Below are positions 1 through 62,744 of a stretch of 62,744 nt of DNA, in pieces. Made by a program: the position numbers and the translations under genes. Under the pieces are notes generated by a model that saw only the letters and a list, made by a program, of their open reading frames with translations, made no database searches and was not told the DNA's origin. Origin of the DNA: an uncultured Anaerobiospirillum sp. Its GTDB lineage: Bacteria > Pseudomonadota > Gammaproteobacteria > Enterobacterales > Succinivibrionaceae. Location of the stretch: positions 1-62,744 of the forward strand of contig CALXOW010000013.1 of NCBI GenBank assembly GCA_944390115.1, read 5' to 3'. Each line of letters opens with the position of its first letter. Position 1 is the first letter of the stretch.

Positions 1-36
1 CCTTTTGTAGGGTTTTCTAAAACTAACTACAGAAGG
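1..36. terminator. Hairpin at the left edge, downstream of the distal porin gene
   Basis: CCTTTTGTAG at 1-10 pairs with CTACAGAAGG at 27-36 (one wobble pair) around an AT-rich loop. It lies 54 bases past the stop of the last gene of the glucuronide cluster, so it may end that transcript. No long T-run is visible. Confidence 0.4.
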
Positions 37-89
37 GGACGGTAATTCACCAAAAGTAGCTGCTCAGTCACGGTTAAACCATCAGGCTA

Positions 90-1385
90 TTACTGCAAGA
101 AGTCGTGCTTGTACTGAACGCAGAACTTAATGTCCCAGTAGTTGAGGTGGTCACCATACTCACTGCCTGGGCGGTCCTCAAAGGCGCGGCTACCAAAGAG
201 ATAGGAGCTCAGTCCCTTCAAAGATCCGGATTTGACGCGATACATCACGCCCGCGTTGAAGTCAAAGCCTTCAACTGATACTTCCTTGGAGTAGTCTTCG
301 TAGCCGTTGGTGTAGAGCGGAGCGACAAAGAAGATGAAGTCGCCGAGGCGATAGTTGGCGCCCACGCCCACGGACCACATATCCTCGAGATTGCGGTCAA
401 TTGTCCACGGATAGCGGAAGCCGATATCGGTATCGATTACCATGCTGACCGTAGCATGCTTAATGTACTCCCAAGTGAAGAAGACTCCACCCCAGCTTAA
501 ATCGAGCTCGTGCGAACCAGAGATGAGGAAGTTGTCATCGCTCATAATGCCTGCGCGCTGCCACATCGTCCAAGTGTCGTCATTGACATCGGCGTGGAAG
601 AAGCACAGATTGTTTCTGAGACGGTAGTCGCCCAGCTGCATGCGGTTGGAGAAATCAATTTCAAACTGGTTGGAGACATCACGCTGATAGGAGCCGCCTA
701 CCGACAAGCGCCACTTATCCTCATCGTGGAAGCTAAAGGCAATAAAGGAGCGCGAGCGCTTTTGAGCGTCGTAGCTCATCGTGACCGGATCAAACACGCC
801 CTCGTCACGATAGCCATCATAAAGCGAGCTCTTAGCAGTAAACACTTCATTTCGCCACATCGCCCAGACATCAAGCCAGTCAGTTGGTGTCAGGTAAGCT
901 AACACACCCTGCGAGGAGGTTGGCAGAGTACGGTTGGAGTTATTGGTCAGAAGTGGCACGCGATAAGGCATAGCCCCGTAACCTAAGTCGGTGACAAAGC
1001 GACCGGCCTTAATAAGGCCGTAGTCGCCTAAGCGGACCTTAACGGCTGCGTTGAGATAGCCAAAGCTCTCATCATCGCCATTGAGGTAGCCACGGGTGAA
1101 CTTGCCTTCGCTGGTATCGAGCTTTTGGACCCAGAAACCGCCGCCCTCAACCGCGATGACATCGTTAAACCAGCCGCTGTCAAACTCGAGGATGGCACCT
1201 TGAACCCAAGCATAGACGTCATCGTTTGGGGCGTCAGCTGGTTTCATCGAACGGCGTAAGTCGTTACGCAGATTCAGACGTAGCGAAGGCGTACTCGCAG
1301 CATAATCGGTCACAGCTGCCGTCGCTTGAGCCGCTCCGAGGGCTACTAAGCTGCTACACAGTGCAGCGGCTACAATCTTGTTCAC
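90..1385 (-). CDS. uidC: UidC-like outer-membrane glucuronide porin, copy 1
   Basis: 431-aa beta-barrel porin of the OprD-like type, predicted to let glucuronides across the outer membrane. A signal peptide (residues 1-23, ending ATA-A) is followed by the UidC-like stretch YAWVQGAILEF and repeated aromatic beta-strands. It ends in a C-terminal strand running through NYWDIKFCVQY. Translation starts at GTG (1385-1383) behind GAGGAGAG. As I recall E. coli UidC, the length (about 421 aa) and motifs agree. It is the most distal gene of uidA-uidB-uidC-uidC and a paralogue of its neighbour, so the pair looks like a tandem duplication that has since diverged. Confidence 0.87.
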   Translation of the reverse strand: MNKIVAAALCSSLVALGAAQATAAVTDYAASTPSLRLNLRNDLRRSMKPADAPNDDVYAWVQGAILEFDSGWFNDVIAVEGGGFWVQKLDTSEGKFTRGYLNGDDESFGYLNAAVKVRLGDYGLIKAGRFVTDLGYGAMPYRVPLLTNNSNRTLPTSSQGVLAYLTPTDWLDVWAMWRNEVFTAKSSLYDGYRDEGVFDPVTMSYDAQKRSRSFIAFSFHDEDKWRLSVGGSYQRDVSNQFEIDFSNRMQLGDYRLRNNLCFFHADVNDDTWTMWQRAGIMSDDNFLISGSHELDLSWGGVFFTWEYIKHATVSMVIDTDIGFRYPWTIDRNLEDMWSVGVGANYRLGDFIFFVAPLYTNGYEDYSKEVSVEGFDFNAGVMYRVKSGSLKGLSSYLFGSRAFEDRPGSEYGDHLNYWDIKFCVQYKHDFLQ

Positions 1386-1834
1386 AACTCTCTCCTCAAT
1401 GCGGGCTCAGCCCCAACCTATCAACAACTCTCTGCTTGAGCTGATATTTATCTCGCTGATAAGCGATGACAGCACAGCACCTAGCTCAATTGCGTGCCAT
1501 GATAACACCAAAATTTGGCACGTTCAAAAATGCATCATTTGTACAAGAAAAGCACCAGCTTAGCTCAGTCTACTGGTTACAAATACGCAACAGCCCCACC
1601 TAAGCACAGCCCTGAGCGCCACAATCGGCTACGCTTAACGCTACAACTGCTGCCGCATGTTTTGCAGCCGCCACATAAGGCAGGGGTACCTATCCTAACA
1701 TAGTTACATCATAGATGTGTTAAGAAGCAAGTGCGAGTACCGCATTGCTCGAGCGCTGTGATTGGGAGAGAAAGAGGTGTGGGGATAAATATGTGCGGCC
1801 GCACGCCGCACATAAATAGGTGATGGATGTTGTG
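1386..1834. other. Spacer between the two porin paralogues
   Basis: This 449-base stretch has no credible gene. It holds the leader of copy 1 and, at its left end, the hairpin listed at 1790-1814. I see no clear promoter, so copy 1 may be read through from copy 2. Confidence 0.5.
1790..1814. terminator. Perfect 10-bp hairpin after uidC copy 2
   Basis: TATGTGCGGC (1790-1799) and GCCGCACATA (1805-1814) pair perfectly around a 5-base loop, 20 bases past the stop of copy 2. There is no T-run, so it may act as an mRNA 3'-end stabiliser or weak terminator between the two porin genes. Confidence 0.5.
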
Positions 1835-3127
1835 TTACTGGAGGAAATTGAGATCGTACTGAGCGGTAAATTTAATGTCCCAGTAGTGGAGGCGGTCGCC
1901 ATAACGGCTGCCGGGGCGATCCTCAAAGCCCCGATCGCCTGCTAACAAGACGGTCAGGCCTTTAAGTGGCCCGGCGCTCGGCCGATAGAAAACGCCTAAA
2001 TTGAGATCGTAGCCTTCGACGCTCACCTGCTTGGAGTAATTCTCATAGCCCTTGGTGTAGAGCGGGGCAAGCGAGAAGGTGAAGTCGCCCACTTGGTAGT
2101 TGAGCCCTAATTCAAAGGACCACATGTCCTCTAAATTGCGATCTAAGCTCCACGCATAGGGAAAGCCAATATCGGAATCGATCATAGGACCTACGGTGGC
2201 ATGCTCGATGTACTCCCAGGCAAAGAAGACCGAACCAAAGCTCAACGCTAGATTATGCATACCTGAGATCAGGTAGGTGTCATCGCTGTAGATACCGTTG
2301 TGCTGCCACAGCTCCCAAGTGTCATCATTGACGTCAGCGTAGAAGTAGCGCAAGGTGTTTTTGAGCTGATGGCCCCCTAAATCGAGGCTGCCGTCAAAAT
2401 TAGCCTCATACTGGGTAAAGCTGCTGTTTTGCAGCGCTGCCCCCAGCGACAAGCGCCACTTATCTTGGTCATGGAAGCTCAACGCCAGCGCGGAATAAGG
2501 CCGTTTTGTGCCCTCGTAGTCACCGGTGGCTGGGTCATAAATACCCTCGTAACGATAGCCATCGAGCAAGGCGCTGGTGGAGGTAAAGACTTCATTGCGC
2601 CACAAGCCCCAGACATCCAGCCAGTCCGTGGGGGTCAGGTATGCTAACACGCCTTGTGATGAGGTCGGCAAGGTACGGTTCGAGTTGCTGGTGATAAGCG
2701 GCACCCAATAAGGCAGCGCGCCGTAGCCCGTATCGGTGACAAAACGTCCGGCCTTAATGATGCCATAATCACCTAAGCGCACCTTAAGAGCTGCATTGAC
2801 GTAACCGAAGCTTTCATCATCGCTATTGAGGTACCAGCGGGTGTGCTTGCCGTCGTGCGAATCGAGCTTTTGCACCCAAAAGCCGCCTCCTTCGACTGCG
2901 ATCAAGTCGTTGTACCAGCCGGTGTCAAATTCGAGCATTGCACCCTGGACCCAAGCGTAGATATTTTCATTGGCGCCCGCTGATGGTTTAGAAGCACGAC
3001 GAAAGTCGTTTTTGAGCCTAAGGCGTAGCTGCGGCGTACTGTCAGCAAAGGATGCAGCTGCGCTAGCTTGGATTAGCCCCAAGCCTAAAATGGTGCCGCA
3101 CAGCACTGCGGCAAATGTCTTGTTCAC
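1835..3127 (-). CDS. uidC: UidC-like outer-membrane glucuronide porin, copy 2
   Basis: 430-aa porin, close to E. coli UidC over its whole length as I recall it: LRLKNDFRRASKPSAGA, YAWVQGAMLEFDTGWY, RTLPTSSQGVLAYL and a C-terminal DRLHYWDIKF strand. The start is GTG at 3127-3125 (NKTFAAVLCG), preceded by GAGGAG with a 7-base gap. This matches copy 1 and gives a clean signal peptide ending ASA-A; an upstream ATG would add five unlikely residues. It lies directly downstream of the glucuronide carrier gene and is predicted to deliver glucuronides to the periplasm for UidB. Confidence 0.9.
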   Translation of the reverse strand: MNKTFAAVLCGTILGLGLIQASAAASFADSTPQLRLRLKNDFRRASKPSAGANENIYAWVQGAMLEFDTGWYNDLIAVEGGGFWVQKLDSHDGKHTRWYLNSDDESFGYVNAALKVRLGDYGIIKAGRFVTDTGYGALPYWVPLITSNSNRTLPTSSQGVLAYLTPTDWLDVWGLWRNEVFTSTSALLDGYRYEGIYDPATGDYEGTKRPYSALALSFHDQDKWRLSLGAALQNSSFTQYEANFDGSLDLGGHQLKNTLRYFYADVNDDTWELWQHNGIYSDDTYLISGMHNLALSFGSVFFAWEYIEHATVGPMIDSDIGFPYAWSLDRNLEDMWSFELGLNYQVGDFTFSLAPLYTKGYENYSKQVSVEGYDLNLGVFYRPSAGPLKGLTVLLAGDRGFEDRPGSRYGDRLHYWDIKFTAQYDLNFLQ

Positions 3128-3190
3128 AGTAAGTCTCCTCAAGGCAGGCCGCCTGAGCGGCCCTAAGTTGCTACATTGGCTTAACTCTGC

Positions 3191-3246
3191 TAAGGCCCGA
3201 TTGCTAGGGCCTATTTACTAAGGCCCGATTGCTAGGGGCTATTTGC
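3191..3246. repeat. 28-bp direct repeat with internal hairpins after uidB
   Basis: Two consecutive 28-bp units (3191-3218 and 3219-3246) begin TAAGGCCCGATTGCTAGG. Each can fold through AGGCCC/GGGCCT. They sit immediately downstream of the uidB stop and may attenuate or stabilise the message before the porin genes. Confidence 0.7.
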
Positions 3247-3252
3247 TGTGGG

Positions 3253-4683
3253 TTAAGCCTGTGATGATTGCGGAGCTTGGGACGCAGTAACGGCATTGAT
3301 GGCAGCTTGGGTCTCAGGATCCTCGGCGGCTTTAGCGGCACGACGCGCCGTGATTTCCTTCATGATCTGAGCAAACTTGGCGTCCGTTAATGGATAGAAC
3401 AGCATGATGAGGAAGCTTACGGCAATGGCGCCTGCCGGTAATAAGGCGATGGAGGCACGAATGCTGAAAATTACTTCCTCGGTCTGCTCGGCATTGGCGA
3501 TATAACCGGCCGCCCCCATAATGAAGGCGGGGATCGAGCCACCTAAGGCTTGGCCACACTTGCGCGTGAGCGAGAACAGGGAATAAGTCAGGCCCTCAAT
3601 ACGAATGCCGGTCTGATACTCGCCATACTCGACGGTATCGGCCTCGAGTGCCCACATTACAGTCATGGCAAAGCCCATTCCGATCGAGGCGACACACAGT
3701 CCGGCCATAGCCGCAAAGAAGTTCCAGCCTGACAGGAAGAAAAAGAGCAGATAGCCGATAAAACCGATGCTGGCACCAATGAGGAAGGTGTTCTTTTTGC
3801 CAAAGCGACGGACCAAGGACGGTACAAAGAAGGCTGGCAGCACCGAGCCGATGAACATCTGCACCAGAACCATCACGGTAAAGAGTGACGGATCGCCGAC
3901 CACATAGCGCACGTAGAACATGCCGGTTGCGGTTACCGCAAAGGTCGCGGTCAGCATAAAGAGCGCGCCGCCACACAGCATGATCAGAGCATGATTCTTC
4001 TTGACTGTGCGCAAGCTAACACCTAAGGCAGGCTGTGCTACCGTGCGGATGACATTTTCCTTGGTCGACTTAAAGCACAGAAAATAGAGCACCAAACCGG
4101 CAATGGCCAGCATAATTGTGTAGTGCAGATAAGTGGCCTGCACCGACGCCACGTCGCTCCCACCAATTTGCGAGCCAATAACAAAAGCCAGCACCACAAA
4201 GGTCAAGGAAGCAGCGATGCTACGTCCGGCACCTAAGCGCGCTCGTGACAGCGGGTCTTGGGTCATAGCGGTAGCAAGCGAGCCGTATGGGATATTGACC
4301 AGGCTGTAGAATAGACCTAAACCGGCGTAGGTGATAGTCGCGTAGATGACCTTGCCGGTGTGGCTTAAGCTTGATGGCACGTAGAAGACCAAGACCGAAA
4401 TGATCATCAAGGGGATTGAAGCAAAGAGCAGGAAAGGACGGAACTTACCCCAGCGGGTGTTAACGCTATCGACCACACGACCGGCCAACAAGTCGGCAAA
4501 GGCATCAAAGAAGCGTACACCCAAGAGCAAGGCACCAGCCGCTGCTGCGCCCACTCCAGCTACGTCGGTGTAGTAGCTTAAAAGGAAGAGCGCGCCCATC
4601 GCAAAGGCGAAATTGTTCGCCACATCGCCCAAACTGTAACCGATGATAGTCGGCCACTTGAGCTTGAAACTGTTATTTTCCAT
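3253..4683 (-). CDS. uidB: Glucuronide:cation symporter (GPH family)
   Basis: 476-aa inner-membrane transporter of the glycoside-pentoside-hexuronide family (MelB/UidB type). The N-terminal [13 protein letters not shown], then [17 protein letters not shown] and [11 protein letters not shown] are family hallmarks: the conserved cation/sugar-site aspartates and the loop after helix 2. The expected 12 hydrophobic segments are visible. A second conserved region, [16 protein letters not shown], follows in the C-terminal half. Its position between uidA and uidC makes glucuronides the likely substrate. The tail is Ala/Gln/Ser-rich and probably cytoplasmic. Confidence 0.92.
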
Positions 4684-4733
4684 GATAAATTAACGCTGAA
4701 ACTTGATATTAAGGGCCTGATACGCCCTACTAG

Positions 4734-4755
4734 GGCAGAGCCGTTAGGCTCTGCC
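4734..4755. repeat. Intercistronic hairpin between uidA and uidB
   Basis: GGCAGAGCC (4734-4742) pairs perfectly with GGCTCTGCC (4747-4755) around GTTA. It lies in a 190-base gap that also contains a T8 tract on the plus strand (about 4829-4836). It may tune the relative expression of uidA and uidB or protect the upstream message. Confidence 0.6.
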
Positions 4756-4874
4756 TTCTTGAGGTCAGAGGCTGACTCATGGTGCTGAGCGCTCTGCCTC
4801 TGAGAGCAGCAACTGAAAGCGCTGCCTCTCTTTTTTTTCGCGCAGAGTCGGAAAGTTCTGCACTCAGAAAGGAG

Positions 4875-6994
<2,120 letters not shown>

Positions 6995-7885
6995 ATGGTG
7001 AAACCTGCGATAACCCGTGGCTTTGACGGACGCTACCGCATCCTGATGCGCAACAACAATCAAGAGTGCGTTCATTTGCTCGAACCGATTCAGGCGCAGC
7101 CTATCACCGTCGAGCGCCACCACCATGCTTTCTACGAGGTACTCTTCATCGTAAGCGGCGAGCTCAAGTACGAAGTCGAAGGACGCCACTATTTACTAAA
7201 GAGCGGCGACATTATTCTGATCAATCCGCTGCAATTTCACAGTGGCGAACTCAATCCCAGCAAGCCCTATGAACGTTTTGTGCTATGGCTTCATCCCACT
7301 TGTATCGAACGACTTACGGCTCAACATCCTAAAATCAACCTCTTGCGCGCCTTTGATACGCTCAAAGCACGCGGTACCGACCTAATTAAAGTATCCTCTG
7401 AGGACTTTACTGAGCTTCAGCTGATCCTAGCGCGCCTCTTTTATATTAGCGAGCAAGAGAGCCCGGAAGCCTTGGTCATGCGCGACTGCCTTACCACCAT
7501 GACCTTGCTCTTACTGGCCCGCAACATGGACAACGTTGAGTCTTTTAGCAAGCCGCCCGAGATTTACGCAGATCCGCGCCTGAACGACCTCATTCAATAC
7601 ATCAACGACCATTTGGCCGATGACTTGTCTTTATCGGGGCTAGCCGAGCGCTTGAATATCAGCAAATTTCATCTATCGCGCCGTTTTAAGCAATTGACTG
7701 GGCTCAACTTTAACGACTTCATCCGGCGCAAGCGCCTGACCCATGCTCGCTACCTCATTTCCCTTGGTACCAAGCCCTTCAACGCTTCCTTAGAGGCTGG
7801 TTTTACCAGCTATTCCTATTTTTCGCGCAGCTTCAAAGAGTTCTTTGGCTACAATCCCTCCGAGACCGATCAAGAATGTCCGTAG
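6995..7885 (+). CDS. AraC-family transcription regulator, probably of the uid cluster
   Basis: 296-aa regulator. The N-terminal cupin-like sensor domain (residues about 20-130) contains HHAFYEVLFIVSGEL and GDIILINPLQFH. The C-terminal AraC-type double helix-turn-helix (about 195-292) shows LSLSGLAERLNISKFHLSR and the second-helix signature AGFTSYSYFSRSFKEFFGYNP. I chose ATG at 6995 because GGAGG lies four bases upstream; an in-frame start at 6920 has no ribosome site. It is divergent from uidA, so it probably senses a sugar or glucuronide. The ligand is inferred. This differs from E. coli, where the gene next to uidA is the TetR-type uidR. Confidence 0.88.
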   Translation: MVKPAITRGFDGRYRILMRNNNQECVHLLEPIQAQPITVERHHHAFYEVLFIVSGELKYEVEGRHYLLKSGDIILINPLQFHSGELNPSKPYERFVLWLHPTCIERLTAQHPKINLLRAFDTLKARGTDLIKVSSEDFTELQLILARLFYISEQESPEALVMRDCLTTMTLLLLARNMDNVESFSKPPEIYADPRLNDLIQYINDHLADDLSLSGLAERLNISKFHLSRRFKQLTGLNFNDFIRRKRLTHARYLISLGTKPFNASLEAGFTSYSYFSRSFKEFFGYNPSETDQECP

Positions 7886-8541
7886 TTCTAAGCCAAGCTG
7901 AGTTCTAACCACGATAGCGCTCACGCTCGAACCACGATAGCGCTCACGCTCGAACCACGATAGCGCCCTCGCTCGAACCACGATAGCGCCCTCGCTCGAA
8001 CCACGTTCGTGAACGGCGAGCGCTCTAAATGAAAAGCACTAAGAGCGGAATTTTGTGCTCGCATAGAACGTATTTTCTGCACCGTTGGTGCGTTATTACT
8101 GCACCAGCAGTGCGCTTTGGGCTCTGATAAAAGCACAAATCATATTCTTTTTTGGTGCAATTTATCAGGCAAATATAGTGCAAAGACGGCCACCAATGCA
8201 CCAATAACTGGCAACGGCAAAATGGCTATTTTAAGCCACCCGCATAAAGCCGCTATTTATGGGGGCTTGAGCGTTATCACCCTTTTGGTGCCCAGCGCTT
8301 CAGCGCAATCGATCAGGTGCACTGCATCGAATTGTGGCATAATGCCCCGGTTCACAATCTTTACAACGCTCCGGGATTTGGGCAGCGTCTGCGCCCTAAG
8401 ATTTGGACGCTTCAGTGCCCCGCCAACTTTGCTCATGCCCGACCACCTGCTGCGCACAGCGCAGCTGTAGCCTGAGCCCTCACCCTTGGTGCCCGCGAGC
8501 TTAGTATGAGAAGACTCACTTGCTGAGAAGGCTCTCTTGTT
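7886..8541. other. Intergenic region before brnQ with repeats, no credible gene
   Basis: 656 bases. The left part is the 23-bp tandem repeat listed separately. The middle (8078-8160) has several copies of GCACC/GGTGC-type words that could pair. A possible 117-codon frame at 8117-8470 has no ribosome site and no recognisable domain. CATAAT at 8337-8342 might be a -10 box for brnQ. Confidence 0.4.
7906..8005. repeat. 23-bp tandem repeat, about 4.3 copies
   Basis: Units of the type GAACCACGATAGCGCTCACG plus three bases start at 7906, 7929, 7952 and 7975, with a partial fifth at 7998. Units 1-2 and 3-4 form two sub-variants (TCACGCTC against CCTCGCTC). There are no unique spacers, so it is not CRISPR. 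It follows the regulator stop directly. Confidence 0.9.
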
Positions 8542-9882
8542 ATGACCAGACTTACCGTAAAGGAAATTATCTTGCTGGGCATGACCAACTTCGCTTTGTA
8601 TGTTGGTGCCGGCAATATTATCTTCCCTCCAATCTTAGGCTTACAATCCGGCACTAACGTGCTCCCTACTGCTATTGGCTTCTTATTAACTGGTACGGGT
8701 ATGCCAGTTATTGCGGCCATTGCCATGGCGCGCTTAGGCGGCTCGATGGATGAGCTCTGCCGTCCTATTGGCGCTAAGGCTGGTTTTATCGCCACTGCGA
8801 TCTGCTTCTTGTGCATTGGCCCACTCTTCGCCATTCCACGTTGCGCCACCGTCGCCTATGAGCTGGCCTTAAAGCCATTTATCAGCGAAGAATACAACAT
8901 CCTGCCGGGCTATTCGGTCTTCTTCTTCGTGATCGCGACCACCTTTGCGATGTACCCAGCCAAGATCTTGGATACTGTCGGTAAGTTCTTATCGCCTGTT
9001 AAGATCGCCGCCCTCATCATCTTGTGCGTCACCGCAATTTTCTTAGCTCCTTCGGAGCCACAACCTCCAATGGAGGGCTTTGTCAGCGGCGCAGGCGCCT
9101 TTGGTATCGGCTTAGTTAACGGCTATCTGACCTTAGATACCTTAGCCTCCTTAGCCTTCGCTATCATTATTGTGAACGCCATTCGCACCCATGGTGTCAC
9201 CGAGGCCAAGCCTGTTACCCGTTACGCCATTATGTCGGGCTGCATGGCTGGTATTGGCTTTATCTTCATTTACCTCTGCCTGTTCCGCTTAGGCAACACT
9301 TCCTTTAGCTTAACCCCGAACGCCACCAATGGTGCTGAGGTCTTAAGCGCCTACGTCAACTTAGCCTACGGCAGCTTAGGTAACATCTTCCTGGCAATTC
9401 TGATTATTGTTGCCTGCATGGTGACCGCGATTGGCCTGATTTGCGCCTGCTCGACCTACTTTGGTACCGTTTGGCCAATCAAGTACAAGTACTACGCTTT
9501 AATCTTCGCTGTTGTTTCTTGCGCAATTGCTAACTTCGGTCTGACCACCTTAATCCAGATTTCGGTTCCAGGCCTGATTACGGTCTACCCTGTCTTTATC
9601 GTGCTGGTCATGACCTCCTTCATCCGTCAGTACTTTGTAAATCAGAGCTTTGTCATCGCCCCAACCTGCGTCTTAGCCCTGCTCTTCGGCTTCGTTGATG
9701 GCTTTGATGCTGCAGGTATCGCCATCCTGCCTAAGGCTGTAACTGACGCTCTGCCATTCTACGAGAGTGATCTGGCTTGGTTACTCCCATGTGTTGGCCT
9801 CTTAATCGTCTTAGCTATTGTAGATAAGGCTATCCACAAGCGCCCAACCGTCCATCAGGCCGTTGACCAAAGCAAGAGCTAA
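8542..9882 (+). CDS. brnQ: Branched-chain amino acid:cation symporter
   Basis: 446-aa inner-membrane LIVCS-family carrier that imports leucine, isoleucine and valine with Na+ or H+. The N-terminal NFALYVGAGNIIFPPILGLQ and the following CIGPLFAIPRCATVAYE are diagnostic. About 12 hydrophobic helices are visible and the length matches E. coli BrnQ (439 aa). The start ATG has a weak AGAAGG ribosome site about ten bases upstream. The gene stands alone and is followed by a strong terminator. Confidence 0.95.
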   Translation: MTRLTVKEIILLGMTNFALYVGAGNIIFPPILGLQSGTNVLPTAIGFLLTGTGMPVIAAIAMARLGGSMDELCRPIGAKAGFIATAICFLCIGPLFAIPRCATVAYELALKPFISEEYNILPGYSVFFFVIATTFAMYPAKILDTVGKFLSPVKIAALIILCVTAIFLAPSEPQPPMEGFVSGAGAFGIGLVNGYLTLDTLASLAFAIIIVNAIRTHGVTEAKPVTRYAIMSGCMAGIGFIFIYLCLFRLGNTSFSLTPNATNGAEVLSAYVNLAYGSLGNIFLAILIIVACMVTAIGLICACSTYFGTVWPIKYKYYALIFAVVSCAIANFGLTTLIQISVPGLITVYPVFIVLVMTSFIRQYFVNQSFVIAPTCVLALLFGFVDGFDAAGIAILPKAVTDALPFYESDLAWLLPCVGLLIVLAIVDKAIHKRPTVHQAVDQSKS

Positions 9883-9941
9883 CTGATTGCTCCCAAAGGT
9901 CCAGCCCACTGGGCCTTATAAACCCAGTTTTCTGGGATTCT

Positions 9942-9967
9942 AAAAAGCCCGGCTCTGCCGGGCTTTT
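9942..9967 (+). terminator. Rho-independent terminator after brnQ
   Basis: AAAAAGCCCGGC, loop TCT, GCCGGGCTTTTT: a GC-rich stem with a T5 tail on the plus strand and a matching A-tract on the other side. Confidence 0.95.
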
Positions 9968-10154
9968 TGCGCCCTGAAGCGCCCAGAAACGATTTTTTGC
10001 GCACCATAACAGAGCGCTCCTTTAGGATTAACAATGCGGCGCTAAGATGCCGGGGCAATCAGGCCTAACCTGACCGCAGCACCACCAGCGGCTCAGGGAG
10101 CACAGCTCAGATCGGCTTGATGCTGCAGCCCATTTAGGTAAGGATTTTTTTTTG

Positions 10155-11111
10155 ATGAACCCACAGCTCAAAGGCTCGATCGCCGGTATGCTCTCGGCCG
10201 CCTGCTACGGCAGTAGCCCCGTCTTAGCGCTCTTGCTCTACCGTTATGGATTTGATGCCGCGAATGCCCTGCTCTACCGCTATGCGTGCGCCTTGGTGCT
10301 GCTTCTGCCCTTGCTCTTATTCAAGCGCCAAAAGCTGGGGCTGCCGTTAAAGGATCTCAAGTGCTTAGCGCTGCCGGGTATCTGCTTTGCGCTCTCAACT
10401 CTGTTCTACTTCATTTCCTTTAACTACATGAATGCAGGTATCAGCGCCACGATCCTGTTCTTGTACCCAATTTTTACCGCGCTCATCATGGTCTTGGTCT
10501 ATCACGAGAAGCTCTCGCTCTCGATGATGCTGGCGATTGTGCTGAGCTTTGCTGGTGTCGCCTTGCTCCATGGTGCCGAAGAAGGCGGTATGTCCTTAAT
10601 TGGCACCATCCTCGCCATTGCCTCGGCCTTCACCTACGCCCTCTACATTGTCGGCATCAACCGCACCCACATCGTGATCACCAATGAGAAGCTGACCTTC
10701 TACCTCATCGTCTTCTCGGTAGCCATCTCGGTTCTCTATATTGCAGCGGCCCCGTCCCTAAACTTTATGGTGCCTCATGTACCGCAGGAGTATGGCCTGA
10801 TCATCATCTTGGGTCTGGTCCCGACGATCTTTTCCTTGGTGCTGCTTAATATCGCGGTCGAGAACATTGGCTCTACTATGACTGCGGTCTTAGGCGCCTT
10901 AGAGCCGGTCACCGCCGTAGCCCTCTCGGTGCTCATCTTCCATGAGGCCCTGACCTTCAATCTCGTCATGGGCATTGTGCTCATTTTGTGTGGCGTGCTG
11001 ATCGTGATTGGCGGCCGCCGCTTCCGTGCCACCAAGTACCGCGTCATCATCAAGCGCTTGAACCAAGTCATCTACCGCTCGATGCACCGCCGCTGGCGCT
11101 GGAAGAGCTAA
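10155..11111 (+). CDS. EamA-family (DMT) inner-membrane transporter
   Basis: 318-aa permease with ten predicted helices in two EamA repeats: the first at about residues 5-140 (ALLYRYACALVLLLPLL), the second at about 150-290 (GSTMTAVLGALEPVTAVALSVLIFHE). The conserved Pro and Glu of the last motif are present. The basic tail, rich in Arg and Trp, is probably cytoplasmic. A TTG lies one codon before the ATG; I prefer the ATG, with TAAGGA upstream. The family exports metabolites or amino acids, and the substrate cannot be told from sequence. Confidence 0.88.
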   Translation: MNPQLKGSIAGMLSAACYGSSPVLALLLYRYGFDAANALLYRYACALVLLLPLLLFKRQKLGLPLKDLKCLALPGICFALSTLFYFISFNYMNAGISATILFLYPIFTALIMVLVYHEKLSLSMMLAIVLSFAGVALLHGAEEGGMSLIGTILAIASAFTYALYIVGINRTHIVITNEKLTFYLIVFSVAISVLYIAAAPSLNFMVPHVPQEYGLIIILGLVPTIFSLVLLNIAVENIGSTMTAVLGALEPVTAVALSVLIFHEALTFNLVMGIVLILCGVLIVIGGRRFRATKYRVIIKRLNQVIYRSMHRRWRWKS

Positions 11112-11440
11112 GAGCTCAAGCAGACAAGGCGCCCATCTGCCTGGCATACCGCCCCAGCTGCCTTACCCATGGCGGCACTGGGGCGTACCACGTGCCCACG
11201 TCTCAATGCGTGGGTCGGTGGTAGTCTCAAGCACAGCCGCAGAAGTGCAGTACTTACGGGCACACCGTCACTATTGAGCCAGGTTGATTGAGAGGAGGAA
11301 GGTAACGCCTATGGCTGCCCGAACCTCGAGATGGAACGCAGCTTACAGCGCATCTTCGAGCTTGCTTAACGCCGATTTACCTGCTCCAAAGACGCCAAAG
11401 CCCTAAAGACACGCTCTAGGGCTTTGATCTCAAATCTCAG
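11112..11440. other. Intergenic region between convergent genes
   Basis: 329 bases with no credible gene. It contains local inverted repeats around 11148-11222 and the bidirectional hairpin at 11396-11426. Confidence 0.5.
11396..11426. terminator. Bidirectional hairpin between EamA and the 785-aa gene
   Basis: CAAAGCCCTA (11396-11405) and TAGGGCTTTG (11417-11426) form a perfect 10-bp stem. It lies between two convergent genes and probably ends both transcripts, though T-runs are short. Confidence 0.7.
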
Positions 11441-13798
11441 TTAGCGGCGACGGCGCTTGCGACGGTGGGCGCTACCATCGCCACTTGAGGCGTCCGGCGA
11501 TACCGCAGGCTCGGTCTTAACCGCAGACTCAGCCTTAACTTGAGGTTCTGCTTTAACCTCAGGCTCTGCTTTAACCTCAGGCTCGGCCTTAACCTGAGGC
11601 TCGGCCTTGACCGCAGCCACTGGCTCTGGTTTGACCTCAACCTTAGGTTCGCTCTTAGGCTCTACTTTAACCTCGACCTTAGGCTCACTCTGAGCGGCAA
11701 CAGCTTCAGGCTCAGCACCATTAACCTCAGCTAGGGCAGCGGCGGCAGCGGCCTTGGCGCGGGCGCGGGTCTTATTACGACGGCTGCGACGGCCCTTGAT
11801 TGCCTCAAGCTCGCTTGGTGCTACCAGAGAAGCTTCTTCCTCAGCCGAGCTGGCTGCAAGCTCCTCAACTGGAGCTGCTGCTGGTGCCTCAGGCTCTGCT
11901 ACGACCTCAGGCTCAACCACAACTTTAGGCGCAACTACGCGCTCAGGCTCGAACACCGGCTCGACCGCGCTTGGTGCGACCTCTGGTACGGCGACCTGCT
12001 CTGGCTCGGCAATGACTTGCTCCGGCTCAGCACTGACCTCAGGCACATCCTGGACTTCCAGCTCACGGACTTCAGGCTCAATGACTGCTTCGTTGAGGAA
12101 AGCACGCACCTTAGGGGCTACTTCCTCAACGGCCTGAACCTCGGCGCTTGGTTCTACCTTGGCACTTGGCTCTAAGCTTGATGGCACCAGCGTTGGGGTG
12201 TATTCGCGGCCCAGCGCATTTTCCCAACCAGCATCAGGGCTTGAGGCGATTGGCGCAATAATCTGGGCTTGAGCCTCGGCTAAGAGCTCAGCGGCGCTCT
12301 TGACCGGACGCTGCATCACCGCGTGACGCGAGATAACCGTAGCTGGACCCTCGTCGCCTGACTCGGGGGCTTGCGCTTGCTTTATACGCTCGAGCTCGGC
12401 ATCTAAGGCGGCACTCTTTTCGTAATCTTCGGCGGCCTTGCGCGAATTGGTGACAATGCGCGTGGTGCTGTTGCGCACTAAGACGGCATTGGCAATGTGG
12501 TCACCATTCTCCTCGGCATTTTCCACCCCATAGGCCTGGCGGCGGCGCGCGGCATCTAAGGCCGCTTGCGCTTCGGCGACCGTCAGCGGACGCATCGTGC
12601 TTGGTGTTGGCACATAGTAATCGTCTTCAGGACGCGGATAGTCGTTGGTGAGCGGACGGCCCCCGACCCCCTTTAAGCCGTATTCACCCCAACGCTCGCG
12701 CGTCATAGAGTGGCGGGCCACAATGGTGTCAGGGCTCGGCACAAAAGTCTGCTTGATCGTACGTACGATGCGCACCCCTTCGCTTGAGGCAATGACCTCA
12801 TCTTGACGGACGGGCTCACTCTTAGGGGCTGGCACCGCCTGAGAGGCTGGCACTGCCCGAGGAGCAGGTTCGTCCTTGGCATCCGTGGTCATAGTGGTAA
12901 CCTCAGCTTCAGTCTTCACGGTGGCCTCATCGTCCACGGCGGTGGCGTCATCGGCCTCGGCGGTGGCGTCATAGGCCTCGGCGGTGGCGTCATCGTCCAC
13001 GACCGTCGCAATAATTTCTTGCTCTGGGGCCATGCGCTCCATGACCTCAGGGGTGGCTTCGTAGGACAACTGCGCATGTGACGTGTCGTTGATTACAAGG
13101 CCGGTATCGACATCCACCAATAAGCCCTCAGGGTGAGCGGCGGCCATAGCATGGGCGCGCGCACTGGAGGTGCTCATCGTGATGCGGGTGGTAGCGTTAT
13201 TGCTCGGCTGCAAATTGACATACTGGGCGTAACGCTCGGTGCCTAAGTTACGCTCTAGGCCGACGCTCTGCGCTATGCCCTTGGACATACCATAGCTCAT
13301 AGGCTTACTGTAACCTGAAGGCTGATCCTTGTCCTTGGCCGTAGGACGCAGCGGCATTACCGCGCCCGAGCGGTAGATGGCATAGCGTGGCTTATTATCA
13401 GGAGCCGGTTCATTGGCCGGAGTGCCTAAGGCTTGAGCACGCGCTTCATCTTGATTCTTAACGTAGTGGCGCACGCGCATGAGGCTGGCGTAATCTTCAG
13501 GGGAGAGGTCATAATCCTCTTGATAGGCATAAGCCTCTAAGGCGGCCGCGCTTAACGTTGCCAGCTCGTCTGAGGCTGCGCTTTGGCGTTGCTCAAAACC
13601 GGGAATATTCCAGTTCTGAGTGAAATTTAAGCTGCTGAATTTATCGGCGCGAGCACTATTGAGCGCCAGGCGCCCTAGTTGAGCGGCAGCTTGCGCACTT
13701 ACCTGTGCCCCTAGCGTCCGACCATTGGGCTCATCAAGATAGGAATCTGATGGGCTGAGCCGATAGAGGCTTTGTAAGTTTTTGTTAGTCTGCTCCAT
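11441..13798 (-). CDS. Low-complexity acidic/Ala-Pro-Glu-rich protein of unknown function
   Basis: 785 aa if it begins at ATG 13798; an in-frame TTG at 13852 is possible and neither start has a good ribosome site. I do not recognise the family. There is no signal peptide or transmembrane segment. The N-terminal 150 residues look folded. The rest is dominated by Glu, Ala, Pro and Val, with acidic repeats (AEAYDATAEADDATA), a basic patch RRSRRNKTRARAKAAAAAA, a C-terminal array of six-residue VKAEP(Q/E) units, and a terminal HRRKRRRR. The alternating acidic and basic tail resembles disordered RNA- or DNA-binding tails (for example of RNase E), but no catalytic domain is seen. Confidence 0.7.
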   Translation of the reverse strand: MEQTNKNLQSLYRLSPSDSYLDEPNGRTLGAQVSAQAAAQLGRLALNSARADKFSSLNFTQNWNIPGFEQRQSAASDELATLSAAALEAYAYQEDYDLSPEDYASLMRVRHYVKNQDEARAQALGTPANEPAPDNKPRYAIYRSGAVMPLRPTAKDKDQPSGYSKPMSYGMSKGIAQSVGLERNLGTERYAQYVNLQPSNNATTRITMSTSSARAHAMAAAHPEGLLVDVDTGLVINDTSHAQLSYEATPEVMERMAPEQEIIATVVDDDATAEAYDATAEADDATAVDDEATVKTEAEVTTMTTDAKDEPAPRAVPASQAVPAPKSEPVRQDEVIASSEGVRIVRTIKQTFVPSPDTIVARHSMTRERWGEYGLKGVGGRPLTNDYPRPEDDYYVPTPSTMRPLTVAEAQAALDAARRRQAYGVENAEENGDHIANAVLVRNSTTRIVTNSRKAAEDYEKSAALDAELERIKQAQAPESGDEGPATVISRHAVMQRPVKSAAELLAEAQAQIIAPIASSPDAGWENALGREYTPTLVPSSLEPSAKVEPSAEVQAVEEVAPKVRAFLNEAVIEPEVRELEVQDVPEVSAEPEQVIAEPEQVAVPEVAPSAVEPVFEPERVVAPKVVVEPEVVAEPEAPAAAPVEELAASSAEEEASLVAPSELEAIKGRRSRRNKTRARAKAAAAAALAEVNGAEPEAVAAQSEPKVEVKVEPKSEPKVEVKPEPVAAVKAEPQVKAEPEVKAEPEVKAEPQVKAESAVKTEPAVSPDASSGDGSAHRRKRRRR
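11511..11616 (-). repeat. 18-bp in-frame tandem repeat (VKAEPx) near the 3' end of the 785-aa gene
   Basis: Successive 18-base units such as GCTTTAACCTCAGGCTCT encode VKAEPQ/VKAEPE about five to six times. A similar, less regular EPKVEV array follows at 11617-11690. Confidence 0.85.
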
Positions 13799-13910
13799 AG
13801 CGTTCAATGGGGCCTTAGCACCCCAAGTGAGAGTGCCTGACCATTTCCTCAAACTTAAGTGGTAAGTTCCTAAGCTGCTGGGAGCTTATCCCTGCTGCTT
13901 ACAACATGCG

Positions 13911-13937
13911 GCGGCCTAAACCCGAGGTTTAGGCCGC
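13911..13937. terminator. Perfect 12-bp hairpin after the JetD-like gene
   Basis: GCGGCCTAAACC (13911-13922) pairs with GGTTTAGGCCGC (13926-13937) around CGA, 27 bases past the stop of the JetD-like gene and upstream of the 785-aa gene. No T-run follows, but the stem is very stable. Confidence 0.7.
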
Positions 13938-13963
13938 ACGCGCTATCGGATCATGACCTGTAA

Positions 13964-15394
13964 CTAGGCCTGCTTTTCTAACTTCGACCCGTCATCCTTG
14001 GCTGCGCCCTTATTGGCTGGCTTAAAATCACCATTAGGGTTGGCCTTAGTGATGGTGCCCGCAGTTGCGACCTCATTTAACGGCTGGCTCTTGGTGACAG
14101 TGGTGTGCACCGAGCTTAAGTTGTTGTAAGGGGCCGTGTCATCGATCGTATTGCCGCTCGTGACTCCCAGCATATTGTTTAAAGCAAGGTTGCCTAAGTT
14201 AGCATCGTTTAAGTACTGCTCATCAGAGCAACCTAAGGCCGTGGCAATTAAGGCCAGCGGCAGACGCTCTAAGTCTAAGCGGACGCGATCGCCATAGACG
14301 CCATCGATTAAGCAGCGATATAAGTGGGTTTCGCTTTGGTTTAACGCTACTGGAGCGCTATCAAAGGCGCTTAAGTCATCGTTGGTCCACAGATCTTGAT
14401 TGGAGAGCAAGGTCTGCTCATCCATTAAGACCGACTCGATATTCGGCAGATATAAGCGCAGATTGTGCAAAATAGCAAAGGACTTGAGGTCAATCGAGCC
14501 CAAGTACTGGCAGTGGGCATTACCGACCCAGCTAATGGCACAGGCCTCACGGATGTGGTTAAGTGGGGTAATGATACCGACGGTGCCCTTGAGATCTGGC
14601 AAGGCTACCGCTGTTGGCAGATTGTCGATGAAGACGACGCGATCTGGGCGAATCTTGAGCTGCTCCATCTCTTGAATCGAGGTGGCAAAGAGGCGCATGC
14701 CGCCAATCTTCGTGCGCAGATCTTGATCGAAGACGACCATACGCACCAGCGATGGTGGTGGGGTTAAGCCCAGCTGTAATAAGTCCTTGCGGTATGGATT
14801 GAGCTCTAAGTAATCGCGCAGGAAATCAAGCAGCAGGTGGCTGTGCAGTTCAAACCAACGGGTATCAACACCACGAATTGGGATTTGGCGGATTAAGCAC
14901 TCGCTATCGCGGTGTTCGCAGAACCACTTGGAAACGGCGACCATACGCTCGAAGTCAATCCACGCCAGGTTGGCCAAGGAGCTGATGACATTGAGCGCCG
15001 AATCGATTAACTCAGGAACCTCTTGGGCGATGAGGTCTAAGCAGCGCACAGCGGAGTGATATTCAACTAAGTGGCCGGCCCAGATTGCTAACTCATCTGG
15101 GGTGTCGAATACGAGGTGAATTGGCACCTTGACCGTGCCCAATTCGTCGTAGCTCTTATCGATAAACTCGATATGACCTGCTGGCAGGTGGGTATTCCAC
15201 TCGGCGCAGAAGCTTAAGAAGGCGTCCTTATTTTCTAAGACTTCTTCATCCTTGGTCGGGGCACCTAAATAGAGGTGGGTTGGGAAGTCCTCGGGCACAT
15301 CGCGCTTATCCTTGATGTGACTTGCCAGCCAACTAATCACTTTAGCGCGATAGTAGTTGTTAATCTCGCTGCGAATGATGCTACGATTTTTCAC
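13964..15394 (-). CDS. Orphan JetD-like protein (DUF3322/DUF2220) with a degenerate Toprim motif
   Basis: 476 aa, GTG start at 15394 with AGGAG six bases upstream. The order of motifs is that of JetD, the nuclease of the Wadjet anti-plasmid system: IPIRGVDTRWFE (171-182), PPPSLVRMVVFD (212-223), the Toprim core VVFIDNLPTAVALPDL (253-268), YLGSIDLKSFAIL (297-309), SVLMDEQTLL (321-330) and RLDLERLPL (372-380). The Toprim metal ligands are altered. The usual Glu of the (I/V)EN motif is Asp257, and the usual D-x-D of GDID is S-x-D (Ser300, Asp302). No jetA, jetB or jetC is nearby. The last 90 residues are low complexity. It may be a decayed or repurposed JetD; activity is doubtful. Confidence 0.75.
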   Translation of the reverse strand: MKNRSIIRSEINNYYRAKVISWLASHIKDKRDVPEDFPTHLYLGAPTKDEEVLENKDAFLSFCAEWNTHLPAGHIEFIDKSYDELGTVKVPIHLVFDTPDELAIWAGHLVEYHSAVRCLDLIAQEVPELIDSALNVISSLANLAWIDFERMVAVSKWFCEHRDSECLIRQIPIRGVDTRWFELHSHLLLDFLRDYLELNPYRKDLLQLGLTPPPSLVRMVVFDQDLRTKIGGMRLFATSIQEMEQLKIRPDRVVFIDNLPTAVALPDLKGTVGIITPLNHIREACAISWVGNAHCQYLGSIDLKSFAILHNLRLYLPNIESVLMDEQTLLSNQDLWTNDDLSAFDSAPVALNQSETHLYRCLIDGVYGDRVRLDLERLPLALIATALGCSDEQYLNDANLGNLALNNMLGVTSGNTIDDTAPYNNLSSVHTTVTKSQPLNEVATAGTITKANPNGDFKPANKGAAKDDGSKLEKQA

Positions 15395-15730
15395 GAAGAG
15401 CTCCTAAAAATCTCTGTGCGCCCACGACAATCCTGCAGAGCTGCGGCTCTGACTTATCGATCCTATAGCCCAAGCTACGCATCGAGGTGTTCTGGCCTGT
15501 GCTCGTTTTTAAGCCGCGCTCAGCAACAGACTACGCACCGTAACTGATTATAGCATAGCCCTAGGCGGCAATTGAGCCCAAAGCCGCATGCTGGGCCGAA
15601 ATTGAGAGCCCCGTCCAGCATTATCTAAATCTGAGCCCAGCGCCCCCACCAACGACGCGCACACCCCAAAAGTTCAGCGCACAGGTGACCACACACCTCA
15701 CTGCATTAATGGTGCAAACACTACCAGCCT
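15395..15730. other. Intergenic region upstream of the JetD-like gene
   Basis: No credible gene. It holds the leader of the JetD-like gene, but I cannot identify a promoter. Confidence 0.4.
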
Positions 15731-15830
15731 GCTGGGCTATTGTGCCAACAGCGGAGCTATTGTACTGACAGCGGTGCTATTGTGCTGACAGCAGGGCTAT
15801 TGTGCCGACTGCCGGGCTATTGTGCCGACT
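15731..15830. repeat. 20-bp tandem repeat, five copies, running into the YczE-like gene
   Basis: The period is exactly 20 bases: units like GCCGGGCTATTGTGCCGACT occupy 15731-15830. The last units encode the stop codon and the Gln-Ser-Ala-Gln end of the minus-strand gene that ends at 15817. There are no spacers. Confidence 0.9.
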
Positions 15831-16539
15831 GTGCAGCTGGTACCTTGGTCTTGTCAATCCAGCGGGTGAAGAAGGCAAAGTAAGGCATCAGTACCTGGAC
15901 CATAGGACCAATCATGAGGGCGCCTAAGACCGTGCCTTCACGGATACCGATGATTTCGCTGAAGCCTGAGCACAATAAGGACATGATGGCAGCGGTGATG
16001 ACGAGGAAGGCGTCAAAGGCCAGCTTGACCCAGCCTAACTTCTTGTTGATGCGCGCAGCCAAGATCATGACAAAGGCATCGCACGGCAGTTTCGCGACAT
16101 TGCCGATTGCCTGGAGCACGATGGTCAAGGCAATGATGACCGAGCCCACAAAGAAGGTAATAAAGCACACGGCATAGCCATACGGCATGTTTTCAGGGTG
16201 AAAATCCTCGGTGACGTAGAGCCAGAAGTCCAGCATAAAGCCAAAGAGCACCATCGCCGGGACTTGCAGCAACACGTTCACCAGCTGCACTCTGCGCTCG
16301 GCGGCGTTCATGACAAAGAACTGGGAGATGAGCATGGAGCAATTGAACAGGATGTTGACCATGCCCATGGTGATCGGAAAGTACACCGAGGTAACGTAGC
16401 TAAAGCAGGCCACCGAGTTAACGCCTAAGGTCGCGCGTGTGACCAAGGTGACGCCAAAGGAGCCCACAATCATTGCGAGCAAAAACACGGTATAGCGGCG
16501 CACCAGCTCAGCCTTGCCCATGCGCATTACAATCTTCAT
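15817..16539 (-). CDS. YczE/YitT-type integral membrane protein
   Basis: 240 aa with about five to six hydrophobic helices. The N-terminal FLLAMIVGSFGVTLVTRATLG and the central IGNVAKLPCDAFVMILAARI resemble the YczE/YyaS/YitT (DUF6198-like) membrane proteins. Start ATG with AGGGTG five bases upstream. The biochemical role of the family is not established; some members sit next to transporters or regulators. The C-terminus is built by the 20-bp tandem repeat, so its last residues are probably not conserved. Confidence 0.75.
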   Translation of the reverse strand: MKIVMRMGKAELVRRYTVFLLAMIVGSFGVTLVTRATLGVNSVACFSYVTSVYFPITMGMVNILFNCSMLISQFFVMNAAERRVQLVNVLLQVPAMVLFGFMLDFWLYVTEDFHPENMPYGYAVCFITFFVGSVIIALTIVLQAIGNVAKLPCDAFVMILAARINKKLGWVKLAFDAFLVITAAIMSLLCSGFSEIIGIREGTVLGALMIGPMVQVLMPYFAFFTRWIDKTKVPAAQSAQ

Positions 16540-17408
16540 CGTGACACCCTAGAGCCGTGCTCTGACGCGGCCCAAACCAAAAACTAAAACCAAGCAGCAA
16601 GCTTAATCCATTAAGGCTATGCTCAGTCAAGAGGCACACCTCAACACAGCATGGCGCCATTATCACGCCAAGTCTCCATTGGCCCTGCTCTAACATGCTA
16701 AAACTTGTATGTCAGTCACAGATTTTGCCGCAGCAAAAGCCCGCTACCATTGGCTTTAGCGCCATTTTATTTCTTAACTGCCATACCAGTTTTAAGCAAA
16801 TTTTGCAAGTAATAATGCCCCAAGTTGTCGGTTTAGCGGCAACGTCAGGGCGTTGACGCAGTGGCCGTAAACGCTGTCGGAAATGCGTAATAACTTTCAC
16901 TACTAGCCCCAACCCGCGCCGTAATTACGGCACCTAATCGCGCCATCTGCTCCGCGCCCGCACCACTTTTCCGTGCACGCGCACGCCGCGCTCATTGGCT
17001 TTACTCCTAGGTTCTTGCTCAGGACTTAACCTAAACTTAACATTGAGCTGCACCCTAACTTGTCTGACAAGTAAAATAAGATGTTCACTTTAAGCGCGAC
17101 AGAATGCCCTATTTGAGGGCAGCACCCTCGGCGTGCACCGAGATGTGCACGTTTGTTGCGTTATCATTATTGTGACGTAACACAAGTTTGAGTTAACTAA
17201 AGCTTGCATTTGTCTCAATTGCTGGAACGCAAAGTGGGGCACAGGCAGGCAGTTGACAGAATTTCTCTGTTTCACGCTCAAACTCACAGTGCAATTTCAA
17301 GAGGAGGTTGCCGCGCACAGCAAGAATGTGCCTTGCGCTTGGTACGGAGTACAAGGTCGGGTTGACTCATATCCTTGCGGTAACGCGCAGCCTTATAGGT
17401 GATTTGGT
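16540..17408. other. Long divergent intergenic region (869 bp)
   Basis: No credible gene. It contains several inverted repeats: TGCCCT/AGGGCA at 17103-17119 and CTCGG/CCGAG around 17127-17142, followed by a second GTGCAC word. A run rich in CG dinucleotides lies around 16840-16990. A small RNA or operators are possible, but I cannot support a specific one. Confidence 0.4.
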
Positions 17409-18638
17409 ATGCCATCTACTGAGAAACTAACGAGACTTGGCATCTTCTTAGCCACAGGCTATCTGTGTGCCGGTATCGTCGTTGCCATATTTGTCGGTTT
17501 GCCATTATGGGTAAACTTCTTTAGCAGCGAGTTCTACATCGGTGCTTTAATCACGATTGTCACTATGCTGGTGGCAGCAGTGATTGGCGTCGGTATCATG
17601 CGCGCCTTAGTCTCGCGCTACGGCTTAAAGCCGATTTTCGACATGGACGTCTTGATCTTAATGATCGGTGTCCTGTTCTTAGCCTTAGCTATGAACCAAG
17701 CCATGGTCGTAGTCGGCCTCTTAGTCACCATTGGCGGTGGCACCCTCTACTTCATCGAGAACTTCTCGGTGCAGATGAAGGCAGCCTCCCAAGGTGGCAC
17801 CAAGGCTTTATCGTTAGTTGGTTGGGCCTTAGGTCCAATCATTGCGGTGGCAGCACTCACCATCTTTGCTGATCATGGTCTTCTGACCTTACGTATTCTC
17901 TTGGCGCACTACATTGTGATTGCCTTCTGGGTCTGGGTCCAGCGCCTGAGCTTACACGAGGACTATGCAGAGGCCCCAGAGTTCTTACATCGCATGTATG
18001 AGAGCTATCAGCACCTCAGTGCGATCCGTGCCGAGCAAGATCTTGAGATCAAGAAGAATCGCTTTGCCGTCAAGGTCAAGGCCCCAGAGCAAAAGGCTAC
18101 CCCAGTAGCTCAGGCAACCCCAGCAGAGCCAAAGGCCGATCCTGTAGAGCCAAAGGCCGCTCAAGCTGCCCCAACCAAGCCAGCAGCCCCAAAAGCTGAG
18201 AGCGTTGGTTTAACCGTCGAGAGCGTCATGGCCGCCCCTAAGGATGAGCCAGAAGCTCCACAAGCCGCACCTGAAACCCCTAAGGCTGAAGAAGTAAAGC
18301 CAGCTGAAGAGAGCAAGCCTGCCGCCCAGGCCCCTCAAGCTGAAGTAGCCGCTGAGTCTCCTAAGGCTGAGGATAAGCCTGCCGAAGAGAGCAAGACCGA
18401 AGCCCCTAAGGCTGAGGACAAGCCTGCCGAGGAGAGCAAGACCGAAGCCCCAAAGGCCGAAGATAAGCCTGCCGAAGAGAGCAAGACCGAAGCCCCAAAG
18501 GCCGAGGACAAGCCTGCTGAGGAGAGCAAGGCTGAGACCGAAGCCCCTAAGGCCGAGGACAAGCCTGCTGAGGAGCCTAAGGCTGAAGAGCAGCCAGCTG
18601 AGACCCCTAAGAAGAAAAAGAAGGGCTGGCTCTGGTAG
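17409..18638 (+). CDS. Six-helix MFS-like membrane protein with a repetitive Pro/Ala/Glu/Lys tail
   Basis: 409 aa. Residues 1-185 carry six hydrophobic helices and look like one half of an MFS transporter (GGGTLYFIENFSVQMKAA, GWALGPIIAVAALTIF). Residues 215-400 are a soluble low-complexity tail with five 15-residue units of the type EAPKAEDKPAEESK, ending KKKKKGWLW. Start ATG is preceded by AGGTGAT. Half-size MFS proteins are rarely active transporters alone, so it may dimerise or be a remnant. The charged tail could be a spacer or a binding surface. Function unknown. Confidence 0.75.
   Translation: MPSTEKLTRLGIFLATGYLCAGIVVAIFVGLPLWVNFFSSEFYIGALITIVTMLVAAVIGVGIMRALVSRYGLKPIFDMDVLILMIGVLFLALAMNQAMVVVGLLVTIGGGTLYFIENFSVQMKAASQGGTKALSLVGWALGPIIAVAALTIFADHGLLTLRILLAHYIVIAFWVWVQRLSLHEDYAEAPEFLHRMYESYQHLSAIRAEQDLEIKKNRFAVKVKAPEQKATPVAQATPAEPKADPVEPKAAQAAPTKPAAPKAESVGLTVESVMAAPKDEPEAPQAAPETPKAEEVKPAEESKPAAQAPQAEVAAESPKAEDKPAEESKTEAPKAEDKPAEESKTEAPKAEDKPAEESKTEAPKAEDKPAEESKAETEAPKAEDKPAEEPKAEEQPAETPKKKKKGWLW
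18356..18590 (+). repeat. 45-bp in-frame tandem repeat in the membrane-protein tail
   Basis: About five copies of a 45-base unit encode TEAPKAEDKPAEESK with few changes. Near-identical DNA between copies (CCTAAGGCTGAGGACAAGCC) suggests recent expansion. Copy number could vary between strains. Confidence 0.9.
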
Positions 18639-18818
18639 CACGCAGCCACCGCTCACTGCAATTTGATGATGTGTTTGATGTAAAGCCAATGAAGTAAGTT
18701 TGTGTGGAGCTTACTTTCACCTAGCTAAGCGGGGCCGCCCGTGCAGCCCCACTTAGTCTAAGGCCGTAGAGATTTGGCTCGTGGTCACTTGGCTTTATCC
18801 CTTTTTCATAGGTTTGAT

Positions 18819-20234
18819 ATGCCTTTAAGTAAGTTGTTTAAGATTGGCGCTGCGCTCATATTGATGGCATTGGGCGTGAGCACCGCCTACGCGTCGGGCG
18901 CTGCGGCCATAGGTTTAGAGAATGCTGATGGTTGGCTTACCACCACCACGATTTATGGCATCCGCTACGAGATGATCATCTTCGGTCTCATCTTAGTAGG
19001 CGTGGCCATTTTCTATAACAAGACCATGCAGGTAGCCCTGATTGGTCTTTTAGCCCTGTGCTTTTACAAGTACGAGTTCTTGACTGACTTCTCGGTCATC
19101 AACCGCCTGTTTGGCCACATGGGCCCTGATGGTGAGTGGATTAAGGGTTCTTGGAACACGTACCTGAACTTAATCCTGATGCTGCCAGGCTTCTCCATCT
19201 TAGCCAACATCTTCGAGGAGTCGAAATTCCCTTCCATTCTGCCGCGCTACCTGCCTAAGGGCACGTTAGGTGCGATGGTAATGTTAGGCTTCGTCTTTGT
19301 CTTATCGACCTTCTTAGATAATATCGCCGCCGCTATGATCGGCTGCTCTATGGCGGCCGCCTTATATAAGGGCAAGGTGCACATCGGTTACGTCGCCGCC
19401 ATCTGCGCCGCCTCGAACGCTGGTGGTGCCGGTTCGGTCGTAGGTGATACCACCACCACCTTAATCTGGATCTACGGTAAAGATCCGCTGGTTATCGCTC
19501 ATGCCTTCTTACCAGCCTTTGTTGCTTTCTTAGTAGTCGCATTCTTTGCTGGCCGCGAGCAGCACCGCTACACTCAGGACATTTTCGTGCCTGAAGGCGG
19601 CGTCACTGTGGACAAGAAGCGCATTGTCTTAGTCGGCTGCATCTTATTGGCTGCGATCTTATTCAACTACTTCTTGGAGTTCCCAGCTCTGGGTATTTGG
19701 ATTGTGATCTTATTAGGCTCGCTCTTCGTTAAGATCAAGTTCCGTGTCGGCTTGACTGCGATGAACAGCACCATCTTCTTAGTAGCCCTGGTGTTCTGCG
19801 CCGAGTTAGTACCAATCGACTCCGTACCTGATGCTTCGATCCTCTCGACCTTAGCTATCGGCTTCGTCTCGGCGGTATTCAACAACATCCCATTAACTCA
19901 GCTGTGCTTAATCAAGGGCGGTTACGACTGGGCCTTAATCTCCTATGCTGTCGGTTTCGGTGGTTCGATGATTTGGTTCGGTTCGTCGGCTGGTGTTGCA
20001 GTGTGCGATATGTTCCCGAAGGCCCGTTCCTTCATGAACTGGTTACGTTACGGCTGGCACATCCCATTTGGCTTCGTCATCGGCTTTGGTGTGTACCTCT
20101 TAGTCATTGGCTGGGACCCAATGAAGGGCAATCCACCAGATCAAATGCCACAGCCTATCACCCAAGAAGAGGCTATTGGTAACGCTCCAGTCCACCACAA
20201 TGCCGACCCTGTGGTCGAGGTTGACGCGCAGTAA
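18819..20234 (+). CDS. NhaD/citrate-transporter-like ion transporter (IT superfamily)
   Basis: 471-aa inner-membrane protein with about 12 hydrophobic segments. The signature SNAGGAGSVVGDTTTTLIW, preceded by STFLDNIAAAMIG, is typical of NhaD-type Na+/H+ antiporters and related IT-superfamily carriers. The region FNNIPLTQL repeats this pattern in the second half. I prefer ATG 18819 to an upstream TTG (18774) because the residues that follow form a clear signal-like helix (LFKIGAALILMALGVSTAYA). The last 35 residues are hydrophilic. Na+/H+ exchange is likely; organic anion transport is an alternative. Confidence 0.82.
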   Translation: MPLSKLFKIGAALILMALGVSTAYASGAAAIGLENADGWLTTTTIYGIRYEMIIFGLILVGVAIFYNKTMQVALIGLLALCFYKYEFLTDFSVINRLFGHMGPDGEWIKGSWNTYLNLILMLPGFSILANIFEESKFPSILPRYLPKGTLGAMVMLGFVFVLSTFLDNIAAAMIGCSMAAALYKGKVHIGYVAAICAASNAGGAGSVVGDTTTTLIWIYGKDPLVIAHAFLPAFVAFLVVAFFAGREQHRYTQDIFVPEGGVTVDKKRIVLVGCILLAAILFNYFLEFPALGIWIVILLGSLFVKIKFRVGLTAMNSTIFLVALVFCAELVPIDSVPDASILSTLAIGFVSAVFNNIPLTQLCLIKGGYDWALISYAVGFGGSMIWFGSSAGVAVCDMFPKARSFMNWLRYGWHIPFGFVIGFGVYLLVIGWDPMKGNPPDQMPQPITQEEAIGNAPVHHNADPVVEVDAQ

Positions 20235-20282
20235 GCGCTACCCAAAACGCAAGCTAAAGATGGTTAGGCAGAGCCTAACCGC

Positions 20283-20321
20283 CCCAAGGCGAGGCCCCCA
20301 AGGCCTCGCCTTGGGTCTTTT
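20283..20321 (+). terminator. Strong terminator after the NhaD-like gene
   Basis: CCCAAGGCGAGGCC (20283-20296) pairs with GGCCTCGCCTTGGG (20302-20315), a perfect 14-bp stem, followed by TCTTTT. Confidence 0.95.
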
Positions 20322-20391
20322 GGGCCCCAAGCAAAATCGGGCTCTGTACCGTAAAATAATGTTTTGTCCGCACCCAAGAAGAGGAGGTCAA

Positions 20392-21816
20392 GTGGCAGTG
20401 CGCAAGAGCATCTTAAGCCTAGAGCAGGCACAAGCATTTATAACACTGCATGATGAATTAGTAGCCCAAGGTTACGAGCCGCGCCACCATATCAATGAGC
20501 TGCGCCATGCCGCTAACGCCTGGGACAAGACTGAGCCTGAGGTCAAGCGCTGGATCATGTTCTTGGAGCTCCATAACAAGGCACGCTTCATCGACTATTA
20601 CGTCAAACGCAATTATCTGAGCTTCACTGAATATGAGTGTGCGGGCATTAGAAGCTTTGCGCGCAGCTATCGCATCTCCCTAGATGAGGCAGCGCTGTGC
20701 TTTCGCTGCGAGCGCAAAGCTCTCACCATAGCCCCCGACTTCGAGCTGCGCTATCCCAAGGTTGCGCCCTTAATTCCTGAAGCGCAGATCCTATCCTATC
20801 TCGACCTTCACACCGCCAAGAATGGCAAGGTCTATCCGCTGGTGCCTGATGCCCTACCGCTCAGCGCAGCGCAGGCCTTATGCCGTGCTTATGCCCATCA
20901 TGATGCCAACCTCGAGGCTATAGCTCAGGGCTTTGAGCTAGCAGTGAGCTCAGCCCAACTCCAACGCTGGGCCCTATTCTATGAGCTCTATGGCGCTACG
21001 GCCTTCATCGACTACTACGTACTCCATCAGGTGCAACCCTACAGTGACGCTGACTACGAGCGCATCTGGGCTTATGCCATCGAATACTGCCCCGATGAGC
21101 TGGAGCGCGCCTGCATTGTCTATCGCTGCGCCTACTACAAACTAGCCTGCGTCTTTGACCGTTATCGCAGCAAGTATGCGCCAACACCTCAGGTCGAGCC
21201 GTTACCTCGCTGTGAGCAAGTCATCAGCTTTGAGCGCCGCCAAGGGCCGATCAAATCGCAAGTCCCAAGTGCCAATGCCACCACTTCCAACGCTCCCAAC
21301 GGACCATGCCAGCAGTTTATGAGCGCGGTGGGTGCGATTTCCTTGGGGCCTAAAAAGTCGATGTTCCTATGCCTAGCGATGGATTGCTGGAACTTTGAGA
21401 TTAGAGCCTTCGCTCTGAGCGCTGAGAGCGCGCCCGCTGCTATCGGCAGCACCTTCAAGCAGCTCATTAAGCTCATACCCGCAGGCCAAGGCTGCACTGT
21501 CATCACCAATCCAACCAAGGACTTCACCCACCCTACGATCGCGCAAGTGCTCGCACCGTATCCTCAGGTTCAACACATCTTTGCCCAAAAGGAATCACGC
21601 TATAGCACCGCGCGCGTTCGCACTTTATTTGCGACACTCAAACGTTACGGCATTTGCTACCCCTACATTAGCTCACCCCAGGAGCTTGATAAGTTCATTG
21701 TCGACAATATTGAGCTGCACAACAAAGGTAGCGAGCTCAAGGAGCTCAAAGGCTTAAGCCCTTTGCGCTATGCTGAAATCTACGGACCAAAACAGCACGT
21801 GCAATCTGGGGACTAA
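20392..21816 (+). CDS. Degenerate IS3-type integrase-like protein with an internal duplication
   Basis: 474 aa from GTG 20392, with GAGGAGG four bases upstream; the open frame extends further back into the preceding gene without a ribosome site. Two related modules (about residues 50-123 and 189-263) share RW..F.EL....FIDYYV and a Cys-Arg-Cys or Arg-Cys-Ala-Tyr end. They look like duplicated helix-turn-helix segments of the kind used by IS3 transposases. Residues 325-465 match the rve/DDE fold: Asp331 in LAMDCWNFEIRAF is kept, but the second Asp is replaced (ITNPTKDF, Pro374) and the catalytic Glu is Arg410 (RVRTLFATLKRYG). GLSPLRYAEIYG closes the domain. No terminal inverted repeats are seen. 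Probably a domesticated or dead transposase. Confidence 0.72.
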   Translation: MAVRKSILSLEQAQAFITLHDELVAQGYEPRHHINELRHAANAWDKTEPEVKRWIMFLELHNKARFIDYYVKRNYLSFTEYECAGIRSFARSYRISLDEAALCFRCERKALTIAPDFELRYPKVAPLIPEAQILSYLDLHTAKNGKVYPLVPDALPLSAAQALCRAYAHHDANLEAIAQGFELAVSSAQLQRWALFYELYGATAFIDYYVLHQVQPYSDADYERIWAYAIEYCPDELERACIVYRCAYYKLACVFDRYRSKYAPTPQVEPLPRCEQVISFERRQGPIKSQVPSANATTSNAPNGPCQQFMSAVGAISLGPKKSMFLCLAMDCWNFEIRAFALSAESAPAAIGSTFKQLIKLIPAGQGCTVITNPTKDFTHPTIAQVLAPYPQVQHIFAQKESRYSTARVRTLFATLKRYGICYPYISSPQELDKFIVDNIELHNKGSELKELKGLSPLRYAEIYGPKQHVQSGD

Positions 21817-22023
21817 TAAAGCACAAAAATCCAATACCCAGCGCCCGCCCCTCGTCGCTCTAACTAAAGCCGATATTTATCGCTTTTGCGATGCAGATCA
21901 CGCTCTATAGGAGCTGCCAGCTCAGGTGACCGACACTATTTTTCGCAAAAAGTGCTTGCACCTGGCAGCAAAATCCGTAAAATGGGCACCGTTCAAACGA
22001 CAGTGCTCAGCACTGACGATTGC
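21817..22023. promoter_or_regulatory. tRNA-Ser promoter region
   Basis: TTGCAC (21956-21961), a 16-base spacer and TAAAAT (21978-21983) form a good sigma-70 promoter. It starts transcription near 21990, about 35 bases before the tRNA. The rest of the interval shows nothing else. Confidence 0.85.
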
Positions 22024-22113
22024 GGTGAGATGCCCGAGTGGCTGAAGGGGCCCGCCTGGAAAGCGTGTATACGGATTACCGTATCGGGGGTTCGAATCCC
22101 CCTCTCACCGCCA
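22024..22113 (+). tRNA. serX: tRNA-Ser(GGA)
   Basis: 90-nt class II tRNA. The acceptor stem GGTGAGA/TCTCACC, the D-loop GAGTGGCTGAAGG, the anticodon GGA (22058-22060, in CTGGAAA), a long variable arm, the T-loop GGTTCGAATCC, discriminator G and an encoded CCA (22111-22113) are all present. It reads UCC and UCU. It is close to the E. coli GGA isoacceptor. The gene symbol is approximate. Confidence 0.97.
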
Positions 22114-22141
22114 TGAACTTTAAAGTTCAGGCAAATACAAG

Positions 22142-22161
22142 GCAGCGCAAGCTGCTTTTTT
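22142..22161 (+). terminator. Terminator of the tRNA-Ser transcript
   Basis: GCAGC, loop GCAA, GCTGC, then TTTTTT, 29 bases after the tRNA CCA end. Confidence 0.9.
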
Positions 22162-22384
22162 GTTGCCAAAAACTATCAAGCACCACCCCAATTTCTCTAA
22201 ACATCCAATAAGACAGGGGCTAACTGCGTGAGCTCTACGCTTGCAGCAGCGCTTCCCCCACGCGCCTAGCATCGCCTCACAGCAACGCCGTGCTAACACG
22301 CTCAAGAGCTTTACCCCATCACCGGAGGCGCTGAAAGCGCCCCCAGATTTAGGATTAATCAGCTGCCACGTTCATCGATACCTT

Positions 22385-24712
22385 CTAAAGCAGGTCTTGC
22401 AGAGTTGCGATCAGCTGCTCGGTTAAGAAAGCACGATCAACCTTGACCGCAGCGGGTTCACTGGTAGCTTCCGATGCACTGATTGCAGCGCGAACCATAG
22501 AAGTTAAAACTGCTCGACTGAACTGCGTTCCAGCTTGTGTGAGTTTAGCGTAGAGCAAGACCATCCGAGCCGTAAGCTGGTCAGAATCTATGGTGACCAA
22601 GTTTTTATCGTTGGCGTGCTCAGCGGCTAATTCAATCAATAATTGGATGGTCGTCCTAAGTTCCTGCTCTTGTGAAGCCACAGCTGCCTTGGAGGCGCTA
22701 GCTTGAGGTTTAGAGCTTGCTGATTGGGGCTTTGTTGCTGGTTCGTGGGAGCTTGACACAGGGGCGCTGAGAGCAGGCGCTGCGTTTTGAGGAGCGGCGC
22801 TCACGTCATCATCATGAACCACGGCCGCAGCTTGGTCCACTGCGTTCTTGTCCTCTCGAGCATTCGCTACGGAGTCAGACGCACTAGCCTCAGAAACAAC
22901 ATTCTGCACGGCTGTAACCTCAACTACCGCCTCCCTTGTGCGCACTGGCTCGGGCATCGGGTCAACCCAACCGGATTTCAGCTCTTGCCCCTGCTCCAGC
23001 GCGATGAGGCGCCAATAGCGCACTTGGCGCGTATCTTCAGCAATAACTAAAACTAAACCATAGCGCTCATTAACGCGCGCTTGCTGCAAGGTGGCTGAGT
23101 TGTGACCGTATTGGCGCCCCTTAATTTGCAGGTAGGCCGCATCGGCCAGCTTCAATGCCGCCTTGTCGCTACCATGCGCCGGTAAACGCTTGAGCTCGAA
23201 GACGTAGAACTTGTCCTCAAATTGCAGCTCAATATCGGAGTGGCCTTTGTGGTTAAAGATCTCTGCGCGCACGCGATCTGAAACTTGGCTAAAGATTAGC
23301 GCCCAGCAGGTGTAGGTGCGAAACGAGGTTTCCTGGGCGTGAGCCCAGATGTCGTAAGGAATCGCGGTAAAAAAGGCGTTAAGCTCATGGACAATGGCTA
23401 CTATATCTTGCGCACACATGGCCTCATGGAGCTTTTGCGCCGTGTCGATAAACCAGCTCTCCGCCATGCCCCATTTATCGGTGATGTAGCGTAAGAAGAC
23501 GTAGGCATAGACCGACTCGACCTCGTTATTGGGAAAAAAACAGCGCAAGCGGCGCACGTAAGGGTTAGTGATAGCAGGATCAACCACCTCTCTAATGCTC
23601 AAATAGCCAGTTTGCACCATTAAGGCAGCAAACTTCTTGAGCTCACTGCGATGCGAGCTAAGGTAATCGATTGAGGCTGGTTGCACAAGGTCGTTTTGAA
23701 TGATTTCAATGCCAGAATCTTCAATATCGTCTAAGAACGAGAGATCAACCTGATAAATATCAAGGTAGTTGCGAACTGAAGCTGGAGCATTTGAACTTTC
23801 CATCCAATATGGATAGAACTTAGGCGGCTTATCTGGTTTTAACACCACCTGTTGAAAGAAATTATTAACTGACCATGGACTATATAAGGTGAATTTTGCA
23901 TCGGCATCAAAACAGAAGCCATCGTAATGAAACTTGAGCTGTTGCAACAGCTCATCTTCACTGCAATGAAGCAAACGTGCGGCAGCAGCGATATGCGGTG
24001 CAAAGTTGGTTTTGATCTCGTCCTGGGTGTAGCCCACTAAGTCGCCAAATAAGGGATCCATGCTGATATCAACAATGTCTTGGCCACTAAACAATGAGGT
24101 ATCGCGATAGCGTGCAATGCCCGTGACCAAGGTGAAATGAGCTTCATTCAGGATGCGCAGCCACCCAAAAAACACCCGCAGGACATTGCGCATGCGCTCA
24201 AAATTTTCCACGTGGTTGAGATTGGACGACAGGGAGAAATCCCACTCGTCGATGAGCCACACCACATCGATACCCTTAATGATCTTCTTGAGCAAGACCA
24301 AAAGATTAGGCAGATCTTTAACCCCTCTGGTCTCAGGCACGACCTGCTCAAAGCCTGCGTCATCAAAGGCGCTAAGGAGGCGCGCCCGTAACTCCGCCTC
24401 AAAGGTATCAGGGTTGCTTAACGCATAGAGCGATATAAAGATTACCGGGTAGCACTTGTGCTCCGGCCATAGTTTTTGTACTGCTAAGCCATCGAAGTAC
24501 CGGTTGCCGTGCGCGCCGTGAGCAAACAGCTCTTGCAGCATTTCCAGGAGCGTGGTCTTACCCAGGCGCCGTGGACGTGAGAAGAAGACCTTGGGGTATT
24601 GGACTAATTGCGCGATCTTGGCGGTCTTATCGACAAATAAGCTTCCTGAGTCCCGCACCTTTCTAAAATTGCTGAGACCAACCGTGATTTTTTGCAGAGT
24701 TCGTTCCGGCAT
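22385..24712 (-). CDS. AAA-ATPase-like / PD-(D/E)XK nuclease-like protein with an extra C-terminal module
   Basis: 775 aa from ATG 24712 (an upstream in-frame ATG lacks context). The N-terminal GLSNFRKVRDSGSLFVDKTAKI and FFSRPRRLGKTTLLEM (Walker A-like) are those of the 'AAA-ATPase-like' family (PF09820). VVWLIDEWD is the Walker B region. Around 490-560 the PD-(D/E)XK nuclease domain (PF08011/DUF1703) shows GHSDIELQFEDKFYVFELKRL, with Asp and Glu-Leu-Lys. After about 590 there is a Ser/Ala-rich linker and a helical 90-residue domain that I do not recognise and that is not usual in the family. Members are multicopy, fast-evolving and of unsettled function; defence or mobile-element roles are suspected. 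Confidence 0.85.
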   Translation of the reverse strand: MPERTLQKITVGLSNFRKVRDSGSLFVDKTAKIAQLVQYPKVFFSRPRRLGKTTLLEMLQELFAHGAHGNRYFDGLAVQKLWPEHKCYPVIFISLYALSNPDTFEAELRARLLSAFDDAGFEQVVPETRGVKDLPNLLVLLKKIIKGIDVVWLIDEWDFSLSSNLNHVENFERMRNVLRVFFGWLRILNEAHFTLVTGIARYRDTSLFSGQDIVDISMDPLFGDLVGYTQDEIKTNFAPHIAAAARLLHCSEDELLQQLKFHYDGFCFDADAKFTLYSPWSVNNFFQQVVLKPDKPPKFYPYWMESSNAPASVRNYLDIYQVDLSFLDDIEDSGIEIIQNDLVQPASIDYLSSHRSELKKFAALMVQTGYLSIREVVDPAITNPYVRRLRCFFPNNEVESVYAYVFLRYITDKWGMAESWFIDTAQKLHEAMCAQDIVAIVHELNAFFTAIPYDIWAHAQETSFRTYTCWALIFSQVSDRVRAEIFNHKGHSDIELQFEDKFYVFELKRLPAHGSDKAALKLADAAYLQIKGRQYGHNSATLQQARVNERYGLVLVIAEDTRQVRYWRLIALEQGQELKSGWVDPMPEPVRTREAVVEVTAVQNVVSEASASDSVANAREDKNAVDQAAAVVHDDDVSAAPQNAAPALSAPVSSSHEPATKPQSASSKPQASASKAAVASQEQELRTTIQLLIELAAEHANDKNLVTIDSDQLTARMVLLYAKLTQAGTQFSRAVLTSMVRAAISASEATSEPAAVKVDRAFLTEQLIATLQDLL

Positions 24713-24855
24713 AGCGCTTTGCCCTAATCTAAGCCATATAGCGAGCCAGTTTAGCAAAAACCAACCATTGGTGCGCCTACTAGGCATAATAAAGCCCACG
24801 CCAGTTGCCTGGAGTGGGCTTATAACGGCGTTGAGCCGTAGGCTTTTAGGCCGCC

Positions 24856-26235
24856 TTAGAGGCTGCTTAAGCCGTAGATGAAGATGGCGATAATGACTAC
24901 CGGAATGACATAGCGCACGTAGTTAAACCACAGCTTAAAGAAGCCGCTGCGCTGAGCCACTGGAGCGTAATTGCTGATCTCGTCGACTGCCTTGTCCTTT
25001 AAGACCCAGCCCACAAAGAGGGTAGCACCTAAGGCCGTGAGCACGAAGCAGATATTGCCCGATATGTAGTCAAAAGCATCGAAGATCGAGCGGTCAATGA
25101 AGGTGATATCCTTCCATGGGCCCGAACCTAAAATGCATGGGATGTTGCCGAAGACAAAGACGAAGAGCAGCGTGATATTGATCGCGCCCTTGAGGCGAAT
25201 GCCAAACTTCTCGTTTAAGACCGCAATGATTACCTGGTAGATGGTAAGGCTGGTGGTCAGCGCGGCGATAATCAGCAGTAAGAAGAAGACTATGGCAAAG
25301 AAGTTACCAAAGGCCATCTGCGAGAAAGCGATTGGTAAGGTCTTAAAGACTAAGGATGGGCCTGAGTCTGGGCTTAAGCCAGCGCTAAAGAGCGAAGGGA
25401 AGATCATAAAGCCGCATAAGACCGCGATAATGGTGTTGATGACACCGGTGATGGTAGCGGTCTTAACCAAGCTCTCGTCCTTGCTTAAGTGGCTCGATAA
25501 GGTGATCATGACACCAAAGCCTAAGCTTAAGGCAAAGAAGACCTGGCCTAATACGTCCAATAAGAGCTTGCCCGTGATCTTGGAGAAGTCTGGGGTCAGA
25601 TAGAAGCGTACGCCCTCCATCGCGCCATCTAAGGTCAGGTTACGGCCGACCATGATGATAAGGCAGATAAAGAGGAGTGGCATTAAGAAGCGTACCGAGC
25701 GCTCGATACCAGCAATGATGCCACGGCGTAAGATGAGCCAGTTAATCCAGACAAAGAAGGCAGTGCAAATCGAGATCGTCCAAGGTGACTGCTCAATTTG
25801 ATCGACGTAGAAGGTCTCGGTGATCTCCTTGGTAACTGGCACGGACAGGTCAAGGCCGCCCAAACCAAACGCACCTAAGCCAATATGGTAGATATAGGAG
25901 ATAACCCAGCCGCCGATCGGCATATAGTAAGCCAAGATGCCAAAGGCGCCGACTACGCCAAAGTAACCAAAGAACTTCCATAGCGGCGAGTGGGTTGGAT
26001 TGTTGGTGTAGAAGGCATCAACGCTGTTGGTCTGGGCACGGCGACCAATCACGTTCTCAACTAAGATGATCGGGATACCCACCAAGAGCATGATCAAAAT
26101 GAAGGTCGCCACATAAGCGCCACCGCCATTTTCACCGACTAAGTAAGGAAAGCGCCAAGTAGCACCAAAGCCAATCGTGGCACCTGCCACGGTCAAAATA
26201 TAGGCTAAACGATTACTCCAAGTCTGCCGTGCCAT
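24856..26235 (-). CDS. Neurotransmitter:sodium symporter family transporter
   Basis: 459-aa Na+-coupled transporter (SNF/NSS family, LeuT fold), probably for an amino acid. The N-terminal TWSNRLAYILTVAGATIGFG leads into WRFPYLVGENGGGAYV, which contains the unwound TM1 substrate and sodium site. About 11-12 helices are visible. I chose ATG 26235 because GAGG lies six bases upstream; an earlier in-frame ATG adds eight residues. It is preceded by two hairpins at 26254-26340. It stands as a single gene, with its stop close to the AAA/nuclease gene start on the same strand. Confidence 0.93.
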   Translation of the reverse strand: MARQTWSNRLAYILTVAGATIGFGATWRFPYLVGENGGGAYVATFILIMLLVGIPIILVENVIGRRAQTNSVDAFYTNNPTHSPLWKFFGYFGVVGAFGILAYYMPIGGWVISYIYHIGLGAFGLGGLDLSVPVTKEITETFYVDQIEQSPWTISICTAFFVWINWLILRRGIIAGIERSVRFLMPLLFICLIIMVGRNLTLDGAMEGVRFYLTPDFSKITGKLLLDVLGQVFFALSLGFGVMITLSSHLSKDESLVKTATITGVINTIIAVLCGFMIFPSLFSAGLSPDSGPSLVFKTLPIAFSQMAFGNFFAIVFFLLLIIAALTTSLTIYQVIIAVLNEKFGIRLKGAINITLLFVFVFGNIPCILGSGPWKDITFIDRSIFDAFDYISGNICFVLTALGATLFVGWVLKDKAVDEISNYAPVAQRSGFFKLWFNYVRYVIPVVIIAIFIYGLSSL

Positions 26236-26253
26236 GCCTATCCTCATAGTTTT

Positions 26254-26275
26254 GCTCAAAAAAAAATTTTTGAGC
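26254..26275. promoter_or_regulatory. AT-rich hairpin just upstream of the NSS transporter ribosome site
   Basis: GCTCAAAAA (26254-26262) pairs with TTTTTGAGC (26267-26275) around AAAA. On the transporter strand it ends about ten bases before the ribosome site, and the T9 run resembles a terminator tail. It could be an attenuator or a translation-control hairpin. Confidence 0.55.
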
Positions 26276-26300
26276 TTCGGGTTGAGTCACGGCGCAACGA

Positions 26301-26340
26301 ATAGCGCTAACAACCAGTGACAACGAGTTGTTAGCGCTAT
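26301..26340. promoter_or_regulatory. Perfect 14-bp inverted repeat in a divergent intergenic region
   Basis: ATAGCGCTAACAAC (26301-26314) and GTTGTTAGCGCTAT (26327-26340) pair without mismatch around a 12-base loop. It lies 66-105 bases upstream of the NSS transporter start, between divergent genes. It could be an operator pair or an RNA hairpin. Confidence 0.75.
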
Positions 26341-26678
26341 GCTTTGCTACAGCACTATCTTTCGGGCCTAGGGCACTATCACTAGGACTCCAAACACTTC
26401 CCTTGCGGGCGCAAAAGCACTACCCCTGCGGGCTTAGGCGACTCAACTTCTTGTTAATAAACACGATAGCCCCGCCGCACTGGGCGCGCTATCAACCAAA
26501 ACAAGCCATTTTAATGGATTGTCCCGCCCAAATAAAGTTAGACGCCGTCCCGATCAGCTCCGTCTTTGATCTAAGTGGCGCTTTGACCGCCAGCTAAGCT
26601 TTAACTCAGTGCTTTTTGCTATGATTGAGTAAGTCCCGCGCTGGTGGGCCCGATTTTGACCTAGCTGGAGATTTTGTG
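26341..26678. other. Intergenic region upstream of the lipoprotein gene
   Basis: No credible gene. The words CACTA(T/C) and GGGC recur at 26350-26440. TATGAT at 26620-26625 is a possible -10 box for the lipoprotein gene, without a clear -35. Confidence 0.4.
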
Positions 26679-27248
26679 ATGATTAAGCTTCGCACCGGTT
26701 TATTAGCATTGGGCAGTGCGCTGCTCTTGTCTGCTTGCGCTAGCAATAGCAACCAAGGAGCAACCACGGCATCTAGCACTGAGAACTTCTACGACGAGTC
26801 GGTACAAAAGCTCTATGCAACCTTACCGGCCTCCTATCGCACCGAGTACTTTGCCCTGGGCATCCCTCAAGGCTGGAAGGTGCTGTCCTTTAGCGACCAT
26901 GCCGCCAATACCCATCTCTCGGTTGAAAAGATCGACCACTCGGCCTTAGTCACGATCCGCGTGGATAAAGCGGTCTATAAGAGCATCGATGACACCTGTC
27001 ACTATGCCCAAGCAGGCTTTGAAGCCAATGGCATCACCTTCACCTCCACTCCTGGAGTTTCCTACGGCACCTGCATCATTGAGGGCAAAGAGAACAGCAA
27101 GGATGTCTCCTTGTGGCTGCGCCAATACGATGATGACAACAGCGTGTACTCGATCACCTTCACCGGCTCACTTGACGTCGTAGGCGAGCTCTTAGGCTAC
27201 CTGGTGGGCAACGAGAAGATGATGCAGCTCTTAGTCCGCCCACTCTAA
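26679..27248 (+). CDS. Predicted outer-membrane or periplasmic lipoprotein, function unknown
   Basis: 189 aa from ATG 26679, with GGAG eight bases upstream. The lipoprotein signal KLRTGLLALGSALLLSAC has lipobox Leu-Ser-Ala-Cys, the Cys at about residue 19. The mature part has about 170 residues with two Cys that might pair (DTCHYAQAG and YGTCIIEG) and a DUF-like alpha/beta pattern (LVTIRVDKAVYKSID). I do not recognise the family. It is a single gene. Confidence 0.82.
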   Translation: MIKLRTGLLALGSALLLSACASNSNQGATTASSTENFYDESVQKLYATLPASYRTEYFALGIPQGWKVLSFSDHAANTHLSVEKIDHSALVTIRVDKAVYKSIDDTCHYAQAGFEANGITFTSTPGVSYGTCIIEGKENSKDVSLWLRQYDDDNSVYSITFTGSLDVVGELLGYLVGNEKMMQLLVRPL

Positions 27249-27583
27249 CCCAGAGCACTGCGCCCGCGCCCGGCCTTAGCGCGCTAAGCCCCCTACCGCG
27301 CCCTAGGCGGGCGCTGCGCTCAGCACTAGCCGCGCATGGCACGCTGCGCGGGCGCTGGTCACGAGCTACGCCTGGCGCGCGTTGCGCTGGGCGCTGCAAG
27401 CAATTTTGTGCAGGAAGCTGCGCTGAGAGCTTGAGAACGCCTGAGGCTTCAGGCACAATAAGAGCTTAAGCCGAACTCACTTACCAAGGCGCTTGGTTTG
27501 GCCGCCACGCTGGTGCCGTGACCCATGAACTACGGCTGAAACCAGCTTATGAGTATTATCCTCTTACGACAGGGACTCTCGCC
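27249..27583. other. GC-rich intergenic region with inverted repeats
   Basis: 335 bases dominated by GCGC/CGCG words. A stem of the type GGC(C)TTAGCGC/GCGCTAAGCC lies at about 27272-27291 and may end the lipoprotein message. No credible gene. Confidence 0.45.
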
Positions 27584-27904
27584 ATGTATAAGAAAGGTGG
27601 TTTAAAAGGGAAAAAGAAGAAGCCGCAAAAGAAATTTAAGCACAACCCTTTGCTGGCCCCAGCCTATCGCCCTTTCCTCTATTTAGAGCGCATCGAAACT
27701 GCAATTGCCTCCAAGCAATTCAATGAGACGGAACTGTTAGGTTATGCCTACGCTAGCGCGGTAGATGCCATCCAGCACCATGATGACGCCCCGATGCGCC
27801 GCACCGCCGAAATCTTCCACATGAGTGAACAAGAGTTCATCGAGCGCGGACAAATCGCCTTCAACAATTGGCTCAGAATGCCAAGCTTCCGCCACTTAGG
27901 CTAA
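27584..27904 (+). CDS. Small basic hypothetical protein
   Basis: 106 aa from ATG 27584, preceded by AGGGA eight bases upstream; an in-frame start at 27518 has weaker context. The first 20 residues are very basic (GGLKGKKKKPQKKFKHN). The rest is a predicted helical domain (LERIETAIASKQFNETELLGYAYASAVDAIQ). The Lys-rich start could bind nucleic acid. Family not recognised. It is followed by a terminator, so it forms its own transcript. Confidence 0.65.
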   Translation: MYKKGGLKGKKKKPQKKFKHNPLLAPAYRPFLYLERIETAIASKQFNETELLGYAYASAVDAIQHHDDAPMRRTAEIFHMSEQEFIERGQIAFNNWLRMPSFRHLG

Positions 27905-27927
27905 ATTGCTCGCTTCCCTTAATCTTA

Positions 27928-27961
27928 CAGGGCAGGGCTTGATCCCGGCCCTGAGTTTTTT
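27928..27961 (+). terminator. Terminator after the small basic protein
   Basis: CAGGGC (27928-27933) pairs with GCCCTG (27948-27953), followed by AGTTTTTT. Confidence 0.85.
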
Positions 27962-28000
27962 GCGCTAGCCCTACATACCCGCACCACCTTCGGAGGTTAT

Positions 28001-28447
28001 GTGTCAGAAATTGCTGCCCCGTCCCCGCTCAAAGTAGTTCGCGTTGCTGCGGCCTTGATTGTCGCCGGCGATAAGTTCTTGATTGCCCAGCGCTCCGGTC
28101 AGCGCCATTTGAGTGGTTACTGGGAGTTCCCAGGGGGCAAGATTGAACTAGGTGAGAGCGCGATCCAAGCCTGCCAGCGCGAGATTTTAGAAGAGCTGGG
28201 CTGCCGCATCGGCGTTGACAGCTACTTTCTCACTTGCGAGCACGATTACGAGAACTTCCACCTGAGCATGGATCTCTTCTTGTGCCACTTATTAGAAGGC
28301 GAGCACGAGAAGCTTAACTCCAATGAACATCAGGCCTTAAAGTTCATCACCGCCGAGGAGATGGACACGATCAACTTTGCTCCAGCCGACCTCGATTTCC
28401 TCCCGAATATCAAAAAGCTGATGCACAGCTTAACTCAGACTCACTGA
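28001..28447 (+). CDS. Nudix hydrolase (MutT-like NTP pyrophosphohydrolase)
   Basis: 148 aa, GTG start at 28001 with GGAGG four bases upstream. The complete Nudix box is present: GKIELGESAIQACQREILEELG (residues about 48-69), with the REILEE metal ligands. WEFPGGK before it and FLIAQRSGQRHLSGYW at the N-terminus are typical of MutT and CTP-type pyrophosphohydrolases that clean oxidised nucleotides such as 8-oxo-dGTP. Exact substrate uncertain. It lies 30 bases before the acetyltransferase gene and may be co-transcribed. Confidence 0.9.
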   Translation: MSEIAAPSPLKVVRVAAALIVAGDKFLIAQRSGQRHLSGYWEFPGGKIELGESAIQACQREILEELGCRIGVDSYFLTCEHDYENFHLSMDLFLCHLLEGEHEKLNSNEHQALKFITAEEMDTINFAPADLDFLPNIKKLMHSLTQTH

Positions 28448-28477
28448 TTTCCCCTTCAACTTTAGGATTGTCTTTTT

Positions 28478-29086
28478 ATGAAGTTTGATACCCGCGAACG
28501 TTATCCTTTCTTACACACCGGCGAGCTCTATGACTCGGCGATTCCTGAGCTGTTTACCGAGCAGCGCAAGTGCCTGTTAGCTCAAAACGAGTTTAACCAC
28601 ACCTTGCCAACCGACCTCGAGCGTCGCTCCGAGCTGTTAAAGGAAATGTTCTGCGAAGTAGGCGAGAACTGCTTTATCGAGGCCCCAATCTACATGAACT
28701 GGGGTGGCAACCACGTCAAGCTGGGTAAGAACGTTTACATCAACTACGACTTCTGCGGCGTTGATGACACCTTTATCACCATTGGTGATTGCACCCAGAT
28801 CGGCCCTCGCTGCGTAGTCGCGACCGCAATGCACCCTGAAAACCCAGAGCTGCGTACCGCCGCTTGGCAGTACAACAAGCCAGTCACGATCGGCAAGCGC
28901 GTCTGGATCGGTGCTAATGTCGTCATTTGCCCTGGTGTTACCATTGGTGATGACTGCATCATCGGTGCAGGCTCGGTAGTTACCCGTGATATTCCATCGG
29001 GCAAGGTCGCGGTAGGTGCCCCATGCCGTGTTCTGCGCGACATCAACCCTAAGGACTTCACCCTGCCTGAAGCAGCCACCAAGTAA
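28478..29086 (+). CDS. Maltose/galactoside O-acetyltransferase-type enzyme
   Basis: 202-aa left-handed beta-helix acetyltransferase of the LacA/Maa/NodL group. It transfers acetyl from acetyl-CoA to a sugar hydroxyl. The N-terminal Maa domain is followed by hexapeptide repeats (IGPRCVVATA, IGANVVICPGVTIGDDCIIGAGSVVTRDI). The catalytic His lies in ATAMHPENPELR, matching the TGHP motif of LacA. GAPCRVLRDI closes the domain. Start ATG with TAGGA upstream. Such enzymes often detoxify non-metabolisable sugars during sugar uptake. Confidence 0.92.
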   Translation: MKFDTRERYPFLHTGELYDSAIPELFTEQRKCLLAQNEFNHTLPTDLERRSELLKEMFCEVGENCFIEAPIYMNWGGNHVKLGKNVYINYDFCGVDDTFITIGDCTQIGPRCVVATAMHPENPELRTAAWQYNKPVTIGKRVWIGANVVICPGVTIGDDCIIGAGSVVTRDIPSGKVAVGAPCRVLRDINPKDFTLPEAATK

Positions 29087-30079
29087 TCAGCAGCCCTCCT
29101 TTCCTTTAACGGTGCTCGGCCTGGCCGGGCATCCGTCTCCTCTTCCGCCAACTCCCACCAGCCCTTTTCCTGCCTTTTACCTAATCTTAACGTAAAAGTT
29201 ACAATATTGTATCTTGGGGCGATAATGGCTTAAATAAGCGCTTACGTAATTAAGTCCCAAGCTTTTTATTTTTGTGACGTACTTTTCACTTTTACTTACG
29301 AGTAAGTGATCTTGTTTGCAAATCCGCCATAAAAGCTTGTTTTCTGATATTCACCCTCAATATTTTTTCTCTAAAATTGGTGCCGCACCGCAGGAGCGTT
29401 CATTTAGCGCAAATGCACAGTGCGCACATCTTTGCGTTATGGCCCTGCTATCGGCAAATAGCAGCACCTACTGGCCAGCGCTAAAAGAGCACGCTCATAA
29501 TAGGTGCAAACTGACTGACACAAACACGCAGCAGACCAAACCCTAGCTGCGGTTAGGGGGTGAGCCCAATGAGCGCACCCCAAGTTGTCAGACCGACATA
29601 CTTGAGTTCAAGCTGAACTCTTTCACCTACTTAGTCGTAGGTGTTTCCTTACCTTTGTGCGATCCTGCCAAGTTCGCGCAATCTCCTGTGCATTCCCCTT
29701 TTTTCGTGTTGTCCGTGCTATTACGGGCATAGAGTCATGACACGCCCTTAGTGTGCCTGTTGCGGGCTATTTGGGCCTGGGTGAGCCTTAGTGGATCTTA
29801 GTGTCCCTTGAGGCGCCAGGTCTTAGTAAGCCTTCATGGGTACTTAAGGCGTCATGGGCTTAGTGTAGGCCTAATTGGATCGATGCTGAGCTTGGCACGT
29901 GTCGTGTCTCTGTGTCCTGTGCGTGGCTAGGATAGATCTGCCTTAAGCAGCGTAATTGGGGGAGTCATGTCGGTCTGATTCTCTTTTGCTCCCTACCTTA
30001 TTTGCGCGCAATGCAGCCTATGACGGGTGTAGCTGCATTGGTGCAATCAAGGCGCTTTAACACAGAGAGGTTCGATCCC
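29087..30079. other. Long intergenic region before the beta-glucoside cluster
   Basis: Nearly 1 kb without a credible gene. The left part (29160-29320) is AT-rich and contains the palindrome TAAGCGCTTA (29235-29244). The middle has three hairpins in a row (listed at 29557-29650). The right part (29745-29870) repeats CTTAGTG-type words at least five times. An upstream extension of the next gene to 30002 lacks a ribosome site. Confidence 0.5.
29557..29650 (+). ncRNA. Candidate structured RNA: three consecutive hairpins
   Basis: GGGGTG/CACCCC (29557-29562 and 29576-29581), GAGTTCA/TGAACTC (29604-29610 and 29614-29620) and CACCTAC/GTAGGTG (29624-29630 and 29637-29643), followed by TTTCCTT. The last hairpin is terminator-like. 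This could be the 3' end of a small RNA or an attenuator upstream of the beta-glucoside genes. No family is recognised. Confidence 0.4.
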
Positions 30080-31552
30080 ATGCTCTTCCCCATGTTTGCT
30101 AATAACCCTAACAAATCGCCCTCACCGGGTTTTGGTGAGAAGGTGTGCTACGGCTTAGGTGATTTCGCCAGCTGCATTATGTACGTTGGCACCCAGGCCT
30201 TCTTGCTCTTCTACTACACCGAATACTGCGATGTGAACATTGCAGTGGTTTCGACTATCTTCTTAGTCTCGCGCTTCTTCGACGGCTTCTCCGATCTGGT
30301 TATGGGCTATATCGTCGACCGCACCCACTCGCCTTACGGTAAGACCCGTGTGTGGATTTTGCGCATGATTGTCCCATTCTTCGCCTGCTCGGTACTGCTC
30401 TTTGCCGTACCGCCATCATTGGGCGATGTCGGCACGATTGTCTATATTTTCGTCACTTACAATCTGATGATCACCGTGGTTTATACCGCGATCAACCTGC
30501 CATACGGTGCCTTAACCACCTTAATTTCTAAGGACAGCTACGAGCGCTCGATCGTCACGATTTTCCGTGTCGTGTTAGCCTCGGCCGGCGGTATGCTCAC
30601 CACTGTGGTCACGATTCCTTTAGTCCGCTTCTTTGGCGATGACCGCATGGCTTGGATGTACACCTTTATGGTCTTAGGTGGCGTCGCAGCCTTCCTCTTC
30701 GCCCTCACCTTTATCTCCTGCCAAGAGCGTGTGGTCGCGGATAACAAAAAGAGTGAACCAGAGTTACCTCTCACAGAGAAGCTCCGTAACCTGATCCGCA
30801 ACAAGTACTGGTGTATGTTAACCTTGATGCTGCTTCTCTTCTTTGGTGCAGACATCATCGCCGGTGCCGCCAATATCTACTATTACAAGTACTTCTTAGA
30901 GGATCCTCAGTACATCGGTATCTTTACCGCTATCAACACTGTCTTACGTCTGGCTTTGATGATTGCGGTTCTGCCATTCTTTATGAAGCGCTTTGGCAAG
31001 CGCAATAGCCTGATGCTGGCAATTATCTTTATCGCAGCAGGTTATGGTGTCCGCTATTTAGACCCTTATTCCGTCCCAATTAACTACTTCAGCACCGTCT
31101 TAATCGGCTTAGGCCAAGGCTTTAGCTACGCCCTGCTCTGGGGTATGGTTCCTGATACCGTCGACTACGGTGAGTACGTGACCCACCACCGCTCCGAGGG
31201 TCTGGTTTACTCGGGCGCTTCCTTTGCCACCAAGGTGGCCAATGGTATCGGTACCGTCTTAGCAGGCTTTGTTATTAACTTAGGCGGCTATGTCAACAAC
31301 GCCGAGACCCAAACCGATACGGCCTTAAGCGCTATTCTCTTTGCCTCCTCGGGTGTTCCAGTCATTGTCTTTGCCATCGGCTTTGCCATCCTCTACTTCT
31401 ATCGCTTAGACGATGAGCTCCCAGAGGTCGTTCGTACCTTAAAGGAGCGCCACACCCAAAATCAGACCGGCGGTCTCACCGACGAGGAAAAGGCCATTAT
31501 CGCCCGTACCACCAACCCTCAAGACCACAGCAAGGAGACCCCTGACTCCTAA
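30080..31552 (+). CDS. GPH-family sugar:cation symporter, probably for beta-glucosides
   Basis: 490 aa from ATG 30080, with AGAGAGG nine bases upstream. MelB/XynB-type carrier: EKVCYGLGDFASCIMYVG, SRFFDGFSDLVMGYIVDRT with conserved aspartates, PYGKTRVWIL, and a C-terminal half with DTVDYGEYVTHHRSEG. Twelve hydrophobic helices are visible. It is followed by a GH1 phospho-glycosidase and a ROK kinase, so beta-glucosides such as cellobiose are the likely cargo. These would be imported unmodified with H+ or Na+, not by a PTS. It differs clearly from the uidB paralogue at 3253-4683. Confidence 0.87.
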   Translation: MLFPMFANNPNKSPSPGFGEKVCYGLGDFASCIMYVGTQAFLLFYYTEYCDVNIAVVSTIFLVSRFFDGFSDLVMGYIVDRTHSPYGKTRVWILRMIVPFFACSVLLFAVPPSLGDVGTIVYIFVTYNLMITVVYTAINLPYGALTTLISKDSYERSIVTIFRVVLASAGGMLTTVVTIPLVRFFGDDRMAWMYTFMVLGGVAAFLFALTFISCQERVVADNKKSEPELPLTEKLRNLIRNKYWCMLTLMLLLFFGADIIAGAANIYYYKYFLEDPQYIGIFTAINTVLRLALMIAVLPFFMKRFGKRNSLMLAIIFIAAGYGVRYLDPYSVPINYFSTVLIGLGQGFSYALLWGMVPDTVDYGEYVTHHRSEGLVYSGASFATKVANGIGTVLAGFVINLGGYVNNAETQTDTALSAILFASSGVPVIVFAIGFAILYFYRLDDELPEVVRTLKERHTQNQTGGLTDEEKAIIARTTNPQDHSKETPDS

Positions 31553-31576
31553 CCCCTTGAGGCCTTAAGATTTCAC

Positions 31577-31599
31577 GCGGTGCGCACAGCGCGCACCGC
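31577..31599. terminator. Hairpin between the GPH symporter and GH1 genes
   Basis: GCGGTGCGC (31577-31585) and GCGCACCGC (31591-31599) pair perfectly, with ACCACAATTCTTTT after. It may partly terminate the symporter message, so the two downstream genes could be expressed differently. Confidence 0.65.
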
Positions 31600-31714
31600 A
31601 CCACAATTCTTTTAGCGCGCTGTGAGTCAGGTTTACTTTTGCCATAGCGATTCGTGTAAGATGAGGCCTGATTGCTAGGCAAGCGGCACTGGAGCTTAGA
31701 ACTTCAGTTAGTGA

Positions 31715-33214
<1,500 letters not shown>

Positions 33215-34192
33215 ATGACCAACCCACAAGAGCTTTGCGTCTTGGCCCTGGACGTCGGCGGCAGTGCCATCAAGTATGGTCTGTGCGATGTCCATGGTAA
33301 CTTGAGCCATAAGGGCTCTAAGCCTACCCCTAATCAGCCTGACAGTACGCTCGATGACTTTATTGCGACCTTAAAGAGCATCTACCAAGAGGCTCAAGCT
33401 CTGTCCCACATCGATGGTATCGCTATTGCCATCCCAGGGTGCGTCAACCCTGATGGCTCGATGCGTACCGGTGGCGCCATCATGTACAACTATGGGGTAC
33501 CGCTGGCCGACATCATAGAAAAGGAGCTGGGCTTACGCCCTGTGATCGAGAATGATGCCAAGGCCGCTGCCGCCGCCGAGCTGTGGATTGGTGCGTTGCA
33601 AGGCATTTCGTCCGGTGCAGTCTTGATCTTAGGCACGGGCCTAGGTGGCGCCTTTGTCATCAATGGCTCGGTGTACCAAGGTCCCCACGGTTCGGCCGGT
33701 GAGCTCTCCGCCTTTGTCCATGACAACACCAACTTCTCCGATACCTGTGCCTGCGAGGCGCAAAACGTCTCGGCCACCGGCCTGGTGTTACATGCCTGCC
33801 AAGCCTTAGGCTTAGAGCACACCTTTACCGCTGAAGTTGCCAGCCGCAAGATGCCGCTCGATGGCAAGAAGGTCTTTGAGCTCTATCACGAGGGCAATGA
33901 GACCATTAAAAAGGTGATCGAGGACTTTGGCTTTGAGACGGGCAAGCTCATCTACAACTTGAGCGTGGTCTTAGATCTCGAGAAAGTCGCGATCGGTGGT
34001 GGTATTAGCGCCCAAGAGTGCTTAATCGAGTCGATCCGCCAGGGTACCGAGAAGGCCTGGAACATCAATCCAAACTCCAACCTCAAGCCGCCGCTTATCT
34101 CCATGCCGCAGGTCGAGGTTTGTAAGTTCCATAACGATGCCAACCTCATCGGCGCCGTGCACCAGTACTTAGAGCGTCACCACTACCTCTAA
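33215..34192 (+). CDS. ROK-family sugar kinase, possibly a beta-glucoside kinase (BglK-like)
   Basis: 325 aa. The ATG follows the GH1 stop with no gap, so the two are translationally coupled. ROK features: phosphate-binding LALDVGGSAIKYG (about 8-20), catalytic Asp in VIENDAKAAAAAE and GTGLGGAFVING. The usual CxCGxxGC zinc motif of glucokinases and ROK repressors is missing; GSAGELSAF is followed by TCACEAQNVSATG instead. As I recall it, Klebsiella BglK also lacks the motif and phosphorylates cellobiose and other beta-glucosides at O6'. With a phospho-specific GH1 next door that role is attractive. Glucokinase for the released glucose is the simpler alternative. Confidence 0.85.
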   Translation: MTNPQELCVLALDVGGSAIKYGLCDVHGNLSHKGSKPTPNQPDSTLDDFIATLKSIYQEAQALSHIDGIAIAIPGCVNPDGSMRTGGAIMYNYGVPLADIIEKELGLRPVIENDAKAAAAAELWIGALQGISSGAVLILGTGLGGAFVINGSVYQGPHGSAGELSAFVHDNTNFSDTCACEAQNVSATGLVLHACQALGLEHTFTAEVASRKMPLDGKKVFELYHEGNETIKKVIEDFGFETGKLIYNLSVVLDLEKVAIGGGISAQECLIESIRQGTEKAWNINPNSNLKPPLISMPQVEVCKFHNDANLIGAVHQYLERHHYL

Positions 34193-34217
34193 GCTCCAAC
34201 ACAACATTAACTAACCT

Positions 34218-34248
34218 AAGGCTCCAGCTCCACCCTGGGGCCTTTTTA
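34218..34248 (+). terminator. Terminator of the beta-glucoside operon
   Basis: AAGGCTCCAG (34218-34227) pairs with CTGGGGCCTT (34235-34244, one wobble), followed by TTT. Confidence 0.88.
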
Positions 34249-34803
34249 TTAAGCCCCACTCAGACCAGCGCGCACTGCCAAGTAATCAGCGCCCGCCCCG
34301 ACCTCCGTGCTCGCACCAAAGCCCTAACGCGCATTACGCTCTTAGCGCGCCCGCACCGCTCTTAGCACACGACACCTCTCCCAGCGTACCTGCACCGCTC
34401 TTAGCACACCGACATCGCTCAGCGTGGCTGCATCGCTCTTAGCACACCGACATCGCTCTTAACGTGGCTGTATCGCTTCTACCACGTCAGAAAATCCTTA
34501 GCGCCCCTGCGGCTACGCTTGCAAAAATTGGAATGAACACCAACCCAATATCGAGTGCAGCGCTCTCAAGCAACTTAACACGCAGCGGCCCGAGCCCTGA
34601 ACGGCCTTGAGGTGAGAAAAAGTTTGGGGTAAAAGTGCTGGGTCAGGAGCGGCATAGATAAGCGCGAGCGGCGCGCTTGTTAGGAGGTGGGGTGATAATC
34701 GGGGCATTAATTATCACAAATCTGAGCACGTACTTACCCCATAATATCCACATCCTATGCCCTTTTGCAAGCGATTTATTTTCACCAGAAATGGCTTATT
34801 TTC
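34249..34803. other. Intergenic region with degenerate repeats upstream of 6S RNA
   Basis: No credible gene. The left half contains the 43-46-bp degenerate repeat listed at 34336-34485. The right half is AT-rich and leads to the 6S promoter. Confidence 0.45.
34336..34485. repeat. Degenerate tandem repeat of about 43-46 bp
   Basis: Units of the type GCATCGCTCTTAGCACACCG followed by ACATCGCTC and CGTGGCT recur three to four times with drift. No spacers and no coding frame. Confidence 0.65.
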
Positions 34804-34831
34804 TTGCATCTAAGGGCCTATATGCTATTAT
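34804..34831 (+). promoter_or_regulatory. Sigma-70 promoter of the 6S RNA gene
   Basis: TTGCAT (34804-34809), a 16-base spacer and TATTAT (34826-34831). Transcription would start near 34838, leaving a short 5' leader to be trimmed. Confidence 0.75.
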
Positions 34832-34856
34832 GAAGTCAAGGCAGCAATGCCTGACT

Positions 34857-35064
34857 AATGGGTGCCTGGGGTGTTCGCCAATCATAGTTGCCCTGAGCCG
34901 ATATTACTAGATTGGGAGATCTTCCTGACTTCCGTTTGAGCACGCCTACACTGTGCTAGTTTCACTAGCTCCAGTCCCTAGGAAGCCTTGAGAGCCACAG
35001 ATTTCCCACCTTGAACTCTCTGGTTCAAGGAGCTGAACATGGTAGCGGCATTTCTGGGTCCATT
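34857..35064 (+). ncRNA. ssrS: 6S RNA
   Basis: About 208 nt. It carries the 6S hallmarks: GTTCGCCAATC and CCCTGAGCCGATATTAC on the 5' side, GAAGCCTTGAGAGCC in the middle, and CACCTTGAAC...GGTTCAAGG (an internal hairpin) followed by GTAGCGGCATTTCTGGGTCC on the 3' side. AATGG at the start pairs with CCATT at the end to close the stem. These match E. coli ssrS in order and spacing. 6S RNA imitates an open promoter and sequesters sigma-70 RNA polymerase in stationary phase. The usual downstream gene for a 5-formyltetrahydrofolate cyclo-ligase is not here. Ends are approximate. Confidence 0.92.
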
Positions 35065-35092
35065 AGTCTTAAGAAATCAATATTAGAGCACC

Positions 35093-35115
35093 AGCCACGT
35101 AGTGGCTTTCTTTTT
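35093..35115 (+). terminator. Terminator of the 6S RNA transcript
   Basis: AGCCAC (35093-35098), loop GTA, GTGGCT (35102-35107), then TTCTTTTT. It lies 29 bases after the folded 6S end, so the primary transcript is trimmed at the 3' end. Confidence 0.88.
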
Positions 35116-35368
35116 GCCCAAAATAGCAAAACATCTCCCCAGTTTTAGCAGATCGTGGTGCACTTCAGGCTTTCCCTAAACCTCACCCCAGCCCCAAGCA
35201 GCCGCTTGCAGGCCTACCCATGCGCTGCGGCGCTCAGCTGGGCGTACCTCAAACCATGCGCTAACTCGAGCGCGCTTAAATCCATGCGCTAGCCTTGGAC
35301 GCGCCCCCAAGCCCGGCTTAGCTCTCTATTGAGCCCGGCCTACACCGAGCTCAGCTTATCCTCCGGGT
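35116..35368. other. Intergenic region between 6S RNA and the large exported protein
   Basis: No credible gene. Repeated words around GCGCT and CCATGCGCTA(A/G) occur at 35215-35300. Confidence 0.4.
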
Positions 35369-38300
35369 TTAACCTGACTCACGCCCGGAGTGGGCTTTAC
35401 CTGCTGCCTCATTGAAGCTAACTGCAGGATAGTGTGAGGTGGAAGCATTGCGCCGAATCTTGAGGCAGTCATCTAAGTTGCGCTCTTTGAGTTCATCTTC
35501 GCTTAACTGCAGCAAGACCTCTTCTGGTGGGCACTTGTGATAGCGATCATCGACCATGACCGGAACCTCGGCCTCAACCGTCCTATCAGGCTTTTCAGCT
35601 TGCGCTTCGACCGTCTCACCCTGAGCACGGCGTTGCTCCGCCAGCTCCTCGCGTGCGCGGCGCTGCTCGGCGATATCGTTCATGATCGAAGCGCTTTGAG
35701 CTGCCTCGGTGCTGGCGCGCACCATACGCTGGCGCTCTAAGGCCGAGACTGGAGTTTCTTGGTGGGAAATCTCATCAATGACATCAAAGAAGGCCTGGCG
35801 CTCATCGTTGGCCTGTTGCTTAATGCGCTCGGCACTGACGCCGGCCTGAGCTTGCTCAGCACGCTCTTGCGCCTTATCGAGCACACTATTGGCAAAGACC
35901 GAGCGGCGCACCGAGCCTGCGGTATTGCCTTCGCGGTCTTGGAACACTTCCTTGCCGTCGAGGCCATGATGGTCATCCTCGAGCATCGACATAATGTCAT
36001 CAGTGTCCTGCGTGTGCGGATAGAGCGGGGATTTGATATCGTTGATCACACCTTGGCGATAAGAGGCGTAATCGTTGTCCGCCGACTGAGTGAAGACCTG
36101 AGAGAGATTGATCTCTGCTTCTAAATTTTTTGAGGCCGCACCGGTACGTCCATCTAAGGCGGGACGTAGTGGGATCATAGTGCTGGGCAGCTCAGATTGA
36201 TGCTGCGGCCACTTCTCATCCTGCCTATGATCGGACGTTACGATCTCAGTTAAGACATGACCGACAATGTTAGAGCCTTGATGGGCCATCTGATGTAAAT
36301 CCGGTCCCATAGCATCCAGCATCGCCACTTGGGCTATGTACACCTGAGTCAAATTACGATTGCGCTGGTAGGCTCCCTGCAAAGCGCTGAGCTGGTCAGC
36401 ATTGACTCCGAAGTTCGTAAGCGGCATCTTGAGCAAGCTGACATTAGTCTCACCGGCCGCACTAAAAACGTTATCGGAGCCAAAGTTGGAGCCATAGAGC
36501 TCCTGAGGAATTTCATCCCTATGCTCTTGCAGCGCTAAGCCCACACTCAGATCATGGCTCTTAGGCAAGAGTAAGGTCTCTTGCAAAATCTCATTGAGCA
36601 AATGGGCGCCATCATGGGCTGAAAACTTAGGTCCCATCGGCACCGCTAAGGCAAAGCTTACGATATGGCCCTGCTCATCGCTGATTAAGCCCGCATAGCG
36701 ATAGACTTGCTGCTGAAAGAGCGCCGAGCCTCCATCGATTACATTGCTCTTACCATAGAGCACATAGTACTTGCTGTAACGGTTTAAGTCGTTATCGCCC
36801 CGGCCATTGCTCAGACGGACCACATTGCCCTGCTGATCAAAGACGGCGACCACCGCGACATCCAGCACTTGATTGCAGATATCTTGGTGGCGCTGCTGCG
36901 CCGAACTCAAACTTGAGCGCACTTCAGGATGGACGATATCAGCTTGGGCATTGGCTGCACTAATGACACCGCGCTCCCTAATTCCCGCCGAATCCTTAGC
37001 CTGTGGTTGAGGTTGGGCTTGAGCTGGGGCCTTAGCACCTTTATTTTGGTGCTGGGTTTGGGCCGCAATTAAAGCGTTATCGACCAAGGTCCCGGTCTTA
37101 GCCCAAGTCATCATCTGCTCTACTTGCTGGGCAGAATCTACGCCCGGATCAGCGCTGTCGTGTTGGAGACTGGAGCCGGTGAGCGAGCACTGGGCCAAGC
37201 GATTTAAGAAGGCGACCTCGCTGATTAAACTGTACTGCAAGCTGCGATCTTGCCAGAAGGTACGCTTATTGGCATCGTTGATGACCAGGCCCGTATTGCT
37301 CAGGCCTAACAACTCCAAAGCACGCTGAATGCGGCTTGGCTCGACCAATTCTGCCCAATAGGAGTTGACCTTGGCATTGCCCGTGGCAAAGGCCACGCGC
37401 ATCGAGGTATCACTATCGTAAGGATAGACTGGATAGAGCGAATGGAAGGCCGCATCAACCTTACGCCGATCCGTGGCCGACAAAGACGAGCCCTGAGCAG
37501 GCGGTGTCTTATCAGGGATCAGGTTCTTGGTGTCCTCTTGCGCCAAGGCCCCCTCAGGGGCTTTAGTGCCATCATGAGCTTTAACGCTTGCAGCGCGCGC
37601 TACCTCTTGGACCAAATGAGGCTGTGGCCAAGCTTTGCCCATATTAAAGCCCATATGCTCTACCGAGCGCACGCCCTCCTGGGTCGCTTCGTTAGCGCCA
37701 GCTTGCGCCCGCGGCTCAAGCTTAGCTGGACGCTGCGTCAGCAAGCGCTGCACATGCTCCGACTCGCCCCTATAAGACGGAGCATTGGCCACCTCGCGGT
37801 AATTTAAGAACTTAACATCGATGTCCGGAACAGCCTGGAGCGCCAAGCTCAAATAGGCGCTGACAAAGTTAAAGGTGGCGTCTGGGGCAAATGCATGTTG
37901 CGCCAGCAAGAAGTTATAGCCAAAGAGGTAATTGGTACCCAGGCGCTGAGCGATAAAAGAGCCATCGAGGCCGTGGCGGGCAAAGATAGCCGCAATACGC
38001 GGCGAATAGACAAAGCCGTCTAAGTGATTGCGCTTTAATTCCTCTTGGGCTTGGGCGCTCACTTGACTCCATTGCAGCGCACTTAAACCTTGCTTGATTA
38101 AGGCCGAAGGTCCAAGCCAGGCCGCCGCTGGTAAGGCGTCAGTCAGCTCGAGCGTTGGTGCCACCGCAGCCGGGCTTGGGGCTACGCCCACCGCGTTTGA
38201 GGCCGACGTCGAAGTTGGGGCTGAGCTTGGAGCTGAGCTTAGGGCAGTCGTAACTGGACTTACAGCCTGCGTTTGCGCGCCCTGAGCCGGAGCTAGTTCA

Positions 38301-38566
38301 GGTGCGGCCGCAGAAATTTCCTGCGCCGCTGTCGAGCGCAATAAAACGTCCGCGTAGGCAGGTGCAGTGAAACTTAAAGCAATGACGGGTAAAGTTACAG
38401 CAAGGGCACAAGCAAGCATGCTAAAACGAGCACGCTGTCCTATGACAGGTACTCTTATCGTGGTGCGAGCATCTTCTAGTGATGGCCCCAGTGCCTCCTT
38501 AGAACTAAGGCACCTGAAGTGAGCACAGGCAGAATGAATGTGAGGCCTTAGCTCATGCCGTGACAT
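35369..38566 (-). CDS. Large exported protein of unknown function
   Basis: 1065 aa from ATG 38566, with GGAGG four bases upstream; the open frame runs 33 codons further without a ribosome site. A 48-residue basic N-region precedes a signal-like helix, MLACALAVTLPVIALSFTAPAYA-D, so export is likely. An Ala/Ser/Pro-rich linker (about 80-150) follows, then a long mostly helical body. The part around 600-680 (VAVFDQQGNVVRLSNGRGDND, YVLYGKSNVIDGG) looks like folded beta structure and might be a sensor-like domain. The C-terminal third contains Glu/Arg/Gln-rich coiled coil (AEQRRAREELAEQRRAQGE). I recognise no family or catalytic motif. It is divergent from the diguanylate cyclase gene. Confidence 0.75.
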   Translation of the reverse strand: MSRHELRPHIHSACAHFRCLSSKEALGPSLEDARTTIRVPVIGQRARFSMLACALAVTLPVIALSFTAPAYADVLLRSTAAQEISAAAPELAPAQGAQTQAVSPVTTALSSAPSSAPTSTSASNAVGVAPSPAAVAPTLELTDALPAAAWLGPSALIKQGLSALQWSQVSAQAQEELKRNHLDGFVYSPRIAAIFARHGLDGSFIAQRLGTNYLFGYNFLLAQHAFAPDATFNFVSAYLSLALQAVPDIDVKFLNYREVANAPSYRGESEHVQRLLTQRPAKLEPRAQAGANEATQEGVRSVEHMGFNMGKAWPQPHLVQEVARAASVKAHDGTKAPEGALAQEDTKNLIPDKTPPAQGSSLSATDRRKVDAAFHSLYPVYPYDSDTSMRVAFATGNAKVNSYWAELVEPSRIQRALELLGLSNTGLVINDANKRTFWQDRSLQYSLISEVAFLNRLAQCSLTGSSLQHDSADPGVDSAQQVEQMMTWAKTGTLVDNALIAAQTQHQNKGAKAPAQAQPQPQAKDSAGIRERGVISAANAQADIVHPEVRSSLSSAQQRHQDICNQVLDVAVVAVFDQQGNVVRLSNGRGDNDLNRYSKYYVLYGKSNVIDGGSALFQQQVYRYAGLISDEQGHIVSFALAVPMGPKFSAHDGAHLLNEILQETLLLPKSHDLSVGLALQEHRDEIPQELYGSNFGSDNVFSAAGETNVSLLKMPLTNFGVNADQLSALQGAYQRNRNLTQVYIAQVAMLDAMGPDLHQMAHQGSNIVGHVLTEIVTSDHRQDEKWPQHQSELPSTMIPLRPALDGRTGAASKNLEAEINLSQVFTQSADNDYASYRQGVINDIKSPLYPHTQDTDDIMSMLEDDHHGLDGKEVFQDREGNTAGSVRRSVFANSVLDKAQERAEQAQAGVSAERIKQQANDERQAFFDVIDEISHQETPVSALERQRMVRASTEAAQSASIMNDIAEQRRAREELAEQRRAQGETVEAQAEKPDRTVEAEVPVMVDDRYHKCPPEEVLLQLSEDELKERNLDDCLKIRRNASTSHYPAVSFNEAAGKAHSGRESG

Positions 38567-39251
38567 AACTCCTCCCAAAGAAACGTCTTTGTTACTGCAT
38601 GACAGCGCCACCCAACTACACCCCAGTTCAGAATAAAAATTCTGCTTAAGGCGAGATTTAAGCATGTGGCGGGCTTTACCACCATCAATTTTGTATCTTG
38701 TATCTATACAAGAGCAAATTCAAGGGATTTTATCAGAGAAAGTGTGGCCGCTCACATTTTGGGTAGTTCTTTACCTGATTTTGTGAGCTCTCCCACATCA
38801 GGCCGTGCGTAGGGGGCGGCATCCATTGACTCAAAGCAAGTACCTTCAACCTTTAGCCAAACAAGTACTGCCCGTGAGCTTTACGAGCTGCGTGGCAGAT
38901 GGCCTGATTAAGCGGGCTTTCCTCACTCAAATAGCATACTCCCAATAGAGCCAAGAAGAGAGCAAAGGCACATGACAAGCTCGCTTAATCGATACCACAA
39001 TTAGTTTAACACTATTGCAGTGCAAAAGGCGGCACCTGCTCCGTCAGCTCGCAGCTTGAGTCAAATCAGCGCTCAGCGCTGTTAGCCCGATATCACAAAA
39101 GAGCATATCGCGTAACCTAGGTCATAGTTACCGCCGCGCGTTGTGTGCTATAGTGCTCGCTATCTAGTTACAGAACACGTAAGAATGGACGCTGGGAAGC
39201 GCAGTGCTCACAGCCTCCATCAAATCTGACTGAAATTAGGGCGTTGAGAAG
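38567..39251. promoter_or_regulatory. Divergent intergenic region between the exported protein and diguanylate cyclase genes
   Basis: 685 bases. It contains the 18-bp palindrome at 38696-38713. TATAGT around 39149 is a possible -10 for the cyclase gene, with a weak -35. No credible gene. Confidence 0.45.
38696..38713. promoter_or_regulatory. Operator-like palindrome
   Basis: TCTTGTAT-CT-ATACAAGA is a perfect 8-bp inverted repeat with a 2-base centre, 130 bases upstream of the large exported protein gene. This size and symmetry fit a dimeric repressor site (for example GntR or TetR type), but the regulator is unknown. Confidence 0.55.
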
Positions 39252-41192
39252 ATGTGGAATTGGCGCAAATTTACCGCGTCGCAGAGTGATGAATTAAATT
39301 GGAAGCGATCTGCGACTATGACCATCATCATGATCGGCCTGATATTAGTGGCCTCGATTCTCATGATGCGCCATATTAATGAGGCCGAGACCGAGCGCTG
39401 CTTTGAACGCCTCTACCGTGAAGCGCGCGACATTGCCAGTTTCATTGAACTCAACGCGAACAATGATCGCGAGCAACTTGAGCTTTTAGCCAATGTAATC
39501 GCCCAACACGATGATTTTCATTCGCCTCAACTGTGGCAATTGCTGCGTTCCTTTGACCGCCTGGGTATGATGTCCTATGTCGAGCTGCTCTTACCAGGCA
39601 ATAAAGTCATCACCCGTGATGGCACCATAGTTGATGCCACCGGACAGCTCTCCTTTGAGCAGGAAGTTGCCCATGGCGCTCATATCAGCGATCGTGAACA
39701 TGACCTCTTAGAGCCTAAGTCCTATGTCGTACGCCACTACGTCCCAGTAATCAAGAACGATGAAGTGGTCGCTATGCTCTACGGCTTAATCATGGTCGAA
39801 AATATGCCGGAGATAATTAATATCACCCCCTATGGTGGCAAGGGTGCACTCTACGTCTTAGATGGCCCCACCGGCGACTTATTTCTCGATACTTGGCACC
39901 CGGATAGTGTCGTCAATATGTACGCCTTAGGCAGTCGTCAGATGGCTCCAGGCTATGATGACGCAATCTTAAAGCGCGGCCTGATCACCGGCGAAAGCAA
40001 TTATGTGGTCTTTGTCTCGCGCACCATCGGTGAATATCTCTATTTCTACTACACCCCGCTTAAGATCAATGAATGGCGTATCGCGCTGTCGGTGCCGGAG
40101 AGCGTGGTCTTTGCCAGTTCGATCCTGATCGAACGGATTCTCAATATCTTCTTAGCCTTTGAGCTTGCGTGCTTTGCGCTCTACCTTATCTGGATGTTCC
40201 ATGACTTCCGCAAGGTCACCTCCGCCAAGCAAAAGCGCCTTGACACGATTAAGAATATCCAGAAGGTCGAGCACTATCTCTTCAACGCCCACGAAAAGAA
40301 AGAGAACCTCTTTATGGCGATCGAGGAACTCGGCAGCATTATGAGCTGTCAGCAGATCTCCTTCTGGGTCACAGAAAGCGGTATTAGTCAGTACTATCGC
40401 TGGGTCAAGGGTGAGCCTGCTGTTGAAGGAGCAAAGGATTCCCTCGCGCCACCAGTTAAACTTCTCCAGCACTTTAGAGCAGGTCATGACTTCTACGAGA
40501 CCTATGACCAAGCCGAAATTGCTCAAGACCATCCAGCGGCAGCTCAAGCTCAGGTCAAGAGTATCCTCGCGGTCCCGGTCATGGACGTAGTCTCAGGCCA
40601 TATGAGTGGCATCCTGGTCATCGCCAACGGCCCCAAGGATCCGCTCAACTATGCCCTGATGAAGGCGATGAGCTTCAGCTTTGGTATGTACTGCAACAAC
40701 GTCAAGAACCGCGCCGACTTACAAGAGCAAGGCGATCGCGACAGCCTCACCGGCATGCACAATCGCAATCGCTATGAGCGTGACCTCAATAAGATCTTTG
40801 CTGAGCACCAAGCTGCTCTGACCTGTATCTACATCGACGTCAATGGCCTGCGTGAAATGAACAACACCAAGGGCCACGACTTAGGCGATAAGATGCTGAG
40901 CACCGTAGCCCAAGGCATTAGCCAGTACTTCAACACTGACTATATGTACCGCGTGGGCGGCGACGAGTTTGTGCTCTTTGCCCCTGGCACCAACGAGCAG
41001 GACTTCCTCGAGCGCAGTGCTGCCTTAGCCAAGGAGCTTGAGGTCAACGACTACCACATCTCGGTGGGCATCGAAAGCCAGCACAATGTACCGTCAATTT
41101 CGCAGCTGATTAAAGCCGCCGAAAAGAAGATGTACGACCAAAAGCGTGCCTTCTACGCCACCCGCGAGCGCCGTCAAATGCACGTTGCCTAA
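39252..41192 (+). CDS. Membrane diguanylate cyclase with periplasmic sensor and GAF-like domain
   Basis: 646 aa. A first transmembrane helix (TMTIIMIGLILVASILMM), a Cache-like periplasmic domain of about 240 residues, a second helix (ILNIFLAFELACFALYLIWMF), a GAF-like region (about 340-470) and a GGDEF domain. The active-site RVGGDEF is intact (GGDEF at 569-573), as are DSLTGMHNRNRYE and YIDVNGLREMN. It should make cyclic di-GMP. The inhibitory I-site R-x-x-D is lost (FNTD precedes the active site), so product inhibition may be weak. A flagellin gene lies elsewhere in the window, so control of motility or biofilm is plausible. Confidence 0.9.
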   Translation: MWNWRKFTASQSDELNWKRSATMTIIMIGLILVASILMMRHINEAETERCFERLYREARDIASFIELNANNDREQLELLANVIAQHDDFHSPQLWQLLRSFDRLGMMSYVELLLPGNKVITRDGTIVDATGQLSFEQEVAHGAHISDREHDLLEPKSYVVRHYVPVIKNDEVVAMLYGLIMVENMPEIINITPYGGKGALYVLDGPTGDLFLDTWHPDSVVNMYALGSRQMAPGYDDAILKRGLITGESNYVVFVSRTIGEYLYFYYTPLKINEWRIALSVPESVVFASSILIERILNIFLAFELACFALYLIWMFHDFRKVTSAKQKRLDTIKNIQKVEHYLFNAHEKKENLFMAIEELGSIMSCQQISFWVTESGISQYYRWVKGEPAVEGAKDSLAPPVKLLQHFRAGHDFYETYDQAEIAQDHPAAAQAQVKSILAVPVMDVVSGHMSGILVIANGPKDPLNYALMKAMSFSFGMYCNNVKNRADLQEQGDRDSLTGMHNRNRYERDLNKIFAEHQAALTCIYIDVNGLREMNNTKGHDLGDKMLSTVAQGISQYFNTDYMYRVGGDEFVLFAPGTNEQDFLERSAALAKELEVNDYHISVGIESQHNVPSISQLIKAAEKKMYDQKRAFYATRERRQMHVA

Positions 41193-41307
41193 ACGACCAG
41201 CGTAGCTCTCACAAGCCGCATTCCGAGCTTGCACGCTATCAGCTGTGGGCTCTCTCCGGCGCGCAGCTGAGCCATAAAGGGCGCAAGGAAGCCAGCACCA
41301 AGCCGAT

Positions 41308-41326
41308 GGGTGGGTGGGTGGGAGGG
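41308..41326 (+). other. G-quadruplex motif, copy 1 (five G3 runs, 1-nt loops)
   Basis: GGGTGGGTGGGTGGGAGGG: five G3 runs with single-base loops, the most stable class of intramolecular G4. Confidence 0.9.
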
Positions 41327-41474
41327 CCACACAGAGCGTGGGCAATCATACGGGTAAAACTCGACTACTAAGCCTAATCGCGCGCCCCTACTCTGAGCTC
41401 AAAGCCAGCGCAAAGCACTCTACCGCGTGCGGCTGAGCCATAAAGGGCGCAAGGAAGCCAGCACCAAGCCTGAT

Positions 41475-41489
41475 GGGTGGGTGGGAGGG
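41475..41489 (+). other. G-quadruplex motif, copy 2
   Basis: GGGTGGGTGGGAGGG, four G3 runs with 1-nt loops, at the same place in repeat copy 2. Confidence 0.9.
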
Positions 41490-41641
41490 CCACTGCGAGC
41501 GTAGGCAATCACACGGGTAAACCCCGACTAAATCACGCGCCCCTACTCTGAGCGTAAAGCCAACGCAGAGCAAGCCCCAAGCACTCTACCGCGCGCAGCT
41601 GAGCCGCTCAAGGGCGCAAGGAAGCCAGCACTAAGCCTGAT

Positions 41642-41656
41642 GGGTGGGTGGGAGGG
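41642..41656 (+). other. G-quadruplex motif, copy 3
   Basis: GGGTGGGTGGGAGGG, identical to copy 2, 167 bases further on. Confidence 0.9.
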
Positions 41657-41818
41657 CCACACAGAGCGTGGGCAATCATACGGGTAAAACTCGACTACTA
41701 AGCCTAATCGCGCCCCCCTTACTCTGACCTCAAAACCAGCGCAGAGCAAGACCAAAAGCATTTCACCACGCGCAGCTGAGCCGCTCAAGGGCGCAAGGAA
41801 GCCAGCACCCCGCCTGAT

Positions 41819-41833
41819 GGGTGGGAGGGCGGG
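41819..41833 (+). other. G-quadruplex motif, copy 4
   Basis: GGGTGGGAGGGCGGG. The loops have changed (T, A, C) but the four G3 runs and 1-nt spacing are kept, although the surrounding repeat has drifted. Confidence 0.88.
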
Positions 41834-41952
41834 CCACACTGTGCATGGGCAGTCACACCGGTAAGCCGCGACTACGCAGCTAAACGGCGCCCGCACCGGC
41901 GGGCTGCAGGGCAGCTTGGATTCTTTTTTTATAGATACAACATAACAGGCGT

Positions 41953-41976
41953 AAAAATGGGCCCTAAGGCCCATTT
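41953..41976 (-). terminator. Terminator of the GGGtGRT operon
   Basis: AAATGGGCC (41955-41963) and GGCCCATTT (41968-41976) pair perfectly around CTAA. On the minus strand the stem is followed by TTTTTA. Confidence 0.88.
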
Positions 41977-42036
41977 GTACTACATAAGACGTGCCCTCAT
42001 GTGCCAGGACACGCCCTGTTATTAGGTATCAAACCA

Positions 42037-43041
42037 TTACTTCTTGTTTAAAGCCTGGTCAACGGCAACGGCGATAGCGACGGTAGCGCCTACCATTGGG
42101 TTGTTACCCATGCCTAAGAAGCCCATCATCTCAACGTGAGCTGGAACCGACGAGGAACCGGCGAATTGAGCGTCAGAGTGCATACGACCCATGGTGTCGG
42201 TCATGCCGTAAGAAGCAGGACCAGCGGCCATGTTGTCTGGGTGTAAGGTACGACCGGTACCACCACCAGAAGCTACCGAGAAGTACTTCTTGCCTAAAGC
42301 GTAGCACTCCTTCTTGTAGGTAGCGGCAACTGGGTGCTGGAAGCGGGTTGGGTTGGTGGAGTTACCGGTGATGGAAACGTCAACACCTTCCTTGTGCATG
42401 ATGGCAACGCCTTCACGAACGTCGTCAGCACCATAGCAGCGAACAGCAGCACGCTCACCCTTGGAGTAAGGGATCTCACGAACGATCTCTAACTCGCCCG
42501 AGTCATAGTGGAACTTGGTCTGGACATAGGTGAAGCCGTTGATACGGGAAATGATCTGAGCGGCGTCCTTGCCTAAGCCATTTAAGATAACGCGCAGTGG
42601 GGTCTTGCGGGACTTGTTGGCATTACGAACGATACCGATAGCGCCCTCAGCAGCAGCAAAGGACTCGTGGCCAGCTAAGAAAGCAAAGCACTTGGTCTCG
42701 TCGCGTAATAACATAGCACCTAAGCCTCCGTGGCCGATACCAACCTTACGATCCTCAGCAACCGAGCCTGGGATGCAGAAGGCTTGCAGGCCAATACCGA
42801 TAGCGTCAGCAGCGTCGGCAGCGGTCTTAACTTGCTTCTTGATTGCGATTGCAGCGCCAGCAACATAGGCCCAGCAAGCGTTCTCGAAAGCGATTGGCTG
42901 AATGGCCTTAACCATCTCATAAGGATCGAAGCCGTGATCAGTGCAGATCTTGCGGGCTTCGTCTAAGTCCTTAATGCCATTCTCGTTCAAAGCAGCGTTT
43001 ACTTTGTCAATGCGACGCTCGTAACTTTCAAATAAAGCCAT
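42037..43041 (-). CDS. GGGtGRT protein (conserved, function unknown)
   Basis: 334 aa, ATG start with GAGGTG eight bases upstream. It carries the family-naming GGGTGRT near residue 252 (SVASGGGTGRTLHPDNMA) and the conserved C-terminal PVHVE-like region around SSVPAHVEMMGFLGMGNNPMVG. No transmembrane segment. The family occurs in many anaerobes and is almost always next to the Fe-S scaffold-like gene, as here (15-base gap, same strand). The reaction is unknown to me; the Gly-rich motif could bind a nucleotide or cofactor. Codon use is strongly biased, suggesting high expression. Confidence 0.9.
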   Translation of the reverse strand: MALFESYERRIDKVNAALNENGIKDLDEARKICTDHGFDPYEMVKAIQPIAFENACWAYVAGAAIAIKKQVKTAADAADAIGIGLQAFCIPGSVAEDRKVGIGHGGLGAMLLRDETKCFAFLAGHESFAAAEGAIGIVRNANKSRKTPLRVILNGLGKDAAQIISRINGFTYVQTKFHYDSGELEIVREIPYSKGERAAVRCYGADDVREGVAIMHKEGVDVSITGNSTNPTRFQHPVAATYKKECYALGKKYFSVASGGGTGRTLHPDNMAAGPASYGMTDTMGRMHSDAQFAGSSSVPAHVEMMGFLGMGNNPMVGATVAIAVAVDQALNKK

Positions 43042-43056
43042 CTTTAGTACACCTCA

Positions 43057-43755
43057 TTACTCGTGTCTTGGGTCAATGTACTTGGCAGCGTCATCAAACT
43101 GACCATAGTGACCTTTTACCTTAGCAATAGCCTCGGAGCCCTTCATCTCAGGGTTGGCCTTTAAGGTGTCGATTAACTTGCCTAAGTTAACAAACTCGTA
43201 GCCGATGATCTCGTTGTCATCGTTTAAAGCTAAACGAGTTACGTAACCCTCAGTCATCTCGAGGTAACGAGCGCCCTTAGCCTTGGTGCCGAACATGGTA
43301 CCAACTTGGCTGCGCAGATTCTTACCTAAGTCCTCTAACGAAGCACCGATTGGTAAGCCACCCTCAGAGAAAGCGGTTTGCGAACGGCCGTAGACGATCT
43401 GTAAGAAGAGCTCGCGCATAGCAGTGTTGATGGCATCGCAAACGAGGTCGGTATTTAAAGCCTCGAGTAAGGTCTTGCCTGGTAAAATCTCGGAAGCCAT
43501 AGCAGCCGAGTGGGTCATACCGGTGCAACCTAAGGTCTCAACTAAGGCCTCTTCAATGATACCGTCCTTAACATTTAAGGTCAGCTTGCAAGCACCTTGT
43601 TGTGGAGCACACCAACCTACACCGTGAGTTAAGCCAGAGATATCCTTGATTTCCTTAGCTTGGACCCACTTGCCCTCCTCAGGGATTGGGGCAGGACCAT
43701 GATATGCGCCCTTTTTAACGGTGCACATTTGCTCTACTTCGTGCGAATAGATCAT
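43057..43755 (-). CDS. Iron-sulfur cluster assembly scaffold-like protein paired with GGGtGRT
   Basis: 232 aa, ATG with AGG eight bases upstream. The family is annotated as an IscU/NifU-type scaffold. The visible conserved cysteines are in HGVGWCAPQQGACKL and VETLGCTGMTHSAAMASE. Compared with IscU (about 128 aa) it is longer, with an extra C-terminal half (FEFVNLGKLIDTLK-type). It is the first gene of a two-gene operon with the GGGtGRT gene. It probably carries or delivers an Fe-S cluster to its partner. This is inference, since neither protein has an established activity that I know of. Confidence 0.87.
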   Translation of the reverse strand: MIYSHEVEQMCTVKKGAYHGPAPIPEEGKWVQAKEIKDISGLTHGVGWCAPQQGACKLTLNVKDGIIEEALVETLGCTGMTHSAAMASEILPGKTLLEALNTDLVCDAINTAMRELFLQIVYGRSQTAFSEGGLPIGASLEDLGKNLRSQVGTMFGTKAKGARYLEMTEGYVTRLALNDDNEIIGYEFVNLGKLIDTLKANPEMKGSEAIAKVKGHYGQFDDAAKYIDPRHE

Positions 43756-44128
43756 GTCTGATACCTAATAGTGACTATATCCTAACGTTGCTCTCTTGGT
43801 TTTTGCTCCACGAGTGCGTAAGTCCACCATAACAAAGACGGGCCGGTGCCCTTACTTCCTTATGCCGTCCTCACGCGTATCCATCCTTATGGCACAGATA
43901 CCAAGAAGACTGGGGCATTATAACCCACACCCAATGACGTGCCTAGGCACAAAGCCACTTCCAAAGCGCACCATCTTCTAGGATTGTTGGCTATATCACG
44001 AAACTTAGGGCCAATTTGTCCCCTTTGTACCATGACAGGGCATGACTAAGGCCCCCTGCCTGGGTAGCAATTTCTTTGATTGAGGCATCGCCCCAGTTAT
44101 TGCAGGCGGCTTGTTAGGCTAGGAGTTC
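43756..44128. promoter_or_regulatory. Promoter region of the scaffold/GGGtGRT operon
   Basis: On the minus strand TAGGCA (43945-43940), a 17-base spacer and a perfect TATAAT (43922-43917) form a likely sigma-70 promoter, about 155 bases before the scaffold start. The remaining interval to the esterase stop shows no gene. Confidence 0.65.
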
Positions 44129-44947
44129 TTACTTAAGTTTGAGATACTCCTGGGCCATACGCTCGCCTAAAGCCTGGTGCGAGGCCGTGGTCAGATGGAC
44201 CCCATCGCTGAGCACTTGCGCGCCCGTTGATGACGCCAGCCCCGCCCCCAGCTTTTGCGCGATCTTAGGCAAGGTCGCTAAGATGAGCTGACCGGCGGAT
44301 CCGCCATAGTCCTGATAAAACTCACCGATCACAATCTTCAGCTCGGGATCGCCCAAATCCTGGCGCATATTGGTCAGGACATCGACCACGGCTGCAGCGT
44401 ACATGGTGGGGCAGGTCAAATGGTCCACATCGGACTCACCTTGGATCCACAAAATGCCATCGAGGCTCACATCCTTACCTGAAGCTGTGACCGCCTCAAG
44501 TGCCGCCTTGGTGTCGTTGATCGTAGTCTGATAAGGGTTGACCGGCAGGTTATAGCCTGAATCAGGGCTATAGCCCTTAGGACCATGCCCCTTGCGCCAC
44601 TCAGAGATATCAGTGCCACCCCAAGCGCGATTGACCAGCAAAATCTGGTCGCCCTCAGGCAAAGACGGGAGCAAGGTCTCGGCAAATGGGCGCCCGGCAT
44701 TGGTGCCGTAGGTGACCCCGTCCTTGTCATGACGGATCGGATCGACCGCCACCTCAATTTGGTTGAGGGCTGAGCCCGCTCGGCCATCGGTAAAATTCAA
44801 AATATTGGGATTTTCGTCATAACCAAAAGGCGTGGCATCGCGCCCCACCATATTGGATTGGCCTGCAAGAACAAATACGTGCACCGTCTGAGCACTGGCA
44901 AGCGAACTGACCAAGGCCAAGGCACAGGCTAATAAGCGCAACTTCAT
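44129..44947 (-). CDS. Exported SASA-type carbohydrate acetylesterase
   Basis: 272 aa from ATG 44947, with AAGGAGG six bases upstream; a longer frame to 45061 lacks a ribosome site. Signal peptide MKLRLLACALALVSSLASA. SGNH-fold blocks: FVLAGQSNMVGRD (nucleophile Ser), NRAWGGTDISEW, LWIQGESDVD and VLSDGVHLTTASHQALG (Asp/His). This is the DUF303/SASA family that removes O-acetyl groups from sialic acid or from xylan-type polysaccharides. In a gut organism either is possible. It lies after trpA on the same strand but is a separate function. Confidence 0.88.
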   Translation of the reverse strand: MKLRLLACALALVSSLASAQTVHVFVLAGQSNMVGRDATPFGYDENPNILNFTDGRAGSALNQIEVAVDPIRHDKDGVTYGTNAGRPFAETLLPSLPEGDQILLVNRAWGGTDISEWRKGHGPKGYSPDSGYNLPVNPYQTTINDTKAALEAVTASGKDVSLDGILWIQGESDVDHLTCPTMYAAAVVDVLTNMRQDLGDPELKIVIGEFYQDYGGSAGQLILATLPKIAQKLGAGLASSTGAQVLSDGVHLTTASHQALGERMAQEYLKLK

Positions 44948-45009
44948 AATCATCCTCCTTGCCGCTGCTTTACGCAGCGCTGTTTGTGCATGGATAGCCC
45001 CATTATGAC

Positions 45010-45042
45010 GTAAGGCCCAATGCGGGCAGCATTGAGCCTTAC
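45010..45042 (-). terminator. Hairpin at the end of the trp operon
   Basis: GTAAGGCCCAATGC (45010-45023) and GCATTGAGCCTTAC (45029-45042) form a 14-bp stem with a single G-T wobble on the trp strand, 28 bases past the trpA stop. The U-run is weak, so it may be a Rho-dependent or stabilising end. Confidence 0.7.
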
Positions 45043-45069
45043 TTATTGCAACTGAGTTCACAAAGGACG

Positions 45070-45882
45070 CTAGATCTTAAGCGCCTCGACCATGGATTTT
45101 ACGTAAGGCCCTACCACCTCGGGTGCCGCCTGCTTGTGGGCGGCAATGAGCTTGACAATAGCCGAGCCCACGATTGCGCCTTCAGCGAGCTTACCCATGG
45201 CCGTGGCTTGCTCCGGAGTCGAGATACCAAAGCCAATGGCACAAGGCAGCTTGGTGTATTGCTTAATGGTTGCGACGACGCTGGCTAAGTCACTTGAGAA
45301 CTTCGTGCGCGTGCCGGTCACACCTAAGCTTGAGACCACGTAGATAAAGCCGTGGGCGCTTTGGGCAATCTTGGCAATGCGCTCATGCGAGGTTGGAGCA
45401 ATCATGCTGATCAAGGCCAGACCGTACTTATGAGCCGGTACTTCAAATTCCTCTTTTTCCTCAAAAGGAACATCCGGCAAAATCATGCCATCGATGCCGA
45501 CCTCAGCGCAGCGCGCTAAAAAGCGCTCGGTGCCGTAGGAATAGACCACGTTGGCATAGGTCATAAAGACCAGGGGCACGGTGATGTGATCGTCCTGTCT
45601 TAAGGTGACCACCAAGTCAAAGATCTTATCGGTGGTGACACCTCCAGCAAGAGCGCGCTCACTGGCGGCCATAATCACCGGGCCTTCGGCGGTTGGATCG
45701 GAGAAAGGAATGCCCAGCTCAATCATGGTCGCGCCATTTTGCACCATGACGTTGACCAAGTTACGCGTGGTCGTAAGATCGGGATCGCCGCAGGTGATAA
45801 ATGGAATAAAAGCCTTGTGACCGTGCTCTTGCGCCTGAGCAAAGCAGGCGGTGATACGCTCTTGGCCCGTTAACTTACTCAT
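45070..45882 (-). CDS. trpA: Tryptophan synthase alpha chain
   Basis: 270 aa from ATG 45882, which overlaps the trpB stop by eight bases (ATGAGTAA), with GGAG nine bases upstream. It cleaves indole-3-glycerol phosphate to indole and glyceraldehyde-3-phosphate. Catalytic Glu and Asp are in [26 protein letters not shown] and [11 protein letters not shown] are the phosphate-binding loops. Length is normal. Last gene of the trp operon; translational coupling to trpB fits the fixed 1:1 complex. Confidence 0.97.
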
Positions 45883-47116
45883 GAATATCTTCTCCACGAT
45901 AGCGCGCGATAGCGGCACAATCCTTATCGCCACGGCCTGAGATATTGATTACGATAGACTGGTCTGGGCGCATCGTCGGTGCGACCTTGAGGGCATAGGC
46001 CACAGCGTGAGCTGACTCAATGGCCGGAATAATGCCCTCGGTCCGAGCCAAGTACTCAAAGGCGTCCACCGCCTCATCGTCGGTGATCGCCACGTATTGG
46101 GCACGGCCCATATCGTGTAAGTAGGCGTGCTCAGGACCAATGCCAGGGTAATCAAGACCGGCGCTGATCGAATAGACCGGCGCAATTTGCCCGTACTCGT
46201 CTTGGCAGAAGTAGCTCTTCATGCCATGGAAGATGCCCAGGCGCCCGGTAGCGATGGTGGCCGCCGTTTCCTTGGTGTCGACGCCGCGTCCGGCGGCCTC
46301 ACAGCCGACTAATTGCACCGAGAAGTCGTCGATGAAGTGGTAGAACGCACCAATGGCATTGGAGCCACCGCCAACGCAGGCGATCACCATATCAGGCAAA
46401 GCCTCCGGGCCCTTAAGCTCCTTGAATTGTGCCTTGATCTCCTGAGAGATCACCGCCTGAAAGTCGCGCACAATCATCGGGAAGGGGTGTGGGCCCATCA
46501 CCGAGCCTAAGCAGTAATGGGTATCGACAATGCGGCGCGTCCACTCACGCATCGCCTCGGAGACCGCATCCTTTAAGGTGCCGGTACCGGTGGTCACTGG
46601 ACGTACTTCCGCGCCCAAGAGCTTCATGCGATAGACGTTGAGGGCCTGGCGTTTGGTGTCCTCTTCGCCCATATAGACCACGCACTCTAGGCCCAATAAG
46701 GCCGCTGCGGTAGCGGTGGCCACACCATGTTGGCCTGCGCCAGTCTCGGCAATGAGGCGGGTCTTGCCCATCTTCTTAGCCAGCAAGGCTTGACCTAAGA
46801 CATTGTTGATCTTATGGGCACCGGTGTGGTTTAAGTCCTCACGCTTGAGGTAAATCTGGGCGCCGCCCAAATCACGCGTCATGCGCTCAGCGTAGTAAAG
46901 GCGCGATGGGCGTCCGGCGTAATCGTTTAGGAGCTTGCTCAGCTCCTGCTTGAACTCGGGATCGTCCTTGTAGCGCTTATAAGCTTCATCTAACTCTAAG
47001 ACCGCATTCATCAGGGTCTCAGGCATGTATTGACCACCATGGACGCCATAGCGGCCCTGCTCATTAGGCTCGTTATAGCCGGTATCGGCGTCAACCTGCA
47101 AGGTCTGCTCATCCAT
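45875..47116 (-). CDS. trpB: Tryptophan synthase beta chain
   Basis: 413-aa PLP enzyme that joins indole and serine. The PLP lysine is in [30 protein letters not shown] and [10 protein letters not shown] (phosphate-binding loop) are intact. The N-terminal [16 protein letters not shown] is typical of TrpB1. Start ATG with GAGGA seven bases upstream, 35 bases after trpF. It overlaps trpA. Confidence 0.97.
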
Positions 47117-47151
47117 TAAAGTTTCCTCACCACAGAAAAGAAAATCGGTAC

Positions 47152-47871
47152 TTAGTCGGCCGCACGTGCGTTGTCAGCCGTACGTGCATTGTCGGCAGCA
47201 CGTGCGTTATCAGGAGCACGTGCGTTGTCCGCAGCGCGCACTGCCGCACAAAAGGCGCGCATCAGAGCTAAACTCTTGTGCCCTGAGCCCTCAGGCTCCT
47301 CAATCCCCGAGCTCACATCCACCCCATACGGCGCCAGACGCTCAATCGCAGCCGCGACATTGTGGGGATTAAGGCCGCCCGCTAAGAGCCACGGACGCGC
47401 ACTGAGCTGGGATCTGAGCGCTGGGGTCAATAAGCTCCAGTCAAAGCTCTTACCCGTGCCGCCGCTCCCGGCATCAAGTAGCAGGCAGTCGGCACTACTC
47501 GTGAGCGCCTGCTCCAAGTCAGCGCTGCTTTTGATCGAAAAAGCCTGGCTCACAGTTACCTTAGTGCCTTGAGCGTTCAGTAACTGACGCAATTGCTGGA
47601 GGTAAGCCTCGTCCTCTTGGCCGTGGAGCTGGAGCTCATCTATGAGCCCTTGCGCCACTAACGCGGCCAGCTCCTCAGGCTCCGCATTAACCGCGACGCC
47701 TACGGCGGCAATCGCGGGGTCAAGCTGAGCTTTGAGCGCTGCCAAACGCTCGCGTGAGCAGTAGCGCTTGCTCTTCTCATAGAGCATAAAGCCCACTTTA
47801 TCCGGGCGTAGCTCATTGACCAGCGCGATTTCTTCCGGCTCTCTTAAGCCACAAAGCTTAATCACGGTCAT
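47152..47871 (-). CDS. trpF: Phosphoribosylanthranilate isomerase with a repeat tail
   Basis: 239 aa. ATG overlaps the trpC stop (ATGA). It catalyses the Amadori rearrangement of PRA to CdRP. The catalytic Cys is in [11 protein letters not shown] and the general-acid Asp is in [31 protein letters not shown] closes the barrel at about residue 210. The last 29 residues are an extension made of a six-residue repeat (xDNARA), not part of the enzyme fold. TrpF is separate from TrpC here, unlike the fused TrpCF of E. coli. Confidence 0.95.
47155..47239 (-). repeat. 18-bp in-frame tandem repeat at the trpF 3' end
   Basis: About 4.5 units of 18 bases, such as GTCGGCAGCACGTGCGTT, encode the repeat ADNARA up to the stop codon. 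Most units contain the palindrome GCACGTGC. Confidence 0.9.
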
Positions 47872-48689
47872 GAGGCAACTCCTTTTTCAGCGGCCGCACG
47901 CAACTCGTGCAGCAAGGCAGCTTTGTCCGGGGCACGCATCAAGTACTCTCCGATGAGCAAGGCGTTGCACCCGGCGGCGGCCAAGGCTGTCACTTGCTCG
48001 GGGCTGGCAATACCGCTTTCAGCCACAAATACGACCTCAGGTGGCACCAGGCTCTTGAGGCGGGTGCTGTTGCCTGCGTCCACGGTGAAGTTATGCAGAT
48101 TGCGATTGTTCACGCCGATAATGCGGGCGCCGACCTTGAGCGCGCGCGCAATCTCAGCCTCATCGTGGGCCTCCACTAAGGCATCAAGCCCCAGTTCGTG
48201 CGCTAGGTGCAAATACTCTTGGAGCTGACTTTCACTTAACAGCGCGACGATGAGCAGCACCGCCTTAGCCCCCAAGAGCTTGGCCTCGTAGATTTGATAG
48301 GCGTCAACCACAAAGTCCTTACGCAGGCACGGACAGCTAACCTGAGCTGCGATCGCCTTAAGATAGGCGTCCGCGCCCAAGAACCACTTAGGCTCAGTTA
48401 AGACCGAAATGGCGTCGGCGCCTGCGGCGTCATAGGTCTGAGCGATCTTAAGATAGTCAAAGTTAGGCTCAATTAAGCCCTTGGAGGGCGAGGCCTTTTT
48501 GCACTCGCAAATAAAGGCCAAGGAGCCTTGGGCCTGCCGGGCGGCGAGCGCTTGGTGAAAGCCCTTACGGGCAGCACAGGCAATGACCTCACTTGAAAGT
48601 CGGCTTTTTAACTCACTCAAAGGCACCTTTGTCTGCACGGCGGCGACGCGCTCACGAGCGTAAGCGGCGATCTCATCTAAAATCGTCAT
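47868..48689 (-). CDS. trpC: Indole-3-glycerol phosphate synthase
   Basis: 273-aa TIM barrel that closes CdRP to indole-3-glycerol phosphate. The signature FICECKKASPSKGLI (catalytic Lys) is followed by SVLTEPKWFLG, CLRKDFVVDAYQI and GVNNRNLHNFTVD. Start ATG with AGGAGG four bases upstream, eight bases after trpD. Not fused to trpF. Confidence 0.97.
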   Translation of the reverse strand: MTILDEIAAYARERVAAVQTKVPLSELKSRLSSEVIACAARKGFHQALAARQAQGSLAFICECKKASPSKGLIEPNFDYLKIAQTYDAAGADAISVLTEPKWFLGADAYLKAIAAQVSCPCLRKDFVVDAYQIYEAKLLGAKAVLLIVALLSESQLQEYLHLAHELGLDALVEAHDEAEIARALKVGARIIGVNNRNLHNFTVDAGNSTRLKSLVPPEVVFVAESGIASPEQVTALAAAGCNALLIGEYLMRAPDKAALLHELRAAAEKGVAS

Positions 48690-48697
48690 AACGCCTC

Positions 48698-49726
48698 CTA
48701 AAGCTCACGGCCGTTAGAGAGGGCAATGAGCTTATCTAAGGTCAGCTGGGCCGAACCTGAATCAATTAAGTTGGCCGCTTGGGCGATACCTTCCTGCCAT
48801 GAGGCGGCCTTGCCGTAGAGGTAGAGCGCAGCACCGGCGTTCATCAGAACGACCTCGCGCTTCGGGCCCTTTTCTTGACCGGCGAGAATGGCGCGCACGA
48901 TCGCAGCATTTTCCTCAGGGGTACCGCCGACTAAATCAGCTTTAGTGCAACGCGTTAAGCCAAAGTTCTCAGGGGCGACGGTGTAGGACTTGTACCAGCC
49001 ATCCTTGAACTCGCACACGGCGGTCTCAGCACTTAAGGAAATCTCATCTAACTTATCTAAGCCATAGACCACCATGCCGCGCTTGACGCCCAAGGTCATG
49101 AGTACTTGTGCTAAGGGCTCGACCAAGTAGCGGTCATAGACGCCCAAGAGCTGATAGCTTGGGGTTGCTGGATTGGTGAGCGGGCCTAAGATGTTAAACA
49201 CGGTGCGAAAGCCCAATTCCTTGCGGATCGCGCCGACATACTTCATGGCCTGGTGATAGTACTGGGCAAAGAAGAAGCAAAAGCCCACTTCATCGAGCAG
49301 CTTGATACACAGCTCTGGTTTTTGCTCAATCTGAACTCCCAAGGCCTCAAGGCAATCGGCGGTGCCGCACTTGGACGAAGCGGCGCGGTTGCCGTGCTTG
49401 GCCACCTTCATACCGCCGCTAGCGCACACGAGGGCCGTGGTAGTCGAGATATTGAAGCTGTGCGCGTTATCGCCGCCGGTGCCGACAATCTCAAACACCT
49501 CGTAAGGAGTCTTAACCTGCAGCGCATGCTCACGCATCGCAGCCGCCGAGCCTGCGATCTCATCGATAGTCTCGGCACGGGCGCTCTTAGTGGACATTGC
49601 CGCCAAGAAGGCCGCGTTTTGCGTCGGCGTAGTTTGGCCGGACATAATCTCGTTCATGACGGTGTAAGCTTCGTCGTAGGTCAAATCATTTTTCGTGACG
49701 AGCTTAACAATGGCTTCCTTAATCAT
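48698..49726 (-). CDS. trpD: Anthranilate phosphoribosyltransferase
   Basis: 342 aa. It transfers phosphoribose from PRPP to anthranilate. The PRPP loop [24 protein letters not shown] and the following [21 protein letters not shown] are intact. ATG with GGAG upstream. Not fused to trpG, which lies 100 bases upstream; that gap is the longest in the operon and has no obvious hairpin. Confidence 0.97.
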
Positions 49727-49826
49727 AGGGCTCTCCTAACTAACCAAAAGAAAACAGCGCTTGGAACCAGGGTCAGTTAGGGGCGCCAGCGCGCCGTGGC
49801 CGCGCCCATGCGATCAGTCAGGATGG

Positions 49827-50471
49827 TCATAGCGCCTCCGGCTTATGGTCGCCTAAGGCTTCAGGCTTGTGACCACCACTTGCTTGAACCGCAGCAGCGA
49901 TGTTCAGGAAGTTGCGCACCATGACCGCGCCTTGCGGGGTCAGGATCGACTCGGGGTGAAATTGCACTCCATACAAAGGCAAGGTGCGATGCTCTACGGC
50001 CATGATCACGCCATCGCAAGTCGTGGCCGTAACCTGTAAACAAGCAGGGACGGTACTTGGATCTACTGCCAGGGAGTGATAGCGCGCCACCGCAACCGGT
50101 GCAGTGAGCCCGCTAAATAAGGCACTTTTCTCCTGTAAGGTGATGTCACTTGACTTGCCGTGCATCAGATACGGCGCATAGGTGACCGTAGCGCCACAGG
50201 CCGCCGCTAAGGCCTGATGGCCTAGGCACACGCCCAGTAAAGCTGGGCAAGCATTGCGCTCCAGCAAGGTCTTAAGCAGCGGCAGGCAGATGCCCGCGTC
50301 CTCAGGACGTCCAGGACCAGGTGAGAGCACAATAGCTGAAGGCTGTAAGGCCAAGAGCTCAGCGACACTCAAGGCGTCATTGCGCACGACCTTTAAGTCG
50401 GGGCAAATGCTGCCGATGAGTTGATAGAGGTTGTAGGAAAAGGAATCGTAATTATCGATTAAGACCAACAT
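49827..50471 (-). CDS. trpG: Anthranilate synthase glutamine amidotransferase subunit
   Basis: 214 aa. It supplies ammonia to TrpE. Class I glutamine amidotransferase triad: Cys in GVCLGHQALA and His/Glu in YGVQFHPESI. The C-terminus carries a duplicated octapeptide (GGHKPEAL then GDHKPEAL), outside the normal fold. ATG with GGAGGTGC upstream, 12 bases after trpE. A role in folate (PabA-like sharing) is possible, but the operon position favours tryptophan. Confidence 0.96.
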   Translation of the reverse strand: MLVLIDNYDSFSYNLYQLIGSICPDLKVVRNDALSVAELLALQPSAIVLSPGPGRPEDAGICLPLLKTLLERNACPALLGVCLGHQALAAACGATVTYAPYLMHGKSSDITLQEKSALFSGLTAPVAVARYHSLAVDPSTVPACLQVTATTCDGVIMAVEHRTLPLYGVQFHPESILTPQGAVMVRNFLNIAAAVQASGGHKPEALGDHKPEAL

Positions 50472-50483
50472 CGCAGCACCTCC

Positions 50484-52193
50484 CTAAGCCAGACTTGGCG
50501 CAGCGCCCTGACTCTGCTGATCAGCCTGACTCTGCGCAGCAGCTTGGCTCTGCGCAGCAGCCTGGCTTTGCTGAGCAGCTTGGCTCTGCGCAGCAGCTTG
50601 GCTTTGCTTGAGCAGCGAACTGTGGGGATCGAGGGCACAAGCCTCGGTTAAAGCCGTCACCACCGCCTTAGCCTTATTGAGGCATTCTTGATATTCCTTG
50701 TGCGGTACCGAATCGGCCACAATGCCCGCTCCGCTTTGGATAAAGACTTGGCCGTCTTGCTTGAAGCACAGGCGAATGGCAATGCCCATATCCATATTGC
50801 CCGCAAGGTCGATATAGCCCACCGCGCCGCCATAGAGGCCACGCTTTTTGCCCTCAAGCTCGGTGATGATTTCAGCGGCGCGAATCTTAGGGGCGCCCGA
50901 CAAGGTCCCGGCCGGTAAAATGGCTTGCAGTGCCGCTAACGCATCACACGACGAGTCAAGTTGCGCGGTCACGGTGCTGCCTAAGTGCATGACATGGGAA
51001 AAGCGCAATACTTCAAGGTAGCGTTCGAGCTTGACCGAACCTAAGGCGGCGACCTTGCCTAAGTCATTGCGCCCTAAGTCCACCAGCATATTGTGCTCGC
51101 TGCGCTCTTTGTCATCGGCGAGCAGCTCTTGCTCTAAGCGCCGATCCTCGTCCTTGGTACGACCGCGCGACCGCGTACCGGCGAGCGGATAGGTGTGCAA
51201 GACGCCGTTTTTGAGACTGACCAAGGTCTCAGGGGAGGCACCTGCCACCTCAATGTCGGTACCGCCCAGGTAAAACATGTACGGCGATGGATTTAAGGTG
51301 CGCAGCAAGCGGTAGGTATCAAGTAACGAGCCCGCAAAAGGAGCACTCAAGCAATTGGAGAGCACCACCTGGAAGATATCGCCCTCATGGATATAGTGCT
51401 GGGCGCGCTCGACCATAGCGCAGTACTGTTCAGCGCTAAGGCGCGGCGTCAGTGGCCCTAAGAGCTGACCTGGGGTCGGGGCTCTGCGCGCAGGCGTATT
51501 GAGAATGGTGCACAGCTGCGTCAGCTTGCGCTCTGCGCCTTGATAGCCCAGCTCCAAGGCGGCAGGATCGGCACAAAGCGGCACATTGGCAATTAAGATG
51601 AGCTGCTGATGCAGATGGTCAAAGGCGATGACCTCGGTAAAGAGCATCAGATCGAAATCTTTAAACTGATGCGGATCAAAGTCAGCCACCGCCGCAGCGG
51701 CCTGACGCACCCGCTCCTCGCTATAGCCCAAATAATCGTAGGCAAAGTAGCCCACCAAGCCCCCGGTGAACGGCGGTAACAGCGGCAATACGGTGCGCGT
51801 AAGCTCCCCGGCGTCACAGAGCAATGACTCAAGCTCACTGCGGCTGGGGCTCTTAAATTGCGCCAAAACCTGACGCACTACGGCATTAGGATCACTCTTT
51901 TCCTCAGCTGCGACCTGCGCGTCTAGCTCGCCCTCACAAGTCAGTTGTCCCTCACGGCAGTGCAAATCTAAGCTCGGGTTAAAACCCAAAAAGGAATAGC
52001 GTCCGAAGTCCTCGGAGGTCACGACGGACTCAAAGAGGAAGCAATGCGCACTATGCTCCTTTAAGCGGCGCAGGGCTTCAATCGGCGTGCAGATATCTGA
52101 TAAGAGCGGCACCATGACCGGCATCACGGCATAGCGCCCTTGCGCCTTATGGGCAGCGGCTTTAACTTCAGCCATTGAGGGAAAGATGTGCAT
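50484..52193 (-). CDS. trpE: Anthranilate synthase component I with a Gln/Ala/Ser repeat tail
   Basis: 569 aa from ATG 52193 (AAGGT six bases upstream; an in-frame start at 52226 is less likely). It makes anthranilate from chorismate with TrpG. The Trp feedback-site CFLFESVVTSEDFGRYSFLG, the chorismate-binding GDIFQVVLSNCLS, LAGTRSRGRT, DLGRNDLGKVA and PAGTLSGAPKIRA are intact. After about residue 520 there is a tail of some 40 residues made of QSQAAA units encoded by an 18-bp repeat. First gene of the operon. I see no convincing trpL leader or attenuator upstream. Confidence 0.96.
   Translation of the reverse strand: MHIFPSMAEVKAAAHKAQGRYAVMPVMVPLLSDICTPIEALRRLKEHSAHCFLFESVVTSEDFGRYSFLGFNPSLDLHCREGQLTCEGELDAQVAAEEKSDPNAVVRQVLAQFKSPSRSELESLLCDAGELTRTVLPLLPPFTGGLVGYFAYDYLGYSEERVRQAAAAVADFDPHQFKDFDLMLFTEVIAFDHLHQQLILIANVPLCADPAALELGYQGAERKLTQLCTILNTPARRAPTPGQLLGPLTPRLSAEQYCAMVERAQHYIHEGDIFQVVLSNCLSAPFAGSLLDTYRLLRTLNPSPYMFYLGGTDIEVAGASPETLVSLKNGVLHTYPLAGTRSRGRTKDEDRRLEQELLADDKERSEHNMLVDLGRNDLGKVAALGSVKLERYLEVLRFSHVMHLGSTVTAQLDSSCDALAALQAILPAGTLSGAPKIRAAEIITELEGKKRGLYGGAVGYIDLAGNMDMGIAIRLCFKQDGQVFIQSGAGIVADSVPHKEYQECLNKAKAVVTALTEACALDPHSSLLKQSQAAAQSQAAQQSQAAAQSQAAAQSQADQQSQGAAPSLA
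50490..50614 (-). repeat. 18-bp in-frame tandem repeat at the trpE 3' end
   Basis: About six units of 18 bases, such as CTGCGCAGCAGCTTGGCT, encode QSQAAA/QSQADQ just before the stop. The DNA copies are nearly identical. Confidence 0.9.
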
Positions 52194-52800
52194 AGCTCTA
52201 CCTTCTATGCTCTGATCTCTCCTCAATCATGCGCCCACTCTTTTCTCTCAGAAACAAAAGCCCATAAATACGGACTTCTATCAGCACGTGGTCCCGCCAG
52301 CTCGGCGGGGCGCCACGCCCAAGTCGCAAGTGCCGTGCGCTCAAGCCCCCATAAGCCACATAGCCTCGGGACCGCGCGACGCACGATTAAGGAGAGAAAA
52401 GAGATAAATCACAAACAGTGGCGCTATCCTAGCAAAGTCCAAGAATGTGCTAAGCCTCTGCTCTCTAAGTAAGCACCAGCCCCCAATACCGGCGCCCGCC
52501 CCGTATCCCCTACTGCTTGCGATAAATAAAGGCTTGGTTAAGCTAAAGCCCCGATCCTGTGCCCCAAAACTGCTCCAAACGGTGCAAAAGCTTGCCCCAT
52601 CATGGGCCAATCATGCCCCGTCAACGCGGGTCGGCCGCGCGCGGGCCGACCACGGCGCTCATGTGGGCCGCGTGCTCATACGAGCAACGCAAAAAGGCCA
52701 AGCCCGCGCGTGTGCCCACACACGCTCAGACTCAGCCTTAGCCTTATAAGGAGCCAAGCTTAAGGCCTAGGCCCCAAGCCCGCTAGGAGTTGATGCAAGT
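52194..52800. promoter_or_regulatory. Region between enolase and trpE
   Basis: 607 bases. It should hold the trp promoter and the eno terminator. Visible structures: CCCGCC/GGCGGG near 52293-52310, the hairpin GGTCGGCC/GGCCGACC at 52629-52651, and GCGTGTG/CACACGC at 52708-52725. On the minus strand, CACATAG-type sequence near 52360 encodes at most Met-Trp-Leu-Met-Gly-Ala (one Trp), too weak for a trp leader peptide. No TrpR operator recognised. Confidence 0.45.
52691..52725 (-). terminator. Probable terminator of enolase
   Basis: GCGTGTG (52708-52714) and CACACGC (52719-52725) pair around CCCA. On the minus strand TTTTT follows ten bases later (52695-52691). It lies about 75 bases past the eno stop. 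Confidence 0.55.
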
Positions 52801-54150
<1,350 letters not shown>

Positions 54151-54169
54151 TCAGACCAACGGTTTTGCC

Positions 54170-54196
54170 GGATGGATGGATGGATGGATGGATGGA
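54170..54196. repeat. Tetranucleotide microsatellite in the enolase leader
   Basis: Six full GGAT units (54170-54193) plus GGA. It lies in the 5' untranslated region predicted from the eno promoter. Such tracts change length by slipped-strand mispairing. Confidence 0.95.
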
Positions 54197-54281
54197 GCAA
54201 AACCTCAAGTCGCACCCGTTAGGAAAGTCACTGAGCAAAAGTTAACTAAAGCTAACTTCAGTTACCCTTTGCTTATTGAAC

Positions 54282-54309
54282 ATTATACCCAACCCCCACT
54301 AGGATGCAA
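54282..54309 (-). promoter_or_regulatory. Sigma-70 promoter of enolase
   Basis: On the minus strand TTGCAT (54309-54304), a 16-base spacer and a perfect TATAAT (54287-54282). Transcription would begin near 54275, giving a leader of about 180 bases that includes the microsatellite and the T13 tract. The 6S promoter has the same TTGCAT-N16 layout. Confidence 0.8.
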
Positions 54310-54399
54310 GCCCCAACCTAAGCAAATTATCACTTGCTAAAAATTGGCAACAACAGCCGCACAAACCCATTAGATCTAGATGCCACGCAGAAAGTGCGC
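54310..54399. other. Short gap between the eno and flagellin promoters
   Basis: Ninety bases between divergent promoters; nothing else is visible. The interval from 54427 to 54658 is the flagellin leader and also has no credible gene. Confidence 0.4.
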
Positions 54400-54426
54400 T
54401 CAAGTCTGGGCCCTACCTGCCGTTAG
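54400..54426 (+). promoter_or_regulatory. FliA (sigma-28) promoter of the flagellin gene
   Basis: TCAAGTCT (54400-54407), an 11-base spacer and GCCGTTAG (54419-54426) match the sigma-28 consensus TAAAGTTT-N11-GCCGATAA, with two differences in each box. It lies 230 bases before the flagellin start. Confidence 0.75.
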
Positions 54427-54658
54427 ATAGAGCAGTATCACATGCTTAATGCATGGGACTGAGACAAGACCGCCAAGCCCCGTGCTGTGCTGGTCCTAAT
54501 ATTCAAAACAGCCCCCAAGACGTAAGGCCCCAAGCAGACGGCTCACGAGACAGCTCAAAAGACACGCTCAAGAGAGAAGCTCAAGAGACGCGCTGCCGCG
54601 ACCAAGATTGCGCCTCTAGGCTCGGGGAGCTCAGAAGAGAAGCAAGAAGGTCAAATCT

Positions 54659-55600
54659 ATGGCAGTGTACGTTAACACCAACGTCAGCTCACTTAACGGG
54701 CAACGCTATCTGCGCAATGTCCAGACTAGCCTCAATACCACCTACCAGCGCCTATCTTCGGGCCAGCGCATCAATTCGGCCAAAGATGACGCGGCCGGTT
54801 TGCAAATCGCCGATCGTCTCACCTCGCAGATCAATGGCTTAAATCAAGGCAATCGCAACGCCAATGACGGCCTTGCCTTAGCCCAGACCATTGAAGGCGG
54901 CTTAGACGAGATCATCAGTTTGCTCCAGCGCGGCCGCACCTTAGCGGTCCAGTCGGCGAACGGCACCTTAGGCAGTGAAGATCGCAAAGCGATCAGCGAC
55001 GAGATTTACTCGATTCAAGAGGAAATTCATCGCATTGGCGAGCAGACCACCTTCGGCGGCAAGCATATCTTGGTGGGCTTCAATGCCGGTGATTCGATCT
55101 ACAGCGGCCAGTCCGAGCACTTGACCGATGCTGCGGGCAATCAAGTCACCGACGGTGGCAAGCTCATTTTCCATGTCGGCGCCAATACCGATGATCGCAT
55201 CGAGACGGAAGTGCCAGCCTTTACTTGGAGTGCTATTGTCAACTATGCCTTAGATACCACTCCAGGCAATAGTGTCCTGTACCAACAACCTGGTACCTTT
55301 GTGGAGATCTTGACTCAGGATGATGCCAATCAAGCGATCAACGAGTTTGATACCTTGATTGCCTATGTCGATCACCACCGCGCCAACTTAGGTGCGATTC
55401 AAAACCGACTCGAGTCGACCATTCGCAATCAAGCCAACGTCTCAGCCAATAGCGCCGACGCCCGCTCGCGTATTCAAGATGCTGATTTTGCCGAAGAATC
55501 AGCCAATCTGTCGCAGCAGAGCATTATCCAGCAGGCGGCCACCTCGATGCTGATGCAAGCCAATACCCGCCCACAGCTGGCTTTATCGATGTTAGGATAA
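54659..55600 (+). CDS. Flagellin
   Basis: 313-aa flagellar filament protein. The N-terminal D0/D1 region is classic (VYVNTNVSSLNGQRYL, RLSSGQRINSAKDDAAGLQIADRL, NRNANDGLALAQTIEGGL). The C-terminal D1/D0 region is complete (NLGAIQNRLESTIRN, SRIQDADFAEESANLS, ATSMLMQANTRPQLALSML). The central variable domain is short (about 60 residues), so this is a compact flagellin. Start ATG with AAGAAGG eight bases upstream. Monocistronic, under a FliA-type promoter. Some motile relatives carry several flagellin genes, and this copy is away from any flagellar cluster in the window. Confidence 0.96.
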   Translation: MAVYVNTNVSSLNGQRYLRNVQTSLNTTYQRLSSGQRINSAKDDAAGLQIADRLTSQINGLNQGNRNANDGLALAQTIEGGLDEIISLLQRGRTLAVQSANGTLGSEDRKAISDEIYSIQEEIHRIGEQTTFGGKHILVGFNAGDSIYSGQSEHLTDAAGNQVTDGGKLIFHVGANTDDRIETEVPAFTWSAIVNYALDTTPGNSVLYQQPGTFVEILTQDDANQAINEFDTLIAYVDHHRANLGAIQNRLESTIRNQANVSANSADARSRIQDADFAEESANLSQQSIIQQAATSMLMQANTRPQLALSMLG

Positions 55601-55692
55601 GCCCAACAAAAAGGGCGTGCCGGAGCGCGCCCACTTAACTTCTATGCCAGGCAAGCCTCGTAAGACCTAACGCCTGCAAGACAAGGCGTAAT

Positions 55693-55708
55693 GCCTCAAA
55701 CGTGAGGC
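55693..55708. terminator. Small hairpin after flagellin
   Basis: GCCTCA (55693-55698) and TGAGGC (55703-55708) around AACG. No T-run. Confidence 0.45.
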
Positions 55709-55726
55709 TCAATGCCTTACCACACC

Positions 55727-55757
55727 AAGGCCTGCATGCCTCCCGCATGCGGGCCTT
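55727..55757. terminator. Hairpin between convergent flagellin and TerB-like genes
   Basis: AAGGCC-T-GCATGC pairs with GCATGC-G-GGCCTT across CTCCC. It probably ends transcription from both sides, though T-runs are absent. Confidence 0.6.
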
Positions 55758-55773
55758 GCGCTTATGATGCTGC

Positions 55774-57720
55774 CTACACCTTATGCATCATTGCGGCGCT
55801 CGGGCTGGCAGCTGAGCCGGTCTGACCTACGATGAGCTCATGGGCTCTGCGATCAAGACTGCGCCGCAGGGTTGGGTCGATGCCCAGGCACGCGGCCAGG
55901 GCCTCAAGATAGTTGCGCTCTAACATGCAGTTACCAGCTAGCAGCACGGCTGAGAGCAGATACATATCGATGCTCTCCTCTGGGAACTGAACACGCCGCG
56001 CCAAGAGCTCCGGATCTAAATCGATGGTGAGCATACGATCGAGCTCACCCCTGATTTCGTGAAGCTTGTCATTGAAAATCGCAGCACAAAACTCGAGCAA
56101 TGAGTCGTGCTCATCCTGCTCAATGCGGCCATCTACGCGCATGGCAAAGATCATGGTCTCAATTAAGAGCAGCGCCGTGTAGTAAAAGAGACTCTCTTGG
56201 CTCTGAGCCACCATGCCGTGCAGCTCGTGCTGCGCCGCCCGCCGCCGTTGCAGCCATTGGCGAAAGATGCCGTAGCCTAAGATCGCCGCCATCTGGTGCT
56301 GGCGATCGGCATGCTTAAAGCTCTCCGAGAAGTGCTCCGAGTGCAAGAAATAGGAGTTAAGACGCTGAGCTAAGTGCTCTTGCGGCACCGTACCCCAGGG
56401 CTCTAAGCTCTTAGAGTTGAGCTCATTTTTCCAGCGCACCGCCTGCAATACCGGGGTAGAGTTGACGCTACTGCATCCGGTCTCGCTTAAAGGGGCCGTA
56501 TCTAAGGCGGCAAAAGGTACACCCTGTTGTTTAATCCATTGGTCGTAAGTTAGGTCGTCGTCCATAAGCTTAGGTTCTACATCATAAGTAGTAAGGACAC
56601 TGGTGGTGGCACGGGCGGCAGGCTCGGGCTCTGACAGCGGAACGAGCTGCTCCATACTCATCATGCCACTTAAGGCCGAGGAAGCATCCGCCAAGGCTTT
56701 GCTCGAAAAGGCAGCTTTCACCGTGTGACGCACTAAGTCCTGCAGCCGACCTGCGCGCTTAGTACGTGCCTCCGTGACCTCGGCATCTACGATAGCATGA
56801 CTGCCTTGGCCCAAACCTAGGGCCTTAGCCTTCACCTGCTGCTCTAAGAGCGCAGGCTCCACCGTGACGGTCGTACTTGAGACCTTAGTCCCCACTTGAG
56901 CGACCTTGGTGCCCACGGTGGCGACTTTAGTTGCGACCTTAGTAGCTACTTTAGTTCCAACTTGGGCGCCGACGCTGGCCCCAACAATAGTTGCAGCGCC
57001 ATGAGCCAAGCTGGCAGCGTCTTGCACGATCGTCGCGGCCTTGCTGACCTTATCCTTGAGTACGGTAAGCGGCGTTTGCAAAAGCGCACTTAAGGCATCG
57101 TCCATCGAACCGGTACGACTTACGGCCACAGCTTGCACTGGGGTAGCCCACGGCTCATCCTCCGGCGGCATAACGATCGGACGCAGTCCCGGCTGACGCT
57201 GATTGACGCTGAGCTGATTGAATCCAGACTGCTCCTGATTGAAGCGCACCTGATACGGATTGCTTAAGGTTTCAGTCACAACTTGGGTGCGCTCAAGCTC
57301 CGAGAGCGGCGCCCGCTCCGCATTGCTCGGTGCTAAGGCGCTAGCTAAATCATCGCCCAGGGCCACAGCTAAGCCTAACTCGGACTGAACGCTCGCACGC
57401 AGCGGCTCATGAGACAGCTGAGCCGCGTTGAGCTGCTGGAACCCATTGTTTGGTTGAGCTTCATTGAAGGGCGGCGTTGCATTGAGGAGCTGTGCCTCAT
57501 TGAGGAGCTGCGATTTAGTGACAGGCAGCGGCTGCGTGATCGGGCCTTGCGCATAGCGCTGGGCTGGGGCAATCGAACCGAGCCAAGCAGGCTTAGAGCT
57601 CTCTGCGCTTGAGTCAGTAGGCGTAAGGGGGCGCTGCAGCGCATCCACCGGTACGCAAATCTCAGCACGCTTACGGCCCGCAGGGTCAGGGTCGTCCGCG
57701 CGATTAAGTTGAAGGATCAT
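55774..57720 (-). CDS. Protein with a C-terminal DUF533/TerB-like domain and a long disordered N-terminus
   Basis: 648 aa from ATG 57720, with AGGA nine bases upstream. The C-terminal 160 residues resemble the TerB-like fold of YebE/DUF533 proteins: YTALLLIETMIFAMRVDGRIEQDEHDSLLEF, DLDPELLARRVQFPEESIDMYLLSA and ERNYLEALAACLGIDPTLR. The first 450 residues are low complexity, with a Val-Thr-Lys-Val repeat block (about 270-300, ATKVATKVATVGTKVAQVG). YebE normally has an N-terminal membrane segment; none is seen here. Function unknown; TerB-type domains are linked to stress and tellurite resistance. Confidence 0.75.
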   Translation of the reverse strand: MILQLNRADDPDPAGRKRAEICVPVDALQRPLTPTDSSAESSKPAWLGSIAPAQRYAQGPITQPLPVTKSQLLNEAQLLNATPPFNEAQPNNGFQQLNAAQLSHEPLRASVQSELGLAVALGDDLASALAPSNAERAPLSELERTQVVTETLSNPYQVRFNQEQSGFNQLSVNQRQPGLRPIVMPPEDEPWATPVQAVAVSRTGSMDDALSALLQTPLTVLKDKVSKAATIVQDAASLAHGAATIVGASVGAQVGTKVATKVATKVATVGTKVAQVGTKVSSTTVTVEPALLEQQVKAKALGLGQGSHAIVDAEVTEARTKRAGRLQDLVRHTVKAAFSSKALADASSALSGMMSMEQLVPLSEPEPAARATTSVLTTYDVEPKLMDDDLTYDQWIKQQGVPFAALDTAPLSETGCSSVNSTPVLQAVRWKNELNSKSLEPWGTVPQEHLAQRLNSYFLHSEHFSESFKHADRQHQMAAILGYGIFRQWLQRRRAAQHELHGMVAQSQESLFYYTALLLIETMIFAMRVDGRIEQDEHDSLLEFCAAIFNDKLHEIRGELDRMLTIDLDPELLARRVQFPEESIDMYLLSAVLLAGNCMLERNYLEALAACLGIDPTLRRSLDRRAHELIVGQTGSAASPSAAMMHKV

Positions 57721-57878
57721 CAGTCGGCATCCTAAACAGTTGATTCCGACAAAGCTCAAGCAAGCTCAAGTTTTGCCAAAAATAAATTCACAGCCTTAAG
57801 CTGCTTGAGTTTTACAGGCTTACGCCTCGGCTCCAAGACCAATTTACTCCACCACAGTCTTGGAACTTATTGCTTTTG

Positions 57879-57899
57879 ACCTCCCACAGGAAAGGAGGT
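57879..57899. promoter_or_regulatory. Inverted repeat containing ribosome-site and anti-ribosome-site words
   Basis: ACCTCC (57879-57884) and GGAGGT (57894-57899) around CACAGGAAA. It lies about 160 bases upstream of the TerB-like gene, with no start codon at a suitable distance. Confidence 0.35.
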
Positions 57900-58078
57900 T
57901 CCATCAGTCAGATCTTGTTGGCTTTTATTATCAGCAAGCAGGCCCTGCCACAGGAACTGGCCACAGCAAGCTTCTGTTCTAATTAACGTCTGCACCACAA
58001 GCGCCCCTAAAGATACGCCAAAGTGATGGTTTTGTAGCTATGCATTTTTAATATTTGTGTCCCAGATCACGATCTTAG

Positions 58079-58094
58079 CCCAAAATATTTTGGG
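58079..58094. promoter_or_regulatory. 16-bp perfect palindrome
   Basis: CCCAAAATATTTTGGG, fully self-complementary, in the region between the TerB-like and GH36 genes. It could be a regulator site or an AT-rich cruciform. Confidence 0.5.
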
Positions 58095-58245
58095 CCTTTA
58101 CCCGCAAGCGCTCACAGTGTTAACGGCACTCGTGCTTTTTGCGTGCATTATAGCAAAAAAGCACGGTATGCGATCTGATGGTACAAGCGCCATCACTAGG
58201 GGCGCAGCGCGTGCACCGTGCCCGCGCCCAGCCCCGCAAAAGCGC

Positions 58246-58279
58246 GAAAAAAGCACGCTGCAAATACTGACAGCGTGCT
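58246..58279 (-). terminator. Terminator of the GH36 gene
   Basis: AGCACGCTG (58252-58260) and CAGCGTGCT (58271-58279) pair perfectly. On the minus strand TTTTT follows (58251-58247). Confidence 0.92.
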
Positions 58280-58330
58280 CGTTAGACAAAAAAGGACGAA
58301 CTTACGTCACTGACCCCAAAAAATCAGCAA

Positions 58331-60454
58331 CTAGGACAAAACGAAGAGACGGGACATGAAGTTCTGCGGCAAGGAAACATTGAGCACCGTACCGTCAGCG
58401 CTCAGGCTATAAGGCTCAGCAGCATGATGCGGATATAGTACCTGGGCACTCTCAACCGGACGCGGCAGCGGCAAGGAGATCACATCCGAGGCCGCCTCAC
58501 CTCTAAAGACCGCAAGATAGAGCTTGTTATCGGTCTTAAGACCAAAGCTCAGATAAGGATCCCCAATGGTAGCAAAGCCCAGCGGCCAAAACGGCAGTGC
58601 GTCCTTGATATCGGCACGCAGAGCCTTATAGCAGGTGAGTGCATCCGTTACTAAGGACAGACGCGCCGCATCAAGCTCTTCGATGGCACCGCTTTGATGC
58701 ACGCGCAATAGTAGAGCGTTAATCATATTGGTAACCACCTCCTCTGGGGTCGCGTTCTTGAGTGGATAGGCCCAAATGGCCGCCTGCTCTGGGGTGACCA
58801 GGGACGCAGCATTGCAGGCAATGGCGCTCATAATGCGAAAATCGGTCTGGTCGGTGACTGACTGAATGCTGTGACGCTGCAACATAGCGTAATCCATACG
58901 CATACCGCCACTGCCGCAATTCTCGAGCACCAAATTAGGATAGCGCGCAAAGATGGAATCGAGCCACGCGAGATAAGCACGCTGATGCTGCAATAGACCA
59001 GCGCCAAAGGACGAAGCGTCCACCTCAGTGCCCACGCCCGAGTCAATGTTATAGTCCATCTTGATATAGCCCACACCGTAGTCTTCGACTAAGCGACGCA
59101 CCACCGCATCAGCATGGGCGCGCACCAGCTCATGCCTAAAATCGAGATGGTAACGCTGCTCACTGACCACACGCTTGCCATGACGCATCAGGAAACACGA
59201 GTCCGGCCACTGTTGAGCCAGCTGACACTTAACGCCCATCGACTCAATCTCCAGCCACAAACCCGGAATCATGCCTTGGGCGCGGATGTAATCTAAGGTC
59301 TTGGCGATGCCGCTAGGGAAGCGCTGCGCCGAAGGTAGCCACGCACCGACGCTATCCCACCAAAAGCCATCGGCGTACCAGCCGCAATCGATGCAAAAGT
59401 ACTCGGCGCCGATGGCACGGGCACGATCGATGAGCGGCACCAAGATCTCCTCATTAGGGTCGCCCATGAGGCAGTTCATGTAGTCATTGAAGATGACCGG
59501 CAGCTCAGTGCTATCCGCGCACGGGCGCATGACACTGCGCCGATAGGCGGTCAGATGGTCCAGAGCCGCATAGCGATCACCGGAGCATAAACCAAAGGCG
59601 ACCGGCACCGTAGTAAAGGACTCCTGCGGCGCCAAGTCTTGGAACCACTGGCTCTCAAGGCCGGTGGGCCCTGAGACCAGGAGATTGAGATGGCCCTTGA
59701 AGTCATTGATTTCATATTGCCAAGCGCCGTTGTGGTTGATTTGGAAAAAGAGGCAGAGCTGATTGAGCGTATCTTCAATCAAGGCCAGCGGCGCATAGTG
59801 CTCCGAGGACATACCACTTGAGCTGGCGATGCTGGCGCGACCACTGGTAAATAAATTAAGGTTTTGACGGCGGAACTTGGGATCGGTCAGCGCGGCCGAG
59901 TACTTCAAAGGTTGTTCATAGGCGCGATGCAAGCCCAGTTGGGGCAGGGAATAGCGCTGCCATTGAGCTTCGGCGCACCAGGAATTAACCGGCACGTTTA
60001 CCCAAAGATAGCGATCCCACGGGGCATAATCACAAGCATCGATATGCGGCAATGCCAGGCTCGAGATGTACTCTAAGGTCTGCACCGCTGAAGAAACATT
60101 GGTGACCTCAGCCCAGCTCTCAATCATGCCTCCGCCTGCAAGCTTGAAGTGCTGCTTGACCGCCAAGCGCGCACTGCGCAGTGATAAGGTAAGATGTCCG
60201 CCCTCAAGCTCATGGCTCACATAACGCAGCTCGCGCCCGGCTTGGGTCGCACCATGGCAGGTGTAGTGGCGCATCGTGTCGTCGCCTGCCAGCTGCACCT
60301 CCACAACCGGTGCCGTGTACTCAGGGTACGGGCGGCATAAGTTGCAAGCATCTGCTGCCCCGACCAAATGCAGCCCAGCAAAGCCGACCCGGTCCTCATC
60401 ATCAACGCTCAAGCTCAGCTTGACCTTATCTCCAGCTAACTCAATCTCTGTCAT
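58331..60454 (-). CDS. Alpha-galactosidase (GH36)
   Basis: 707 aa from ATG 60454, with GGAGG five bases upstream (a GTG one codon earlier is too close to it). It releases galactose from alpha-galactosides such as raffinose or melibiose. An N-terminal beta-sandwich (1-300) is followed by the barrel: FNDYMNCLMGDP, IDCGWYADGFWWDSVGAWLP, nucleophile Asp467 in YIKMDYNID, ENCGSGGMRMDY, and acid/base Asp535 in SVTDQTDFR. The length is typical. No signal peptide, so the substrate is imported by a transporter not encoded nearby. Other alpha-galactoside substrates are possible in this family. Confidence 0.9.
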   Translation of the reverse strand: MTEIELAGDKVKLSLSVDDEDRVGFAGLHLVGAADACNLCRPYPEYTAPVVEVQLAGDDTMRHYTCHGATQAGRELRYVSHELEGGHLTLSLRSARLAVKQHFKLAGGGMIESWAEVTNVSSAVQTLEYISSLALPHIDACDYAPWDRYLWVNVPVNSWCAEAQWQRYSLPQLGLHRAYEQPLKYSAALTDPKFRRQNLNLFTSGRASIASSSGMSSEHYAPLALIEDTLNQLCLFFQINHNGAWQYEINDFKGHLNLLVSGPTGLESQWFQDLAPQESFTTVPVAFGLCSGDRYAALDHLTAYRRSVMRPCADSTELPVIFNDYMNCLMGDPNEEILVPLIDRARAIGAEYFCIDCGWYADGFWWDSVGAWLPSAQRFPSGIAKTLDYIRAQGMIPGLWLEIESMGVKCQLAQQWPDSCFLMRHGKRVVSEQRYHLDFRHELVRAHADAVVRRLVEDYGVGYIKMDYNIDSGVGTEVDASSFGAGLLQHQRAYLAWLDSIFARYPNLVLENCGSGGMRMDYAMLQRHSIQSVTDQTDFRIMSAIACNAASLVTPEQAAIWAYPLKNATPEEVVTNMINALLLRVHQSGAIEELDAARLSLVTDALTCYKALRADIKDALPFWPLGFATIGDPYLSFGLKTDNKLYLAVFRGEAASDVISLPLPRPVESAQVLYPHHAAEPYSLSADGTVLNVSLPQNFMSRLFVLS

Positions 60455-60657
60455 CACAACCTCCGCCTCAAGGACAATTTACACCCCAAAGAATGCAATT
60501 ACGCCCATCTTAATCGTTTAAGAAAAAGCAGAACAAGCACTTTGAGGCCAAAATCCGCACCGAACGCACAAAAACAAACCATCCCTGCTCACGACCGTCA
60601 CTTCAGAGCCAGGGCTGGTTTAGGCACCACCTCGCAACGCCAGGCAGCACCTATAAG
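60455..60657. other. Short intergenic region upstream of GH36
   Basis: About 200 bases holding the GH36 leader. No clear promoter boxes. Confidence 0.4.
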
Positions 60658-61281
60658 TTAATCATCGTCATCGCGGTCGCGCCGTCCACGGCGGTCGCGG
60701 TCATCGTCATCATGATCGCGGCGATCCCGGTCGAAGCGATCATCGCGGTCACGACGATCGCGGTCGAAACGATCATCATCGCGATCTCTGCGATCGCGGT
60801 CGTAGCGATCGTCATCGCGGTCACGGCGATCTCGGTCAAAACGATCATCGCGGTCTCTGCGGTCCCGGTCGAAACGATCATCGCGATCTCTGCGATCCCG
60901 GTCGTAGTGATCATCACGATCACGGCGCTCGCGGTCGTAGCGATCATCGCGGTCGCGACGATCGCGGTCGTAGTGATCATCACGATCCCGGCGCTCGCGG
61001 TCGAAACGATCATCGCGGTCGCGACGGTCGCGGTTGTAGCGATCATCACGGTCGCGGCGATCCCGGTCATAGCGGTCGTCTCTACGATCACCGCGCAAAT
61101 TGTCTAATTGCTGATCGATATGATCTCCAACCCGCTGCTCAATGGCTTGCCTGAGACCATCTAAGTTCGGACCATCGTTATCGGCCGCTTGCGCCTGAGC
61201 TATGCCCTAGGCGCTTAATACCAACGCGGCACTCAAACCCAGCACCGCACTCTTGCTCCATCGGTTCGTGCTTTGACTCAT
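60658..61281 (-). pseudogene. Exported Arg-Asp repeat protein gene with an in-frame amber codon in the signal peptide
   Basis: Read from ATG 61281 the frame gives a signal peptide (KSAVLGLSAALVLSA), then TAG at codon 25 (61209-61207), then GIAQAQA-ADNDG (a good cleavage site), a helical stretch (LDGLRQAIEQRVGDHIDQQLDNL) and eleven copies of an 11-residue unit of the type DRYDRDRRDRD. The only interruption is the amber codon. Downstream of it, an internal start at 61098 would encode just the charged repeat without a signal. Either a fresh pseudogene, amber read-through, or a sequencing error. The Arg/Asp-rich mature protein could bind metal or polyanions; the family is unknown to me. I see no good ribosome site upstream of 61281. 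Confidence 0.6.
60679..61092 (-). repeat. 33-bp in-frame repeat encoding Arg/Asp units
   Basis: About ten to eleven units of 33 bases, rich in GATCGCGGTCG-type words, encode D(R/H)(Y/F)DR(D/E)RRDRD. A few copies carry an extra Asp codon (36 bases). Confidence 0.9.
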
Positions 61282-61293
61282 AGAACTTCGGCT

Positions 61294-61421
61294 CTTGAGA
61301 GAGTCTTGGGGAGTGAAGCTGGTGTTGTAGCAGCAAACAACTCTAAAAATGGATTGAAATCGACCTTTTGCCCACAGGATACCCCTGTTGAACGCGAGGC
61401 TCTCCCCCAGACTCTCTCAAG
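61294..61421. repeat. 20-bp inverted repeat spanning 128 bp, upstream of the RD-repeat gene
   Basis: CTTGAGAGAGTCTTGGGGAG (61294-61313) and its reverse complement with one mismatch (61402-61421) flank 88 bases. It lies 13 bases before the RD-repeat start. It could be a long RNA stem in the leader, paired operators or a MITE-like remnant. No flanking target duplication was evident to me. Confidence 0.75.
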
Positions 61422-61535
61422 GACCAGAACTTCCCTCTTCTAACGTTGCTTCTGCGCAGGAGAGAAAGCCAAAATCTTGGCTAGATATTCCCAAAATTAG
61501 GCAATAACTGGGCCGCGCCTTGAGCACGGCTCAAG

Positions 61536-61844
61536 TTAGCTCGGACGCGGTGCGGGTGCGGGCAGGCCGCCATAGCCTGGCCCTGTAACGATGCTGTGAT
61601 AACGCTCATAGCGATGCGGGCTGCGCGGTGGCGCCTTATGGGACGGCCGAGGTGCGGGCGCTTGATGCGCCGGGCCCCGTGGCGGCGCCTTCTGGGCCGC
61701 TGGAGGTGGTGGATAACGGTGCCCCCTATCATCATCGTAATGGTTGACGGAGCAGGCCGTGGTTAAGGCTAAGGCCAGGGCCGCTACGGTGCTGACCACG
61801 GCAGCGGTCAAGCCCTTGCGTGCAAGCGAGCTGAGTTTGATCAT
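61536..61844 (-). CDS. Small proline/histidine-rich lipoprotein
   Basis: 102 aa from ATG 61844, with GGGAGG seven bases upstream. A lipoprotein signal (ARKGLTAAVVSTVAALALALTTAC, lipobox Leu-Thr-Thr-Ala-Cys with Cys at about 31) is followed by a short mature part. That part is full of Pro, His, Ala and Arg (YPPPPAAQKAPPRGPAHQAPAPRPSHKAPP). It is likely disordered, anchored in the envelope, and may span peptidoglycan or bind metal through its histidines. I do not recognise a family. It lies in the same orientation as the RD-repeat gene. Confidence 0.75.
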   Translation of the reverse strand: MIKLSSLARKGLTAAVVSTVAALALALTTACSVNHYDDDRGHRYPPPPAAQKAPPRGPAHQAPAPRPSHKAPPRSPHRYERYHSIVTGPGYGGLPAPAPRPS

Positions 61845-62242
61845 GGTGCTACCTCCCAAAATATTTTCATGTCTTGATTTCATTATGGGAAGGCAAACCT
61901 TGGCCAAACTTAGCCGGGCCCTTTTTCGCCGAAATTAGCCGCAAATCGATCGCCACTTCCGGACAGCTGAGCCCACATTGTCGGTAAGCCTGCACAGATC
62001 GCAACTCATTGTCAGCATGCCTAGCTACAAGCACTTGCAGATGCCCTCTGAAACGGGCACCCAACGCCGATCCATTTGTGAGTTTCCTCACAAATTTTGC
62101 AGTTCATGTTTTTTCTTTTTGCTAGGTCGTTGCGCCGCTTAAATTAGCCGTTTCTTGCGTTTTTGCTAGTTACATTCGTGACCGCAATCGCAACTTTTTT
62201 GGCAAAAAGCCCAGCATTTGAGTCACCAAGCGCTGGGCGCTC

Positions 62243-62261
62243 AGCCTGATTTCATCAGGCT
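62243..62261. repeat. REP-like hairpin (AGCCTGAT/ATCAGGCT), copy 1
   Basis: AGCCTGAT (62243-62250), loop TTC, ATCAGGCT (62254-62261), followed by TTACGGCG. Related words recur near 62334-62360 (CACATCAGGCTTTATGCG) and at 62648-62668. Confidence 0.65.
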
Positions 62262-62445
62262 TTACGGCGCAGCAATAGTTCCTCGTGCCACCTGTTTTCA
62301 GCACTTTTTGCCGCATACAACATCAAAGCGCGCCCAGCCGCACCACATCAGGCTTTATGCGTTTTTTAATCCAAATTTTTTCCCTCACCTCTTTCCTCTT
62401 AATAGCGCCTGAGTCGTCTTAGAGCGGGTTGTAACTTTAGGTCAT

Positions 62446-62477
62446 GAAAGCTTTTGGGTTTACTCAAAAGCTTTTTT
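62446..62477 (+). terminator. Terminator-like hairpin
   Basis: GAAAGCTTTTG (62446-62456) and CAAAAGCTTTTTTC (62464-62477) form a stem with a T6 tail on the plus strand. No gene ends immediately upstream, so it may end an unseen RNA. Confidence 0.55.
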
Positions 62478-62647
62478 CGTATGGAGGGCACCAAGCCTCG
62501 GCTCTGCGGCTCCACTTAGTGGCACTGCGCCTTACCCCAGCGGTAAGTGCGACCCCACTAAGTCAAAACGCGCGCGCTGAAGCGGCGGCCGACCTCACGG
62601 CAGTGGGCTTAGTCCTAAGCAAAAGAAAAAAATTTTGCTTGGGCGCC

Positions 62648-62668
62648 AAGCCTGATGCCATCAGGGTT
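62648..62668. repeat. REP-like hairpin, copy 3
   Basis: AAGCCTGAT, loop GCC, ATCAGGGTTT: a variant of the hairpin at 62243-62261, also followed by GCGG. Confidence 0.55.
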
Positions 62669-62744
62669 TGCGGCTGTTTTAACTGGGATCCCAGCTAAAA
62701 ACGTGAACTCCATCACGCTCAACGCGCTAAGGCGCATGCAATCA

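Follow-up and report, generated by a model that had tools for sequence, protein, structure and literature searches.

The intergenic array at positions 41252-41905 of the DNA stretch analysed here (62,744 nucleotides of an uncultured Anaerobiospirillum sp., hereafter the window) is best explained, at about even odds (probability near 0.5), as a tandem expansion, at this site, of a member of several dispersed intergenic repeat families, with a turnover driven by the structure of the repeats themselves. The host clade of these families is a small group of Anaerobiospirillum-like bacteria. The reading that best fits our analysis is that of an unstable, self-amplifying intergenic DNA repeat, which would work like the BoxC/PIT repeats and would have been tandemly expanded at this site.

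Architecture of the array and of its core

Tandem Repeats Finder delimited the array at 41252-41875, with a period of 177 and 3.7 copies. With each unit cut where the conserved core begins, and the last one closed at 41905 as in the initial annotation, four units were obtained over 41269-41905, showing 79-91% pairwise identity (Table 1). A 166-177-bp unit repeated four times had been described; four units are indeed present and three of them fall in that range, but the last one is the shortest, with 128 bp. The four or five G3 runs with single-base loops, attributed to the plus strand of every copy, were found in all four units (five in the first, four in each of the others), and copy 4 does carry altered loop bases with intact G-runs. 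The convergent placement was likewise confirmed, with the GGDEF cyclase gene on the left and the GGGtGRT gene on the right.

Table 1. Coordinates, in the window, of the array, its units and the neighbouring genes.
Feature	Position	Strand	Remarks
GGDEF diguanylate cyclase gene	39252..41192	+	stop codon 76 bp 5' of unit 1 as cut here
Tandem array, four units each with a potential quadruplex	41252..41905	+	
Unit 1, 166 bp	41269..41434	+	conserved core 41269-41357
Unit 1 C-block CCAAGCC	41298..41304	+	3 nt 5' of G-tract; 5/7 complementary to first G-block
Unit 1 G-tract GGGTGGGTGGGTGGGAGGG	41308..41326	+	five G3 runs; loops T,T,T,A
Unit 2, 166 bp	41435..41600	+	conserved core 41435-41520
Unit 2 G-tract GGGTGGGTGGGAGGG	41475..41489	+	four G3 runs
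Unit 3, 177 bp	41601..41777	+	conserved core 41601-41687
Unit 3 G-tract GGGTGGGTGGGAGGG	41642..41656	+	four G3 runs
Unit 4, 128 bp, final, shorter	41778..41905	+	conserved core 41778-41864
Unit 4 G-tract GGGTGGGAGGGCGGG	41819..41833	+	loops T,A,C
GGGtGRT protein gene (Pfam PF14057), convergent neighbour	42037..43041	-	

The pattern GGGNGGGNGGG was matched nine times in the window, always within the array, against a mean of 0.37 and a maximum of 3 in 100 shuffles. G4Hunter (1.5 over 25 nt) flagged only unit 1 among the four units, together with nine other places in the window, so that this score does not single out the array. A protein-coding repeat was discarded, the reading frames across the array being judged chance frames, as was a terminator, with one terminator-like site in the array region against 1.8 in shuffles. 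As to a phage or plasmid origin, no match was retrieved among 50,697 phage and 72,556 plasmid records, and the IMG/VR contigs contained no exact match to the pattern.

From left to right, the core comprises a first conserved arm, a short C-block, a loop of 3-4 nt, four or five G3 tracts with single-base loops between them, and a second conserved arm. Complementarity between flanks and G-tract was evaluated in 69 of 70 sites from three genomes (see below), leaving out one without flank. In 51 of these 69 sites, the best-pairing partner of the first G-block is found 3-4 nt before the 5' end of the tract; complementarity to the adjoining G-block averages 5.3 of 7 in the 5' flank, 2.8 in the 3' flank and 4.2 in shuffles, the 5' flank exceeding the 3' one in 67 sites. 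A hairpin and a quadruplex are thus possible as alternatives on the G-rich strand. In the window copies the C-block pairs only weakly (4 or 5 of 7), with the best copies elsewhere reaching 6 of 7.

Dispersed relatives in Anaerobiospirillum-like genomes

The core of the array, of approximately 85 bp, recurs elsewhere in the window's own Anaerobiospirillum-like genome (G000). The genome scan for the same unit, proposed with the initial annotation and performed with one unit as query, retrieved the other three units; contigs C101 and C9 gave six more core copies, and contig C66 a looser relative. The G3N1 x4 pattern yielded 39 matches in this genome, reduced to 36 distinct sites by removal of one overlap and of two sites with G in a loop. 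Judged by eye from their flanks, these sites fall into at least four families: family I, the window type (10 sites); family II, related to it, with a unit near 72 bp (7 sites); family III, in which a GCGCGGC/GCCGCGC hairpin precedes the G-tract (14 sites); and family IV, with the G-tract within the loop of a long stem (2 sites). Three more sites stand outside these families. The stem of family III is 7 bp long, and a paired C-G swap is common to the orthologous copies C102:29263 and G003:C61:17877, the latter in the sister genome (G003).

The G3N1 x4 pattern is absent from 47 of the 57 genomes of the taxonomic family. Besides the 39 matches in G000, 47 were counted in G003 (19 within runs of G and one more with G in a loop), 8 in G009 (one with G loops) and from 1 to 7 in each of the other seven genomes with matches. 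A G4 with CCAC directly after it was counted 18 times in G000, 11 times in G003 and never in nine other genomes of the genus, and the same pattern read backwards is found in none of the genomes of the genus examined. A single exact match to the pattern was obtained among the GTDB contigs, a collection that may omit the window's own genome, and it belongs to an uncultured Anaerobiospirillum MAG.

None of the 71 matches in G000, G003 and G009, corresponding to 70 distinct sites, lies within a gene, as predicted by a simple codon-usage script. Both strands carry sites, and the spacers concerned are tandem, convergent and, in a few cases, divergent, hence neither a role in transcripts nor one tied to convergent genes is general, and the transcription barrier between convergent genes originally suggested for the array is not borne out. 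In G009, one of the seven sites (C34) sits between stretches matching both sides of a G000 site; two more, according to alignment coordinates, are near the same genes as G000 sites, in a different spacer. These numbers are too small to carry an argument.

Contig ends tend to coincide with the repeats: 10 of 45 site clusters, grouped by hand, are at most 400 bp from an end (L121, L122, L124, L127, L174, L176, L178, L179, L184 and L186), with 1.4 expected. Runs of G stand at the start of some contigs of G003, and one contig end is a sequence that we take to be an Illumina adapter. The contig breaks at these sites could be explained by the repeats alone or by polymerase stops.

Constraint on the G-runs and loss of whole tracts

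The evolution of the G-tract was followed by taking, for each G000 element, the best flank match in its G003 counterpart locus, with the G-tract masked. Counterparts were chosen by BLAST from the loci that had been fetched; since most of those in G003 had been fetched for their tract, the comparison is biased towards retention. Elements less than 45 nt from a locus end were left out, and 15 of 17 G000 loci were used; of the two others, C66 was later traced to a tract-less G003 spacer and C91 stayed untraced. In the reverse direction, G003:C47 was later traced to a tract-less G000 spacer and G003:C35 stayed untraced. The sample is made of fragmented metagenome assemblies, essentially of two main genomes, and elements within a locus are not independent.

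Where tracts aligned without gaps (27 of 33 comparisons), substitutions affect 5 of 324 bases in the G-runs, 311 of 1589 in the flanks and 24 of 81 in the loops. Changes in the G-runs are therefore about 13 times rarer than in the flanks and about 19 times rarer than in the loops, indicating that the G-runs are constrained, a pattern expected of selection on a fold. All 12 G are retained in 22 of 33 G000-to-G003 comparisons (4.0 expected at the flank rate) and in 17 of 24 in the reverse direction (2.8 expected), and, locus by locus, conservation is higher in the G-runs than in the flanks 11 times out of 15 (p 0.026). Over all 57 comparisons, mean identity is 0.845 for G-runs, 0.776 for flanks and 0.637 for loops. 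The first of these values exceeds only slightly those of flank G (0.806) and flank C (0.841), because losses come as blocks; a stretch within the left arm reaches 0.879. A tract is thus usually either kept whole or lost as a block. An intact G-tract was present in G003 at 14 of the 16 G000 loci with a BLAST-identified counterpart; all but two of these G003 loci (C31 and C20) had been fetched for their tract.

One such loss is at the window site itself. In G003 the same spacer holds a single core, against four here, with matching flanks and no G-tract; the sequence GCCATCC-TTAT-GGATGGGC can form a short hairpin in its place. Counting copies, proposed at the outset for strains, gives 4 in G000 and 1 in G003 at this site. 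The selection on the motif put forward in the initial annotation holds insofar as G-runs are constrained and loops drift, but not at this spacer, where the flanks were kept and the G-runs lost. A lack of G4 formation in vitro, together with G-runs destroyed within conserved flanks, had been named there as refuting evidence, and G003 supplies the second of these two halves.

Similar losses were revealed by models built on the flanks alone. For family I, the masked model, built from 14 of the 16 copies that it clearly found (E 1e-4 or better), detected these 16 across 11 genomes of the genus, leaving 12 weaker matches (E 0.04 to 7) out of the count; 4 of the 16 are without an intact tract. All 10 copies in G000 are tract-intact, while the 6 in G003 comprise 2 intact, 3 with one broken run and 1 without tract. 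For family III, 20 of the 30 copies with a tract went into the masked model, and among the 59 of its 66 matches that were examined an intact tract was found in 30, namely in 30 of 36 above 45 bits and in 0 of 23 below, one of these 23 carrying a broken tract. In both searches, at most 150 candidates per genome were scored. The array on C66 has neither a counterpart nor a G-tract in the matching G003 spacer. Behind the secA gene, G003:C47 (L171) carries two quadruplex units 74 bp apart, between copies of a 27-bp segment, and in G000:C95 (L247) this flanking segment occurs once and both units are missing. The two secA spacers form a natural absent/present pair. Altogether, the tract-less copies of families I and III and the C66 and secA spacers indicate that the quadruplex is a common but optional part of these elements.

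Hairpin repeats of the family III type without G-tract were seen in several clusters (L220-L228, on G000 contigs C48, C105, C10, C8, C35 and C25). As tract-less copies are also clustered (e.g. in G000:C48), the G-tract is dispensable for the multiplication of the hairpin family, which counts against the preferred reading. Counterpart spacers with and without the tract provide natural pairs for testing effects on replication, expression and the copy number of the element itself, and the difference between the two species permits a direct comparison bearing on whether such repeats in bacteria have a function or are simply tolerated.

The strong constraint on the G-runs, their retention at 14 of 16 loci (with the sampling given above) and the restriction to spacers would all suit a DNA element selected by the host in cis, such as a barrier to transcription or replication, or a site for a nucleoid or G4-binding protein. 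Against it stand the variable strand and gene arrangement, the G-tract lost by G003 at the window site, the tract-less counterparts of the C66 spacer in G003 and of the G003:C47 spacer in G000, and the many genomes of the taxonomic family lacking any site; we regard this explanation as unlikely, though deserving serious weight. Somewhat less probable still is a putative quadruplex cassette that would have spread onto several unrelated hairpin families and be held by selection on the fold alone, perhaps being recognised by a host protein. If so, some twenty spacers per genome would share one structural mark in different sequence backgrounds.

It is also rather doubtful that the array is a neutral relic, that is a set of ordinary repeats whose G-tracts only seem conserved through slippage of GGGN units and exchange between copies. 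The similarity between units is indeed mosaic (91% for copies 1 and 3, 79% for copies 1 and 4), the loops vary as shifted GGGN units would, and block losses are frequent; however, the 13-fold rarity of G-run substitutions is measured against the flanks of the same elements, and exchange between copies would homogenise these flanks as well.

Proposed turnover and comparison with known repeats

According to the preferred reading of a structure-driven repeat, the G-rich strand could, upon strand separation, adopt one of two folds: a hairpin, in which the C-block pairs with the first G-block, and a parallel quadruplex. The folded structure might stall or misalign replication, and units could then be duplicated or deleted through slippage and recombination. 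The G-runs would persist by driving this turnover, with selection acting on the element itself and not on any service to the neighbouring genes. Repeats of the (G3T)4 type are reported to be mutation-prone in E. coli (PMC7023247). For BoxC-type motifs, frequent deletion or mutation has been described, and deletions reported for their inverted-repeat pairs may leave a hairpin (PMC4666352). For the present repeats, no enzyme able to mobilise them was identified.

Interspersed intergenic quadruplex repeats are already known as a general kind, and the present array is a variant of it; the statement in the initial annotation that no bacterial element of this form had been described was too strong, since interspersed intergenic quadruplex and triplex repeats have been published. 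The closest likeness is with the BoxC/PIT/TMECO triplex repeats of E. coli and other bacteria, which are interspersed and intergenic, occur on both strands, have a C-block followed by G-blocks, vary between related genomes and, for inverted-repeat pairs, are reported to undergo deletions that may leave a hairpin, with no preference for a gene class reported (PMC4666352). The sites described here are equally intergenic, interspersed and on both strands. The search rule for those elements, however, asks for a C-block that pairs with the G-block after it in a stem of 6-15 nt, with one mismatch only when longer than 7 (PMC4666352), and the 4 or 5 of 7 paired positions of the window copies, or the 6 of 7 of the best copies elsewhere, fall short of it. 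Neither did the copies, compared by eye, match the TMECO consensus (C-block, G-block, G-block with GAG centres). Failing both the pairing rule and the consensus, the window copies are not filed as members. They further differ in having four G3 runs with one-base loops and tandem units, and in that several families with differing flanks share the G-tract.

The GGGAATC-type repeats of Xanthomonas and Nostoc are likewise quadruplex-capable, enriched in non-coding DNA and mostly located at the same gene pairs in two species, with variable length and sequence, but they are simple heptamers (PMC4692102), while here the G-tract is embedded in a core of about 85 bp or in a hairpin unit. The recurrent potential quadruplexes of Methanomicrobiaceae are interspersed, intergenic, placed beside a C-rich tract and capable of hairpin, triplex and quadruplex alternatives; in these archaea the C-tract is 3' (PMC8044849), whereas here it is 5'. 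We found no paper in the literature joining Succinivibrionaceae and G-quadruplex.

A role at the RNA level, in which the array would form the 3' UTR of the cyclase mRNA and act as an RNA quadruplex, is very improbable. The first unit, as cut here, does lie 76 bp past the cyclase stop codon and on the coding strand, but elsewhere the G-rich strand is at some sites antisense to the neighbouring genes, and all 20 shuffles of the array RNA gave a better fold than the array itself, quadruplexes not being counted. No Rfam family matched the array when positions 41100-42050 were searched by cmscan with E up to 5, the one weak match (E 4.6) lying outside it, and at the gathering score 14 of the fetched loci returned two tRNAs and nothing else; the repeat RNA proposed in the initial annotation is thus not indicated.

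Mobilisation as REP/BIME elements by a RAYT-type transposase would agree with the interspersed, intergenic, clustered and hairpin-bearing nature of the repeats, the 7-bp stem of family III included, but is hardly credible, as G009 has quadruplex repeats and no match to the Y1 transposase family (PF01797), and no quadruplex site is listed on the contig of the sole full-length Y1 gene of G000. No RAYT association was found in G009 or at this G000 gene, and the quadruplex tract is a difference from those palindromic repeats. Apart from the full-length match, which neighbours a second ORF, PF01797 has two fragmentary matches in G000, and G003 has matches as well. The Y1 gene stands back to back with a 444-aa ORF (L129, 1486-3226), presumably the TnpA and TnpB of an IS200/IS605-type element.

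Elsewhere in the window, a (GGAT)6.8 microsatellite adjoined by a run of A was observed at 54170-54196. It precedes the start codon of the enolase gene by about 60 bp, faces a flagellin gene and is possibly a length-variable promoter element.
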